The notes beneath the pieces are model-generated. The model ran no database searches and was not told the DNA's origin. It was given only the letters and a program-made list of their open reading frames with translations. Both the position numbers and the translations under genes were made by a program. From Haemophilus parainfluenzae (GTDB taxonomy: Bacteria > Pseudomonadota > Gammaproteobacteria > Enterobacterales > Pasteurellaceae), in the NCBI RefSeq assembly GCF_036288925.1, contig NZ_CP127167.1:62001-126000 (forward strand): a stretch of DNA of 64,000 nt, given 5' to 3'. Positions within the stretch are counted from its first letter, which is position 1, and every line of letters begins with the position of its first letter. Positions 1-64,000 of this stretch are shown one piece after another.

Positions 1-2
1 CG

Positions 3-1742
3 CCTACTCGCGGATTAATTTATGATCGTTATGGTGAACTACTAGCGGAAAATCTCACCTTTTTCGGCTTATATATCGTGCCAGAAAAAACGGAGAATTT
101 AGACCGCACTTTTGAAGAGTTGCGCTATGTTGTAGGGCTCACAGACGAAGACATTGATCATTTCAAAAAAGAGCGCCGCCGCGGTACTCGCTATACACCT
201 ATTTTACTCAAACAAAACTTAACAGAAGAACAAATTGCTCGTTTTGCTGTGAATCAATATAAATATCCAAGCCTTGATATTCGTCCTTATTTCAAACGAA
301 ATTACCTGTACGGCGAAGCGATGACTCATATTTTAGGCTATGTTGGACGCATCAATGACCGAGATGTTGAACGCCTGAAAAAAGAAGAAAAATTCGCCAA
401 TTACTCAGGCTCGACAGATATGGGAAAACTGGGTATTGAACGTTATTACGAAGAGCAACTCCATGGCTCGACGGGTTTTGAAGAGGTTGAAATTAATAAC
501 CGTGGCAAAGTTATTCGTAAATTGCGAGAACAACCAGCTACTGCGGGTAAAAGTATTCATCTGACTATCGATTTAGCTCTACAACGCTATATTATGACAT
601 TACTGTCAGGGCAAAAAGGCGCGGTTGTCGTACTGGATCCTAAAGATAACAGTGTACTCGCGATGGTTTCTACACCAAGTTACGACAATAATTTATTTGT
701 AGATGGCATATCCTCTAACGATTACAAGCGTTTATTAGATGACCCAGCTCGCCCACTTTACAGTCGTGCAACGCAAGGCGTTTACCCCCCAGCCTCCACA
801 GTAAAACCATTTGTTGCTGTTGCTGCACTCACAGAAGGCGTAATCACAACCAATACCACTATCTTTGATCCAGGTTATTGGACATTACCCAATTCAACAA
901 AACGTTTTCGAGATTGGAAAAAATCAGGACACGGTTATACCGACTTAAATAAAGCGATTACTGAATCATCAGATACTTTCTTCTATCAAACCGCCTTTAA
1001 CTTAGGTATTGATCGTTTTTCTATGTGGATGAAACGTTTTGGTTTTGGTATGCCGACAGGTATTGAAATCCAAGAAGAAGCCTCAGCCAACATGCCGAGT
1101 AAAGAATGGAAACAAAAACGCTATAAAAAACCTTGGGTGCAGGGCGATACAATCTCAGTGGGGATTGGGCAAGGTTACTGGACGGCTACGCCATTACAAG
1201 TGGCAAAAGCAACCTCTATTGTGGTCAATAACGGCAAAATTCATACACCACATTTAATGAAATCCGTTGAAGGCGCCACCATTGAGCCCTATCAAGATCC
1301 ACTTTTATATGAAGATATTACCGATCCGAAACAAGCTTATTGGGATGCGGCTAAGCGTGGTATGTTCAATATGGTGAATTCAGGTGCAGGGACGGGGCGA
1401 AAAGCCTTTATCGGCACCAACTACCATGTAGCCGGAAAATCTGGTACGGCACAGGTTTTCAGTTTAAAAGAAAACCAAAAATATAATGCTGCAGGGTTAA
1501 AAAAGGAATTGCATGACCATGCTTGGTTCACCGCTTATGCACCCTACGAAGATCCAAAATTGGTTGTTACGATTATTTTAGAAAATGCCGGTGGCGGCTC
1601 AAGTAATGCAGCGCCAATTGTGCGTCAAATTATGGATTTCTACTTGAATAAACGCTTGCCACAAATTGAACGTCAAGAAAATGCTGAAAAAGAGAAAAAG
1701 ACGACCCAAACTAATTTAGATGCGCTAGCACTAGACCCCTAA
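3..1742 (+). CDS. mrdA: Penicillin-binding protein 2 (peptidoglycan D,D-transpeptidase), 5' end cut by window
   Basis: Class B penicillin-binding protein that cross-links peptidoglycan during rod elongation, anchored in the inner membrane and working with RodA. The reading frame is open back to base 3 (PTRGLIYDRYGELLAENLT), so the start and N-terminal membrane anchor lie outside the window; roughly 70 residues are missing by comparison with family length. The transpeptidase motifs are all visible: STVK with its serine codon at 795, SSD near 970, and KSGT at 1437-1448. A GTG at 78 is only an internal codon. The next gene, rodA, starts 17 bases after the stop, in the order mrdA-rodA-rlpA-dacA-ybeD-lipB-lipA known from enterobacteria. 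Confidence 0.97.
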   Translation, partial: PTRGLIYDRYGELLAENLTFFGLYIVPEKTENLDRTFEELRYVVGLTDEDIDHFKKERRRGTRYTPILLKQNLTEEQIARFAVNQYKYPSLDIRPYFKRNYLYGEAMTHILGYVGRINDRDVERLKKEEKFANYSGSTDMGKLGIERYYEEQLHGSTGFEEVEINNRGKVIRKLREQPATAGKSIHLTIDLALQRYIMTLLSGQKGAVVVLDPKDNSVLAMVSTPSYDNNLFVDGISSNDYKRLLDDPARPLYSRATQGVYPPASTVKPFVAVAALTEGVITTNTTIFDPGYWTLPNSTKRFRDWKKSGHGYTDLNKAITESSDTFFYQTAFNLGIDRFSMWMKRFGFGMPTGIEIQEEASANMPSKEWKQKRYKKPWVQGDTISVGIGQGYWTATPLQVAKATSIVVNNGKIHTPHLMKSVEGATIEPYQDPLLYEDITDPKQAYWDAAKRGMFNMVNSGAGTGRKAFIGTNYHVAGKSGTAQVFSLKENQKYNAAGLKKELHDHAWFTAYAPYEDPKLVVTIILENAGGGSSNAAPIVRQIMDFYLNKRLPQIERQENAEKEKKTTQTNLDALALDP

Positions 1743-1759
1743 CCAAGTGAGAATGAATA

Positions 1760-2875
1760 ATGGAAGAAAAAGTACCTTTATGCTTGCGATTATGGCAACG
1801 TTTACATATTGATTTCTTATTATTTATTGGGCTCGTTGCTATTACGGCTTACGGTATGCTTGTGCTTTATAGTGCATCAGGTGCCAGCGAAGTGATGTTT
1901 CAAAATCGCATTATTCAAGTCATATTAGGCTTTACTGTCATGATCATTATGGCACAGCTGCCCCCAGAATTTTATCAACGTCTGGCACCTTATTTATATT
2001 TGATGGGTTTTATTATGCTAATTTTGGTTGATGCTATCGGGACCACAAGTAAAGGCGCTCAACGTTGGTTAGATCTCGGATTTATTCGCTTTCAGCCTTC
2101 TGAAATTGTAAAGCTCGCAGTACCATTAATGGTTGCCGTCTATTTAGGTAACCGTCCATTACCCCCTAAAATGAGCGAGACTTTCATCGCTATCGCAATA
2201 ATTATCATACCTACCTTACTTGTAGCCATTCAACCGGACCTAGGTACATCAATTCTCATTAGTGCATCAGGCTTATTCGTGGTGTTTTTAGCCGGGATGA
2301 GTTGGTGGCTTATTATTTCTGCTATACTTGGTTTAGCAGCCTTTATTCCTATCATGTGGATGTATTTAATGCATGACTACCAACGTATGCGTGTATTGAC
2401 TTTACTTGATCCAGAAAAAGATCCGCTTGGAGCAGGTTACCACATTTTGCAATCTAAAATTGCCATCGGTTCAGGCGGTATATCTGGAAAGGGATGGATG
2501 CAAGGAACACAATCCCAATTAGAATTTTTGCCTGAACCGCACACTGATTTTATTTTTGCCGTAATGAGTGAAGAGCATGGAATGATTGGTTTCCTTATTT
2601 TGATGGCAATTTATTTATTTATTATTATCCGTGGATTAATGATTGCAGTTAATGCAGAAACTTCTTTCGGGCGTATTCTTGCTGGAGCAACCACACTGAT
2701 TTTCTTTGTTTATATCTTTGTAAATATTGGCATGGTAAGCGGCATTTTACCTGTTGTAGGAGTGCCTTTACCACTCTTTAGCTACGGCGGAACTTCATAT
2801 GTCGCTATCATGGCAAGCTTCGGTTTGGTGATGTCTATCCATACGCACAAACCTCGTTTTATGAAAGGGAACTAA
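1760..2875 (+). CDS. rodA: Rod-shape peptidoglycan glycosyltransferase RodA (SEDS family)
   Basis: SEDS-family membrane glycosyltransferase that polymerises lipid II for lateral wall growth, paired with PBP2 from the gene just upstream. 371 aa, the usual family length, with about ten hydrophobic segments. The conserved EPHTDFIF motif places the essential aspartate at residue 263, close to D262 of E. coli RodA. The [13 protein letters not shown] signature is near the C terminus. ATG start follows the mrdA stop closely, implying co-transcription. Also called mrdB. Confidence 0.97.
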
Positions 2876-2928
2876 TTTCTCTTTTAGCTTTCTTATAAAG
2901 AATACAGATAATATTGAAAGTAATAAGT

Positions 2929-3642
2929 ATGACATTTAAAAACTTCTTAAAAACGACCGCTCTTTTCACTATGATCATTAGCTCAAGCCTCTCAGCTTTT
3001 GCCGATACTAAAAAAATGTATGGTATCCAAGGCGATTCATTATCAATTGCCACAACCATTCAAACACCCCAAAGCTACCAAGTGAATGGTAAAACCTACA
3101 CCACACAAGGTGATGAAGCAAAATCTTACTCCAAAGAAGGAATGGCAAGTTACTATCATCATAAATTTAATGGACAGAAAACAGCGAATGGTGAACACTA
3201 TGATTCGACACGTTATACTGCTGCCCATAAAACCTTACCATTAAATTCATATGCAGTTGTCACAAACTTGCATAACAATCGTAAAGTGATTGTACGAATT
3301 AATGATCGTGGTCCGTTTAGTGAGAAACGTATCATTGACTTATCTCATTCGGCTGCGAAAGAATTAGGTCTTATTGCTCGTGGTACAGGGCAAGTAAGAA
3401 TTGAAGCATTACATGTGAATCATAAAGGTCAAATTTCAGGTGTTGGGGCAAAAACACTTGCTAAACATGCGAAAACAAAAGAAGCAATTCGTCGCTTGGT
3501 ATCAAATAAACATAAAAAGGAAAAAAAATCACAACTCAAACATCACAAAGAATGTAAAAATTGTCTTAAAACTAAAACGACTTATTCTATCGCACAAAAA
3601 ACAAGCAAAAAACACGAACATAAAGCTCGTATTAAACGATAA
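2929..3642 (+). CDS. rlpA: RlpA-like double-psi beta-barrel protein without lipobox or SPOR domain
   Basis: RlpA proteins are periplasmic septal lytic transglycosylases acting on denuded glycans. The double-psi beta-barrel core is clear: YSKEGMASYYHHKFNGQKTA, then TAAHKTLPLNSYAVVTN, VRINDRGPF and IDLSHSAAKELGL. Two usual parts are absent. The signal peptide ends in LSAFA with no cysteine, so it looks like a signal peptidase I substrate rather than a lipoprotein. The C terminus is a Lys/His-rich tail of about 60 residues instead of a SPOR domain. I chose the ATG at 2929 (MTFKNFLKTT) over an upstream TTG at 2914. Its place between rodA and dacA matches the known cluster. Enzyme activity is inferred from the family. 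Confidence 0.88.
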   Translation: MTFKNFLKTTALFTMIISSSLSAFADTKKMYGIQGDSLSIATTIQTPQSYQVNGKTYTTQGDEAKSYSKEGMASYYHHKFNGQKTANGEHYDSTRYTAAHKTLPLNSYAVVTNLHNNRKVIVRINDRGPFSEKRIIDLSHSAAKELGLIARGTGQVRIEALHVNHKGQISGVGAKTLAKHAKTKEAIRRLVSNKHKKEKKSQLKHHKECKNCLKTKTTYSIAQKTSKKHEHKARIKR

Positions 3643-3772
3643 GGTTTATTTTATTATATTCACTGAGCAAGCTATAACGCTTAGCAATTAAGCACAAAAT
3701 GATAAAAACACCTAATAAATTATCATTCATCATTTATACTTAGAAACCGAATAGACTATTAAAGGAAAAACT

Positions 3773-4960
3773 ATGTTAAAACAATCTACTAAATTGAAAA
3801 AACTCTCCCTACTTACTGCATTCATGGCAACTTCAACATTTGCAACAGCTGAAGATATTCAATACGGTATTGCTATACCCGAAATAAATGCCCAAACCTA
3901 TATTTTAATGGATTATAATTCTGGAGCCATATTATCATCACTGAATCCAGATCAACGTCAATATCCAGCCTCATTAACCAAAATGATGACTAGCTATGTG
4001 ATTGGCGAAGCTTTAAAGCAAGGTAAAATTCATAATGAAGATATGGTCACTATTGGCGAAAGTGCTTGGGGTAGAAACTTCCCTGATTCTTCAAAAATGT
4101 TCTTAAATTTAAATCAACAAGTATCCGTCGGTGATTTAAACAAAGGAATTATCATTGTTTCAGGTAATGATGCTTGTGTAGCGGTGGCAGAACATATTTC
4201 TGGTACCGTTGCGAACTTCGTTGATACCATGAATAAATATGTGCAACAATTTGGCTTAAAAAATACCCATTTCACTACACCACACGGTTTAGATGATCCA
4301 AACCAATATTCAACTGCTCGTGATATGGCGATTATTGGTGCACATATTATCCGCGATTTACCTGAAGAATATAAAATCTATTCAGAAAAAGAATTTACTT
4401 TCAATAAAATTAAACAGCCTAACCGTAATGGTTTATTATGGGATAAAAGTCTTAATGTAGATGGCATGAAAACGGGCCACACAAGCCAAGCTGGTTATAA
4501 TCTCGTTGCCTCTGCAACAAACGCAAGCAATATGCGTTTGATTTCTGTTGTCATGGGCGTGCCAACCTATAAAGGTCGTGAAGTGGAAAGTAAAAAACTC
4601 TTACAATGGGGTTTTGCTAACTTTGAAACCTTAAAAACCTACAAGGCCAATGAAGAAATTTCAACACAATCGGTTTACTACGGTGATAAAGGTGAGGTAA
4701 AAGTTGGTGTATTACAAGATGGATTTATTACCGTACCCAAAGGCAAACAAGCTGACTTAAAAGCACGTTACGAATTAGATAATAAATACTTACAAGCTCC
4801 TTTAGCAAAAGGCCAAGTGGTGGGTAAAATCGTTTATCAATTAGATGGTAAAGATGTCGCAACCGTCAGTCTTCAAGCATTAGAAGATGTGCAAGAAGGC
4901 AGCTTCTTAGGAAAAGGTTGGGACTGGTTGGTACTAACGGTTAAAGGATTATTCGACTAA
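3773..4960 (+). CDS. dacA: D-alanyl-D-alanine carboxypeptidase (PBP5/6 type)
   Basis: Removes the terminal D-alanine from peptidoglycan pentapeptides in the periplasm. 395 aa with a signal peptide (cleavage near ATSTFATA), then the S11 penicillin-binding motifs: SLTK with S67 and K70, SGN at S130, and KTG at K233. The last residues (GKGWDWLVLTVKGLFD) form an amphipathic helix typical of the peripheral membrane anchor of PBP5. SD AAAGGAAAA precedes the ATG. It follows rlpA after a 130-base gap in which I see no gene. Confidence 0.97.
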   Translation: MLKQSTKLKKLSLLTAFMATSTFATAEDIQYGIAIPEINAQTYILMDYNSGAILSSLNPDQRQYPASLTKMMTSYVIGEALKQGKIHNEDMVTIGESAWGRNFPDSSKMFLNLNQQVSVGDLNKGIIIVSGNDACVAVAEHISGTVANFVDTMNKYVQQFGLKNTHFTTPHGLDDPNQYSTARDMAIIGAHIIRDLPEEYKIYSEKEFTFNKIKQPNRNGLLWDKSLNVDGMKTGHTSQAGYNLVASATNASNMRLISVVMGVPTYKGREVESKKLLQWGFANFETLKTYKANEEISTQSVYYGDKGEVKVGVLQDGFITVPKGKQADLKARYELDNKYLQAPLAKGQVVGKIVYQLDGKDVATVSLQALEDVQEGSFLGKGWDWLVLTVKGLFD

Positions 4961-5012
4961 ACACCTTGAAAATTAACCGTACTTCCCCATTTATATTTCA
5001 TCAACAAATTCA

Positions 5013-5046
5013 TAAGGTGTGTAACCGATTATCACACCTTATCTTT
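5013..5046 (+). terminator. Probable terminator after dacA
   Basis: TAAGGTGTG (5013-5021) pairs with CACACCTTA (5033-5041) and is followed by TCTTT. It ends about 17 bases before the ybeD start, so it may only partly reduce read-through into the lipoate genes. Confidence 0.6.
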
Positions 5047-5062
5047 AAATTAAGGAAGCAAA

Positions 5063-5341
5063 ATGGCAAACGAAAATGATTATGAAAAACTGAAAGAATT
5101 AATGGAATTCCCCGCAGCCATGACATTTAAAGTGGCTGGCGTTAACCGTGAAAATTTGGCGCAAGACTTAATCGCCGTGGTACAAAAATACTTACCGGGT
5201 GATTATATTCCAAAAGAAAAACGCAGCAGTAAGGGCACTTATAATTCTGTTTCAATTGATATTGTGGCACAAAACTTTGAGCAAGTAGAAACGCTTTACA
5301 AAGAGCTTGCTAAAGTTGAAGGTGTAAAAATGGTTATCTAA
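5063..5341 (+). CDS. ybeD: YbeD family protein (UPF0250)
   Basis: Small (92 aa) cytoplasmic protein of the YbeD family, an ACT-like ferredoxin fold by known structure, with no firmly assigned reaction. The sequence [15 protein letters not shown] with the C-terminal KVEGVKMVI fits the family. SD AAGGAAGC precedes the ATG. Its stop is 1 base from the lipB start, and the pairing with lipB is conserved in enterobacteria and suggests a link to lipoate metabolism, which remains inference. Confidence 0.93.
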
Positions 5342-5342
5342 G

Positions 5343-5984
5343 ATGAACAAAACAGATTTAATTGTCCGTCAATTAGGATTGCAAGATTATCAAGAAATCT
5401 GGCATAAAATGCAGGAATTCACCGATAATCGAAATACAGAAACGACTGATGAAATTTGGTTAGTTGAGCATCATTCTGTTTTCACTCAAGGCCAAGCTGG
5501 CAAACCCGAACACTTATTACAACGTAGTAATATTCCTGTTGTTCAATCTGATCGCGGCGGTCAAATTACTTATCATGGTCCAGGCCAGCAGGTGATGTAT
5601 GTGCTCATTGATATTAAACGTCATGAACATTTAAATGTCCGTCAATTAGTGACCGCACTTGAACAGTCTGTCGTGAAAACCCTTGCAGACTATGGTATTA
5701 ATGGTTATCCCAAACCTGATGCACCAGGCGTATATATTGACGGCAAAAAAATCTGTTCATTAGGTTTACGTATCCGTAAAGGCTGCTCTTTCCACGGACT
5801 AGCATTTAATATCAATATGGATCTTAGTCCCTTTCATTACATTAATCCTTGTGGTTATGCAGGACTTGAAATGTGTCAGCTTGCTGACTTTATTGATAAA
5901 GAAGAAGCTACTCTTGGGAACGTCTCCCCAAAATTAATTAAACACTTTGCCGAACTTTTAGGCTATAATATTACAAATTTATAA
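5343..5984 (+). CDS. lipB: Octanoyltransferase (lipoate biosynthesis)
   Basis: Moves octanoyl from acyl carrier protein to lipoyl domains of 2-oxoacid dehydrogenases and GcvH. 213 aa. Family motifs seen: [37 protein letters not shown] with the catalytic lysine at 136, and [11 protein letters not shown] with the catalytic Cys170 (K135/C169 in E. coli). It directly follows ybeD and precedes lipA, the next enzyme of the pathway, from which it is separated by a hairpin. Confidence 0.97.
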
Positions 5985-6006
5985 CATTCACTTTTATAAC
6001 TCATCT

Positions 6007-6034
6007 AAAAATGCCTGAATCAGGCATTTTTCTT
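6007..6034 (+). terminator. Terminator between lipB and lipA
   Basis: Perfect palindrome AAAAATGCCTGA/TCAGGCATTTTT followed by CTTT. It lies 23 bases after the lipB stop and 13 bases before the lipA start, so lipA may depend on read-through or a nearby promoter. Confidence 0.75.
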
Positions 6035-6046
6035 TAGGAAAGAACA

Positions 6047-7009
6047 ATGTCAACGCCTTTTAAAATGGAACGTGGTGTGAAATACCGCGATGCTGCCAAA
6101 ACATCAATTATCCCTGTTAAAAATATCGATCCTAACCAAGAATTATTGAAAAAGCCGGAATGGATGAAAATCAAATTACCGTCTAGCTCATTAAAGATCG
6201 AAACGATTAAAAACGGGATGCGTCGTCATGGTCTACATTCTGTATGTGAAGAAGCGTCTTGTCCAAATTTACACGAGTGCTTTAACCATGGCACAGCAAC
6301 CTTTATGATTCTAGGCGCAATTTGTACTCGCCGCTGCCCTTTCTGTGATGTCGCTCATGGTAAACCTTTACCACCCGATCCTGATGAACCACGTAAATTA
6401 GCTGAAACCATCCAAGATATGCAGTTGAAATACGTGGTGATTACCTCTGTTGACCGCGATGATTTACCTGATCGTGGTGCAGGTCATTTTGCTGAATGTG
6501 TAAAAGAAGTGCGCGCATTAAACCCTGGCATTAAAATTGAGATTTTGGTGCCTGATTTCCGTGGGCGTATTACTCAAGCTTTAGAAAAATTAAAAGACAA
6601 TCCACCGGATGTATTCAACCACAACTTAGAAAATGTGCCACGTTTATATAAAGAAATTCGTCCAGGTGCTGATTATCAATGGTCTTTAAAATTACTTCAT
6701 GATTTCAAAGAAATGTTCCCAAACATTCCAACTAAATCCGGCTTAATGGTTGGATTGGGTGAAACCAATGAAGAAATTCTTGAAGTGATGGAAGACTTAC
6801 GTGCCAATGGCGTCACCATGCTTACACTGGGTCAATACCTTCAACCAAGTCGCCATCACTTACCGGTTGCTCGCTATGTGCCACCAGCAGAGTTTGATGA
6901 GTTCCGTGATAAAGCCAACGCAATGGGCTTTGAACACGCAGCTTGTGGCCCATTTGTTCGTTCTTCCTACCATGCTGATTTACAAGCAAGTGGTGGATTA
7001 GTGAAGTAA
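6047..7009 (+). CDS. lipA: Lipoyl synthase (radical SAM)
   Basis: Inserts two sulfur atoms into protein-bound octanoyl groups to form lipoyl cofactor. 320 aa. The radical SAM cluster motif CTRRCPFC supplies C93, C97 and C100. The auxiliary cluster ligands are C67, C72 and C78 ([12 protein letters not shown]). The C-terminal SSYHAD carries the conserved serine that ligates the auxiliary cluster. SD TTAGGAAAG before ATG. Last gene of the mrdA-lipA run. Confidence 0.98.
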
Positions 7010-7021
7010 TCAAAAACAGCT

Positions 7022-7068
7022 AAAAAAATGACCGCACTTTGAATCTCAAGTGCGGTCATTTTTTTATG
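7022..7068 (+). terminator. Bidirectional terminator made of an inverted USS pair
   Basis: AAAAAAATGACCGCACTT (7022-7039) pairs perfectly with AAGTGCGGTCATTTTTTT (7048-7065) around an 8-base loop. Each arm is an uptake signal sequence. It lies between the convergent lipA and ydgA-like genes and can terminate both. Confidence 0.9.
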
Positions 7069-7083
7069 TTATCCTTTCAACTA

Positions 7084-9108
7084 CTAGTCAGTTGCTACCG
7101 GCTTCTCTTCTTCGCTCTCATCAGTCTCCATCATGCTTTCTTGACGAAGATCTTCAAGCGTACGACCATTAATTAAGTAGCCATTTTCTGTTTTTTCCAC
7201 TCTAGAAACGTAATTATCACCTTCTTCCACAAATTCTCGGTGAAGTTTTCCATCATATTTCACAAAGCTACTTAAATATTGCCAAAAATATGAATTTTCC
7301 TTAATGGCTAAGGCTTTTTCATTTTGATCATCAAACAACATTTTACTTAATGTCAGATTAAATGTACCTTCAATATTATCTGGAATCATCTCTGATGAAT
7401 CATCTTCGGGCACTTGAGGTACAATACCACTCACCTCCAATTTAACTGGATAAGCATTGGTTTCTGGATAAGTATTTAGATTTAAATTCAATGTTGCATT
7501 ATCAACGATTAAATCAAGCTCTTTCCAGGAGTTTTTGATATATTTATCAAATGTGGCTGACGTTAAATGTGTACTACATAAAGCTCCATAAACAGGCTCT
7601 GAGCAAAACCTTGCTGATAAATGCGCTTTACTATGATTAATTTTAAATGGTGCATCAACCGCGAGTTTTTCAAATTGGAAACCAGCACTTGGATAACCGA
7701 CTTTATTCGCTGAGAATGTAATATGCTCATTATATTGATCATTGTCTAATGTTTCTGTCTTATCATTGGCTGATACATTATCAAGTACTAAATCGGCCAT
7801 ATTAAATGATTTTAATGCGGCCTCAATATTGGTTTTACCACTAAATTCTTTCACCCATTTATCTTTGGCATTTAAGAAATCTTTATTGTCTTTTGCTGGT
7901 GTTTCTTTCTCAGCAATGGTATCTAATAAAAACGGGACAAATGCCAATTCGTTTGCCACATTGTAATCATCTAACTGAATATTAACTTTACCGCCTTTGG
8001 CTTCCCATTTACGGTCTTCATCGGCAGGCGTTTGCTTCACACTTTCAACATTCAGTTTAAAATCTACATTGGCTTTAGTTAAATCCGTATTCGCTAACTT
8101 AAGTTCAAGACCAGTATTTTGTAGGTTAAAGTAAGGTTGATTATTTTTAGGGACATTGACAGAAAGTACCGATAACGAACCATCAAAACGATCGTTTTGT
8201 GTAAAAATTTTCGTTAACAAACTGACGCCATCTTTAATGCTTAATGAACCCTCACTTAATTTTTTAAATTCATGATGAAAATTGATCGAATTTGGCACAC
8301 CATTTTGCTTAACGAATAAATTTAAACCACCTGCTGTTGCTTGACTTTCTTCCGTCGTGCGGCTTTTATTGGCTACGCGCAAAATATCACTGCTGAATTT
8401 TGTGCTCAGATCACGTTTGTCTGCCTCACCTGGTTTTACATCAAAATGGTAAGTCGCATTTTTAAGATAAATATGTGTATTTTCACCATTTAACAATGCT
8501 ACTTCGGCATTTTTCGCGGTTAAGTCAATACTTGATAGGTCGTATTGATTTGCACCGACAGGTACAAGGCGAGCTTCACCTTCAATTTGTTCCAGTTTAG
8601 TGTCTTTATCGTAATTAAAACCACTAAGGGTTGTTTTTAGCTCAACTTCTTTATTTTTTAAGAAATTAAGACTGATAGAAAGGTTTTGGGACTTATTTGC
8701 AAAATCACGGAATTCCGTCAATATATCAGACTGTAAATAATCCCCTACTGGCGAAAATTTGCTATTAATTGTGTTTTTATCAATCGTGATATTTAATGTT
8801 TTATTTAATTGACGAACTAACTGATCGGATAACTGAGACTCCGCTGTAATAAAGAAAGGCAGAGCGGTGAGCTTAGTTGAAATGACATTTGTGTTTTTCT
8901 CATCACTATTTTTTACACTAAAGATTAACTCACGGATGAAAAAGTTTTTCGCAGTTTGTGTCACATTTAATGTTGCTTGATTATCCAAAGAGTAAGGGAA
9001 ATTTTTTAATACCTGATCGATTTTGTGATTAGTATAAAATTGTGCGCTGATCCCAAGTGCCACTGCGATAGCCGAAATCGTCAATGTTATTGTTTTTTTC
9101 TTGCTCAT
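7084..9108 (-). CDS. YdgA-like protein (DUF945 family), probable secreted or membrane-anchored
   Basis: 674 aa from the ATG at 9108 (MSKKKTITLTISAIAVALG). That start has a GGAG ribosome site, whereas the longer frame to 9168 would read through the inverted USS terminator of adk, so I reject it. There is one N-terminal hydrophobic segment, an uncleaved anchor or signal, then a long beta-rich, Asn/Lys-rich region. The C terminus reads SYFWQYLSSFVKYDGKLHREF, YLINGRTLEDLRQE, then an acidic tail. This is the layout of the E. coli YdgA family, whose function is not settled. It is downstream of adk on the same strand. Confidence 0.8.
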   Translation of the reverse strand: MSKKKTITLTISAIAVALGISAQFYTNHKIDQVLKNFPYSLDNQATLNVTQTAKNFFIRELIFSVKNSDEKNTNVISTKLTALPFFITAESQLSDQLVRQLNKTLNITIDKNTINSKFSPVGDYLQSDILTEFRDFANKSQNLSISLNFLKNKEVELKTTLSGFNYDKDTKLEQIEGEARLVPVGANQYDLSSIDLTAKNAEVALLNGENTHIYLKNATYHFDVKPGEADKRDLSTKFSSDILRVANKSRTTEESQATAGGLNLFVKQNGVPNSINFHHEFKKLSEGSLSIKDGVSLLTKIFTQNDRFDGSLSVLSVNVPKNNQPYFNLQNTGLELKLANTDLTKANVDFKLNVESVKQTPADEDRKWEAKGGKVNIQLDDYNVANELAFVPFLLDTIAEKETPAKDNKDFLNAKDKWVKEFSGKTNIEAALKSFNMADLVLDNVSANDKTETLDNDQYNEHITFSANKVGYPSAGFQFEKLAVDAPFKINHSKAHLSARFCSEPVYGALCSTHLTSATFDKYIKNSWKELDLIVDNATLNLNLNTYPETNAYPVKLEVSGIVPQVPEDDSSEMIPDNIEGTFNLTLSKMLFDDQNEKALAIKENSYFWQYLSSFVKYDGKLHREFVEEGDNYVSRVEKTENGYLINGRTLEDLRQESMMETDESEEEKPVATD

Positions 9109-9140
9109 AACGTCTCCAAATGCGATCTCAAAACCCTTTT

Positions 9141-9178
9141 GAAAAATTAACCGCACTTTTCTCTTCAAAGTGCGGTCA
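9141..9178 (-). terminator. USS-pair terminator after adk
   Basis: ACCGCACTTT (9150-9159) pairs with AAAGTGCGGT (9167-9176) around a 7-base loop. Read on the minus strand the stem is followed by TTAATTTTTC, so it fits termination of adk. Confidence 0.75.
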
Positions 9179-9192
9179 GTTTCCTGTCTATT

Positions 9193-9876
<684 letters not shown>

Positions 9877-9935
9877 TTAAAGCCTTGTTTGGTCAAATGA
9901 TTTTGCTGTAAATTTTGACCGCACTTTATTTTATT

Positions 9936-11210
9936 TTAAGCTTTTTTATTTCCTTTTTCATTCCATGGCGCCACCCAGAATAAACAAATCATTCCTGGGA
10001 TAGCGAGAAATAAACAAATCCAGAAAAAATGATAGTAACCCACGGCCTTGACCAAGTAACCAGATAACATACCAAGTCCTTTACTTGGTAAAGCGGAAAG
10101 GCTGGTAAATAAGGCTAATTGAGTGGCTGTATAAAGCGGATTCGTTTCGCGAGCCATAAAGGCGACAAAGGCAGCAGTACCGAGACCGACACCGATATAT
10201 TCACCCGCAATCACGAAACCTAATTTCCAAAGTTCTGCAGCGCCGATATGGTCAAAATGTCCAAATGCAGCTAACCAAATAAATCCACCAATAGTGATTA
10301 ATTGAATAAAACCAAATACCCATAATGCACGATTAATGCCTAAGCGCAACATGATCACGCCACCCACGAGACCGGCAGAGATACTTGCCCAAAGAGAGGT
10401 ACTTTTTACCACCAACGCAATATGTTCTTTTTCAAAGCCCATGTCATAGACGAATTTCGTTTGTAACGTAGTAGCAAATGAATCACCAAATTTATACAAG
10501 AACAAAAAGAGTAAAAAACCGATCGCTTGGGCAACACCTTTACGTTGGAAAAACTCTTTCAGCGGTATCCAAAACACCCTATAGAAAGGTTGATCACGAT
10601 CGACCTGTGCAACCTGAGGTTCTTTTGCCAAAAAGAGCGTCATAAATATGCCCGCTAGCATACAAAGTGCGGTCAATAAAAAGACGGTTTCCCATGGATA
10701 AATTGTCGCTAAATAAAGCGAGAGCCCACCTGGAATTAAGCCTGCAACACGATAAGCATTAATATGGATGGTATTCCCCAATCCTAATTCATTGTCTGTT
10801 AAAATTTCACGACGGTAAGCATCGAGTACAATATCTTGTGTCGCAGAGAAAAAGGCAATAAATGTGGCAATTTTAGCCACCATACTTAACTCTGCCACGG
10901 GATCAAACTGACTAATCGCATAAAGCGAAATCAGCAAAATCACTTGAGAAATCAATAACCAACTACGACGACGCCCTAAAAAATGCGGGAAATAGCGGTC
11001 TAATAACGGCGCCCATAAAAATTTCAAACCGTATGGCACCATCACCCCTGTCAAGGCACCGATTAATTCAACGGAAAGTCCTTTATCTGTCAGCCACACT
11101 GGCAACATTTGCAATAACACGAAAAGTGGTAAGCCCGAACTAAATCCAGTGAAGACACAGATCAGCATTTTGCGGGTAAATATTTGACTAGAAAGGGATT
11201 GTTCTGACAT
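9936..11210 (-). CDS. ampG: AmpG-type muropeptide permease (MFS)
   Basis: 424-aa major facilitator transporter with about 12-14 membrane segments. The start TRKMLICVFTGFSSGLPLFVL and the ATQDIVLDAYRREI segment are typical of AmpG, which imports anhydro-muropeptides for peptidoglycan recycling. The ATG at 11210 is preceded by a USS (ACCGCACTTT) rather than a clear ribosome site, so the start is somewhat uncertain. It sits between galE and adk, all on the minus strand. Substrate is by family. Confidence 0.88.
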   Translation of the reverse strand: MSEQSLSSQIFTRKMLICVFTGFSSGLPLFVLLQMLPVWLTDKGLSVELIGALTGVMVPYGLKFLWAPLLDRYFPHFLGRRRSWLLISQVILLISLYAISQFDPVAELSMVAKIATFIAFFSATQDIVLDAYRREILTDNELGLGNTIHINAYRVAGLIPGGLSLYLATIYPWETVFLLTALCMLAGIFMTLFLAKEPQVAQVDRDQPFYRVFWIPLKEFFQRKGVAQAIGFLLFLFLYKFGDSFATTLQTKFVYDMGFEKEHIALVVKSTSLWASISAGLVGGVIMLRLGINRALWVFGFIQLITIGGFIWLAAFGHFDHIGAAELWKLGFVIAGEYIGVGLGTAAFVAFMARETNPLYTATQLALFTSLSALPSKGLGMLSGYLVKAVGYYHFFWICLFLAIPGMICLFWVAPWNEKGNKKA

Positions 11211-11289
11211 AAAGTGCGGTTATTTTTGAGCGTGTTTTATCTGATTAAAATAGTAAGGGCGGAATGTACTCCACCCAACAAGAGTGAGA

Positions 11290-12306
11290 TTAATCTCTGT
11301 ATCCTTTCGGATTATTTTTTTGCCAATTCCAAGTGTCTTTCATCATTTGCTCAAGACCACGTTCAGCTGTCCAATTTAACTCTTTTGCTGCAAGACTTGG
11401 ATCAGAATAACATGTTGCAATATCACCAGGACGACGTGCGACAAGACGATACGGGATTTCAATATTGTTCGCTTGTTCAAACGCTTTCACCATATCAAGC
11501 ACAGAATAACCCGTACCTGTACCTAAGTTATAAATGTGTAAACCTGCGTCATTTTCATGGCGATTTAATGCTTTTAAGTGACCGATGGCTAAATCCACCA
11601 CATGGATATAATCACGTACACCTGTGCCGTCATGAGTATCATAATCGCTACCAAACACCGAAAGTTGCGGTAATTTACCAATGGCAACTTGGCTAATGTA
11701 AGGTAATAGATTATTTGGAATGCCGTTTGGATCTTCACCAATCAAGCCACTTGCGTGAGCACCCACTGGGTTGAAATAACGTAAGATCGTCATACTAAAT
11801 TGCGGTTCAGCTTTCGCAACATCGGTCAAAATTTGTTCCACCATGTATTTAGATGTACCGTAAGGGTTGGTTGTACCGCCTACTTTGCAGTCTTCTGTAA
11901 TTGGAATAATTTCTGGATCACCATAAACCGTTGCAGATGAACTAAATACAAAGTTCCACACGCCTGCTTTTTTCATTTCTTGAATCAAAACAATCGTGCC
12001 TGATACGTTATTCATATAGTATTCAGCTGGTTTTTGAACACTTTCACCCACAGCTTTTAAACCCGCAAAATGGATGACCGATTGAATACTGTTTTCAGCA
12101 AAGATTTTTTGTAATAAAGCACGATCTAAAATATCGCCTTCATAAAATTTCACGTCTTTACCGGTAATTTCTTTAACTCGTTCTAAAGATTTTGGGGAGG
12201 AATTGCATAAATTATCCAATACCACCACTTCTTTATTTGCATTTAATAATTCCACTACGGTATGTGAGCCGATATAACCCGCTCCACCCGTTACTAAAAT
12301 CGCCAT
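11290..12306 (-). CDS. galE: UDP-glucose 4-epimerase
   Basis: NAD-dependent short-chain dehydrogenase that converts UDP-glucose and UDP-galactose, giving the galactose donor for lipooligosaccharide and the Leloir pathway. 338 aa from the ATG at 12306, which has AAGGAGC upstream. [15 protein letters not shown] is the NAD-binding motif, [11 protein letters not shown] carries the catalytic serine region, [11 protein letters not shown] the YxxxK pair. Divergent from the autotransporter gene; the 204-base gap contains the probable promoter and a CRP site. Confidence 0.97.
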
Positions 12307-12335
12307 GGGTTGCTCCTTAATCATTTTGTTCGTGA

Positions 12336-12341
12336 ATTATA
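12336..12341 (-). promoter_or_regulatory. Probable -10 box of galE
   Basis: TATAAT on the minus strand, 30 bases upstream of the galE ATG. A weak -35 (TTTATG) lies 18 bases further upstream. The predicted start near 12329 puts the centre of the CRP site at about -72, a class I activator position. Confidence 0.5.
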
Positions 12342-12393
12342 ACATTGATTTCTACGATACATAAATTTATCCCCTTTTTTGACCGCACTTTGG

Positions 12394-12409
12394 TGTGATC
12401 GTTGTCACA
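12394..12409. promoter_or_regulatory. Consensus CRP-cAMP binding site between galE and the autotransporter
   Basis: TGTGATCGTTGTCACA matches TGTGA-N6-TCACA exactly. It lies upstream of galE and overlaps the likely -35 box (TTGTCA, 12402-12407) of the divergent autotransporter promoter. Confidence 0.85.
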
Positions 12410-12430
12410 GAATAAACATTTTTCTATAAG
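12402..12430 (+). promoter_or_regulatory. Likely sigma-70 promoter of the autotransporter gene
   Basis: TTGTCA at 12402-12407, 17-base spacer, TATAAG at 12425-12430. The leader from about 12437 to the ATG at 12511 includes a strong AAAGGAAGACA ribosome site. Confidence 0.6.
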
Positions 12431-12510
12431 AATTTGATTTGGGTCATTGAAGCACCTCTCGATGAGACGAATAATAGCCTGCGAAAATCGAAAAGATAAA
12501 GGAAGACAAC

Positions 12511-15500
12511 ATGAAACCTCAAACACTTCAAAAAACCGCACTCGCACTACTTGTTGGTTGGTATGCCGCCAATGCAGCCGCTTATTCTGAACAGGGGCAA
12601 GCTGGTAATACCAAAAGCTGGGAAAGCACCGAATACCTTAAAGACTGGGGCTTGACCTCAATGAATGCTTCCACGGCTTACGCCCTTGGCTTTAATGGTT
12701 CAGGCATAAAAATCGGCGTGATGGATTCAGGCGTGCTATTAAACCACCCAGAATTTCAAGATGGTCGAATCCACGTTGTAAAAACGGAAGGGACTTATAG
12801 TAAAGATGGCATGCGTTATCCCGATGCATCGGTGGGAAATGGTCCAATTAATAAAAATGAACCAGTAAAAAACGGCAAACGCAATTTCGATAAAACAGAT
12901 AATAGCATCTTCACTAAAGGTGAAGCCTTCAATATTGACGGGGCATGGCATAAATATACCAATGATGCGCACGGTACGCACGTTGGCGGGACAATGGCGG
13001 CAAGCCGCGACGGCAATGAAATGCATGGTGTAGCATTCGGTGCTAACCTCTATTCTGCTAATACTGGTGGTAACGACAACATGACCTATGGCCCAAACCA
13101 AGACTATAGTTTCTTCTTACAGGGCTACTCTGCCCTAGCAGATGCCGGTGCCAAAGTAATTAATAACAGTTGGGGTTCAAACCGTCGTGTTAATTCATCC
13201 TTTGCTGGTGCACAAGGCTACAAACCAAAATATGATTGGCGTGATGTGCCTGAATATGGCGTGCAATATTATGATGTACCAAAAGCACCTGAGCCAATTT
13301 CCAGTCCTGCGGCACATATTTATTTAAGTAACTTAGTCGAGGCTGAAAAAGCTTATTATCAATTTGTCACGAGTGGTGAGAAAAACTTTGTTGATGCGGC
13401 TTATGAAGTGGCAAAAAATAAACAAGTAATTCAAGTCTTTACCGCGGGTAACCGCAGTATGATGGCGGAGTCCTTTACGCGTGCGATGTTGCCTTATTTC
13501 AGACCTGATGCAGAAAAATACTGGGTAAACGTCACCGGTCAAGTCGGTGGTGAAGGCTATCCAAATGACTCAAATGACGATGTAAGTGATGAAAAAGCAG
13601 GCGCAGATATTCAAGAATTTAACCTCGCCGGCCATTCAAAATGGTGGACGATTGCGGCGCCATCTGCCAACATCTATTCCTCCTACATTCAATTACAAGA
13701 CAACAATACTTATGGTAAGCCTATCTACAAATCGGCTGGTGGTACTTCAATGGCTGCACCTCATGTAAGTGGCGCGTTAGGTGTCATTCTTTCTCGCTAT
13801 CCATACATGACAACCGATCAAGCGCGTGATGTCATGCTAACCACAGCAAGACAAACCACGCTTCGTAAAGGGTTTGAAGGTAAACCGTTAGAACGTTGGG
13901 AAACTGAACAAGGTGTACCGAGTAACGTTTGGGGTTGGGGGATTTTAGATCTTGGCAAAGCCATGTTTGGCCCAGGTCAATTCTTAGGAAACGTGAAAAT
14001 TAACCTCAATCAAAATGATGTTTGGTCAAATGATATTAGCGATAAAGCCATCAAAGCACGTCAAGTCGAAGATCAAGCTGAAGTGGCAACTTGGACAACG
14101 CGCAAAGCTGAATTACAAGCATTAATGCAAAATCGTGCAGGCGCGACAGCTGAAGAAAAAGCAGAATATCAAGTAGGCTTAGCGCGTGAAGCCGCTCGTA
14201 ATGAACGTGCCGCACAAGGTTATATCGGTGCTTTAACTAAAAATGGTTCTGGCACCTTAACCCTCACGGGTGATAACAGTTTCACAGGTGCAATTACTGT
14301 AAATGAAGGTCAGCTTTCAGGGTTAAATCAATCCCTTGGTTCGGCACAACAAGTTATCGTAAAACAAGGTGCAACATTGGAAGTATTACCGAAAGCAGAA
14401 ATCACTAAACCAAGTGAGAATGGATTTGCCACCGAAACCTTAACCAGCACGGCGAGAACGGTCACTGCAACGGTAGAAAAAGGTGGTCGTCTCTTACTGA
14501 ATAATGGTATTGCTAACGTCAATGCCACCTTTGCAGACGGTTCTGTTTTAGTGCCAAATAAATTTGATGAAGAAATTCTGCCTCAATTACAACAAGACCC
14601 ACAAAAAGCGGTATCAGTTCAAGGTACCGGGTCATTTGTGGGAGCTGAAAATACGATAGTTGAAACACCTCACACTTATGATTTCTTTGCGGTTAAAAAT
14701 GAAAGTAATGCATATACGCTGAAAGTGACCGTTCAGAAAAAAGCCCTTTCATCGGCAGCAACCACTGAAAATGAAGTGGCTATCGCCAATGCCTTAGATG
14801 CAGCAACAAACAGTGCAGCGTATCAAAGTCTCATTTGGGGAACAAAAGAGAACGCTCGCCAAGCCTTTGCTCGTTTAAGCTATGATGAAGATCTCGCTGC
14901 CGAACAACACAATGTGTTAAATGGCTTATTGCTTCGTCAGCAACTTGCCCAACTGGGCGCAGTAAGAGCTCAACTTAATTCAGGTACACAAATTTGGACA
15001 AGTGGCACCTTCACCCACTTTAGCACGGATAGTTTAAGCAGCCATGCGTACAATCAACTTGTGGGTATTGATGCAACCATTGATACAGACAAACATTTAG
15101 GTGTATTTGTCGGCTCAACACAAAATAGCCACAAAATTGACCGCACTTCGAAAGATCGTGCCGTACATTTAGGCTTAACAGCTGAACATCGTTTCAACGT
15201 ATTAACACCGAAAATTGGCTTTATTCAAAGTTGGGGTAAACACGAACAACGTGCAGAATTTGCGCAAGGTGTGAAAACTCATAGCCAAACACAAAATGTC
15301 TTTGCTGAGCTTGCCTACACTGGCTTAAAAGGCAAACATTTTGCGATTGAACCTTATGCTAGCGTAAGTTATATGCACATCAAAAATAAAGGTGTGACAA
15401 AAGGCGAAGTGCAGTTAAAAGACAACAATCGTGATTTAATCGTCACCTCTGTAGGTTTACGTCCATCCATTCCATTTGCAGTTGGTAGCGTTCAATTAAA

Positions 15501-15744
15501 TCTATTAGGTGATGTGACTTATCATCGTTTCCATAAAGATAAAGCCGCTGAAGGCAGCTTGGTGATCAATAATCAAGGTGTCGCAAATCTTTATGGTAAA
15601 GAATTGAAAAATATCGTCACGACAGGTGTCGCATTGCAAGCGCAATTCACGCCGGCATTTAGCGTAAAAGTTGGTTATCAAGGTGCTTACCACCACGATA
15701 CCAAAGTGAATAATGTGAATGCGGAATTACGTTTCTCGTTTTAA
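12511..15744 (+). CDS. Subtilisin-type (S8) serine protease autotransporter
   Basis: 1,077 aa type V secreted protease. Signal peptide of about 24 residues (LALLVGWYAANAAA), then an S8 protease domain with catalytic D72 (GVMDSGV), H154 (NDAHGTHVGG) and S413 (GGTSMAAPHVSG). A long insert lies between H and S. The passenger ends in an autotransporter-type repeat (GSGTLTLTGDNSFTGAITV, near residue 578-596). The C-terminal beta-barrel runs from about residue 810 to the final phenylalanine (NAELRFSF). The layout resembles NalP/AspA of Neisseria and Ssa1 of Mannheimia, which cleave surface proteins; the target here is unknown. All catalytic residues are intact. It is a surface-exposed accessory gene between housekeeping genes, ended by a USS hairpin. 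Confidence 0.95.
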   Translation: MKPQTLQKTALALLVGWYAANAAAYSEQGQAGNTKSWESTEYLKDWGLTSMNASTAYALGFNGSGIKIGVMDSGVLLNHPEFQDGRIHVVKTEGTYSKDGMRYPDASVGNGPINKNEPVKNGKRNFDKTDNSIFTKGEAFNIDGAWHKYTNDAHGTHVGGTMAASRDGNEMHGVAFGANLYSANTGGNDNMTYGPNQDYSFFLQGYSALADAGAKVINNSWGSNRRVNSSFAGAQGYKPKYDWRDVPEYGVQYYDVPKAPEPISSPAAHIYLSNLVEAEKAYYQFVTSGEKNFVDAAYEVAKNKQVIQVFTAGNRSMMAESFTRAMLPYFRPDAEKYWVNVTGQVGGEGYPNDSNDDVSDEKAGADIQEFNLAGHSKWWTIAAPSANIYSSYIQLQDNNTYGKPIYKSAGGTSMAAPHVSGALGVILSRYPYMTTDQARDVMLTTARQTTLRKGFEGKPLERWETEQGVPSNVWGWGILDLGKAMFGPGQFLGNVKINLNQNDVWSNDISDKAIKARQVEDQAEVATWTTRKAELQALMQNRAGATAEEKAEYQVGLAREAARNERAAQGYIGALTKNGSGTLTLTGDNSFTGAITVNEGQLSGLNQSLGSAQQVIVKQGATLEVLPKAEITKPSENGFATETLTSTARTVTATVEKGGRLLLNNGIANVNATFADGSVLVPNKFDEEILPQLQQDPQKAVSVQGTGSFVGAENTIVETPHTYDFFAVKNESNAYTLKVTVQKKALSSAATTENEVAIANALDAATNSAAYQSLIWGTKENARQAFARLSYDEDLAAEQHNVLNGLLLRQQLAQLGAVRAQLNSGTQIWTSGTFTHFSTDSLSSHAYNQLVGIDATIDTDKHLGVFVGSTQNSHKIDRTSKDRAVHLGLTAEHRFNVLTPKIGFIQSWGKHEQRAEFAQGVKTHSQTQNVFAELAYTGLKGKHFAIEPYASVSYMHIKNKGVTKGEVQLKDNNRDLIVTSVGLRPSIPFAVGSVQLNLLGDVTYHRFHKDKAAEGSLVINNQGVANLYGKELKNIVTTGVALQAQFTPAFSVKVGYQGAYHHDTKVNNVNAELRFSF

Positions 15745-15760
15745 CGATATTCAATAAGAC

Positions 15761-15791
15761 AAAAGTGCGGTCAATTTTGACCGCATTTTTT
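15761..15791. terminator. USS-pair bidirectional terminator
   Basis: AAAAGTGCGGTCAA (15761-15774) pairs with TTGACCGCATTTTT (15777-15790). It separates the convergent autotransporter and fghA genes. Confidence 0.88.
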
Positions 15792-15794
15792 TGG

Positions 15795-16622
15795 TTACTT
15801 CAAAAATGCCGCATGATAGGCAATATGCTCACCAATAAAACTGGCGATGAAGTAATAGCTATGATCGTAGCCTTTGTGGAAACGCACATCGAGCGGTTGA
15901 TTTGCCGCACGACAGGTTTCGATAAAATCTTCGGTGCGTAATTGTGTTGGCAAAAATTCATCTTCTAAGCCCTGATCAATACGCATACCTTGCACTTTAT
16001 AGCCTTGTTGAATGAGCGAGCTGGCATCATATTGCTGCCATTTCTCACGATCTTCCCCTAAATAAGCAGTAAAGGCTTTTTCTCCCCAAGGCACTAGGCT
16101 TGGCGATAAAATAGGCGAAAAAGCAGAAACACTTTGATAACGTTCTTGGTTTCGTAGTGCCAATACCAATGCACCGTGCCCGCCCATTGAATGTCCCATA
16201 ATGGAACGTTTGCCGTTGGTAGGGAAATTTGCTTCAATTAAAGTAGGCAATTCATTCAAGATATAATCATACATCTGATAATTCGTCGCCCAAGGCTGCT
16301 CGGTCGCATTAAGATAAAAGCCCGCACCTTGCCCTAAATCGTAAGCCGCATCGTTCGGCACTTGCTCTCCACGAGGACTAGTATCAGGGGCAACCACAAT
16401 CACTTGATGTTCTGCTGCATAACGCTGAAAGCCTGATTTGGTAATGAAATTTTGTTCAGTACAAGTTAAGCCAGAAAGCCAATAAATCACACCAAGCGGT
16501 CGATTTTCCGGATTATTTGGCAAATAGACAGCAAATTTCATTTCGCATTGAAGCGTTTGGGCATCATGTGCCCAAACTTGTTGCAAACCGCCAAAAATTT
16601 GATGTTGTTCAATCAGTTTCAT
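15795..16622 (-). CDS. fghA: S-formylglutathione hydrolase
   Basis: Esterase that splits S-formylglutathione to formate and glutathione, the second step of formaldehyde detoxification. 275 aa, alpha/beta hydrolase with nucleophile S145 in GHSMGGHGAL; later Asp and His (FHKGYDHSYYF) complete the triad. LSGLTCTEQNF is a family signature. Starts 8 bases after the adhC stop, so the pair is one operon with adhC upstream. The esterase D name (estD) is also used in Haemophilus. Confidence 0.96.
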   Translation of the reverse strand: MKLIEQHQIFGGLQQVWAHDAQTLQCEMKFAVYLPNNPENRPLGVIYWLSGLTCTEQNFITKSGFQRYAAEHQVIVVAPDTSPRGEQVPNDAAYDLGQGAGFYLNATEQPWATNYQMYDYILNELPTLIEANFPTNGKRSIMGHSMGGHGALVLALRNQERYQSVSAFSPILSPSLVPWGEKAFTAYLGEDREKWQQYDASSLIQQGYKVQGMRIDQGLEDEFLPTQLRTEDFIETCRAANQPLDVRFHKGYDHSYYFIASFIGEHIAYHAAFLK

Positions 16623-16630
16623 TGCGTACC

Positions 16631-17767
16631 TTAGTAATGAATAACCGTGCGGATCGATTTACCTTCGTGCATTAACTCAAAGGCTTCATTGATTTGATCG
16701 AGTGTCATTGTGTGAGTCACAAACGGTTCTAACTGGATGTCACCTTTCATTGAATCTTCCACCATTTTCGGCAGTTCAGAGCGACCTTTCACGCCACCAA
16801 ATGCTGAACCTTTCCAAACACGGCCTGTGACCAACTGGAACGGGCGCGTTGAAATTTCTTGGCCTGCACCTGCTACGCCGATGATAATGGATTGTCCCCA
16901 ACCACGGTGTGCACTTTCTAATGCTTGACGCATTACGTTTACGTTGCCGATACATTCAAAGGTATGGTCAATGCCCCATTTGTTGATGTCTAACAACACA
17001 TCTTTGATAGGTTTATCGTAATCATTCGGATTTAAACAATCCGTTGCACCAAACTGTTTTGCCAACTCGAATTTTGCAGGATTGGTATCAATAGCAATAA
17101 TACGACCCGCTTTAGCTTGACGTGCACCTTGTACCACCGCTAAACCAATCGCTCCCAAGCCAAACACCGCAACAGAGTCGCCTTCTTGCACTTTTGCTGT
17201 GTTATGCACCGCACCAATACCTGTGGTAACGCCGCAACCAAGTAAACATACTTGTTCATGATTTGCTTCTGGGTTAATTTTCGCCAGTGACACTTCTGCA
17301 ACAACAGAATATTCACTAAAGGTCGAACAGCCCATATAGTGATAGATCGGCTGACCTTGATAAGAAAAACGCGTTGTTCCATCTGGCATTAAGCCTTTAC
17401 CTTGCGTATCACGCACTGAGACGCATAAGTTGGTTTTACCAGAACGACAAAACTCACATTCACCACATTCTGCGGTATAAAGCGGAATGACGTGATCACC
17501 TGGTTTTACGCTTAATACACCTTCGCCCACTGCAACGACCACACCTGCACCTTCATGTCCAAGCACTACAGGGAATACGCCTTCAGGATCGCTCCCTGAT
17601 AACGTAAATGCATCAGTATGGCAAACGCCTGTGTGAGTATTACGGATTAACACTTCGCCTTTGCGTGGCATTTCTACGTCGATTTCTACAATTTGTAAGG
17701 GTTGATTTGGGGCGAATGCTACCGCCGCACGAGATTTGATCGTTGAGTTGATTTGTTTAATTTCCAT
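16631..17767 (-). CDS. adhC: S-(hydroxymethyl)glutathione dehydrogenase (class III alcohol dehydrogenase)
   Basis: Zinc and NAD-dependent enzyme that oxidises the glutathione adduct of formaldehyde and can also reduce S-nitrosoglutathione. 378 aa from the ATG at 17767, which has AGAGGAAAA upstream; the longer frame to 17812 lacks support. Catalytic zinc site in GVCHTDAF and GHEGAG, structural zinc cysteines in [15 protein letters not shown], Rossmann motif [13 protein letters not shown]. Expressed from a MerR-type promoter controlled by the divergent regulator gene. Confidence 0.97.
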
Positions 17768-17821
17768 TGTTTTTCCTCTTAATTCATTGACAAAGTTGCC
17801 TTGCCTAAGCAAGATAGCAAC

Positions 17822-17852
17822 AGTTTACACTTTAGAGTTCACTCTAAGGCAA
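17822..17852 (-). promoter_or_regulatory. MerR-type promoter and operator of adhC
   Basis: Read on the minus strand: -35 TTGCCT (17852-17847), a 19-base spacer, and -10 TAAACT (17827-17822). Within this stretch lies the perfect dyad TTAGAGT-TC-ACTCTAA (17832-17847). A 19-base spacer with a dyad inside it is the hallmark of promoters twisted open by MerR-family activators. Confidence 0.85.
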
Positions 17853-17888
17853 GCGTTTTTTGCAACTTTTTATTTGGAAGGAAGGGAA

Positions 17889-18296
17889 ATGACTTACACC
17901 ACCGCTAAAGCTGCCGAAAAAATCGGTATCTCCGCCCACACTTTACGTTTTTATGACAAAGAAGGCTTATTGCCTAACGTTGGGCGCGATGAACACGGCA
18001 ATCGCCGTTTTACTGATAACGATTTGCAATGGTTGAGTTTATTACAATGCTTGAAAAATACAGGAATGAGCTTAAAAGACATCAAACGCTTCGCTGAATG
18101 TACCACCATTGGCGACGATACCATTGACGAACGCCTTGCATTATTTGAAAGCCAAACGGAAAATGTGAAATGCCAAATTGCTGAATTAAAACGCTATTTA
18201 AACCTACTGGAATATAAGTTAGCATTTTATCAAAAAGCCAAAGCGTTAGGCTCAGTGGAAGCCGTGAATTTGCCACAGATTCCTGAAACGACCTAA
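17889..18296 (+). CDS. nmlR: MerR-family regulator of adhC (NmlR/AdhR-like)
   Basis: 135 aa. The ATG at 17889 follows AAGGAAGGGAA and begins the MerR helix-turn-helix (TAAEKIGISAHTLRFYDKEG, residues about 6-25). A coiled-coil region and C-terminal effector part follow. The frame is open further upstream, but that stretch covers the promoter and adhC start. There is a single cysteine in the DNA-proximal part and further ones in LQCLKNTG, FAECTT and VKCQIAEL. Divergent pairing with adhC-fghA matches the H. influenzae nmlR system, which responds to reactive aldehydes and nitric oxide species; the inducer here is inferred. Confidence 0.9.
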   Translation: MTYTTAKAAEKIGISAHTLRFYDKEGLLPNVGRDEHGNRRFTDNDLQWLSLLQCLKNTGMSLKDIKRFAECTTIGDDTIDERLALFESQTENVKCQIAELKRYLNLLEYKLAFYQKAKALGSVEAVNLPQIPETT

Positions 18297-18363
18297 GTTA
18301 AGAGCTTGGTCCAACTTTTTGGGTTAAGTCAAAATTGACCGCACTTTTGCCCATAGATAAATA

Positions 18364-18390
18364 AAAAGGCATCAATCTGATGCCTTTTCA
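18364..18390. terminator. Terminator between nmlR and ppa
   Basis: AAAAGGCATCA-atc-TGATGCCTTTT, 11-bp stem with A/T flanks on both sides, suited to both convergent genes. Confidence 0.8.
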
Positions 18391-18408
18391 ATTCATTAAC
18401 ATGAAAAA

Positions 18409-18939
18409 TTAACGCTCATTCCAACGTTTGATTGATTCACGAATCACTTCTTTCGCTTCTTCTACATCGCCCCAGTGAGTCACTTTTGTTAAACCTGTTT
18501 TTTTCAATGCTTTGTAGTTATTGAAGTGGAATTCAATTTGTTTGATTAATTGCGCTGGCACATCTGCAAGGCTGTTGTATGCATTGCCGGTATCGCGATC
18601 ATCTGCTGGCACACAAACGATTTTATCGTCCACTTCGCCATCATCAACGAATTTCATCACACCGATAACTTTTGCTTCAAGGAATACACCTGTTGCAAGT
18701 GGTTGGCGCGTTAATAATAAAACGTCTAACTCATCGCCATCTTCGTCTAAAGTTTGTGGAATGAAACCATAGTTAGTTGGTTTTGCGAAGATCGCTGGCT
18801 CAACACGGTCTAATTGGAACGCTGCAACTTTACGGTTCCATTCGATTTTGTGGCAGCTACCTTCTGGAATTTCATTTACCACATTGATAATGCCGGCATC
18901 TACATCGCCTGGCGTTAAAATTTGATTAAAATCAGCCAT
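18409..18939 (-). CDS. ppa: Inorganic pyrophosphatase (family I)
   Basis: Hydrolyses pyrophosphate to phosphate and drives biosynthetic reactions forward. 176 aa, the length of the hexameric bacterial enzymes. The metal-binding motif GDELDVLLL and the later VCVPADDRD are present, as is NYGFIPQTL. AAAAGGAAAAACA precedes the ATG at 18939. It stands alone on the minus strand, divergent from the purine permease gene. Confidence 0.97.
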   Translation of the reverse strand: MADFNQILTPGDVDAGIINVVNEIPEGSCHKIEWNRKVAAFQLDRVEPAIFAKPTNYGFIPQTLDEDGDELDVLLLTRQPLATGVFLEAKVIGVMKFVDDGEVDDKIVCVPADDRDTGNAYNSLADVPAQLIKQIEFHFNNYKALKKTGLTKVTHWGDVEEAKEVIRESIKRWNER

Positions 18940-19065
18940 TGTTTTTCCTTTTTTGATTACGTTAAAAACTCTCAGAGTATAGCAGTTTTTAGCCGATAAA
19001 AAAATATGTGAAAAACATCCTCAAAACTGACCGCACTTTCCCGCCAGCCTAGCAAAAAAACGATT

Positions 19066-19081
19066 GCGCAAACGTTTACTT
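19066..19081. promoter_or_regulatory. PurR-type operator upstream of the purine permease
   Basis: GCGCAAACGTTTACTT is close to the PurR consensus (ACGCAAACGTTTNCGT), with the central CAAACGTTT intact. It lies 66-81 bases before the permease ATG and about 14 bases before a likely -10 box TATAAA (19095-19100). A full consensus PurR site is present at purH in this same window. Confidence 0.7.
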
Positions 19082-19146
19082 TTGAGTGATTTACTATAAA
19101 ATAGCACGTCCTTTTTTTTGATTATTAACCTAGGGTAGGGGACTTT

Positions 19147-20463
19147 ATGTCAAGTTTAGAAAAAACCTTTGAACTCAACAAACGCGGTTCAACGGTTCGT
19201 CAAGAAATCATTGCGGGTTTAACCACCTTCTTAGCCATGGTGTATTCCGTAATTGTTGTGCCTAAAATGCTTGGTGATGCAGGCTTTCCCGCTGAATCCG
19301 TGTTTATCGCAACCTGTTTAGTGGCGGGTCTTGGTTCGATTTTAATTGGCTTTTGGGCAAATGCGCCAATGGCGATCGGCTGTGCTATTTCATTAACCGC
19401 TTTCACCGCATTTAGCTTAGTGATTGGTCAACATGTTTCTATTCCTGTGGCATTAGGTGCCGTATTCCTCATGGGTTTGGTGTTCACCTTAATTTCGGCA
19501 ACAGGTATTCGTTCATGGATTTTACGTAACCTGCCATCAAGTATCGCGCACGGTGCAGGGATCGGGATCGGCTTATTCTTACTTTTAATCGCCGCAAACG
19601 GCGTAGGCTTAGTGGTCAGCAACTAAGCGGGTTTACCGGTTAAATTAGGTGATTTCACCTCGTTCCCTGTGATGATGTCCTTAATCGGCCTTGCATTCAT
19701 TATCGGCTTAGAAAAAATGAAAGTGAAAGGCGGGATTTTATGGGTCATCATTGCCATTACTATCGTAGGTTTAATCTTCGATTCAAACGTAACATTCAAT
19801 GGACAGATCTTCAAAATGCCAACCTTTGGTGAAAACTCACTTTTCTTACAATTAGATTTGCAAGGTGCATTACAACCAGCCATTTTACCAATTGTTTTTG
19901 CTTTAGTGATGACTGCCGTATTTGATGCAACTGGTACTATTCGTGCCGTTGCAGGTCAAGCTGACTTATTAGATAAAGACGGACAAATCATCAACGGTGG
20001 CAAAGCCTTAACCTCTGACTCTGTAAGTAGCTTATTCTCAGGTTTATTCGGTACTGCGCCAGCAGCCGTTTATATCGAATCAGCAGCAGGGACAGCCGCA
20101 GGCGGTAAAACGGGTATCACCGCTATCGTCGTCGGTGTATTGTTCTTATTAATGTTATTCTTCCAACCACTTGCATTCTTAGTGCCTGGTTATGCAACTG
20201 CACCGGCGTTAATGTATGTGGGCTTATTAATGCTAAGCAATGTGAGCAAATTAGACTTTGATGATTTCGTCGGCGCAATGAGCGGCTTAGTTTGTGCGGT
20301 ATTCATCGTACTCACCGCAAACATCGTAACCGGTATCATGCTTGGCTTTGCGGCATTAGTGATTGGTCGTATCGTGAGTGGTGATGTGAAAAAACTCAAC
20401 ATCGGCACGATTATCATCGCCATTGTACTTGTCGCATTCTATGCTGGCGGCTGGGCGATTTAA
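19147..20463 (+). pseudogene. NCS2 purine permease (AzgA/PbuG-like), interrupted by one in-frame TAA
   Basis: The frame reads as a complete 438-codon permease except for TAA at 19624-19626 (codon 160). The first part has [19 protein letters not shown], typical of the guanine/hypoxanthine/adenine branch. Directly after the stop it continues with [10 protein letters not shown] and [20 protein letters not shown], and ends with FYAGGWAI. No length change or frameshift is seen; a single base change of an AAA, CAA or GAA codon would explain it. The family transports purine bases by proton symport. The protein should be non-functional, unless the stop is an assembly error or the two halves are made separately (a GTG ATG ATG at 19669 could restart). 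A PurR-type site upstream fits a purine role. Confidence 0.9.
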
Positions 20464-20478
20464 TTAAATGTATCTTGA

Positions 20479-20509
20479 TAAGGCGAACGAATGGTTCGCC
20501 TTTTTTATT
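20479..20509 (+). terminator. Terminator after the permease gene
   Basis: AAGGCGAAC-gaatg-GTTCGCCTTTTTTATTT, 9-bp stem and T run, 16 bases after the stop. Confidence 0.85.
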
Positions 20510-20642
20510 TCTAGCCTTAAAAAACAATCGAAAAACCAACCGCACTTTTACTTTACAAATCCCTAAATCCGCCTAAAATACAGGCCTTTAATACGGCTTG
20601 CCAAAAGCAAGCTACTGACCTGAAATCAGACAAGAGAACATT

Positions 20643-22022
20643 ATGACAACCCCATTTAAACCTGAATTACTCTCCCCTGCGGGATCCCTCAAAAATATGC
20701 GCTACGCCTTTGCTTATGGCGCAGATGCCGTTTATGCAGGCCAACCACGTTACAGTTTACGTGTACGCAACAATGAATTTAATCACGCCAATTTAAAAAT
20801 CGGGATCGATGAAGCCCATGCGCTTGGCAAAAAATTCTATGTGGTCGTAAACATTGCACCGCATAACTCCAAACTTAAAACCTTTATCAAAGATTTACAA
20901 CCTGTCATCGACATGGGCCCTGATGCCTTAATTATGTCTGACCCAGGCTTAATTATGTTGGTGCGTGAAAACTTCCCGGATATTGATATTCACCTTTCTG
21001 TACAAGCGAATGCGGTAAACTGGGCAACGGTAAAATTCTGGAAACAAATGGGGTTAACTCGTGTGATTTTATCGCGCGAATTATCCATTGAAGAGATCGC
21101 AGAAATTCGCCAACACGTGCCAGATATCGAACTCGAAATTTTCGTACACGGTGCATTATGCATGGCGTATTCTGGCCGTTGCTTGCTTTCTGGCTATATC
21201 AACAAACGCGACCCAAACCAAGGTACTTGCACCAATGCTTGCCGTTGGGAATACAAAATGGAAGAAGGCACTACGGATGAAGTGGGCAACATTGTGCCAA
21301 AAATCGACCCTGCTCAACAAATCGAAGTGAAAAATGTGGCGCCAACCTTGGGCGAAGGTGCAGTAACGGATAAAGTCTTCCTTTACACCGAATCACAAAA
21401 GCCTGATGAGCAAATGACGGCGTTTGAAGATGAGCACGGCACTTACTTTATGAACTCAAAAGACCTGCGTGCAGTACAACATGTAGAAAAATTGACCGCT
21501 CTTGGTGTGCATTCTTTAAAAATCGAAGGCCGTACTAAATCATTCTATTACTGCGCAAGAACCGCACAAGTTTATCGCAAAGCCATTGATGACGCGGCTG
21601 CGGGCAAACCATTTGATGAAAGCTTAATGGATACGTTGGAATCCCTTGCTCATCGTGGTTATACCGAAGGTTTCTTACGTCGCCATACGCACGATGAATA
21701 CCAAAATTACGAATATGGCTACTCTATTTCTGAACGCCAACAATTTGTCGGTGAATTTACCGGTAAACGCAATGAGCAAGGCATGGCTGAAGTGGCGGTG
21801 AAAAATAAATTCTTGCTTGGTGATGAAGTGGAAATGATGACCCCACAAGGCAACATCGTTTTTAAAATTGAAAAAATGCTCAATCGCAAAAACGAACATG
21901 TGGAAGCCGCACTTGGCGATGGCCATTTTGTCTTTTTAGATGTGCCACAAGACGTCCAACTTGATTATGCATTGTTGATGCGTAACTTGGTCAACACCAA
22001 CACGCGTAATCCACATAATTAA
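20643..22022 (+). CDS. trhP: tRNA 5-hydroxyuridine synthesis protein TrhP (peptidase U32 family, YegQ)
   Basis: 459 aa U32-family protein. The N terminus ELLSPAGSLKNMRYAFAYGA matches YegQ, now TrhP, needed for 5-hydroxylation of U34 in tRNA in E. coli, probably using prephenate. Four conserved cysteines are visible (GALCMAYSGRCLLSGY and GTCTNACRWEY), which bind an iron-sulfur cluster in this family. ATG at 20643 after AAGAGAACATT. Monocistronic by appearance: a -10-like CTAAAATAC lies upstream and a new promoter follows downstream. Confidence 0.94.
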   Translation: MTTPFKPELLSPAGSLKNMRYAFAYGADAVYAGQPRYSLRVRNNEFNHANLKIGIDEAHALGKKFYVVVNIAPHNSKLKTFIKDLQPVIDMGPDALIMSDPGLIMLVRENFPDIDIHLSVQANAVNWATVKFWKQMGLTRVILSRELSIEEIAEIRQHVPDIELEIFVHGALCMAYSGRCLLSGYINKRDPNQGTCTNACRWEYKMEEGTTDEVGNIVPKIDPAQQIEVKNVAPTLGEGAVTDKVFLYTESQKPDEQMTAFEDEHGTYFMNSKDLRAVQHVEKLTALGVHSLKIEGRTKSFYYCARTAQVYRKAIDDAAAGKPFDESLMDTLESLAHRGYTEGFLRRHTHDEYQNYEYGYSISERQQFVGEFTGKRNEQGMAEVAVKNKFLLGDEVEMMTPQGNIVFKIEKMLNRKNEHVEAALGDGHFVFLDVPQDVQLDYALLMRNLVNTNTRNPHN

Positions 22023-22037
22023 TTTGTTAAAAAATTG

Positions 22038-22065
22038 TTGCACTTGTTAAAGAATGTACTATAAT
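22038..22065 (+). promoter_or_regulatory. Strong sigma-70-like promoter between trhP and queA
   Basis: TTGCAC (22038-22043), 16-base spacer, TATAAT (22060-22065). Transcription should start near 22072. Confidence 0.65.
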
Positions 22066-22071
22066 ACATCC

Positions 22072-22152
22072 CATACCTGATTTGTTAATTCAACAACTCA
22101 TAGTATGACTCCAAATATTTTGCCCTTTCACCTTTTTGAAAGGGCTTTTTTT
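22072..22152 (+). ncRNA. Candidate small RNA of about 80 nt between trhP and queA
   Basis: The promoter just upstream would start an RNA near 22072 that meets a textbook terminator only 80 bases later: GCCCTTTCA (22122-22130), loop, TGAAAGGGC (22137-22145), then seven T. A 5' hairpin TTGTT-AATTC-AACAA (22082-22096) precedes it. This promoter-hairpin-terminator layout fits either a small RNA or a leader that attenuates queA. A 22-codon frame starting ATGACTCC at 22105 has no ribosome site. I do not recognise a known family, and it does not look like a preQ1 riboswitch. Confidence 0.5.
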
Positions 22153-22215
22153 CTTGTTCTTTCCTCCGAATAGCTCTAGACTATGCCCCATTTTTAGCTT
22201 TCATTATTTACAATT

Positions 22216-23307
22216 ATGCGTGTTTCTGACTTTCATTTTGACTTACCTGATGAGCTGATTGCTCGTTACCCTAAAGAAGATCGCTCTTCTTGCCGTTTGC
22301 TACAACTCAATGGCGAAAACGGGGAAATTTCTCACCGCACTTTTACCGATGTATTAGATTTAATCGATGAAGGTGATCTGTTGATTTTTAACAATACGCG
22401 TGTAATCCCAGCTCGTATGTTTGGTCGTAAAGCCAGTGGCGGAAAAATTGAAGTGTTGGTGGAACGTGTTTTAAGTGTACATCATTTCTTAGCGCATATT
22501 CGCTCATCAAAAGCCCCGAAAGAAGGTGCAGAATTATTTTTAGGCGAAGATAAGCTCGGTGAAAATAATGGCGTAAAAGCGATTATGGTCGGTCGTCAAG
22601 ATGCCCTTTTTGAAGTGGAATTAGCGGATAAAAGTCGCAATGTACTTGATGTGTTGCAAGAAATCGGTCATATGCCGTTACCGCCTTATATTGATCGCCC
22701 AGATGAAGAAGCGGATCAAGAATGCTATCAAACCGTATATAACAAAGTGCCTGGTGCAGTGGCGGCACCAACAGCAGGCTTGCATTTTGATGATGAGCTT
22801 TTACAAAAATTACATGAAAAAGGCGTCAATTTTGAATTTGTGACTTTGCACGTGGGCGCAGGTACATTCCAACCCGTACGTGTTGAAAATATTGAAGATC
22901 ACATCATGCACGCAGAATATGTGGAACTTTCTCAAGAAGTCTGCAATGCCATTATTGAAACGAAAAAAGCGGGTAAACGTGTCATTGCAGTGGGTACAAC
23001 ATCAGTGCGTTCTGTTGAAACCGCTGCCCTATCGGCAGAAGAAAATGGCAATCCAGATTTAATTGAACCTTATTTTTCTGATACGTCTATTTTTATTTAC
23101 CCGGGCAAATCATTCCGTGTGGTGGATGCGTTGATTACCAACTTTCACTTACCGGAAAGCACATTGATTATGTTGGTATCGGCCTTTGCAGGCTTTAGCC
23201 ACACCATGAATGCCTATAAAAGTGCGGTCGAAAATCGCTATCATTTTTTCAGTTATGGCGATGCGATGTTCATCACTAAAAACCCCAATGTGAAAGGCTT
23301 AGAATAA
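22216..23307 (+). CDS. queA: S-adenosylmethionine:tRNA ribosyltransferase-isomerase
   Basis: Adds the epoxycyclopentane ring from SAM onto preQ1 in tRNA, making epoxyqueuosine. 363 aa. The N terminus [19 protein letters not shown] and motifs [22 protein letters not shown] and [10 protein letters not shown] are diagnostic. Start ATG at 22216 lacks a clear ribosome site. Followed by a terminator and then tgt, the previous step of the same pathway. Confidence 0.97.
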
Positions 23308-23351
23308 GTGGTTTGACTTATTTTCAGCCAACTCATAAAATACTCGTCCAG

Positions 23352-23377
23352 AAGCCTGTACTAACAGGCTTTTTTAT
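23352..23377 (+). terminator. Terminator between queA and tgt
   Basis: AAGCCTGT-acta-ACAGGCTTTTTT, 8-bp stem and T run. Confidence 0.8.
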
Positions 23378-23410
23378 TGAATAACAACCTTCGAACTGTT
23401 TATTCGTTGA

Positions 23411-24568
<1,158 letters not shown>

Positions 24569-24632
24569 TTGCTGAAAGTGAGGTAGAAAAATGAAGCGTT
24601 TTTTGACCGCACTTTTTAACAAAGGAAACCTT

Positions 24633-25145
24633 ATGCAAATCCTTGAACCTCAACAATTTGCCACTTGGAATGAGCCGATTGATATGCTTTATGCTTGTCA
24701 TAGCAAAGTGAAACGCTTTTGTAAACAGCTCACCATTCTTCCTGGCTACTTAGAAAAAAATGGCGTGAATCAAGCCGTATTAAATGATGTGAAAACCATT
24801 TTGCAGTATTTTAATCACGCGGCACCTCTTCATCATGATGATGAAGAAAAAGACTTTTTCCCCGCTTTAATTGAAAAAGCACCTCAAGCGAAAGAGTCGG
24901 TGGATGAATTAGAACGCCAGCATGTTACTTTGCATGAAAATTGGGCAAAGCTTTCGGAGCAGCTAGAAGAATTGATTGCAGAGAAACGTACCGATGTAGA
25001 TGAAAGACTGATTACGCAGTTTGTGGCGAGCTATGATAGACACATATCCCTTGAAGAGCCGCTATTTGAGCTTGGTAAGCAATATTTATCCGCAGAACAA
25101 CTCACGGCTATGGGCAAAATTATGTTTGCTCGTCGCCAAGCTTAA
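24633..25145 (+). CDS. Hemerythrin-like domain protein
   Basis: 170 aa four-helix protein with a hemerythrin-type di-iron site: histidines in YACHSKVK, NHAAPLHHDDEEKDFF, ERQHVTLHENW and DRHISLEEPLFE, the last giving the HxxxE pair. Such proteins bind O2, NO or iron; the role here is unknown. Two starts are possible: ATG at 24591 after GAGGT, and ATG at 24633 after AAAGGAAACC. I prefer 24633 because the 14 extra residues overlap a USS (GACCGCACTTTTT) and lie before the fold. It overlaps nothing and is followed 3 bases later by the TusA-like gene, so the two are probably co-translated. Confidence 0.85.
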   Translation: MQILEPQQFATWNEPIDMLYACHSKVKRFCKQLTILPGYLEKNGVNQAVLNDVKTILQYFNHAAPLHHDDEEKDFFPALIEKAPQAKESVDELERQHVTLHENWAKLSEQLEELIAEKRTDVDERLITQFVASYDRHISLEEPLFELGKQYLSAEQLTAMGKIMFARRQA

Positions 25146-25148
25146 ACC

Positions 25149-25376
25149 ATGAAATATCAATTAAATTTGACCGCACTTTCCTGCCCGATTCCGCTTTTAA
25201 CTGCAAAGAAGGCTTTGGCAAATTTAGCGTCAAATGATGAATTAGTTTTGCAATTAAATCGTCAAAGTGCGGTCGAAAATTTTGTTGTTTTTTGTGAAGA
25301 AAATCAATGTGAATTAGTGGATCAACATTGGCTTTCCGAGCAAATCTTCGAAGTTTGCTTGAAAAAAATCAATTAA
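25149..25376 (+). CDS. TusA/YedF-like sulfurtransferase-fold protein
   Basis: 75-aa protein of the SirA/TusA/YedF family with the CPIP signature in [14 protein letters not shown]; its cysteine is the sulfur carrier in TusA. A second cysteine pair lies in [11 protein letters not shown]. The true TusA acts in 2-thiouridine tRNA synthesis, but this small form is only family-level. Odd point: two complete USS cores lie inside this 228-base gene in opposite directions (ACCGCACTT near 25170, AAGTGCGGT near 25264). It follows the hemerythrin-like gene by 3 bases. Confidence 0.85.
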
Positions 25377-25478
25377 TTCCAAAATTCTCGTTGTTATTGC
25401 CTTCATCGGCTTTTACTGAATGCCGTTTTATGGTATTTTACGACCACTTTTAACTTTTCATTTTATAAGGAAAACACA

Positions 25479-25769
25479 ATGGAAGCACAAAGCCCAATGT
25501 CCACGCTATTTATTTTCGTGATCTTCGGTTTAATTTTTTATTTTATGATTTACCGCCCACAAGCAAAACGTAATAAAGAACACAAAAAATTAATGTCTGA
25601 ATTGGCGAAAGGCACTGAAGTATTAACCGCTGGTGGCGTCATTGGTAAAATTACCAAAGTAACCGAAGGTGCTGAAATTGTTATCGCATTAAACGATACC
25701 ACTGAAATCACGATTAACCGTAACTACATTGTTTCAGTATTACCGAAAGGTTCTGTAAAATCTCTCTAA
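25479..25769 (+). CDS. yajC: Sec translocon accessory subunit YajC
   Basis: 96-aa single-span inner-membrane protein that associates with SecDF. A hydrophobic segment (FIFVIFGLIFYFMIYRP) is followed by QAKRNKEHKKLMSELAKG and the ITKV beta-rich tail. AAGGAAAACACA precedes the ATG. First gene of yajC-secD-secF. Confidence 0.95.
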   Translation: MEAQSPMSTLFIFVIFGLIFYFMIYRPQAKRNKEHKKLMSELAKGTEVLTAGGVIGKITKVTEGAEIVIALNDTTEITINRNYIVSVLPKGSVKSL

Positions 25770-25792
25770 TTTAAATTCCTAAAGGGAAAACT

Positions 25793-27643
25793 ATGTTAAA
25801 TCGTTACCCATTATGGAAGAATCTAATGGTGATCCTTGTGGTCGCCATTGGTGCTTTATACTCTCTTCCAAATATCTATGGTGAAGATCCTGCGGTGCAA
25901 ATTTCCGGTACTCGCGGACAACAAGCAGACACCACCGCATTAACTGAAGTACAAAATGTACTGAAAGAAAATAACCTTCCAACCAAATCTATCGTTCTTG
26001 AAAATGGCTCTATTCTTGCCCGTTTCACCAACACAGATGATCAACTTCTTGCCAAAGATAAAATTGCAGAAAAACTAGGCAACAGCTATACCACGGCATT
26101 AAACCTTGCACCGGCAACACCGACTTGGTTAAGCAGCATTGGGGCCAACCCGATGAAATGGGGTTTGGACTTACGTGGTGGTGTACGCTTCTTAATGGAA
26201 GTGGACATGAATTCTGCTTTGGCTAAACGTCAAGAACAGTTACAAGACACATTACGTGGCGAGTTACGTAAAGAAAAAATTCAGTTTACCGCGATTAAAA
26301 ATGGTGACAAATTTGGTACAACGGTCACGTTAGAAAACGCTGACCAGATATCAAAAGCAGCACGTATTATTCGTCAGCTACACCCAACATTAGATGTGTC
26401 TGATATTGGTGACAACACCTTAAACCTTGCCCTTTCTGAAACGGCATTAACAGAATCACGTAACTTAGCGATCGAGCAAAACTTAACGATTTTACGTAAA
26501 CGTGTCGCTGAATTAGGCGTAGCTGAAGCGGTTATCCAACGTCAAGGTGCAGAACGTATCGTAATCGAATTACCGGGTGTTCAAGATACTGCCCGTGCAA
26601 AAGAGATCTTAGGTGCAACTGCGACACTTGAATTCCGCATTGTGAATTCGTTGGTGAACCCTGAATCAGCAGCGCGAGGTATGTTACCTTCTGACACAGA
26701 AATCAAATATGACCGTCAAGGTAGACCTGTTGCACTTTACAAACGTGCAGTATTGGGTGGTGAACACATCATCAACTCAAGCTCAGGTTTAGACCAAAAC
26801 ACCAGTACGCCACAAGTCAGTGTCACCTTGGATAGTGAAGGCGGCGAAATCATGTCGCAAACCACCAAGAAATACTACAAAAAACCAATGGCAACCTTGT
26901 ATGTAGAATACAAAGACAACGGTAAAAAAGACGAAAATGGCAAAACTATTTTAGAGAAAAATGAAGAAGTGATTAACGTTGCTACTATTCAAGGTCGCTT
27001 TAGTTCTAACTTCCAAATTACGGGTGTAAGTAGCTCTGCAGAAGCACAAAACCTTTCTATGTTATTAAAATCAGGTGCATTAATTGCACCAGTGCAAATC
27101 GTTGAAGAACGTACAATTGGTCCTTCACTGGGTGCACAAAACGTAGAACAAGGTATCAATGCAAGTTTCTGGGGATTAATTATAGTCATCTTCTTCATGT
27201 TGATTTACTACAAAATCTTCGGCATTATCGCAAGCTTTGCATTAGTGATTAACATCGTTTTATTAGTCGGTTTAATGTCTATCCTACCTGGAGCAACACT
27301 TTCCATGCCGGGGATTGCGGGTATCGTATTAACCTTGGGGATGTCGGTGGATGCCAACGTACTTATTTTTGAGCGTATCAAAGAAGAAATTCGTAATGGT
27401 CGTCCAATCCAGCAAGCTATTAACGAAGGTTATAACGGTGCATTCTCCTCTATCTTCGATGCGAACTTAACCACAATTTTAACGGCAATTATCCTTTATG
27501 CAGTCGGTACCGGTCCAATTCAAGGCTTTGCGGTAACCCTTGCATTAGGTGTGGCAATTTCAATGTTTACAGCGATTACCGGAACACGTGCTATCGTGAA
27601 CTTCCTATACGGCGGTAAACGTCTTGAAAAATTATCAATTTAG
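25793..27643 (+). CDS. secD: Protein translocase subunit SecD
   Basis: RND-family membrane protein that uses the proton gradient to pull proteins out of the SecYEG channel. 616 aa, as in E. coli. One N-terminal span (LMVILVVAIGALYSLPNIY), a large periplasmic P1 region with WGLDLRGGVRFLMEVDM, then five spans with GMSVDANVLIFERIKEE, the conserved RND signature with its aspartate. Starts 23 bases after yajC; AAAGGGAAAA ribosome site. Confidence 0.98.
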   Translation: MLNRYPLWKNLMVILVVAIGALYSLPNIYGEDPAVQISGTRGQQADTTALTEVQNVLKENNLPTKSIVLENGSILARFTNTDDQLLAKDKIAEKLGNSYTTALNLAPATPTWLSSIGANPMKWGLDLRGGVRFLMEVDMNSALAKRQEQLQDTLRGELRKEKIQFTAIKNGDKFGTTVTLENADQISKAARIIRQLHPTLDVSDIGDNTLNLALSETALTESRNLAIEQNLTILRKRVAELGVAEAVIQRQGAERIVIELPGVQDTARAKEILGATATLEFRIVNSLVNPESAARGMLPSDTEIKYDRQGRPVALYKRAVLGGEHIINSSSGLDQNTSTPQVSVTLDSEGGEIMSQTTKKYYKKPMATLYVEYKDNGKKDENGKTILEKNEEVINVATIQGRFSSNFQITGVSSSAEAQNLSMLLKSGALIAPVQIVEERTIGPSLGAQNVEQGINASFWGLIIVIFFMLIYYKIFGIIASFALVINIVLLVGLMSILPGATLSMPGIAGIVLTLGMSVDANVLIFERIKEEIRNGRPIQQAINEGYNGAFSSIFDANLTTILTAIILYAVGTGPIQGFAVTLALGVAISMFTAITGTRAIVNFLYGGKRLEKLSI

Positions 27644-27653
27644 GTAGGATAAG

Positions 27654-28628
27654 ATGAGATTATTTGCAAAAGATAAAAACGGACATTTTATCCGTGAAGT
27701 GAATGGGATTAAATTGCCATTCTCTCTCACTGAGTTTATGAAAGTGAGATTTGTAGGGTATGCATTTTCCGCTATTTTGATGACGATTTCCCTCTTCTTC
27801 ATTATTACAAAAGGCTTCAACTGGGGCTTAGATTTTACGGGCGGTGTGGTATTTGATACTCACTTCTCACAACCCGCTGATTTAGAGAAAATCCGTGGCA
27901 CATTAAACCAAAACGGGATTTCAAGCCCAATTGTACAAACAACGGGTTCTGTACAAGATGTCATGATCCGTTTACCAGCCGACAATAACGATTCTGGTAT
28001 CGGTGAACACGTTAAAGGCATGCTCCAAACAATCGACCCGAATATTCATATTAACAGTATTGAATTTGTGGGGCCTAACGTTGGTGAAGAGTTAGCTCAA
28101 GGTGCAGTTTATGCGACGCTTGCTACTCTTGCGATGATGTTGATTTATATCGGCTCACGCTTTGAATGGCGTTTAGCTGTGGGCGGTATTGCCTCACTTG
28201 CTCACGACGTAGTCATTACCCTCGGTTTGTTCTCTGCATTACAAGTTGAAATGGATTTAACCTTTGTGGCGGCAATTCTTTCCGTTGTGGGTTACTCTAT
28301 CAACGATAGTATCGTGGTATTCGACCGTGTACGTGAAAACTTCCGTAAAATTCGTCGTGTAGATACTATCGATATTATTGATATTTCCTTAACGCAAACC
28401 TTGTCGAGAACCATCATGACCTCTCTCACAACACTTCTTGTTGTGATTGCCTTGTTCTTCTTTGGTGGGCCATCCATTCATAACTTCTCGTTAGCGTTAT
28501 TAATCGGTATCGGTTTTGGTACCTACTCATCAATCTTTATCGCGATTGCGATTGCTTATGATGTTGGTCTACGTCGCGAACACATGATTCCACCAAAAGT
28601 GGATAAAGAAATCGATGATTTACCTTAA
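27654..28628 (+). CDS. secF: Protein translocase subunit SecF
   Basis: Partner of SecD in post-translocation release. 324 aa with six spans; LDFTGGVVFDTHF follows the first, and SINDSIVVFDRVRENFRK is the RND signature. Starts 10 bases after secD with TAGGATAAG before the ATG. Ends the operon at a terminator. Confidence 0.98.
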   Translation: MRLFAKDKNGHFIREVNGIKLPFSLTEFMKVRFVGYAFSAILMTISLFFIITKGFNWGLDFTGGVVFDTHFSQPADLEKIRGTLNQNGISSPIVQTTGSVQDVMIRLPADNNDSGIGEHVKGMLQTIDPNIHINSIEFVGPNVGEELAQGAVYATLATLAMMLIYIGSRFEWRLAVGGIASLAHDVVITLGLFSALQVEMDLTFVAAILSVVGYSINDSIVVFDRVRENFRKIRRVDTIDIIDISLTQTLSRTIMTSLTTLLVVIALFFFGGPSIHNFSLALLIGIGFGTYSSIFIAIAIAYDVGLRREHMIPPKVDKEIDDLP

Positions 28629-28651
28629 TCTATCGAACATGAGATAAAAAG

Positions 28652-28679
28652 AAAGCCGCCATAATGGTGGCTTTTTTAT
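28652..28679 (+). terminator. Terminator of the yajC-secDF operon
   Basis: AAAGCCGCCAT-a-ATGGTGGCTTTTTTATT, one G-U pair in an 11-bp stem. Confidence 0.85.
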
Positions 28680-28709
28680 TGCTAAAATTAAGTGCTTTTT
28701 GACCGCACT

Positions 28710-29749
28710 TTATTCGTTTACATCACCTAATAAAGCTGCATATTTCTTCGTTGATTCGGAACTTTCCAGGGTAATTTTAAACGCCATTGTCAGCGGCACA
28801 GAAAGCAACATGCCTACCGTACCAAGTAACCATCCCCAGAAAAGTAATGAAAAGAATACGACCAAGGTAGAAAGCCCTAAGGTTTTTCCCATCATTTTCG
28901 GTTCAATAATATTACCGATCACAATATTTGATGCAATAATACCAACAGTTACGCCCATTCCTACACCAAATCCATTCAGTAATAAAGCTTGAACCACAAT
29001 CGGCACTGCGGCAATAATTGAACCGATATTCGGAATATAATTTAATAGGAAGCTTAAGGTTGCCCATAAAATCGCATATTGCACCCCCGTTACATCCAAC
29101 AAAATCCAAGTCGCAACACCTGTCAACAAACTTGTCACCGTTTTCACACCAAGATAACTAATCACACCGTCTAAAATACGATCAATGTGATGCTCTTCCG
29201 CAACAACATCATGTTCATTGGCACTTAAAACTAACGCAAGTTTATGCTTCATGGTTGGTGCTTCAAGCAGCATAAAAATCACGGCTAAAATCAACACAAA
29301 AACATTCGTCACAACGCCAGAAAAGTTTAATAACAAACGGCTCACAAAGTTCATGATCACGCTCGGATCAAAATGCTCCATAATGGCTTCGCGAGAAATC
29401 ACAATCGGCAATTTCAGTTTTTGAGCTAATGCTATAACGTCATTTATACGCTCTGAAAGTAGCACTTTATATTGCGGAATAGAACGTGTAAATTCCTGCA
29501 CACTGCTGTTAATTAATCCCGCCAGGAAAAAGAATACAATTAAAATCAAAACAAATAACAAGGCAATCGCAATACCATGTGGTACTTTGCGTTGTGTCAT
29601 TGCTTTAATCACGGGTGAACAAATAATGGCGATAAATAATGCCAATAAAAAAGGCACAACAATCTCTGCCGCCAGTTTAATTCCCGCAAACACAATCACT
29701 AAAGCCGCCATAGCAACGACAGTGCGGTTAAAATTTAAGTTTTTTTCCA

Positions 29750-29750
<1 letters not shown>
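28710..29750 (-). CDS. AI-2E/PerM-family membrane protein
   Basis: 346-aa inner-membrane protein of the AI-2E transporter superfamily (PerM, TqsA and YdiK relatives), with about seven spans. The signature LLNYIPNIGSIIAAVP and the C-terminal SVPLTMAFKI are typical. Reported roles in the family range from autoinducer export to ion/proton antiport, so no substrate is assigned. Start is GTG at 29750, overlapping the glnB stop by one base (TAGTG), which indicates translational coupling to glnB. The stop is shortly after a USS-rich stretch. Confidence 0.88.
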
Positions 29751-30683
<933 letters not shown>

Positions 30684-30752
30684 TTTTTTCCTCATTTTTA
30701 TACGCAATAAACAGCGTCATTCTACCCTATTTTATCTTTTACCAAAGCATAA

Positions 30753-30790
30753 AAAAGCCATTTAGCTTTCACTAAATGGCTTTTCATTTT
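30753..30790 (-). terminator. Terminator of clpB
   Basis: AAAAGCCATTTAG (30753-30765) pairs with CTAAATGGCTTTT (30772-30784); on the minus strand it is followed by a further T run. 12 bases after the clpB stop. Confidence 0.85.
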
Positions 30791-30795
30791 AAAGC

Positions 30796-33366
30796 TTATT
30801 GTCTCGCCTGAACTTTACCGTCAGTATAATCAACAGTCACTACTTTACCTGGTAATAATTGACCAGATAAGATTTGTTGTGCCAAGCTATTTTCGATCTC
30901 TTGTTGAATTGCACGTTTTAATGGACGCGCGCCATAAATTGGGTCGTAACCCACTTCAGCAATGAAATCTAATAAAGCGTCGGTAAACACCAATTCGTAG
31001 CCACGAGTTTCCATACGTTTTGCTAAGCGTTCTAATTGGATACTTGCAATCGCACGGATATTTTCTTTACCAAGCGGATGGAATACCACGGTCTCGTCAA
31101 TACGGTTGATAAATTCTGGACGGAAATGTTGGCTAACAACCGACATCACTAAGGCCTTCATTTCGCTATAGCTTTCGTCTTTGTTACCTTGGATTAAATC
31201 AGAACCTAAGTTAGAGGTCATTATCACCACCGTATTACGGAAGTCCACGGTACGACCTTGCCCGTCAGTTAAACGACCATCATCCAATACTTGTAACAAG
31301 ATATTGAATACATCCGCATGAGCTTTTTCCACTTCATCGAGCAAAATCACCGAATATGGACGACGACGAACAGCTTCAGTTAAATAACCACCTTCTTCAT
31401 AGCCGACATAGCCTGGAGGCGCCCCCACTAAACGAGAGACACTGTGTTTTTCCATAAACTCTGACATATCAATGCGTACCATCGCATCTTCACTATCAAA
31501 CAAGAATTTAGCCAAAGTTTTGCAAAGCTCAGTTTTACCTACACCTGTTGGCCCTAGGAACAAGAAAGAACCAATTGGGCGATTAGGATCGGAAAGACCT
31601 GCACGGCTACGACGAATTGCATTTGCTACCGCATCTACTGCTTCTTCTTGACCGATCACACGTTTATGCAATTCTTCTTCCATGCGTAAGAGTTTTTCTT
31701 TCTCGCCTTCCATCATTTTAGAAACAGGAATACCTGTTGCTTTAGAAAGCACTTCGGCAATTTCTTCATCAGTTACACGATAACGCAATAAGGTCATTTC
31801 TTTGCCTTCGCTGGTTTCAGCGGCAGCAAGTTGTTTTTCCAATTCAGGAATACGACCGTATTGAAGCTCAGACATTTTGCTTAAATCACCAGCTCGACGC
31901 GCTTGTTCCATTTCAGTTTTCGCCGCATCTAACGCTTGTTTGATGTGTTGTGAACCTGAAAGGGTCGCTTTTTCTGATTTCCAAACTTCTTCAAGTTCAG
32001 CGTATTCACGTTCTTTATCAGCAAGCTCTTTTTCTAACATGTCTAAACGCTTACGGCTTGCTTCGTCTTCTTCTTTTTGTAATGCCTGTTGTTCCAATTT
32101 TAATTGGATAATACGGCGTTCAAGACGATCAAGCGGTTCAGGTTTAGAATCTATTTCCATACGGATGCTCGAAGCGGCTTCATCGATTAAGTCGATGGCT
32201 TTATCCGGCAATTGACGATCGGAAATATAACGGTGTGAAAGTGTTGCTGCTGCTACGATTGCTGGGTCAGTAATATCTACATGGTGATGGATCTCATAAC
32301 GCTCTTTCAAACCACGTAAGATCGCAATGGTATCTTCGACACTTGGCTCATCCACAAAAACTTTTTGGAAACGACGCTCAAGTGCGGCATCTTTCTCGAT
32401 ATATTGACGATATTCGTCTAATGTAGTTGCCCCCACACAGTGTAATTCACCACGTGCTAAACTTGGTTTTAATAAGTTACCTGCATCCATCGCACCGTCA
32501 GTTTTACCTGCACCAACCATGGTATGGATTTCATCAATAAAGAGGATCACGCAACCTTCTTCTTTTGATAACTCATTTAAAACAGCTTTTAAGCGCTCTT
32601 CAAATTCACCGCGGTATTTCGCACCAGCAATCAGTGCGCCCATATCTAAAGAAAGTACACGTTTGTTTTTTAAGCCTTCAGGCACTTCACCATTAACAAT
32701 ACGTTGTGCTAAACCTTCCACGATAGCGGTTTTACCTACACCAGGCTCACCGATTAATACAGGGTTATTTTTGGTACGACGTTGCAATACTTGAATCGCT
32801 CGACGAATTTCTTCATCACGACCAATAACTGGGTCAAGTTTGCCACTTTCAGCACGAGCTGTTAAATCAATGGTATATTTTTCAAGAGCTTGTCTGCTTT
32901 CTTCTGCATTTTGATCGTTCACGCTTTGTCCTCCGCGAATATGTTGAATCGCTTGTAAAATTTGTTCTTTTTTCGCACCACATTTTTTCAAAATGTCATT
33001 TAATGCGCCACGCTCTTCAAGCGCTGCTAATAAGAACAATTCACTGGAAATAAATTTATCTTGTTTTTGTTGAGCTAATTTGTCACATAAATTCAATAAG
33101 TTAAGTAATTGACGTGAAATTTGCACATCACCGCCATTACCCGACACTTGTGGCAACTTATTCAATTCGGCGTTTAATTCATTACGTAATAACGCCACAT
33201 TCACGCCACTTGCTGTCAAAATCGGTGCAATTGAACCGTCTTGTTGATTTAAAAGTGCGGTCAATAAATGCACTGGTTCGATAAACTGATTATCTTTACC
33301 TAGCGCTAATGACTGTGCTTCACTGAGTGCTTGTTGAAATTTTGTGGTAAATTTTTCAATATTCAT
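30796..33366 (-). CDS. clpB: ClpB disaggregase (Hsp100)
   Basis: Hexameric AAA+ chaperone that pulls apart aggregates with DnaK. 856 aa: N-terminal Clp repeat domain (about 1-145), first AAA domain with Walker [14 protein letters not shown], a coiled-coil M domain (about 410-520), and the second AAA domain with [14 protein letters not shown] and the pore loop in [13 protein letters not shown]. An internal GTG at codon 149 with its own strong ribosome site should also yield the shorter form lacking the N domain. A heat-shock-type -35 box lies upstream. Confidence 0.98.
32920..32934 (-). promoter_or_regulatory. Internal ribosome binding site and GTG start inside clpB
   Basis: GGAGGA (32934-32929) lies 6 bases before GTG (32922-32920), codon 149 in the clpB frame. 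E. coli makes its short ClpB from a GTG at codon 149 as well. Confidence 0.85.
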
Positions 33367-33419
33367 ACCTTATCTTCTCCTGCATTAAATACTCGGGGTC
33401 ATCCCCTTTATGAGTAACT

Positions 33420-33451
33420 AGATAAGACCCTTTTTTGGTATTTCAAGAGAA
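33420..33451 (-). promoter_or_regulatory. Probable heat-shock (sigma-32) promoter of clpB
   Basis: On the minus strand, TCTCTTGAAA (33450-33441) matches the sigma-32 -35 element. The -10 part, about 13 bases further on (TCTTATC near 33427-33421), is a poor match to CCCCATNT. It lies about 55-85 bases before the clpB ATG. Confidence 0.5.
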
Positions 33452-33501
33452 AAAATCAACAATTTTTAATTTTTTCTATCGAATTTTATTTCTTGATAGG
33501 T

Positions 33502-34074
33502 TTAAGCAACTAAAATTCGGTGAAGAGGCACGTCCCACGCTTCAGTTGGAAGCTGTTCGACTTGCTGACATTGATGGGCTAATCCCACAGGAATAAAAGA
33601 AGCATTTTGCCAATTTTGTAAGGTGCGGTCATAAAAACCACCGCCCATACCAAGGCGATTCCTTTGTTTATCAAACGCGACAAGTGGTGTAAAAAGAATA
33701 TCTAATTCATTCAAAGGCAATACGTTTTGCACATTGAGTTTTGGCTCCCAAATGCCAAATTTATTTTTCAACATTGGTGTATCTGGCAAATAACGTAAGA
33801 ACAAAAGATGATTAGGATTGAAAGGGTGTAATACTGGTAAATAAACGCACTTATCTTGTGCCCAAAGGGTTTTGATAAGTTTATCCGTGGAGATTTCACC
33901 ATCAAAGGAAACATACAAGGCAATATGCTGCGCATTTCGTGCTTCAATTAATGCAAGCGCTTGCTGAGTGATGGAATCTTCTGCCTGTTGCTGCTGAAGT
34001 GCGGTCAAATTTGCTCGTGTTTTACGAATTTGTTGACGGAGTTGATGGCGAAGCGTTTGCTGTGTTGATTTCAT
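33502..34074 (-). CDS. ygfA: 5-formyltetrahydrofolate cyclo-ligase family protein (YgfA)
   Basis: 190 aa. Converts 5-formyl-THF to 5,10-methenyl-THF with ATP in known members. The motif LGMGGGFYDRTL is the phosphate-binding signature, and LRQQIRKTRANL the basic N terminus. It lies 24 bases downstream of the 6S RNA 3' end, the ssrS-ygfA order known from enterobacteria, so the RNA and this gene are probably co-transcribed. Confidence 0.93.
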   Translation of the reverse strand: MKSTQQTLRHQLRQQIRKTRANLTALQQQQAEDSITQQALALIEARNAQHIALYVSFDGEISTDKLIKTLWAQDKCVYLPVLHPFNPNHLLFLRYLPDTPMLKNKFGIWEPKLNVQNVLPLNELDILFTPLVAFDKQRNRLGMGGGFYDRTLQNWQNASFIPVGLAHQCQQVEQLPTEAWDVPLHRILVA

Positions 34075-34097
34075 TTAATCAGAAAGAATGGATTTTA

Positions 34098-34297
34098 AAG
34101 GAAGGTCCCAGAGTGCCGCTACGAGTAGTAGTCCTTGAACCCGATGGTTCAAGGAAACCGGTAAGGTCATTTTTAGGTTTCTTTAGCCCAATGACAAAGT
34201 CAAAGGTCAAGCCTACACACCAATGACGGGAAACCGATTTATAAGATTTTAAGTATCGGCTCAGGGACATAACCCATCCACGAACACCCCAGGAAAT
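34098..34297 (-). ncRNA. ssrS: 6S RNA
   Basis: About 200 nt regulator that binds sigma-70 RNA polymerase. On the minus strand it begins ATTTCCTGGGGTG, has the conserved CCCTGAGCCGATA, then the hairpin CCTTGAACC-at-CGGGTTCAAGG (plus 34133-34154), and ends GCGGCACTCTGGGACCTTCC. The ends pair (CCTGGGGTG with CACTCTGGG, using G-U pairs) to close the long rod typical of 6S. A -10-like TATAAA lies just upstream. It precedes ygfA as in other gammaproteobacteria. The zapA gene that often lies upstream of ssrS is 24 kb away here. Exact ends are estimates. Confidence 0.93.
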
Positions 34298-34390
34298 CTT
34301 TTAAATTTATACTAGCTCAATTTGATCAATTTGACTAGCCTTTATTTTAAATAATTTGCTTTTACCTCTAGATTATAAACAACATATAAA

Positions 34391-35179
34391 TTATTTTTTA
34401 ATTGGTTGAATTAAATCTGAATCGTCAAGTTTCTTTATTTCAGTAAATTTTTTATCTTTGTTCGCTTCAATTACCTTCTGCGTTTGATCCGCTAATTGCT
34501 GTAAACCCATTCGATCATATGCTTCTTTCATTAAGAATAAACCTTCATAGGTCGCTTGTGCATCAGGATATTGTTGCAACATACCCACTACGCGATTTGA
34601 TACTGCGACCCATGCATCACGTTTTGCATAGAATTTCGCAATCTCTAACTCATGACGCGCTAATGAGTCTTTGATATACGCCATACGTGCTACCGCATCT
34701 TGTGAATATGGACTATTCGGGAACGCACTAACTAAACTTTGAAAGTTAGAAAATGCCGTTTTCATAGATGTTGTTTCACGCGTTGCACGATCGATGCCAA
34801 AGAAATCTTGGACCATATTATCAGCAGTTGCTAAATTTGTTAACCCTGCCATATACACGGCATAGTCACGGTTTGGACTTTGTGGAAATTGGTGTAGATA
34901 ATTATCTACTGTCACTAATGTTGCCGTATAATCTTGTGCTTTATAGTTTGCATAAATTAAATCAAGCATAGCTTGTTCTTGATAAGTACTGCCTGGAAAA
35001 CGTTCTGTTGTTGCATTTAAATAACGAATTGATTCTTTATAGCTACCTTCTTGCAAAGCAGATGAGCCTTTTGCATAAAGCTCATCAACTGAAGATTGTT
35101 CCACTTCTTTCTTACCACTACAAGCCATAATAGCCAATGAAGTCATAGCAATAAGTGCGAAAGATTTTATTTTATGCAT
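34391..35179 (-). CDS. bamD: Outer membrane assembly lipoprotein BamD (ComL)
   Basis: Essential part of the BAM complex that inserts beta-barrel proteins in the outer membrane. 262 aa. Lipobox in SLAIMACSGK places the lipidated cysteine at about residue 20. Five TPR-like repeats follow (for example YKESIRYLNATTERFPGSTY and YTATLVTVDNYLHQFPQSP). Known as ComL in Haemophilus. Divergent from rluD; AAGGAAAAAG precedes the ATG. Confidence 0.97.
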   Translation of the reverse strand: MHKIKSFALIAMTSLAIMACSGKKEVEQSSVDELYAKGSSALQEGSYKESIRYLNATTERFPGSTYQEQAMLDLIYANYKAQDYTATLVTVDNYLHQFPQSPNRDYAVYMAGLTNLATADNMVQDFFGIDRATRETTSMKTAFSNFQSLVSAFPNSPYSQDAVARMAYIKDSLARHELEIAKFYAKRDAWVAVSNRVVGMLQQYPDAQATYEGLFLMKEAYDRMGLQQLADQTQKVIEANKDKKFTEIKKLDDSDLIQPIKK

Positions 35180-35287
35180 TCTTTTTCCTTAATTTTTACG
35201 AAAATCAATAAATAAGTTACAATTAGCGAATATTGTATAGAACATTACACAATAAGCCAACTTTTTAAATTTTTAGATGGATTGTTT

Positions 35288-36262
35288 ATGCCACAAATTA
35301 CCTTAACGGCTGAAATTCAGCCCGAACAAATGGGACAACGTTTAGACCAAACCCTCGCAGAGTTGTTCCCTGAATATTCTCGTTCACGTTTAAAAACCTG
35401 GATTGAAGCAAAACAGGTAAAAATGAACGATGAAATTGCCGATATTCCTCGTACTAAAGTTTATGGCGGAGAGCAAATTGAAATTTCAGTAGAAGTAGAA
35501 GATGAAAACCGTTTTGAACCACAAAATATTCCGCTCAATATTGTTTATGAAGATGACGATATTATCGTGATTAATAAACCTAAAGATCTTGTGGTTCACC
35601 CAGGTGCTGGAAATCCAAATGGCACGGTACTTAACGCGCTACTCTATCACTATCCACCTATTGCCGAAGTACCGCGTGCAGGGATTGTGCATCGTTTAGA
35701 TAAAGACACAACGGGTCTCATGGTTGTTGCCAAAACCATTCCTGCACAAACCAAACTCGTACGTGACTTACAAAAACGTAAGATCACTCGTGAATACGAG
35801 GCTGTTGCAAGTGGCATTATGACCAAAGGTGGAACCGTAGACCAACCCATGGCTCGCCACGCGACAAAACGTACACTGATGGCTGTTCACCCAATGGGTA
35901 AACCGGCTGTGACGCACTATCGCATTATGGATAATTTCCGTAATTACACCCGCTTACGCTTACGTTTAGAAACGGGTCGTACTCACCAAATTCGTGTGCA
36001 CATGGCGCATATCGCACATCCATTATTAGGTGATCAAACTTACGGAGGCCGTCCTCGCCCACCTAAAAATGCAAGCGAAGTCTTCACTGAGGTGCTACGC
36101 AATTTTAAACGCCAAGCCCTACATGCGGTTATGTTGCGTTTAGCTCATCCTATCACAGGTGAAATGATGGAATGGTATGCCCCATTGCCAGATGACTTTG
36201 TCGAATTACTGCATGCCTTAAAAGCGGATTACCTCGAACACAAAGACGAATTGGATTATTAA
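35288..36262 (+). CDS. rluD: 23S rRNA pseudouridine synthase D
   Basis: Makes pseudouridines 1911, 1915 and 1917 of 23S rRNA helix 69. 324 aa from ATG at 35288 (MPQITLTAEIQ); a TTG two codons earlier is less likely. N-terminal S4 RNA-binding domain (DQTLAELFPEYSRSRLKTWI), then the catalytic motif VHRLDKDTTGLMVVAKT with its aspartate, and RTHQIRVHMAH. Divergent from bamD; followed at 1 base by pgeF. Confidence 0.97.
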   Translation: MPQITLTAEIQPEQMGQRLDQTLAELFPEYSRSRLKTWIEAKQVKMNDEIADIPRTKVYGGEQIEISVEVEDENRFEPQNIPLNIVYEDDDIIVINKPKDLVVHPGAGNPNGTVLNALLYHYPPIAEVPRAGIVHRLDKDTTGLMVVAKTIPAQTKLVRDLQKRKITREYEAVASGIMTKGGTVDQPMARHATKRTLMAVHPMGKPAVTHYRIMDNFRNYTRLRLRLETGRTHQIRVHMAHIAHPLLGDQTYGGRPRPPKNASEVFTEVLRNFKRQALHAVMLRLAHPITGEMMEWYAPLPDDFVELLHALKADYLEHKDELDY

Positions 36263-36263
36263 G

Positions 36264-37001
36264 ATGAAAACCATTGTTCCAAACTGGAATGTTCCACCAC
36301 ATATCCAAGCTTTTACAACCACAAGAGAAGGAGGCGTAAGCCTGCCGCCTTTCGATAGTTTCAATTTAGGCGATCATGTCGAAGATGATAAAAGTGCGGT
36401 CAAAACTAACCGCACTTTACTGGTCGAAAAATTTAATCTGCCACATTTCCCGTTGTTTTTAACTCAAACGCACAGCACTCGTGTAATCACGGTGCCTTAT
36501 GAGGGTAATAATTTAGAGGCTGATGCGATTTATACCAATCAACCTAACCAAGTATGTTTGGTCATGACGGCTGATTGCTTGCCAGTTTTATTCACTAATA
36601 AGCAAGGGACTGAAGTAGCTGCGGCACATGCGGGTTGGCGTGGACTCTGTGATGGTGTATTAGAAGAAACCGTGAAATGTTTTCAATCTGCCCCTGAAGA
36701 GATTATTGCGTGGTTTGGCCCTGCTATCGGCCCTAATGCATTTCAAGTTGGCAAAGAAGTGATTGAACAATTTATGGCGTTTGACCCGATTGCAGAAACG
36801 GCTTTTCGACCCGATCCGAATGAAGTAGGAAAATACCTCGGCAATCTTTATCAAATCGCCACACAACGCCTCAATAAATTAGGTATTTCCCAAATTTACG
36901 GTGGGGAGCATTGCACATTCAATGAAAAAGAGAGCTTCTTTTCCTATCGTCGAGATGACAAAACAGGAAGAATGGCGAGTCTAATTTGGATAAAAAAATA
37001 A
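36264..37001 (+). CDS. pgeF: Peptidoglycan editing factor PgeF (YfiH, laccase-like fold)
   Basis: 245 aa. Family enzymes remove wrong residues (L-Ser for L-Ala) from peptidoglycan precursors; purine nucleoside phosphorylase and oxidase activities are also reported. Metal ligands are visible: His in TQTHSTRVI, Cys in TADCLPVL, His in AAHAGWRGL. ATG begins 1 base after the rluD stop, so the genes are co-transcribed. Inside the gene an inverted USS pair (36391-36418) makes a 10-bp stem and encodes the residues SAVKTNRTL. Confidence 0.93.
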   Translation: MKTIVPNWNVPPHIQAFTTTREGGVSLPPFDSFNLGDHVEDDKSAVKTNRTLLVEKFNLPHFPLFLTQTHSTRVITVPYEGNNLEADAIYTNQPNQVCLVMTADCLPVLFTNKQGTEVAAAHAGWRGLCDGVLEETVKCFQSAPEEIIAWFGPAIGPNAFQVGKEVIEQFMAFDPIAETAFRPDPNEVGKYLGNLYQIATQRLNKLGISQIYGGEHCTFNEKESFFSYRRDDKTGRMASLIWIKK

Positions 37002-37016
37002 ACCTATCAATACAAC

Positions 37017-37046
37017 AAACCGCACATTAAAGCGCGGTTTATTTTT
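37017..37046. terminator. Terminator between pgeF and ruvX
   Basis: AAACCGC (37017-37023) pairs with GCGGTTT (37034-37040), followed by ATTTTT. Between convergent genes. Confidence 0.7.
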
Positions 37047-37049
37047 GGC

Positions 37050-37469
37050 TTATTCTGAATAGTTTTCGAACCAACTTTCTAAAATCAGGCAAGCAGAAAT
37101 CCCATCTACTTTGCCTTTATTGAGAGCTCGATAACCGCCACGCTGGAAAATTTCATCACGAGCAGAAACCGTCGTTAAGCGCTCATCTTGTAGTTCGACT
37201 TTGATACCGAAACGACCATTTAAGCGATTGGCAAATTTTTTCGCACGAAGTGTTAAATCTTGCTCGGTGCCATCCATATTTAAAGGCAATCCCACCACAA
37301 TAACATCAGGTTTCCAGTCTTTTAAACATTTTTCAATGGCATCCCAATTGGGAATCCCATCTTGCGCTTTAAATGCAGGTAAGGCTTGCGCCGTCCCCGT
37401 GATACTTTGCCCGACGGCACAACCAATACTTTTTGTGCCAAAATCAAATGCGATTGCCGTGATGCCCAT
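37050..37469 (-). CDS. ruvX: Pre-16S rRNA nuclease YqgF (RuvX)
   Basis: 139-aa RNase H-like nuclease that trims the 5' end of 16S rRNA; earlier proposed as a Holliday junction resolvase. [14 protein letters not shown] carries the first catalytic aspartate, [13 protein letters not shown] the middle motif, and ELQDERLTT the second acidic pair. Its ATG overlaps the yqgE stop (TAATG). Last of the rsmE-yqgE-ruvX operon. Confidence 0.96.
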
Positions 37470-38029
37470 TAACTATGCCCTACTTGTGAAAAGACAAAAT
37501 TATGAGGATGAATCCCCAATAATTGATTCGCGGCGGGATAACGATCTTCATAAATGGTTTCAAATAAAATAGTGTCTGACGCTGGCGCGACTAGCCATGC
37601 ATTATCTGCAATCTCTTGTTCTAGCTGTCCCGCTGTCCAACTGGCACAACCGAGTGCAACAAGATATTTTTCGGGCGCATCCTCTGAACCAAAGGTTTCC
37701 ACAATATCTGCCGAAGTGGTCAGAAACATCTCATCAGTAATTTTATAACTATGCTCAAATTCTTTCGCAGTTTTCTTATGCAGAATAAAACCACGCTCAG
37801 AATGCACTGGACCACCCGCAAGCACAAGTTCACTGCTAAAAGTGCGGTCATTTTTCATCATAAAATTCATTTTTGAATACAACTCAGCAATGCTTAAATC
37901 GGTGGGTTGATTAATCACTAAGCCCATCGAACCTTGCTCATTATGCTCACACATATACACCACAGTATTTTGGAAATAATCCTCCAACTGTGGCATCGCG
38001 ATTAAAAATTGCCCTTGTAAATCCATCAT
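37469..38029 (-). CDS. yqgE: YqgE/AlgH family protein (UPF0301)
   Basis: 186 aa from the ATG at 38029, which overlaps the rsmE stop (TAATG); the next codon is also ATG (38026) and gives the family N terminus [13 protein letters not shown]. Contains [19 protein letters not shown] and [15 protein letters not shown], the family signatures. Function not established; constantly paired with ruvX. A longer frame to 38050 would overlap rsmE with no site. Confidence 0.94.
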
Positions 38030-38763
38030 TATCCCAAATCTCCAAAACAAATTTGCAACGCACTAATCGCCGCTAAAGAGGCTGTTTCTGTACGTAACAC
38101 ACGCTTTCCTAATAAAATCTCAGTAAATCCTTGTTGTTCAGTTTGAGCGATTTCTTGAGGTGATAAACCTCCTTCTGAACCAATAAGCAAACGAACCCCT
38201 TCTTTTGGAATAGAAGGCAAGGTTTTAATAGAATATTGGGCTCTTGGATGTAAATTCAATTTCAACGCGCCATCATTTTCTGCACACCAATCTTGTAATT
38301 TCATTAACGGACGAATTTCTGGCACAACGTTACGGCCACATTGTTCACAAGCTGCAATGGCAATTTTTTGCCATTGTTGGATTTTCTTATCCATACGCTC
38401 ACCATCTAACTTCACACCACAGCGTTCTGACCATAATGGTGTAATCACATTCACGCCCAACTCTACGGATTTTTGAATGGTAAATTCCATTCGATCGCCG
38501 CGTGAAATAACCTGCCCTAAATGAATCGATAAATTCGACTCTTTATCACTTAATTCACAACCAAGAATGTCCACTTTAACGGCTTTTTTGCTCGCTTCAA
38601 TAATTTTTGCTGGATAAATATGATTACTTCCATCAAATAATTCAATTTGCTCACCTTCAGTCATGCGAAGTACACGTCCTACGTGATTAGCCGCATCATC
38701 TGAAAGTTGGCAAGTAGATTGATTTTTAAGGGATTCGGGATGATAAATTCTTGGAATACGCAT
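38029..38763 (-). CDS. rsmE: 16S rRNA (uracil-1498-N3)-methyltransferase
   Basis: 244-aa SPOUT methyltransferase. RIPRIYH and [11 protein letters not shown] begin the PUA-like domain; [12 protein letters not shown] and [11 protein letters not shown] form the SAM-binding knot. First gene of its operon. Its start is 41 bases from the left end of IS copy 1, so the element sits directly upstream and could affect its promoter. Confidence 0.97.
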
Positions 38764-38787
38764 AATATTGAGTCTTTGATATAAGGA

Positions 38788-38804
38788 AAAAGTGCGGTCA
38801 TTTT
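38788..38804. repeat. Left arm of a USS-pair terminator split by IS copy 1
   Basis: AAAAGTGCGGT (38788-38798) plus CATTTT of the former loop. The matching right arm ACCGCACTTTT is at 40054-40064, on the other side of the insertion. Joined, they form the terminator of fadR. Confidence 0.85.
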
Positions 38805-38830
38805 TGATCTGACCCCAAAAAGTTAGACTG

Positions 38831-39700
38831 TTATTTAAAGGATTGTTTTCGATATTGTATCGGACTCAGTCCTTTTAATTTTAGTTGAATCCGTCGATGA
38901 TTATAGTAATCCAAATAATCTCTGACAGCATCAACTATCTCTTCTTTTGTTTTAAATTCCCGACCATAAAAACATTCCGTTTTTAATCGCCCAAAGAAAC
39001 TTTCCATTGCGGCATTGTCCAAGCAATTCCCTTTTCTCGACATACTTTGAATGATGCCATGTTCAGCTAAAATTCGACGATAAGCTACCATTTGATATTG
39101 CCATCCCTGGTCTGAATGTAAAATGACACCACAAGCTTTATTTAATCCTTTGACGGCTTGCATTAACATGTCCTCTACTTGCGCCCAATTTGGGGAATAG
39201 CTGAGATTATAGGAGACTATCTCATTGTTAAATAAGTCTAAAATTGGAGATAAATAGACTTTACTCCCATCTTTCGCCTTAAACTCGGTGATATCTGTCA
39301 CCCATTTTTGTTTCGGGGCCGTTGCACTAAAATCGCGTTCAAGATGATTCGGTGCAATTACCCCTATCGTGCCTCGATAGGTGGTAAATTTCTTGCTTTT
39401 TCTTGACCGCACTTGAAGCCCAAGTGTCTGCATTAAACGTTGAACTTTTTTATGATTCACGCCTGGCAAGCTGGCATGAACACGTCGGTAGCCATAATCA
39501 GGATGATTGGCTTTGATGCGTTTAATGGCCTTTTTCAGCTCCTCATCCTTATCCGGTTTAATCTGAAGTTTCGCAAAAAACGTACTACGCGCTAACTGTG
39601 CAAAGCCTAAAAGCCATTTTAACGGATAGCGTGTTCTTAACCTTTGGATAATTTCCGTTGCTCGGCTTCGTCCTGAAGTCTGAGCCTTCTCAACTCCTTT
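38831..39700 (-). CDS. IS3-family transposase OrfB (DDE integrase part)
   Basis: Open without stop from about 39700, reading [34 protein letters not shown] and [17 protein letters not shown], then the integrase core with catalytic D (WVTDITEF), D ([10 protein letters not shown]) and E ([11 protein letters not shown]). About 289 aa, the normal size. A start at TTG 39469 would lose the first quarter, so expression is more likely by -1 frameshift from orfA; the overlap contains CCTAAAGG, where an A-AAG slip near 39697-39700 is possible. The slip site is inference. A USS core lies inside (39406-39414). Confidence 0.88.
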
Positions 39701-40029
39701 AGGTAGGCTACCTCCGCTTCAAGCTGTAAAATTCTCAGGCGTAAACGGTCTTCTTCAGTTTTGGGTGGCGGTGGCATTCTGGCATATTTAGGTTTCATAG
39801 GCGGTCGTCCTGATGGTTTACGGGGAATAAGTCCCTTTATGCCACTTTTTTCAAACCGTTTCAACCATGTCCCGACTAGGGCGTTGGAAGGAATATTGTA
39901 AAAACGAGCTGCTTCTCTAATACTCATTTTTCCATTCAAAATAGGTTGAAGAATTTGTAATTTAAATTCGATTGTGTAGTGTTTACCCATAAAAAATCTG
40001 CACCTCAATTGTTGGTTTGTTGAGTCCAA
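39637..40029 (-). CDS. IS3-family OrfA (helix-turn-helix part)
   Basis: 130 aa. HTH in MSIREAARFYNIPSNALV, then a basic linker (GLIPRKPSGRPPMKPKYARM) and a leucine-zipper-like coiled coil ([20 protein letters not shown]). This is the DNA-binding half of the transposase. Identical to the protein in copy 2. The true start could be the ATG 12 codons inside (MGKHYTIEFKLQIL), since the first residues overlap the terminal repeat region. Confidence 0.9.
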   Translation of the reverse strand: MDSTNQQLRCRFFMGKHYTIEFKLQILQPILNGKMSIREAARFYNIPSNALVGTWLKRFEKSGIKGLIPRKPSGRPPMKPKYARMPPPPKTEEDRLRLRILQLEAEVAYLKELRRLRLQDEAEQRKLSKG

Positions 40030-40068
40030 CTTTTGGGGTGCAGATCATTTTCAACCGCACTTTTAATA

Positions 40069-40797
40069 TTATTCTGTTGCTAAATCTTTTGGTAAACTTT
40101 CTAAAATGGATCGCCAGTAGGCGGAAGTCACTTGCTTGTGTTTACGAATACATTCCACCACTAAATCGGGTTGACCTTTTTCACAAATATCACGCAACTC
40201 GACATAAAAATCATGTGTCACTTGGCGATGTTTTTCGTCACTAAAGAATAGCAAACCAATTTTATGATAAACCCCACGTAAGCTATTGAAAATCAAACGA
40301 TAGAAAGGTTTATTCGCCATTACTGTAAACTGACGAAATAAGGCATAGTCAAATTCCATGTAGCTTTCAGCCGTATTTTCTAAAACATCCATTCCTTTGA
40401 ACAAAGCTGCTGAGGCTTTAGGCGAATTTTTTACTGCCTCATAAATATAAAATTCCGACATGCGACTACGCAATGACAGCATATTTTCAATGATTAACGG
40501 TGCGCTTTGGCGATCTAAGGTAATTAAGGTTTCAATGATGCTTGGACCCGCTGTATCCCAAATATCATTGACTTTCGTGGGCTTGCCGTGTTGAATGGTA
40601 AGCCAGCCATCACGAGCCAAACGCTGCAATACTTCGCGTAATGTCGTGCGTGTTACACCAATTTTATCAGCTAAATCACGCTCAGAAGGAAGATTGGTGC
40701 CTGCAGGAAATACATCATCCCAAATACTTTTTACTATGTATTCTTCAGCTAAAGCAGCAGGACTTTGAGCACGTAAAAGAGAGCTATCTGTTTGCAT
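40069..40797 (-). CDS. fadR: Fatty acid metabolism regulator FadR (GntR family)
   Basis: Acyl-CoA-responsive regulator that represses beta-oxidation and activates unsaturated fatty acid synthesis in relatives. 242 aa from ATG at 40797 (MQTDSSLLRAQSP). The GntR HTH is nearly that of E. coli FadR: GVTRTTLREVLQRLARDGWL followed by TIQHGKPTKVND. The C-terminal acyl-CoA domain is less conserved. Divergent from nhaB, the same neighbour as in E. coli. Its terminator has been split by IS copy 1. Confidence 0.95.
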   Translation of the reverse strand: MQTDSSLLRAQSPAALAEEYIVKSIWDDVFPAGTNLPSERDLADKIGVTRTTLREVLQRLARDGWLTIQHGKPTKVNDIWDTAGPSIIETLITLDRQSAPLIIENMLSLRSRMSEFYIYEAVKNSPKASAALFKGMDVLENTAESYMEFDYALFRQFTVMANKPFYRLIFNSLRGVYHKIGLLFFSDEKHRQVTHDFYVELRDICEKGQPDLVVECIRKHKQVTSAYWRSILESLPKDLATE

Positions 40798-40920
40798 AAA
40801 TATTAAAAAGTTTAAAAAGATCAAAAAAAATGTGATTTATTCAATAAATCTTTCACTGAACTATTATCCTTTAAAGCCGTATATATTACAATGTAAAGAC
40901 TATAAAAAATGGAGTTAGCT

Positions 40921-42459
40921 ATGACTTATACACAAGCATTTATGAAAAATTTTCTGGGTTCTAGTCCAGATTGGTATAAATTAACGATTATTTCTTTCCT
41001 AATCATTAACCCTATTTTGTTCTTTTGGATCAGTCCGTTTATCGCTGGTTGGGTTCTAGTTGCTGAATTTATTTTTACACTTGCAATGGCATTAAAATGC
41101 TACCCTCTTCAACCTGGTGGTTTGTTAGCTATTGAAGCAATTGCTATCGGTATGACAAATGTAGAACACGTTAAAGCAGAAATTATGGCTAACTTTGAAG
41201 TGATCTTACTTTTAATCTTTATGGTGGCCGGTATTTATTTTATGAAGCAGCTTTTACTTTATGTGTTCACCAAATTATTAGTTCGTATCCGTTCTAAAAT
41301 TGTACTTTCTGTCGCCTTCTGCTTTAGTGCGGCATTTCTTTCAGCTTTCTTAGATGCCCTAACTGTTGTCGCTGTAATCATCAGCGTCGCCATGGGTTTC
41401 TATGGGGTTTATCACAAAGTTGCATCAGGCAAAACACTGCAAGATGCAGTTGATATTTCCGATGATAATAAAATCAAAAATCATGAAACCTTAGAAAAAT
41501 TTCGTGCTTTCTTACGTAGTTTAATGATGCATGCGGGCGTGGGAACTGCACTCGGTGGTGTCATGACCATGGTAGGTGAACCTCAAAACCTAATCATTGC
41601 AGAACAAGCAAAATGGAATTTTATTGAGTTCTTCTTCCGTATGGCGCCAGTGACTATCCCTGTATTTATCTGTGGACTACTCACATGTATTTTGATTGAA
41701 AAATTTAAAGTATTCGGCTATGGCGAAAAATTACCAGAAGAAGTATGGAAAATCTTGGCCGATTTAGATCGTGAAAATACACAAAAAATGTCTAAACAAG
41801 ATAAAATTCGCCTTTCTGTTCAAGCTCTTATTGCGATTTGGTTAATTTTAGGCTTAGCCTTCCACTTAGCGGCTGTAGGTTTAATCGGTTTAAGTGTAAT
41901 TATTCTTGCAACGACTTTTACTGGTGTAACCGATGAACATGCTATTGGTAAATCATTCCAAGAAAGTTTACCTTTCACTGCATTATTAGTCGTATTCTTC
42001 TCTATTGTTGCCGTGATTATCGATCAAAAACTCTTCGCTCCAATTATTCACTTTGTATTAAGTGCAGAAGAGAAGACACAGTTAGCCTTGTTTTATGGTT
42101 TCAATGGATTACTTTCTGCGATTTCTGATAACGTATTTGTTGCAACAGTTTATATTAATGAAGCGAAAAATGCGCTTGCTGCAGGGGCAATTGCACCACA
42201 TCAATTTGAATTACTTGCGGTCGCAATCAATACCGGTACAAACTTACCTTCTGTTGCAACACCAAATGGTCAAGCGGCATTCTTGTTCTTACTGACATCA
42301 TCTCTTGCGCCATTAATTAAACTTTCTTATGGCAGAATGGTCTATATGGCATTACCTTATACTATCATATTAACAATCGTGGGGTTCCTTGCTATCGAAT
42401 TTATCTTACCAGACATGACAATTTGGCTTGCGAACCTTGGCTTAATTCTTCCTATTTAG
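40921..42459 (+). CDS. nhaB: Na+/H+ antiporter NhaB
   Basis: 512 aa, about 12 membrane spans. Exports sodium in exchange for protons. [19 protein letters not shown] is the family N terminus; [20 protein letters not shown] and [19 protein letters not shown] carry conserved acidic residues. I chose ATG at 40921 because GGAG (40911-40914) is correctly placed for it; an ATG at 40909 overlaps that site. Followed at 19 bases by dsbB. Confidence 0.96.
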
Positions 42460-42478
42460 TGAAGCATAAGGAGAAAGA

Positions 42479-43012
42479 ATGCTCGACTTTTTTAAGCAAT
42501 TATCCCTTAAACGTTCAGCGTGGATCTTTTTGGCATTTACCGCATTTGCCTTAGAATCGACCGCACTTTATTTTCAATACGGCATGGGGTTACAACCTTG
42601 CGTACTTTGTGTTTATGAACGTTTAGCTGTTGTAGGTTTATTCGTCGCTGGTCTTATCGGCGCCTTAGCCCCAAGCTCGCTTATTATCCGCATTCTTGCT
42701 CTTATTGTGGGTTTATTTAGTGTAATTAAAGGATTAATGATATCTATCCGTCACCTTGATTTACAAATGAACCCTGCACCGTGGAAACAATGTGAATTTA
42801 TACCTAACTTTCCGGAAACATTACCATTCCATAAATGGCTACCTGCGGTGTTCAATCCAACTGGTAGCTGTAATGAAAGCCAATGGTCACTCTTCGGTAT
42901 TACTATGGTGCAATGGCTCGTGTTTATTTTTGCTGTTTATATCCTTGTGTTGGGGTTAATCACTATTTCACAAGTGAAGAAAAGCAGAAAAAGACGCCTC
43001 ATTTTTAAATAA
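42479..43012 (+). CDS. dsbB: Disulfide bond formation protein B
   Basis: Inner-membrane quinone oxidoreductase that reoxidises DsbA. 177 aa, four spans. The two cysteine pairs are present: C41 and C44 (PCVLCVYER) and C105 and C131 (WKQCEF, TGSCNE). AGGAGAAAGA precedes the ATG. Second gene after nhaB, an arrangement also seen in E. coli. Confidence 0.97.
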   Translation: MLDFFKQLSLKRSAWIFLAFTAFALESTALYFQYGMGLQPCVLCVYERLAVVGLFVAGLIGALAPSSLIIRILALIVGLFSVIKGLMISIRHLDLQMNPAPWKQCEFIPNFPETLPFHKWLPAVFNPTGSCNESQWSLFGITMVQWLVFIFAVYILVLGLITISQVKKSRKRRLIFK

Positions 43013-43022
43013 ATTATGTACT

Positions 43023-43056
43023 AAAAAGCCTAGAGAATATCTCTAGGCTTTTTTAT
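43023..43056 (+). terminator. Terminator after dsbB
   Basis: AAAAAGCCTAGAGA-at-atTCTCTAGGCTTTTTT pattern, long stem with T run ATTTTC; may serve both strands. Confidence 0.85.
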
Positions 43057-43088
43057 TTTCATTGATAAAAGTTATTCTAAATTTAAAA

Positions 43089-43367
43089 CTACTCAAGAAA
43101 GAAATACCAATAAGGTATTAAGATGAACCAAATAAAGCCACTAAGAATAACAACAAATTTAAAACTGAAGTGTTTGGTTTTATGGCGAAAGCGTTTCATC
43201 CCGCAATAAACACCAATAAAACCACCGAGAAGACTTAATAGGAAGAAGGTATTTTCAGAAATTCGCCAGCCGTGACGAACCGCGCGGACTTTATCTTTCC
43301 ACATTAAAAAATAAGCGGCGATATTTACCGCCGCTAACATAACAAATAAAAGCTGAATCAGCATCAT
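43089..43367 (-). CDS. DUF1294 family small membrane protein
   Basis: 92 aa from ATG at 43367, which overlaps the glyA stop (ATGA). Three or four spans ([52 protein letters not shown]) with [14 protein letters not shown] between, the DUF1294 signature. Function unknown. A longer frame to 43475 runs inside glyA and is rejected. Translational coupling to glyA is likely. Confidence 0.85.
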
Positions 43368-44626
43368 GCGTAAACAGGAAGACGTTTGCAGATTGCCAAT
43401 ACTTTTTCTTTGGTTGTTGCAATCACTTGTTCTTCGTTTTCTTTGCCTAATGCATCTAATACATCGCACATCCAACCGGCTAATTCACGCACATCATTTT
43501 CATTGAAACCACGGCGAGTCACAGATGGTGTACCTACACGGATACCTGAAGTAACAAATGGTTTTTGAGGATCGTTTGGTACAGCATTTTTGTTCACAGT
43601 AATATTTGCTTTACCTAGCGCTGCATCTGCTGCTTTACCTGTTAAGCCTTGTTTGATGAAACTGACTAAGAATAAATGGTTTTCTGTGCCATTTGAAACC
43701 ACATCATAACCACGTTGTTTAAACACTTCTACCATTGCTTTCGCATTTTTAATCACGTTTACTTGGTATTCTTTATACGCTGGCTCTAATGCTTCTTTGA
43801 AACATACAGCTTTCGCCGCAATAATGTGAACTAATGGACCACCTTGGTTTGCAGGGAAAACAGAAGATTGTAAGCGTTTATAAATCTCTTCATCACCACA
43901 AGAAGAAAGGATTAAACCACCACGTGGACCACCTAAAGTTTTATGAGTGGTGGTTGTTACAACGTGTGCGTATGGTAATGGATTTGGATATAAACCTGCT
44001 GCGATTAAGCCCGCAACGTGAGCCATATCAACGAATAAATACGCGCCCACTTCATCAGCGATTTCACGCATTTTTTTCCAATCTACCACTTGAGAATAAG
44101 CAGAGAAACCTGCCACGATCATTTTTGGTTTATGTTCTAATGCTTTTTGACGGACATCTTCATAATCGATTAAACCATCTGCAGTGATACCATAAAGTAC
44201 AGAATTATAGATTTTACCGGAGAAGCTCACTTTCGCCCCATGAGTTAAGTGACCGCCGTGTGCTAAATCCATCCCTAAAATAGTATCGCCTGCATTGATT
44301 AATGCACCATATACTGCCGCATTCGCTTGTGAACCTGAGTGTGGTTGTACGTTCACATAATCCGCACCAAATAACTCTTTCGCGCGATCAATCGCCAACT
44401 GCTCCACAATGTCTGCGTACTCACAACCGCCGTAGTAACGTTTACCTGGATAGCCTTCTGCATATTTGTTAGTAAACTGAGAACCTTGCGCTTCCATTAC
44501 GCGTGGGCTTGCATAGTTTTCAGATGCAATAAGCTCAATATGCTCTTCTTGACGACGATTTTCGTCCTGAATGGCTTGCCATAGAACCGGATCGTAATCA
44601 GCGATGTTCATACTTTTTTTAAACAT
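43364..44626 (-). CDS. glyA: Serine hydroxymethyltransferase
   Basis: PLP enzyme turning serine and THF into glycine and 5,10-methylene-THF, which feeds purine synthesis. 420 aa. [11 protein letters not shown] holds the PLP lysine; [13 protein letters not shown] and [12 protein letters not shown] are also diagnostic. CGAGGAAAACACA precedes the ATG at 44626. Downstream of purD on the same strand with a 125-base gap that holds no gene. Confidence 0.98.
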
Positions 44627-44751
44627 TGTGTTTTCCTCGTTGTTTGCATTATTTATGTATAGTTTACCTGTTTATGGATAAAAACTTAATTAAAATTTCA
44701 TTCCTAAATTTTCATCACTTAAATGAAATTAATTCATCATAATAATATGAA

Positions 44752-46041
44752 TTATTTTTGGAACTCTCGTTCCACAGCTCTGTAACCAATGTCTCGACGA
44801 TAAAAACGTCCAGACCATTGAATTTGCTCAGCGAGTTTTAAGGCTTTTTGTTGTGCTTCAAATACGCTTTCGCCTAACGCAGTAACACAAAGCACGCGAC
44901 CGCCGTTCGTGACTAATTTGCCTTCTTGTTCTGCAACGCCCGCTAAGAAAACTTTCTCATTTTCGACCGCTCTTTGTGGCAAACCGGTGATTTCATCGCC
45001 CTTGCGATAATCGCCTGGATAGCCTTCAGCCGCTAAAACAATCCCTAAGGAAGATTTTGGATTCCATTGGGATTTCACTTCATCCAACTTGCCATCACAA
45101 GCCTTAATACAAAGCTCCACCAAATCCGACTCCAAACGCAACATGATCGGTTGAGTTTCCGGATCACCGAAACGGCAATTAAATTCGATCACTTTCGGTT
45201 GGCCATTCGGCATAATCATTAATCCAGCATACAAGAAACCGGTGTAAACATTGCCTTCTGCCGCCATGCCATTGACTGTTGGATAAATCACTTCACGCAT
45301 AATGCGATCATGAATTTCTGGTGTCACCACTGGGGCTGGTGAATATGCCCCCATACCGCCGGTATTCAGACCTGTATCATTTTCGCCCACACGTTTGTGA
45401 TCTTGACTAGTTGCCATAGATTCAACATTTTTACCATCTACCATGACGATAAAACTGGCTTCTTCGCCATCTAGAAACTCTTCAATCACCACTCGGCTAC
45501 CCGCTTTGCCAAAGGCATTGCCAGAAAGCATATCACGCACAGCCTCTTCCGCTTCCTGCAACGTCATTGCCACGATGACGCCTTTGCCCGCCGCCAAACC
45601 ATCTGCTTTTACGACAATTGGTGCACCTTTTTCTCGCAAGTATGCCAATGCCGGCTCTACTTCGGTGAAGTTTTGGTATTCCGCTGTTGGGATTTTATGA
45701 CGGGCTAAGAAATCTTTGGTAAAGGCTTTGGAACCTTCTAATTGCGCAGCTGCTTGCGTTGGTCCGAAAATTTTTAAACCAGCTACACGAAACGCATCCA
45801 CCACGCCAATCACAAGTGGCGCTTCTGGCCCTACAATCGTTAATCCAATGTGGTTATCTTGGGCAAATTTAACCAACGCAGGAATATCCGTTGCAGCGAT
45901 ATTCACGTTTTCTACTTTGTGTTCCAATACGGTACCCGCATTGCCTGGTGCGACAAAAACTTTATCTGCTAGTGGAGATTGTGCTGCTTTCCAAGCCAAG
46001 GCGTGTTCACGACCGCCATTTCCGATAATGAGGATGTTCAT
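44752..46041 (-). CDS. purD: Phosphoribosylamine-glycine ligase (GARS)
   Basis: Second step of purine synthesis, using the glycine made by GlyA. 429 aa ATP-grasp enzyme: N-terminal [44 protein letters not shown] and [12 protein letters not shown]. Lies downstream of purH, separated by a palindromic repeat region rather than by direct coupling. Confidence 0.98.
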
Positions 46042-46099
46042 GTTGTAGTCCTTGTGTATGCCTAATTTAAAAAAGTGCGGCTATTTTTTACCTGCGATT

Positions 46100-46213
46100 C
46101 CCCCTCTTTTGTAAAGAGGGGGCTAGGGGGAGATTTAAACGATATTGAATTTAGTATGAGCTTGAAATCACTTCTGCCAAATCTCCCCTTCCCCTCATTG
46201 CTAAAGAGGGGGA
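46100..46213. repeat. GC-rich palindromic repeat element between purH and purD
   Basis: Inner hairpin CCCCCTCTTT-tgt-AAAGAGGGGG (46100-46122), followed by CTAGGGGGAGATTT. About 42 bases on, AAATCTCCCC (46179-46188) pairs with GGGGAGATTT (46127-46136), and a second C-rich/AAAGAGGGGG (46203-46212) half follows. The whole is a nested dyad of about 110 bases, much richer in G and C than its surroundings. It looks like a small interspersed repeat or MITE-like element. It may also attenuate purH-purD transcripts. Confidence 0.75.
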
Positions 46214-46225
46214 TAGTTAGATAAA

Positions 46226-47824
46226 TTAATGTCTAAAATGACGCATTCCAGTTAATACCATCACCATATTATGTTCATCCGCTGCATCAATGACTTCTTG
46301 ATCGCGCATTGAGCCACCTGGATGAATCACACATTGAATCCCTACTTTCGCCGCTGCATCAATGCCGTCACGGAATGGGAAGAAAGCATCAGATGCCATT
46401 ACACAACCGGCCACAGTCAAGCCTTCATCCTGCGCCTTAATACCCGCAATCTTAGCAGAATACACGCGGCTCATTTGGCCTGCACCAATGCCGATGGTTT
46501 GGTTATCTTTAGCGTAAACAATGGCATTGGATTTCACGAATTTCGCGACTTTCCAGCAGAACAATAAATCTTTTAATTCCTGTTCGGTTGGTTGACGTTT
46601 GCTTACTACTTTCAAATCATCCACGCCAACCATGCCTAAATCTGCATCTTGTACTAACAAACCGCCGTTTACACGTTTGAAATCTAAACGTTCAGAACGA
46701 GAAGTCCATTCACCACATTCAAGCAAACGAACATTTTTCTTACGTTTCACGACTTCTTGCGCTTCAGCAGAAACTTTCGGTGCAATAATCACTTCAACGA
46801 ATTGGCGTTCCACAATTTCATTCGCGGTTTTTTCGTCTAACTCACGGTTGAACGCAATAATGCCACCAAATGCAGAAGTTGGATCGGTTTGGTAAGCACG
46901 ATTATAGGCGTCTAAAATATCTTTTCCTAAAGCCACGCCACATGGATTAGCATGTTTAACGATCACACAAGCCGGCTCATCAAATTCTTTCACGCATTCA
47001 AGTGCTGCATCAGTATCAGCAATATTATTGTAAGACAAGGCTTTACCTTGTAGTTGGTGAGCTGTAGCTACACTCGCCTCTTTCACATTTAAATCAACAT
47101 AAAAGGCTGCATTTTGATGAGAATTTTCACCGTAACGCATGGTTTGTTTACGAACGAAGTTAAGATTTAAAGTCCGTGGGAATTGACCGCACTTCGCATT
47201 CGCATCTTCTTCCTCTGCCACATGATATGGTTTCACCATTTGTCCAAAGTAGTTGGCAATCATGGAATCATATTGCGCGGTATGTTCAAAGGCTTTAATC
47301 GCAAGATCAAAACGGGTTTCAAGCGTTAGGCTGTTTTGATGTTTATCCATCTCTGCAAGAATTGCATTGAAATCATGATTATTCACCACGATCGCCACAT
47401 CTTTATGGTTTTTCGCGGCAGAACGAACCATGGTTGGTCCACCGATATCAATATTTTCCACGGCATCTTCTAACTTGCAGTTTGGCTTAGCCACGGTTGC
47501 GGCGAAAGGATATAAATTCACGACAACCATATCAATGCCTTCAATGCCATGTTGCTGCATGATAGCATCATCTGTACCACGACGACCAAGAATCCCGCCA
47601 TGTACTTTGGGATGCAAAGTTTTCACACGACCGTCCATCATTTCAGGGAATCCCGTATAATCAGACACTTCAGTCACCGGCAAACCATGTTGCTCCAATA
47701 ATTTTGCGGTACCGCCTGTGGAAAGTAGTTTTACACCACGCTGTACTAAGCCTTGAGCAAATTCTACAATACCGGTTTTATCAGAAACACTCAGTAAAGC
47801 CTGACGAATTGGACGATCTGTCAT
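46226..47824 (-). CDS. purH: Bifunctional AICAR transformylase/IMP cyclohydrolase
   Basis: Last two steps of IMP synthesis. 532 aa. The N-terminal cyclohydrolase domain has [13 protein letters not shown] and [11 protein letters not shown]; the C-terminal transformylase has [10 protein letters not shown] and ITxGxGAGQMSR-like [11 protein letters not shown]. First gene of purH-purD on the minus strand, with a consensus PurR site just upstream. Confidence 0.98.
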
Positions 47825-47866
47825 TACATTTTCCTTTCATTAAATGGTTAAAAATAAGCGGGGTGA

Positions 47867-47888
47867 ATTATAACGCAAACGTTTGCGT
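47867..47888 (-). promoter_or_regulatory. PurR operator and -10 box of purH
   Basis: Perfect 16-base palindrome ACGCAAAC-GTTTGCGT (47873-47888), the PurR consensus. On the minus strand TATAAT (47872-47867) follows at once, so a bound repressor would cover the promoter spacer. Confidence 0.9.
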
Positions 47889-47961
47889 TTATATAGAGAA
47901 AATTTTCCTGGTAAGCGCACTTAAAGTGCGGTGGTTTATTTAAGCGATTTTAAAAACAAAA

Positions 47962-47984
47962 AAGCCCGCAAAATGCGGGCAATA
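47962..47984 (-). terminator. Terminator after doxX
   Basis: Minus strand: GCCCGCA-ttt-TGCGGGCTTTTTTG (plus 47980-47959), 23 bases after the stop. Confidence 0.85.
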
Positions 47985-48002
47985 AATGAATAAGATGATT
48001 AA

Positions 48003-48401
48003 TTAACGTTTGCGGTTATCTAAAGAAAATGCACCTGCACCGGCAAACACAAAATAGAAGAACACGAGAGAGTAAAGTAAAGCGAGTTCACCACCGTTCG
48101 CGATTGGGAAGAATAAATTCCCTTGACCTGCAACGTGCATAAAGAAATACGCATAAGCCATTTGACCTGAAAGAATAAATGCCGCTGGGCGAACAAATAA
48201 ACCTAAAATTAATAGGATTGAACCGACAATCTCGATTACTCCACCGACGATCATCATTGGATCGCCCACTGCGCCGTTACCGCCCGTCATTGAAATTGGG
48301 AATTCCCAGAATTTCGCTGTGCCGTGTAAGATAAACATATACGCAGCGATGATACGTAATAAAGCTAAAACATACGGAGAGTATTTTTCTAAATTTTTCA
48401 T
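48003..48401 (-). CDS. DoxX family membrane protein
   Basis: 132 aa with four spans. YVLALLRIIAAYMFILHGTAK is the DoxX family start, and IEIVGSILLILGLFVRPAA is also typical. Relatives are linked to redox or thiol stress but the function is not set. GGAAAACTTT precedes the ATG. Own terminator downstream; a separate unit from dsbD upstream. Confidence 0.87.
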   Translation of the reverse strand: MKNLEKYSPYVLALLRIIAAYMFILHGTAKFWEFPISMTGGNGAVGDPMMIVGGVIEIVGSILLILGLFVRPAAFILSGQMAYAYFFMHVAGQGNLFFPIANGGELALLYSLVFFYFVFAGAGAFSLDNRKR

Positions 48402-48518
48402 AAAGTTTTCCTAATAAAAAATAAAAAGTGATTTCAGAACAGGGCGTATATTAATGATTAACTTAAAGCTAAACAATACCTCTAATCGAAAAAGACTTTT
48501 TACTATTAGGAAATAATT

Positions 48519-50288
48519 TTACGCTTTGCGGATTTTCTCAATCCATTGTAAAAATTCAACAGGCGGCATGAATCCGTTAACACGACTGCCTTCAATTTCT
48601 TTTCCTTCTCGATTAAAGAATAAAATCGTCGGTAAACCTAGCACTTTATACTTTGTCATTAAAGCGCGGTTTTCTTCGGAGTTTTTCGTCATATCAACTT
48701 GAAGAAGCAGCATGTCACCAAAGGCTTTTTGTACACTTGGATCACTAAATGTTTCTTTTTCAAACTCTTTACACGCCACACACCAATCCGCATAAAGATC
48801 GAGCATCACAAGTGGTTTGTTATTTTCAGCAAGTGCTTGTTGTAATTCAGCTTCGCTTTTCACTTTCTTAAATTCAACATGAGAAACCGCCTTATTTTCG
48901 ACCGCACTTGGTGCTTGGCTTTCACCCCACACCCAAGATTGAAGTGGTTTAACACTAATCATTGCCGCGACTAAAAAGAGAATTCGGAATACCCAGCCTG
49001 TACCATTTTTCGGCATTTGGAATGCAAACCAAATGAAAAATGCTGTACCGAGCATCGCCCATAATCTTGGTGTCCATTCATCTGGTAAAATACGAGAAAT
49101 TAAGAATACCGGTAATGCGAGCATCACAAAGCCAAAGAGTTTTTTGACGGTTTCCATCCACATACCTGATTTAGGCAGGATTTTATTCCCAAATAAAGTG
49201 ATTAAAATCAGCGGTACGCCCATACCCAACGCGAGCAAATAAAGCGTGATCGCACCTGTAAACAAATCCCCACTCTGCGCCACATAAAGCAACGCGCCAG
49301 AAAGTGGTGCTGATGTGCAAGGTGAAGCTACAAGTCCCGCAATCATGCCCATTAAGAACACGCCACCCAAAGCGCCAGCTTTTTGCTGTTGGCTAAGTAA
49401 AGACAGTTTTGTTTGTAAGGAGCTTGGAAGCTGTAAGGTAAATACACCGAACATCGACAAGGCTAACAAGACAAAGATGATTGATAAACCAATCATTACA
49501 TAAGGATGTTGTAAAGCCACTTGGAACGGTAAACCAATTGCGGCGACAATCAAGCCTAGCAAGGTATAAGTCAGCGCCATCCCCTGCACATACACAAAGC
49601 TTAATGCAAAAGCACGCCACATATTAGGTCGCTGATTTTGGCCAATCACAATCGCTGAAAGCAGTGGTAGCATTGGCAATACACAAGGGGTAAAGGCCAA
49701 CCCTAAGCCTAATAAGAAAAAACCAAATATGGCATATTTGCTATTAAATAAGCTTTCCGCTAAACGGTCTTGTTCTGCTTTGGGTTGTGCTGAAAGTGCG
49801 GTCGAATTTTCCGATATTTTTTCAGTATTAGCGACCTGTGCAATAGGCAAATCTGCCACTTTAATTTCTTTCACTTCAGGCGGATAACAAAAGCCCTCAG
49901 TACAGCCTTGGTAAGCAATCTCAACCACATCTTCTGCTTTTAATGGCGACTGACTCGCTTTAAAAATAGCTTGCACGGGTTTTTTGAAAATTTTCATCAA
50001 GCCAAAATAAGGATCGTTATAATCCTCGGGGGAAATAGAAAATATCGGTGCATCAAATGATGCATTTTCTTCTTGATTGAGCTTGACGGAAATTTTCTCT
50101 TGATAGAGATAATACCCTTCTGCAATCGACCAATTGACGATCACATTTTCTTGATTCTCACTTTTCGCAGCTGAAAATTGAAAAGCTTCATCAATAGGTA
50201 AAAAAGCCGTTTTCTTATCAAAAAGACTAGCTTGAGTGGAAAGTGTGGTAAAAATAAAAAATAAAAAAAGAAGAATTCGCTTCATCAT
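48519..50288 (-). CDS. dsbD: Thiol:disulfide interchange protein DsbD
   Basis: Carries electrons from cytoplasmic thioredoxin to periplasmic DsbC and cytochrome maturation proteins. 589 aa: signal peptide (FIFTTLSTQA), N-terminal periplasmic domain with CTEGFCYPPE, eight-span central domain with cysteines in TPCVLPML and ASPCTSAP, and C-terminal thioredoxin domain with WCVACKEF. All three cysteine pairs are present. Two ATG codons in a row begin the gene (50288 and 50285). Confidence 0.97.
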   Translation of the reverse strand: MMKRILLFLFFIFTTLSTQASLFDKKTAFLPIDEAFQFSAAKSENQENVIVNWSIAEGYYLYQEKISVKLNQEENASFDAPIFSISPEDYNDPYFGLMKIFKKPVQAIFKASQSPLKAEDVVEIAYQGCTEGFCYPPEVKEIKVADLPIAQVANTEKISENSTALSAQPKAEQDRLAESLFNSKYAIFGFFLLGLGLAFTPCVLPMLPLLSAIVIGQNQRPNMWRAFALSFVYVQGMALTYTLLGLIVAAIGLPFQVALQHPYVMIGLSIIFVLLALSMFGVFTLQLPSSLQTKLSLLSQQQKAGALGGVFLMGMIAGLVASPCTSAPLSGALLYVAQSGDLFTGAITLYLLALGMGVPLILITLFGNKILPKSGMWMETVKKLFGFVMLALPVFLISRILPDEWTPRLWAMLGTAFFIWFAFQMPKNGTGWVFRILFLVAAMISVKPLQSWVWGESQAPSAVENKAVSHVEFKKVKSEAELQQALAENNKPLVMLDLYADWCVACKEFEKETFSDPSVQKAFGDMLLLQVDMTKNSEENRALMTKYKVLGLPTILFFNREGKEIEGSRVNGFMPPVEFLQWIEKIRKA

Positions 50289-50348
50289 AAAGTTCCATTT
50301 GTTGTTCCTATTAAAATTCTAGCATAGATAAAAAGAATGTTAATAATT

Positions 50349-50364
50349 TATGACTCAGATCATA
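50349..50364. promoter_or_regulatory. CRP-like dyad between dsbD and arcA
   Basis: TATGA-ctcaga-TCATA, a symmetric variant of TGTGA-N6-TCACA with one change per arm, in the 177-base divergent region. Confidence 0.4.
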
Positions 50365-50465
50365 AAATTAAATGTAATTTAAAAAAATCGTCACACTTTT
50401 CTGTTGTTGCAGCAATGTTACAATTATAAAATACACCCAGAACAAAGTATAACAAGGAGAGACGA

Positions 50466-51179
50466 ATGGCTACCCCAAAAATTCTCATCGTGGAAGATGA
50501 AGCGGTAACCCGTAATACGTTAAAAGGAATTTTTGAAGCTGAAGGCTATGAAGTATTACAAGCACAAGATGGCGCGGAAATGTATCACCAGTTAAACTCA
50601 GAAATAGTCAATCTCATCGTATTAGATATTAATTTACCCGGTAAAAATGGTTTATTACTGGGTCGCGAATTACGTGAGAAAGCTGCAATTCCGTTGATTT
50701 TTCTCACAGGGCGAGATAATGAAGTCGATAAAATTTTAGGCCTAGAAATTGGAGCGGATGATTATCTCACTAAACCATTTAACCCAAGAGAGCTCACTAT
50801 TCGTGCACGAAATTTATTGCATCGCTCCATGGTATTAAATGGTAAAGAACCCCATTTACAACGTGAAAATTATCGCTTTAATGGGTGGATTCTGGATTTA
50901 AATAGCCATAATTTAATTACACCTGAAGGCGTAGAGTTTAAGCTCCCCCGTAGTGAATTTCGTGCTATGTTACATTTCTGCGAAAACCCAGGTAAATTAC
51001 AAACTCGTGAAGAATTATTATTAAAAATGACGGGACGAGAATTAAAACCACAAGATCGCACAGTGGATGTAACAATTCGTCGTATTCGAAAACACTTTCA
51101 AGATCACCCTAATACGCCTGAAATTATTGCAACGGTACATGGTGAAGGCTATCGTTTCTGTGGTGAATTAGAGGAATGA
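50466..51179 (+). CDS. arcA: Aerobic respiration response regulator ArcA
   Basis: OmpR-type regulator of the anoxic redox switch, phosphorylated by the ArcB kinase (not in this window). 237 aa. Receiver domain with [13 protein letters not shown], phosphorylation site D54 ([10 protein letters not shown]) and TKPFNPREL; the winged-helix part has [18 protein letters not shown] and [13 protein letters not shown]. Close to E. coli ArcA throughout. AAGGAGAGACGA before the ATG. Confidence 0.97.
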
Positions 51180-51195
51180 TCTAGCCTTAAGTAAT

Positions 51196-51228
51196 AAAAG
51201 GCTGGATCAAATCAGCCTTTTGTTTTTT
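51196..51228 (+). terminator. Terminator after arcA
   Basis: AAAAGGCTG (51196-51204) pairs with CAGCCTTTT (51213-51221), followed by GTTTTTTG. Confidence 0.8.
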
Positions 51229-51291
51229 GCTATCCACAGCGAGATTCGGTAAAATCAATGCCAATTTACGATTAATGAACAACGGATAACA

Positions 51292-51774
51292 ATGACCAAG
51301 AAAAAAGCCAAAGTTGGCTCTAATACAATTGCATTAAATAAACGAGCCAGACACGAATACTTTATAGAAAACGAAATTGAAGCTGGCCTTGAATTACAAG
51401 GTTGGGAAGTAAAATCAATGCGTGCAGGTAAAGCCAATATCAGCGACAGCTATATCATTTTTAAAAATGGTGAAGCTTATTTATTTGGTGCGACCATTCA
51501 ACCATTGAGCTTAGCCTCTACCCACGTGGTTTGCGATCCGACGCGTACACGTAAGCTTTTATTGAATAAACGTGAATTGGATAATCTTTTCGGCAAATCA
51601 AGCCGTGATGGTTTTACCATTGTTGCCCTTTCTCTTTATTGGAAAGGCCCTTGGGCAAAGATCAAAATCGGCGTTGCGAAAGGTAAAAAGCAACATGATA
51701 AACGTGATGATATTAAAGAACGCGAATGGAAAGTGACAAAAGAGCGTATTATGAAAAACGCGCATCGTGGGTAA
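51292..51774 (+). CDS. smpB: SsrA-binding protein SmpB
   Basis: Partner of tmRNA in ribosome rescue. 160 aa. [34 protein letters not shown] and KLLLNKREL are family motifs, and the basic C-terminal tail ([19 protein letters not shown]) enters the mRNA channel. GGATAACA precedes the ATG. The tmRNA gene itself is not in this window. Confidence 0.97.
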
Positions 51775-51792
51775 CAATTCCTACAAATAGAC

Positions 51793-51828
51793 AAAATGCC
51801 TTTCAACCAAAAGGCATTTTTCTTTTTC
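51793..51828 (+). terminator. Terminator after smpB
   Basis: AAAATGCCTTT-caacca-AAAGGCATTTTTCTTTTTC. Confidence 0.85.
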
Positions 51829-51866
51829 TTAATATGAAAAAAATTCTCATCGTCATGAATAAAAGT

Positions 51867-51885
51867 ACATTGATAATCATTTGCT
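51867..51885. promoter_or_regulatory. Fur-like box over the rpmE2 promoter
   Basis: TACATTGATAATCATTTGC matches 14 of 19 positions of the Fur consensus, including the core TGATAATCATT. It covers the likely -35 box. Confidence 0.55.
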
Positions 51886-51899
51886 TTTGAATTAGTATC
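51871..51899 (+). promoter_or_regulatory. Likely promoter of rpmE2-rpmJ2
   Basis: TTGATA (51871-51876), 17-base spacer, TAGTAT (51894-51899). Confidence 0.65.
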
Positions 51900-51934
51900 T
51901 TCGCCCAATTATTTCCGTCATATAAGGAGTTCTA

Positions 51935-52201
51935 ATGAAAAAAGGCATTCACCCTGAAAATTATCGTACCGTTTTATTTTACGATTCCAATGCGAAACAA
52001 GGCTTTCTCATCCGTTCTTGCGCTAAAACCAACAACACCATGAAATGGGAAGATGGTAACGAATACCCTGTATTTATGTGTGATACTTCATCTGCCTCTC
52101 ACCCATTTTATACCGGTAAAACTCGTCAAATTGGTAACGAAGGTCGTGCAAGTGAATTTGCAAGCCGCTACGGTAAATTTGGCGCATTTAAATCAAAATA
52201 G
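51935..52201 (+). CDS. rpmE2: Ribosomal protein L31 type B (zinc-independent)
   Basis: 88 aa. [17 protein letters not shown] and HPFYTGKTR are typical of the B form (YkgM). The CxxC zinc motif of the standard L31 is missing; only single cysteines remain (IRSCAKT, FMCDTS). Such paralogues replace the zinc-binding forms when zinc is scarce, usually under Zur. AAGGAGTTC ribosome site. Followed 9 bases later by the L36 paralogue. Confidence 0.95.
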
Positions 52202-52210
52202 GAATATTCA

Positions 52211-52348
52211 ATGAAAGTATTATCTTCACTCAAAAGCGCAAAGAACCGTCCTGGCTGCAAAATTGTTCGTCGCCACGGTGTCGTCTATGTCATTTCGAAA
52301 ACTAACCCTCGCTTTAAAGCGCGTCAAGGTGGGAAAAAGAAAGGTTAA
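52211..52348 (+). CDS. rpmJ2: Ribosomal protein L36 type B (YkgO)
   Basis: 45-aa protein, [20 protein letters not shown], then [19 protein letters not shown] and GKKKG. It lacks the zinc cysteines and histidine of ordinary L36 apart from one cysteine, so it is the zinc-free paralogue. Ribosome site TAGGAATA. The pairing with rpmE2 is conserved in many gammaproteobacteria. It lies 25 bases before IS copy 2; the element splits its terminator. Confidence 0.93.
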
Positions 52349-52356
52349 AGGCAATA

Positions 52357-52373
52357 AAAAAGAGCGGTCAAAT
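52357..52373. repeat. Left arm of a terminator split by IS copy 2
   Basis: AAAAAGAGCGG (52357-52367) then TCAAAT. The right arm CCGCTCTTTTT lies at 53623-53633. Rejoined they make an 11-bp perfect terminator stem between rpmJ2 and obgE. The left arm is USS-like (AAGAGCGGT versus AAGTGCGGT). Confidence 0.85.
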
Positions 52374-52399
52374 TGATCTGACCCCAAAAAGTTAGACTG

Positions 52400-53269
52400 T
52401 TATTCAAAGGATTGTTTTCGATATTGTATCGGACTCAGTCCTTTTAATTTTAGTTGAATCCGTCGATGATTATAGTAATCCAAATAATCCCTGACGGCAT
52501 CAACTATCTCTTCTTTTGTTTTAAATTCCCGACCATAAAAACATTCTGTTTTTAATCGTCCAAAGAAACTTTCCATTGCGGCATTATCTAAGCAATTCCC
52601 TTTTCTCGACATACTTTGAATGATGCCATGTTCAGCTAAAATTCGACGATAAGCTACCATTTGATATTGCCATCCCTGGTCTGAATGTAAAATGACACCA
52701 CAAGCTTTATTTAATCCTTTGACGGCTTGCATTAACATGTCCTCTACTTGCGCCCAATTTGGGGAATAGCTGAGATTATAGGAGACTATCTCATTGTTAA
52801 ATAAGTCTAAAATTGGAGATAAATAGACTTTACTCCCATCTTTCGCCTTAAACTCGGTGATATCTGTCACCCATTTTTGTTTCGGGGCCGTTGCACTAAA
52901 ATCGCGTTCAAGATGATTCGGTGCAATTACCCCTATCGTGCCTCGATAGGTGGTAAATTTCTTGCTTTTTCTTGACCGCACTTGAAGCCCAAGTGTCTGC
53001 ATTAAACGTTGAACTTTTTTATGATTCACGCCTGGCAAGCTGGCATGAACACGTCGGTAGCCATAATCAGGATGATTGGCTTTGATGCGTTTAATGGCCT
53101 TTTTCAGCTCCTCATCCTTATCCGGTTTAATCTGAAGTTTCGCAAAAAACGTACTACGCGCTAACTGTGCAAAGCCTAAAAGCCATTTTAACGGATAGCG
53201 TGTTCTTAACCTTTGGATAATTTCCGTTGCTCGGCTTCGTCCTGAAGTCTGAGCCTTCTCAACTCCTTT
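52400..53269 (-). CDS. IS3-family transposase OrfB (copy 2)
   Basis: Same as OrfB of copy 1 apart from the final residue, which is glutamate here and lysine there (QSFE versus QSFK). The other six base differences are silent or outside conserved positions as far as the translation shows. DDE residues intact. Start by frameshift from orfA is inferred. USS core at 52975-52983. Confidence 0.88.
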   Translation of the reverse strand, partial: KGVEKAQTSGRSRATEIIQRLRTRYPLKWLLGFAQLARSTFFAKLQIKPDKDEELKKAIKRIKANHPDYGYRRVHASLPGVNHKKVQRLMQTLGLQVRSRKSKKFTTYRGTIGVIAPNHLERDFSATAPKQKWVTDITEFKAKDGSKVYLSPILDLFNNEIVSYNLSYSPNWAQVEDMLMQAVKGLNKACGVILHSDQGWQYQMVAYRRILAEHGIIQSMSRKGNCLDNAAMESFFGRLKTECFYGREFKTKEEIVDAVRDYLDYYNHRRIQLKLKGLSPIQYRKQSFE

Positions 53270-53598
53270 AGGTAGGCTACCTCCGCTTCAAGCTGTAAAA
53301 TTCTCAGGCGTAAACGGTCTTCTTCAGTTTTGGGTGGCGGTGGCATTCTGGCATATTTAGGTTTCATAGGCGGTCGTCCTGATGGTTTACGGGGAATAAG
53401 TCCCTTTATGCCACTTTTTTCAAACCGTTTCAACCATGTCCCGACTAGGGCGTTGGAAGGAATATTGTAAAAACGAGCTGCTTCTCTAATACTCATTTTT
53501 CCATTCAAAATAGGTTGAAGAATTTGTAATTTAAATTCGATTGTGTAGTGTTTACCCATAAAAAATCTGCACCTCAATTGTTGGTTTGTTGAGTCCAA
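53206..53598 (-). CDS. IS3-family OrfA (copy 2)
   Basis: 130 aa, the same protein as OrfA of copy 1, with HTH and coiled-coil parts intact, so the element appears able to move. Confidence 0.9.
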   Translation of the reverse strand: MDSTNQQLRCRFFMGKHYTIEFKLQILQPILNGKMSIREAARFYNIPSNALVGTWLKRFEKSGIKGLIPRKPSGRPPMKPKYARMPPPPKTEEDRLRLRILQLEAEVAYLKELRRLRLQDEAEQRKLSKG

Positions 53599-53644
53599 CT
53601 TTTGGGGTGCAGATCAAATTTTCCGCTCTTTTTCCATTTAGGCA

Positions 53645-54844
<1,200 letters not shown>

Positions 54845-55762
54845 TTACTTTGATTGCGGTAATAACTTATGTCCGATTGCCGACAAAATTGCTCCGCATA
54901 CTACAACAAACGCCCCGATATAGCTAATCATATTTAATTCTGGCGCGGCAAAATTATCAGGGCTCGCATAATGCGCAAGATGAGCAAATAAAATGGTAAA
55001 TAGTGGTACTAAGGTAATCACAACACTGACTTTAGAAACCTCCCAGCGATTAAGGGCTTCGGCATACGCGCCATAACCAAATAAGGTATTTAAGCAACAA
55101 TAAGCCAAACAACCAAATGCTAACGGACTGAGCTCTCTCACTTGGGAAAATTCAGCAACAGGCGTAAATACCAAAAGACAACCGAAATAAATCATTAATA
55201 AAATCTGTGGCGAACTAAAACGGCGAAGCATTAATTTTTGTGCCATACCATAAGCGACCCAAATTAACGAGCCCGCTAGACTTAATAATACCCCCGTTAA
55301 ATAGCGGCTTTCCCCTTGAAACCCACCTAGCTTATCATTGAAGAAAAGTACTAATCCTACAAGTAATAAGGCTAAACCGATTTTTTGGTGTAATCCGAGC
55401 TTTTCTTTAAAGACAAAAAGACCGCAAATCAACATGCCAAAAGAGGAAAAGTGAATAAAAATTTGAGCTGAAGAAGGATCGATAAACTTAAGTGAGCTAT
55501 TAAATAAGAAGAAGTTGCCAGACAACCCTATGACACCAATTACTACCAACCAAATAAATTGACCGCCTTTCAAAAATTGTGGCAATTTTTTCTTATAAGC
55601 AAGCAAAATAAAGAGTGCTAGAAATGCCACAATAAAGCGATACCACACGATCGTTTGTGGCGTCATCACTGATAGAACCTGTTTTAACGCAATAGGTAAA
55701 GATCCCCATGCCATCGCTGTAATTAAAGCAAATAGAAATCCTAAAAGAGGTTGTTGTTTCAT
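54845..55762 (-). CDS. EamA-family (DMT) transporter
   Basis: 305 aa with ten spans in two EamA repeats (MAWGSLPIALKQVLSVMTP and SLIWVAYGMAQKLMLRRF). Drug/metabolite transporter superfamily; substrate unknown. GGAAGACATC before the ATG. The gene is commonly found between rpmA and obgE in this group. Confidence 0.9.
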   Translation of the reverse strand: MKQQPLLGFLFALITAMAWGSLPIALKQVLSVMTPQTIVWYRFIVAFLALFILLAYKKKLPQFLKGGQFIWLVVIGVIGLSGNFFLFNSSLKFIDPSSAQIFIHFSSFGMLICGLFVFKEKLGLHQKIGLALLLVGLVLFFNDKLGGFQGESRYLTGVLLSLAGSLIWVAYGMAQKLMLRRFSSPQILLMIYFGCLLVFTPVAEFSQVRELSPLAFGCLAYCCLNTLFGYGAYAEALNRWEVSKVSVVITLVPLFTILFAHLAHYASPDNFAAPELNMISYIGAFVVVCGAILSAIGHKLLPQSK

Positions 55763-55901
55763 GATGTCTTCCTTTATTTGGCTAAAGCACAGTTAGGAAT
55801 TCAGGTAAATTTCATTCTAAAAAATATTGAAGAGAATGAATGACAGTGCCAAGATAACAGATTTGATTAATGATTGTAAATCACAGGTAAGAAAACAAAG
55901 A

Positions 55902-55935
55902 AAACGCCCCACAGATAATGCTGGGCGTTTATCAA
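55902..55935 (-). terminator. Terminator after rpmA
   Basis: AAAACGCCCca/tgGGGCGTTT-type stem (AAACGCCC with GGGCGTTT), on the minus strand followed by TTCTTTG. Ends rplU-rpmA. Confidence 0.7.
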
Positions 55936-55948
55936 ATCAGATGTAAAA

Positions 55949-56206
55949 TTATTCAGTTACAATACTTACGTATTTACGGCTTTTCTCGCCTTTCACTTCA
56001 AATTTTACTTTACCGTCAGCGGTAGCAAATAAGGTGTGGTCACGACCCATACCTACGTTGTTACCTGCGTGGAACTTAGTACCACGTTGACGTACAATGA
56101 TGCTACCTGCTAATACAGATTCGCCACCGAAACGTTTAACACCAAGGCGTTTAGCTTCAGAATCACGACCGTTACGAGTTGAACCACCAGCTTTTTTAGT
56201 TGCCAT
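55949..56206 (-). CDS. rpmA: Ribosomal protein L27
   Basis: 85 aa, [20 protein letters not shown], the standard bacterial form; [20 protein letters not shown] follows. The N-terminal tail reaches the peptidyl transferase centre. Starts 20 bases after rplU with AGGAGATCAAG. Confidence 0.98.
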
Positions 56207-56226
56207 CTACTTGATCTCCTCTGAAA

Positions 56227-56538
56227 TTATGCTTGAATCCCAGTGATTTTCACTTCCGTGAACCACTGACGATGACCTTGTTGTTTACGGCTGTGTTTAC
56301 GACGACGGAACTTAACGATTTTAACTTTATCGCCACGACCTTGTGCCACAACTTCAGCCACTACTTTCGCACCAGCTACTACTGGTGCACCAATTTTAAC
56401 ATCTTCACCATTAACGACCATCAACACTGAGTCGAACTCAACTGTTGCGCCAGTTGCAAGTTCAAGTTTTTCTAAACGAACCACTTGACCTTCGCTCACA
56501 CGGTGTTGTTTACCGCCACTTTGGAAAACTGCGTACAT
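56227..56538 (-). CDS. rplU: Ribosomal protein L21
   Basis: 103 aa, [20 protein letters not shown], ending [20 protein letters not shown]. Binds 23S rRNA next to L20. First gene of rplU-rpmA; a USS-like GTCCGCACTTC lies upstream. Divergent from ispB. Confidence 0.98.
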
Positions 56539-56762
56539 AAATACTCCGCTATAATTATGCTTCTCCGTTACTATTTTTCGGTCCGCACTTCAAAATTCAT
56601 ATAAATAGGTCGCAAATTCTACGGAAAAAACAGCTCGATCGCAAGCACTTATTTGCAATAAAATAAAAAAAAGTGCTTTCCCTCGAGTTTAATTTCAGAA
56701 ACCCTGAAAAATCAGGTAAAATCCACCAAACTTTCCTTTTTCATATACAACCATCGAACCAA

Positions 56763-57758
56763 ATGAAGATGAACAAACAAGATTTAATGGATATGCATGC
56801 CATTCAAGCATTAACTGATGCGGATATGCAGAAAGTAGACCGAGCTATTCTAGCACAAATTAACTCCGATGTGCCGATGGTTAATCAGCTTGGTTTTTAT
56901 ATTGTACAAGGTGGCGGAAAACGCATCCGACCACTTATTGCGGTTTTAGCCGCTCGTGCATTAGGCTACGAAAGCGATAAAGTGGCCACTTGCGCCACCT
57001 TTGTGGAATTTATTCACACTGCTTCTTTATTACACGATGATGTGGTGGATGAGTCTGATATGCGTCGCGGCCGCGCAACAGCAAATGCGGCCTTTGGTAA
57101 TGCGGCTAGCGTATTAGTAGGCGACTTCATTTATACTCGTGCATTCCAGTTAGTGGCACAGCTACAATCGCTAGATATTCTTCGAATTATGGCTGACGCT
57201 ACCAACGTGTTGGCAGAAGGTGAAGTTCAACAATTGATGAATGTGAATGATCCCGATACCACGGAAGAAAGCTATATGCGTGTGATTTATAGTAAAACAG
57301 CACGTTTATTTGAAGTGGCGGCACAATCTGTGGCGATTGTTGCGGGAGCTGAAAAATCAATTGAAAGCGCATTTCAAGAATATGGTCGCTATCTTGGCAC
57401 CGCATTCCAATTAGTAGATGATGTGTTAGATTACAGCGCAAACGCTGCCGCATTAGGCAAAAATGTGGGTGACGACCTCGCCGAAGGTAAACCGACGCTT
57501 CCTTTATTACACGCAATGCGTCATGGTAATCCACAACAAGCCGCACTTATTCGTGAAGCCATTGAACAAGGCGGAAAACGTGATGCTATCGATGACGTGC
57601 TTGCAATTATGGCTGAACATAAATCCCTTGATTATGCGATGGTTCGTGCAAAACAAGAAGCCCAAAAAGCAGTTAATGCCATTGCCTTATTACCTGAAAG
57701 CGAATACAAAAAAGCCTTAATTTCACTGGCTTATTTATCGGTAGACCGAACTTATTAA
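56763..57758 (+). CDS. ispB: Octaprenyl diphosphate synthase
   Basis: Makes the isoprenoid side chain of ubiquinone or menaquinone. 331 aa from ATG at 56763 ([15 protein letters not shown]); a further 30 codons upstream are open but unlike the family and have no ribosome site. The two Asp-rich motifs are present: [15 protein letters not shown] and [26 protein letters not shown] is also diagnostic. The next gene starts 1 base after the stop. Confidence 0.96.
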
Positions 57759-57759
57759 T

Positions 57760-58500
57760 ATGACTGAAGAACAAATTCAACCGCAAAGTGCGGCCGATTC
57801 TCAACCTAAATTTCAAAAACCGCGTAAACAAAAAGTGCGCAAGGATCCCAATGCGCCTTTTATTCGTGAAAAACTCGAATTACCTGAAGGACATAATAAG
57901 TTACTTCTCCACTCTTGCTGCGCGCCTTGCTCAGGTGAAGTGATGGAAGCCATTTTGGCCTCGGGTATTGAATTTACGATTTATTTTTACAACCCGAATA
58001 TTCATCCATTAAAAGAATATTTAATTCGTAAAGAAGAAAACATCCGTTTTGCCCAAAAATTCGGCATTCCATTTATTGATGCTGACTACGATCGCCAACA
58101 ATGGTTTGATCGCGCAAAAGGCATGGAATGGGAACCTGAACGTGGCATCCGTTGCACCATGTGTTTTGATATGCGTTTTGAAAAAGCCGCTGAATATGCT
58201 CATGAACATGGTTTCCCTGTGTTTACTAGTTGCCTTGGTATTTCTCGCTGGAAAGACATGGATCAAATCAATGGTTGCGGTCACCGAGCAGCTGAAAAAT
58301 ATGATGATGTGATTTATTGGGATTACAACTGGCGTAAAGCTGGCGGATCGCAACGTATGATCGAAATCAGTAAGCGTGAACGTTTTTATCAGCAAGAATA
58401 TTGTGGCTGCGTTTATTCTTTACGAGACAGCAATAAATGGCGTGAAGAAACAGGGCGACAAAAAATTGAAATTGGTAAACTCTATTACACGCCCGATTAA
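57760..58500 (+). CDS. queH: Epoxyqueuosine reductase QueH
   Basis: 246 aa. QueH (former DUF208) reduces epoxyqueuosine to queuosine in tRNA, replacing the unrelated QueG. Cysteine motifs: [20 protein letters not shown] and EYCGCVYSL, which bind an iron-sulfur cluster and a second metal. [14 protein letters not shown] is conserved. Immediately follows ispB. QueA and Tgt of the same pathway are encoded about 34 kb to the left. I see no queG here. Confidence 0.95.
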
Positions 58501-58508
58501 AAATACAT

Positions 58509-58547
58509 AAAAAAGAACCGCACTTTCAACATGCGGTTCTTTTTTAT
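58509..58547. terminator. Bidirectional terminator between queH and zapA
   Basis: AAAAAAGAACCGCA (58509-58522) pairs with TGCGGTTCTTTTTT (58532-58545). One arm overlaps a USS core (ACCGCACTT). Confidence 0.9.
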
Positions 58548-58853
58548 TTAATCGACTATAAGGCGCCCACCTAATGCATTCTCTAAAGAATGATCTAACT
58601 GCTGAATTCGCGTACATAACACGTTTTCAATCTGGGCATTTTTATTCTTTTCTTGGGTTAATTCAAAACTTAAATTCAAGGCAACAATAGAAAGCACACG
58701 ATCTAATTGCAATAAACCTGTACGCTCTTTCATTTCAGATACTTGGAGATCTAAACTACGTGCAGCCTGACGCAAAATCTCCTCTTGTTCTGCAGGGACA
58801 TTCAAGCGCAACACTTGCCCTAATACAACAACTTCAACCAGTTTTAATGACAT
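58548..58853 (-). CDS. zapA: Cell division protein ZapA
   Basis: 101 aa. Promotes FtsZ bundling at the division ring. VEVVVLGQVLRLNVPAEQEE is the N-terminal dimer part; the C-terminal coiled coil includes FELTQEKNKNAQIENV. In enterobacteria zapA lies next to ssrS; here it is 24 kb from ssrS-ygfA. Confidence 0.9.
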   Translation of the reverse strand: MSLKLVEVVVLGQVLRLNVPAEQEEILRQAARSLDLQVSEMKERTGLLQLDRVLSIVALNLSFELTQEKNKNAQIENVLCTRIQQLDHSLENALGGRLIVD

Positions 58854-59013
58854 GCTATTCCCTTATGTTGAATATTTAAGTATACCTATTATGCCATAGC
58901 CAAATGCCTTCGTCATACTTTTTACATTTAATTAACCGTACTTTATATGTTCGCCCCATTTCCCAATTTAGGCTATAATGCGACACTTTTCATTATTTTT
59001 GAACGGAATATTT

Positions 59014-61812
59014 ATGCCAACTATTGCTCCTAATCCATTAGTCCTAGTGGACGGTTCATCTTATTTATATCGTGCTTTTCATGCTTTTCCGCCACTCACC
59101 AATTCTGCTGGCGAGCCGACTGGTGCCATGTACGGTGTATTAAATATGCTCAAAAGCCTGATTTCGCAAGTGCAACCGAGCCATATTGCGGTAGTCTTTG
59201 ATGCAAAAGGCAAAACTTTCCGTGATGAAATGTTTGAACAATATAAATCCCATCGTCCACCGATGCCAGACGATCTGCGTAAACAAATTCAGCCGTTACA
59301 CGATATTATCCGCGCCCTTGGCATTCCTCTTTTAGTCATTGAAGGCGTGGAGGCTGACGATGTCATTGGTACCTTAGCGGTAGCGGCTTCCAAAGACAAT
59401 CAAAAAGTCTTAATCAGCACCGGCGATAAAGACATGGCACAGCTAGTGGATGACAACATTATGTTGATCAACACCATGAATAATACCTTATTGGATCGCG
59501 ATGCCGTGATTGAAAAATACGGTATTCCACCAGAACTCATCATCGATTACTTAGCGCTAATGGGCGATAGCGCCGATAATATTCCAGGCGTAGCGGGTGT
59601 GGGTGAAAAAACCGCACTTGGCCTCTTGCAGGGTATCGGCAGCATGGCAGAAATTTATGCCAACTTAGACAAAGTGGCTGAATTACCAATTCGTGGGGCA
59701 AAAAAATTAGGTGATAAATTATTGGCTGAAAAAGAAATGGCCGATTTATCCTATCGCCTTGCCACGATCAAAACCGATGTCGCCCTCGATATTACGCCAG
59801 AGCAACTCACTCTTGGTGCAAGCAATAACGATCAACTTACCGAATATTTCGGCCGTTATGAATTTAAACGTTGGCTCAATGAAGTGATGAATGGCGCTGA
59901 TTCCATCACCAATAACAACGAACAACCGACCAAGATTAATCACTATCAAGCTACGCCTGCGCTCACTCAAGACAATAGCGATGAAGCATTGCCGGCAATT
60001 CAAATTGATCGTAGCCGTTATGAAACCTTGCTCACCGAAGCCGATTTAAATCGTTGGGTGGAAAAACTCAATCAAGCCAAACTTTTTGCGCTAGATACTG
60101 AAACCGATAATTTAGATTATATGGACGCCAACTTGGTCGGTATTTCCTTTGCATTAGAAAACGGTGAAGCCGCTTATTTAGCGCTACAATTAGATTATTT
60201 AGGTGCACCAAAAACTCTCGAAAAAACAACCGCACTTACGTTGTTAAAACCGGTTTTAGAAAATCCTGCTATTCAAAAAGTTGGGCAAAACTTCAAATAC
60301 GATCTCACCATCTTTGCCCGTAATGGCATTAATGTGCAAGGTGTGGCTTTCGATACCATGTTGGAGTCCTATGTGCTCAACAGTACCGGTCGTCATAATA
60401 TGGACGATCTGGCAAAACGTTATTTAGGACATCAAACCATCAGTTTTGAAGAGATTGCAGGCAAAGGTAAAAATCAGCTGACCTTTAACCAAATTCCGTT
60501 GGAACAAGCCGCTGAGTACGCGGCGGAAGATGCTGATGTGACAATGAAACTGCAACAAGTGCTATGGAAAAAACTCTCTAAAGAACCCACTCTGGAAAAA
60601 CTCTTTAAAGAAATGGAATTGCCATTGTTAGGCGTACTATCCCGTATGGAACGTCGAGGTGTTTTAATTGATAGCGATGCACTATTCCTACAATCTAATG
60701 AAATCGCTAACCGTTTAAGTGAGTTAGAAGAACAGGCCTATGTCTTGGCTGGGCAGCCATTTAATTTGGCCTCAACCAAACAATTACAGGAAATTTTGTT
60801 TGATAAATTAGGTTTGCCGGTTATTCAAAAAACACCAAAAGGTGCACCATCCACCAACGAGGAAGTGTTGGAGGAACTGGCATTTAGTCATGAATTACCG
60901 AAAGTATTGGTAGAACATCGAGGGCTAAGCAAACTAAAATCCACCTACACTGACAAATTACCGCAAATGGTGAATCCACAAACGGGTCGAGTGCATACTT
61001 CCTACCATCAAGCGGTGACAGCCACAGGTCGTCTTTCATCAAGCGATCCGAATCTGCAAAACATTCCGATTCGTAATGAAGAAGGCCGTCGTATTCGTCA
61101 AGCTTTTATCGCCCGCGAAGGCTTTACTATTGTGGCAGCCGACTATTCACAAATCGAGCTGCGCATTATGGCGCACCTATCACAGGATCAAGGCTTAATT
61201 AACGCCTTTACCCAAGGCAAAGATATTCACCGCTCTACCGCAGCAGAAATCTTTGGTGTCGCACTGGATGAAGTAACGTCCGAACAACGCCGCAATGCTA
61301 AGGCAATTAACTTCGGTTTAATTTATGGTATGTCTGCCTTTGGCTTATCGCGCCAACTCAGCATTGGCCGTGCCGATGCTCAGAGCTATATGGATTTATA
61401 TTTCAAACGCTATCCTGGCGTACAAACTTTTATGCACGATATTCGCGAAAAAGCCAAAGCCCAAGGCTATGTAGAAACCCTATTCGGCCGTCGTTTATAT
61501 CTGCCAGATATTAACTCTTCTAATGGTATGCGCCGTAAAGCCGCCGAACGTGTCGCGATCAATGCACCAATGCAAGGCACAGCCGCAGACATTATCAAAC
61601 GTGCCATGATTCAATTGGATCAAAAACTACAAAACGATCCCGATATTGAGATGATTATGCAAGTGCACGATGAATTGGTGTTTGAAGTGCGGTCAGAAAA
61701 AGTCGCGTTTTATAGCGAGCTCATCAAAACACAAATGGAAAGCGCGGCTGATTTAGTGGTGCCATTGATTGTAGATGTGGGTCAAGGTACAAACTGGGAT
61801 GAGGCTCACTAA
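59014..61812 (+). CDS. polA: DNA polymerase I
   Basis: 932 aa from ATG at 59014 ([20 protein letters not shown]), with CGGAATATTT upstream; 12 upstream codons are rejected. N-terminal 5' nuclease ([34 protein letters not shown]), a 3'-5' exonuclease domain that keeps its acidic residues ([12 protein letters not shown]), and the family A polymerase with [31 protein letters not shown] and [14 protein letters not shown] cores occur inside (near 59611 and 61686). Fills gaps in repair and removes RNA primers. Confidence 0.98.
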
Positions 61813-61823
61813 CAAATTTAGTC

Positions 61824-62138
61824 ATGAATAAAGTTATTAGAAGTCACCTATTTACGGCTGAACGCGCTTGGGGAGCCCTTGATATTACCAATATGAATGG
61901 CATTTCCGTGCGTCTTCACTGGACAGACAAACCTTACAAATGGCATATCAATGACGGTGAAGAAGTCTTTGCTGTTATGGATGGTACGGTGGAAATGCAC
62001 TACAAAGAAGAGGGCCTAGAGAAAGCCGTATTGCTCCATGCGGGTGATATTTTTTATGCGGGTATTGGTACCGAACATGTTGCTCACCCACAAGGCGAAA
62101 CGCGCATATTAGTCATAGAGAAAGAAGACAGTATTTAA
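61824..62138 (+). CDS. Small cupin-domain protein
   Basis: 104 aa single cupin. WTDKPYKWHINDGEEVFAVM is the first cupin motif with its His and Glu, and HAGDIFYAGIGTEHVAHP the second. Such proteins bind a metal and may be enzymes or sensors; no function assigned. It lies 11 bases after polA and 17 before the cysteine desulfidase-type gene. Confidence 0.8.
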   Translation: MNKVIRSHLFTAERAWGALDITNMNGISVRLHWTDKPYKWHINDGEEVFAVMDGTVEMHYKEEGLEKAVLLHAGDIFYAGIGTEHVAHPQGETRILVIEKEDSI

Positions 62139-62155
62139 TAAATTAAAAGAATTTT

Positions 62156-63460
62156 ATGAATCAAGAAAGACTCAACGAAATCGAAAAACCATTACTTCAC
62201 CTTGTGGAACGTGATGTGGTTCCGGCACTTGGCTGTACTGAACCTATCTCTTTAGCGCTTGCTGCAGCAACTGCGGCTAAATATTTAAGCAAAACACCTG
62301 AACGTATTGAAGCTAAGGTATCGCCAAACTTAATGAAAAATGGTTTAGGTGTTGCGGTACCGGGAACGGGCATGGTGGGCTTGCCTATTGCCGCGGCGAT
62401 TGGTGCTTTAGGCGGCGACCCAGAGGGTGAGTTAGAAGTATTAAAACACATCACACCAGAGCAAGTTTCCCAAGCCAAGGCAATGCTTGATAAAAAACTC
62501 GTTAATGTGGATATTCATCAAACCGAGCATATTTTATATTCTGAAGCGGTGTTGTTTGCGGATAATGACCGAGTGAAAGTAGCGATTCAAGATCAACACA
62601 CCAATATCATTTTAATTGAAAAAAATGGCGAAGTTGTTTTTGAGAAAGAACACGATGAACGTGCGGATTGCGATCCCTATGATATTTTCAAACAGGTGAG
62701 TGCACGTGAAATTTTTGAATTTTCTTGTGAAGTTGAGCTCGATAAAATCCGTTTTATCGGACAAGCTGCCGCGCTCAACCGCGCGCTGTCTAACGAAGGA
62801 TTGCGCGAAAATTACGGTTTACACATTGGCAGAACATTACGCAAACAAGTCGGTAGCGGTTTAATGTCAGACGATTTGCTCAGCAAAATTATGATCGAAA
62901 CCACTGCAGCCTCCGATGCCCGTATGGGTGGGGCTACATTGCCAGCAATGACCAATTCTGGTTCAGGCAATCAAGGTATTGCCGCCACTATGCCCGTGGT
63001 TGTGGTCGCAGATTATTTAAACGTGAGTGAAGAAAAATGCCTCCGTGCGCTCTTCTTGTCACACTTAATGGCCATTTATATCCACAGTAAATTACCCAAA
63101 CTATCTGCCCTTTGTGCGGTAACAACTGCCTCTATGGGGAGCTGTGCAGGCATTGCCTATTTGCTTACGGGCAAATTTGAAACCGTGAGCATGGGAATTT
63201 GCAGCATGATTGGTGACATCAGCGGAATCATCTGCGATGGCGCATCCAATAGCTGTGCAATGAAAGTATCCACCAGCGTGGCTTCTGGTTATAAATCAGT
63301 ACTTATGGCAATGGATGAAACCCATGTTACGGGCAATGAAGGTATCGTTGAACATGATCTCGATCGCACTATCGACAATCTATGCTCGATTGCCTCTAAG
63401 AGTATGCAGCACATCGATCGCCAAGTGATTGAAATAATGGTCAGCAAACCCTGCCCTTAA
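62156..63460 (+). CDS. L-cysteine desulfidase-type protein (UPF0597, YhaM)
   Basis: 434 aa. The family, related to the alpha part of iron-sulfur L-serine dehydratases, breaks L-cysteine to pyruvate, ammonia and sulfide in characterised members. VVPALGCTEPISLALAAA is the signature with a cluster cysteine; the others are in ICSMIGDISGIICDGA, NSCAMK and SMGSCAGIAY. The order polA then this gene matches H. influenzae as I recall it. Enzyme activity here is inferred. Confidence 0.9.
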   Translation: MNQERLNEIEKPLLHLVERDVVPALGCTEPISLALAAATAAKYLSKTPERIEAKVSPNLMKNGLGVAVPGTGMVGLPIAAAIGALGGDPEGELEVLKHITPEQVSQAKAMLDKKLVNVDIHQTEHILYSEAVLFADNDRVKVAIQDQHTNIILIEKNGEVVFEKEHDERADCDPYDIFKQVSAREIFEFSCEVELDKIRFIGQAAALNRALSNEGLRENYGLHIGRTLRKQVGSGLMSDDLLSKIMIETTAASDARMGGATLPAMTNSGSGNQGIAATMPVVVVADYLNVSEEKCLRALFLSHLMAIYIHSKLPKLSALCAVTTASMGSCAGIAYLLTGKFETVSMGICSMIGDISGIICDGASNSCAMKVSTSVASGYKSVLMAMDETHVTGNEGIVEHDLDRTIDNLCSIASKSMQHIDRQVIEIMVSKPCP

Positions 63461-63580
63461 CATTGAATTTAACTCAATAAGTTTTTTTATTATGGCTTTT
63501 TACTTATTGAGCATGAAATAAATACTCTAAAATGTAATTCTAACTTAAGAGCATCTTCTTCCCTTATTTGAAGCTCAATA

Positions 63581-63607
63581 ATAAAGCCATCATACAGATG
63601 GCCTTAT
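63581..63607 (-). terminator. Probable terminator of the restriction gene
   Basis: AAAGCCATC-ataca-GATGGCCTT with AT flanks, just past the stop on the minus strand. The 150-base gap also has CTCAATAAGT/ACTTATTGAG (63472-63511), possibly ending the plus-strand gene. Confidence 0.55.
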
Positions 63608-63610
63608 CTT

Positions 63611-64000
63611 CTATTGCTTACCTAGAACTACCCTCATTAATTCATCAATATTTGAAACAACCTTATATTGCACTTTATCATTCCCTAACGACTGAGCATT
63701 TAAAGTTTCAAAAAATCTCTTAGCACTTTCGATTTTATTGCGTTCTTTAAGTTTTAAATCTTCACTTAAAATAGAACCTTTAGTTTCAGCAACAAAATAG
63801 ATTTCTTTTACTAAAGCTGTATCAAAAGCAATTGCCCAATCGGGATTATAACTACCAAATGGTGTTGGGATTTTAAAGTTATCTGGCAACTTAGCGTAGA
63901 CTAGTACTTCTTTAGCTGCATCAAGTTCTTTCGCGAAAGTTTCTTCTACTTTTGAATCTGTGGTGACGTAATCCCAAATATGATTTTTCGTTTTATAGGC
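63611..64000 (-). CDS. Type III restriction enzyme Res subunit, C-terminal end (cut by window)
   Basis: The frame is open to the last base. It reads HIWDYVTTDSKVEETFAKEL, then LVYAKLPDNFKIPTPFGSY and NPDWAIAFDTALVKEIYFVA. NPDW and AETKGS give the D and ExK of the PD-(D/E)xK nuclease domain found at the C terminus of type III Res subunits. The TTG at 63889 is not a start. The helicase part and the mod gene should lie beyond the right edge. I see no promoter in the window. Confidence 0.88.
   Translation of the reverse strand, partial: AYKTKNHIWDYVTTDSKVEETFAKELDAAKEVLVYAKLPDNFKIPTPFGSYNPDWAIAFDTALVKEIYFVAETKGSILSEDLKLKERNKIESAKRFFETLNAQSLGNDKVQYKVVSNIDELMRVVLGKQ

Follow-up and report, generated by a model that had tools for sequence, protein, structure and literature searches.

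The window, that is the whole 64,000-nucleotide stretch of Haemophilus parainfluenzae DNA analysed here, contains two copies of one insertion sequence (IS). The second, IS copy 2, lies between the genes for type B L31 and L36 (rpmE2 and rpmJ2, forward strand) and the convergent gene for ObgE (reverse strand). The features of this locus, and the position of IS copy 1, are given in Table 1.

Table 1. Features at the rpmJ2/obgE locus and position of the other IS copy of the window.
Feature	Position in window	Strand	Remarks
IS copy 1 (L009)	38805..40047	-	inside a second USS dyad, cores 38790-38798 (+) and 40054-40062 (-)
rpmJ2 (type B L36)	52211..52348	+	upstream of the split terminator
Left arm of split terminator, AAAAAGAGCGG	52357..52367	+	with a USS-like core, AGAGCGGT; 5 bp between the end of the core and the IS
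Target duplication AAT, left copy	52371..52373	.	
IS3-family insertion sequence (IS copy 2)	52374..53616	- (transposase leftwards)	1243 bp, TGATCTGACCCC...GGGGTGCAGATCA; NF033516 IS3 transposase
Left terminal inverted repeat, TGATCTGACCCC	52374..52385	+	
orfB, open frame of 295 aa stop to stop, integrase-type DDE transposase	52400..53287	-	PF00665 rve; NF033516, E 9.9e-98
Perfect USS AAGTGCGGT inside orfB	52975..52983	-	
orfA, 117 aa, helix-turn-helix protein	53206..53559	-	overlaps orfB, other frame
Strong hairpin just inside the right end of the IS, TCTGCACC...GGTGCAGA	53566..53613	-	followed by T6 and the start of orfA
Right terminal inverted repeat, GGGGTGCAGATCA	53604..53616	+	
Target duplication AAT, right copy	53617..53619	.	
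Right arm of split terminator, CCGCTCTTTTT	53623..53633	+	with a reverse-strand core, AGAGCGGA (one mismatch); 5 bp between core and IS
obgE, convergent	53645..54817	-	split terminator in common with rpmJ2

The insertion sequence and the terminator that it splits

The element has the attributes of the IS3 family. OrfB matches the family profile NF033516 at 327.7 bits (cut-off of 160) as well as PF00665, i.e., it has a DDE core recognisable at the level of the family, and the ends of the element (TG...CA, with imperfect terminal repeats) and its duplications of 3 to 5 bp are also those of IS3 elements. The two genes overlap in different frames, and their products might be joined by frameshifting. 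A search of the PDB with OrfB as query returned no entry. Besides remnants, the genome carries 17 full copies that are 98-100% identical; for IS copy 1, the longest matching duplication is TTTT.

Just inside the right end, a hairpin of -27.6 kcal/mol (z of -3.4, folded over 53548-53650) pairs the terminal repeat (CTGCACC) with the leader of orfA (GGTGCAG), ahead of the T6-ATG. Inspection by eye shows pairing of this type in IS1397 and ISEcB1 too, and the hairpin is thus perhaps conserved in the group. Rfam gave zero matches between positions 50000 and 56000.

The initial annotation of this DNA had proposed that IS copy 2 interrupts the loop of a terminator serving rpmJ2 and obgE, with a 3-bp duplication of AAT. 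Both parts of this proposal were confirmed. When the flanks are joined by a script that removes one AAT, the site reads AAAAAGAGCGG-TCAAATTTT-CCGCTCTTTTT and is predicted to fold at -15.0 kcal/mol. DNA uptake signals (USS) are the tags by which bacteria of the Haemophilus type recognise DNA of their own kind. Facing cores that resemble USS, A and T tracts, and a stable hairpin together make this, by its sequence, a putative USS-dyad Rho-independent terminator, and USS dyads in general resemble transcription terminators. We infer that the hairpins at IS sites terminate transcription.

Genomes with an empty site gave the same picture. A query from the end of obgE matched all 11 genomes of the genus, in which the rpmJ2/obgE site has the intact terminator in seven, is occupied in three (the genome of the window included) and has an unrelated terminator in one (G080). 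The intact site is GAGCGGTCAAATTTCCGCTC in six of the seven (G072, G073, G074, G076, G078 and G081) and GAGCGGTTAAATTTCCGCTC in G075, where GCGGTT replaces GCGGTC; in all seven, the loop is one T shorter than in the joined site of the window. The predicted empty site thus exists in nature. The other two occupied genomes, G079 (L105) and G077 (L032), have their own IS at the same place, so that three species carry it there in the same orientation and with the same duplication. For two of the three elements, copies within the same genome are the closer ones (99.8% and 98.9%, versus about 97%); this does not hold for the third (L032), which makes separate events at this terminator likely without proving them.

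Other terminators were hit repeatedly. A comparison of flanks across genomes revealed five that are occupied in two species each, seemingly by separate events: in three pairs, the copies have opposite orientations (L006/L125, L007/L089 and L016/L086), and in two they have different duplications (L013/L122 and L015/L114). Further pairs across genomes match on one flank only.

Position of the copies relative to uptake signals

We scored 77 full copies of the element in seven genomes, i.e., 17 in the genome of the window and, in six genomes found by similarity, 38 (G079), 12 (G074), 5 (G058), 3 (G077), 1 (G060) and 1 (G066). Partial and degraded copies, those at contig edges and two pieces without ends in G079 (L120, L121) were left out. 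Two pairs in G058 (L134/L136 and L137/L138) have identical flanks on different contigs, and the 77 copies therefore correspond to at most 75 sites; the pairs may be a duplicated segment or an artefact of assembly or contamination (contamination is listed as 6 for this genome).

Defining the USS-like core as A[AG][TA]GCGG[TC] with at most one mismatch, we found that a core ends 3-7 bp from the end of the IS in all 77 copies, and 5-6 bp from it in 71. Positions at such a distance of 3-7 bp from a core make up 2.8% of a 461-kb sample of the genome that includes the window. Chance placement can thus be rejected, and on firmer grounds than the two insertions out of two from which the initial annotation had argued. 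That annotation had also pointed to GCGGTCA as the common flank. This heptamer is indeed present at the site, yet it is not invariant: GCGGTT, GCGGTG and GCGGTA are also used, and what stays constant is GCGG(T). In 71 of the 77 copies, GCGG is found within the nearest core; the nearest cores of the other six have one mismatch. The longest matching duplication is of 3 bp in 38 copies, 4 bp in 23, 2 bp in four and 5 bp in two; in ten copies there is none, which counts against our main reading, as does the looseness of the rule used to define cores.

Cores are found on both sides of 63 of the 77 copies, two of which are doubtful (for L092 and L141, the second core lies as far as 30 and 21 bp away), and all 17 copies in the genome of the window lie between facing cores, which supports the proposal that USS-like dyads are recognised as targets. 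Hairpins score at least 14 at 65 of the 77 sites (4.9% in a shifted control). Short inverted repeats are thus the usual insertion sites, as in the group of elements that target palindromes.

The exceptions are informative. Of the 14 copies flanked by a core on a single side, three are at a lone core (L082, L085, L131) and three just outside the base of the stem of an outward-facing USS hairpin, 5 bp from the core (L088, L103, L132), all six with duplications. Four others have a degenerate partner core (L093, L114, L134, L136), and another four lack a duplication (L102, L119, L133, L139) and may be rearranged. As the first six are outside any USS loop, a loop is not strictly needed, which also counts against our main reading, and insertion into loops is the rule for most copies rather than for all. 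Ten copies are in wide loops, where the IS adjoins one arm instead of the middle, the far arm being 18-19 bp away. Together, the one-sided and the wide-loop copies indicate that the sequence of the core is recognised and that the symmetry of the dyad is a strong helper.

Could the hairpin itself be the signal, as cruciform DNA or through RNA polymerase paused at terminators, with USS dyads being merely the usual terminators of these genomes? The hairpin scores given above are in line with this idea. Yet no scored copy of this clade lies away from a core, six copies have no surrounding hairpin and are still at 5-6 bp from a core, and the ten wide-loop copies hug one arm. Facing dyads are also a minority of the terminator-like hairpins of the host. 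In the sample of the genome, a script that looks for hairpins with a T tract behind them (score 22, six T) counted 42 that are non-USS, 15 made of facing USS and 9 of outward USS, three more being set aside as internal to the IS; the non-USS class still includes a few outward USS hairpins. The share of facing dyads is 23% with these settings, 30% with a score of 24 and five T, and 18% with a score of 18 and five T; shuffled sequence gave two hairpins in 100 kb at a score of 22 with five T. At a share of 30%, the odds of 17 copies out of 17 are 0.30^17 = 1.3e-9. Among the intergenic cores of the sample (relaxed rule, n = 110), 29 are in facing dyads, 26 in outward ones and 55 are single; strict and loose censuses differ, and the definition of USS matters for these counts.

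The same census bears on survivorship, i.e., that the IS inserts anywhere and that the copies in intergenic terminators are those tolerated. Most sites do look like intergenic terminators, where the cost would be low, and the sites in present genomes are those that survived selection, a point that also weighs against our main reading, the insertion preference being read from genome positions. However, none of the 17 copies in the genome of the window is in the 42 of 66 strong terminator-like hairpins that are not USS-like, the position is fixed at 5-6 bp in 71 of the 77 copies, and the same terminators are hit repeatedly. Survivorship is thus largely refuted, and we give it hardly any credence.

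Natural transformation offers another route to the association, since the spread of USS-bearing DNA would inflate the number of USS-flanked copies. USS are indeed found on both sides of most copies, and 63 of the 77 carry one inside. However, AAGTGCGGT occurs 1358 times in the 2.228 Mb of this genome, i.e., about once per 1.6 kb, a density that predicts about that many internal USS and makes them unremarkable. Uptake cannot fix the IS at 5-6 bp from a core, and lone cores are commoner than facing dyads but rarely used. We thus consider uptake bias a very improbable cause of the pattern.

Three other observations concern the sites. Loops were short rather than long in 11:4 occupied and 25:31 empty dyads (p = 0.08; based on 62 manually entered lengths and on an 11:4 split obtained by eye), from which we claim no preference for short loops. 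One empty USS dyad (G000:C1:161593-161624) has a loop, GGTGCAAAATGATCTGCACC, that contains TGATCTGCACC, which resembles an end of the IS and is perhaps the footprint of a lost copy. Finally, an IS1595-family control gave nine matches, with ends that were not resolved.

Targets of related elements

In a 64-row tree of OrfB, the elements found at USS form a Pasteurellaceae clade with those of G116, G069, G057 and G087 (support of 100/100). Their sister clade (100/98) includes elements from Avibacterium, Rodentibacter, G006, G007, G064, G023 and G115. Those of G004 and G002 are outside the tree and were assigned to the sister clade by DNA identities of 97% and 91%; that of G033 was omitted because of a stop. 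We analysed the targets of 41 copies of these relatives in 13 genomes, 38 of which are in hairpins scoring at least 15, with L298, L362 and L366 counting against the hairpin rule.

The target depends on the lineage. The G116 element, of the nearer lineage, is in USS dyads in seven of nine copies and in stems with GCG in the other two, i.e., it is not exclusive, which is a further point against the main reading. The sister clade includes the closest protein relatives outside the USS clade, and it shares with it the terminator loops (25 of 26 copies are in terminator-like hairpins) and the duplications of 3-4 bp, but the stems have many different sequences. Only four of the 26 copies, all from G023, are in Hin-type dyads of facing GCGGT cores, and three more (L328, L337, L343) have an AAGCGGT-type core, resembling the Apl type, on one near side (Hin and Apl being names of USS types). 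Under the loose rule, 11 of the 26 are near a core, some of them through stems (such as AAAGGGGC or AATGCGAC) that are no USS, and the contrast with the 77 copies out of 77 remains.

The contrast is especially clear between G064 and G023, whose genomes are as rich in the same USS as that of the window (1527 and 1496 occurrences of AAGTGCGGT, against 1358). All 12 of their copies are in hairpins scoring at least 15, and an exact GCGGT is near the IS in none of the five copies of G064 and in four of the seven of G023; under the loose rule, two of the five G064 sites count, with L364 having a one-mismatch core 21 bp away. Since the hosts are alike in USS content and the sites differ, it is the element more than the host that sets the target.

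The stems used in G064 (L363, L364, L365, L172 and L173) all begin with an A tract and a GG-rich arm (AAAGGGGC, AAAGGGCG, AAAGGCTG, AGGGGA and AAGGGGGC), possibly a lineage-specific taste of that element. One of them, at L364, is seemingly the same AAAGGGCG...CGCCCTTT terminator as that occupied by the USS-clade element in G058 (L134/L136), in another species of the same genus (flanks compared by eye). In G008, 52 matches to the IS of the sister clade were found, many covering only 50-200 bp from one end; these may stem from a burst of copies, now degraded, or represent short derivatives that are non-autonomous.

These relatives also bear on the resemblance between the target and the ends of the element. 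IS30 and IS911 have targets that resemble their own terminal repeat, and here the transposase might bind USS through the GGTCA common to GGGGTCAGATCA and GCGGTCA; the resemblance of GGTCA to GGGGT is visible. But the elements of the sister clade have nearly the same terminal repeat and other targets, the spacing differs (7-8 against 5-6 bp), and insertion also occurs at GCGGTT and GCGGTG sites. Mimicry of the terminal repeat is thus disfavoured as the whole reason, and we regard it as improbable.

More distant elements suggest that the taste for hairpins is old. A first set of 40 loci was picked by hand among the matches listed; eight have no right end, and the right ends of L160, L174 and L186 look spurious. 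In the resulting 32 copies, which overlap with the other sets, 18 hairpins score at least 14 and 16 at least 18; among 572 shifted points, 4.9% and 0% reach these scores. The copies L177-L180 (G041, G046, G119 and G056), which have in common a single site with neither hairpin nor duplication, speak against the rule; this same site occurs in genomes of three genera and looks like one horizontally shared segment. A second set, across phyla, was taken from the best 80 of at least 580 relatives: 59 were tried and 21 left out, mostly because contig ends shortened them. Of those tried, 21 gave no ends, and the ends of L215, L216, L224, L231 and L266 look wrong. In the 38 resolvable copies, three of them from Haemophilus, 29 are in hairpins scoring at least 16 (8.6% of 475 control points). 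Hairpin sites were found in Acinetobacter, Mesorhizobium, Veillonella, Treponema, Streptococcus, Paenibacillus, Vibrionales, Kluyvera, Cupriavidus and Rheinheimera, and the Pseudomonas copies have shorter palindromes (L220, L287) or none (L232).

The variety of terminator loops used by the sister clade and by relatives in other phyla is an argument for the hairpin as the signal. Given the attachment of the USS clade to cores, we nevertheless judge it unlikely to account for the present target.

Proposed mechanism and comparison with known elements

The evidence very probably reflects an IS3-family element, akin to IS1397 and ISEcB1, whose transposase directs insertion into inverted pairs of USS, a taste narrowed from hairpins of terminators or REP. 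The data show the positions of the copies, their duplications, the empty sites, the repeated independent hits and a target that varies with the lineage; we infer that the transposase is the determinant and that it reads sequence plus dyad symmetry. OrfAB would place its insertion complex at a GCGG(T) half-site or at a pair of them, cut about 5-6 bp 3' of the core with a stagger of 3-4 bp, and join the ends of the element across the AT-rich middle; a facing pair of cores would be strongly preferred, with a single core being enough now and then. The ancestral form probably used terminator dyads generally, or hairpins of varied sequence in terminators or REP, and the narrowing to USS would have occurred in the Haemophilus lineage, where the taste was probably inherited.

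For the host, the consequence would be a split terminator. The windows over the junctions fold weakly (medians of -6.7 to -9.7 kcal/mol, against -17.3 for the joined sites) and only the right-end hairpin of the IS is strong, so that chimeric terminators rebuilt at the junctions can be rejected. The right-end hairpin could stop transcripts coming from the obgE side and shield the transposase from outside transcription; on the rpmJ2 side, no comparable device was seen in the junction window (median of -6.7 kcal/mol).

A broader scenario can be put forward tentatively. An IS3 subgroup spread across phyla might home to intrinsic terminators by their dyad structure, the Haemophilus lineage having been re-tuned to USS, so that its copies would be born flanked by USS and might ride natural transformation; this coupling to transformation is a possibility only. 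If homing to terminators holds for the wider subgroup, it would explain how a large group of IS can spread at low cost to the hosts. DNA uptake signals would be a new class of target for IS elements, beside the known palindromes. The natural series of transposases, from broad to narrow terminator tastes, can be used to map the determinant of specificity, and the copies offer many natural interruptions of terminators. A search of the open literature, subscription papers not covered, found neither a USS-dyad target, nor the broad terminator homing of the relatives, nor the narrowing relative to the sister clade.

Targeting of palindromes by IS3 elements is already known for PU/REP sequences. IS1397 resembles the element described here in its IS3-type transposase (OrfB 47% identical), its terminal repeat (TGAACTGCACCCC, against TGATCTGCACCCC here, compared by eye) and its insertion into palindromes, but its branch in the OrfB tree is long and lies elsewhere. 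By eye, we take its surroundings to be a palindromic unit (PU/REP); its ends were also read by eye, and the script found no duplication. The repeat of ISEcB1 is again TGAACTGCACCCC, comparable with TGATCTGACCCC/TGATCTGCACCCC. Its OrfB is 52% identical, and in E. coli BL21(DE3) it splits a ACCGCCGA-catg-TCGGCGG hairpin between yfbM and nuoN with a duplication of CATG; unlike ours, this hairpin (one site read) has no USS. ISKpn8 has an OrfB that is 55% identical.

IS1397 and ISKpn1 are described as inserting specifically into palindromic units, in E. coli and Klebsiella, a specificity probably determined by the transposase (PMC1525189). The words Haemophilus and uptake do not occur in the text of that article. 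ISKpn1 can be likened to our element by that description only (PMC1525189), and the target of both differs from the USS dyads and terminators used here, which are not PU/REP sequences. The same holds for ISPsy8, another IS3-family element, described as strongly tied to extragenic palindromes, the REP of P. syringae (Tobes and Pareja 2006, PMC1525189): by description, the association with palindromes is shared and the REP target is not. Our best reading is that the element belongs to a lineage of the IS3 family that targets palindromes and terminator loops, with USS dyads as its narrowed target.
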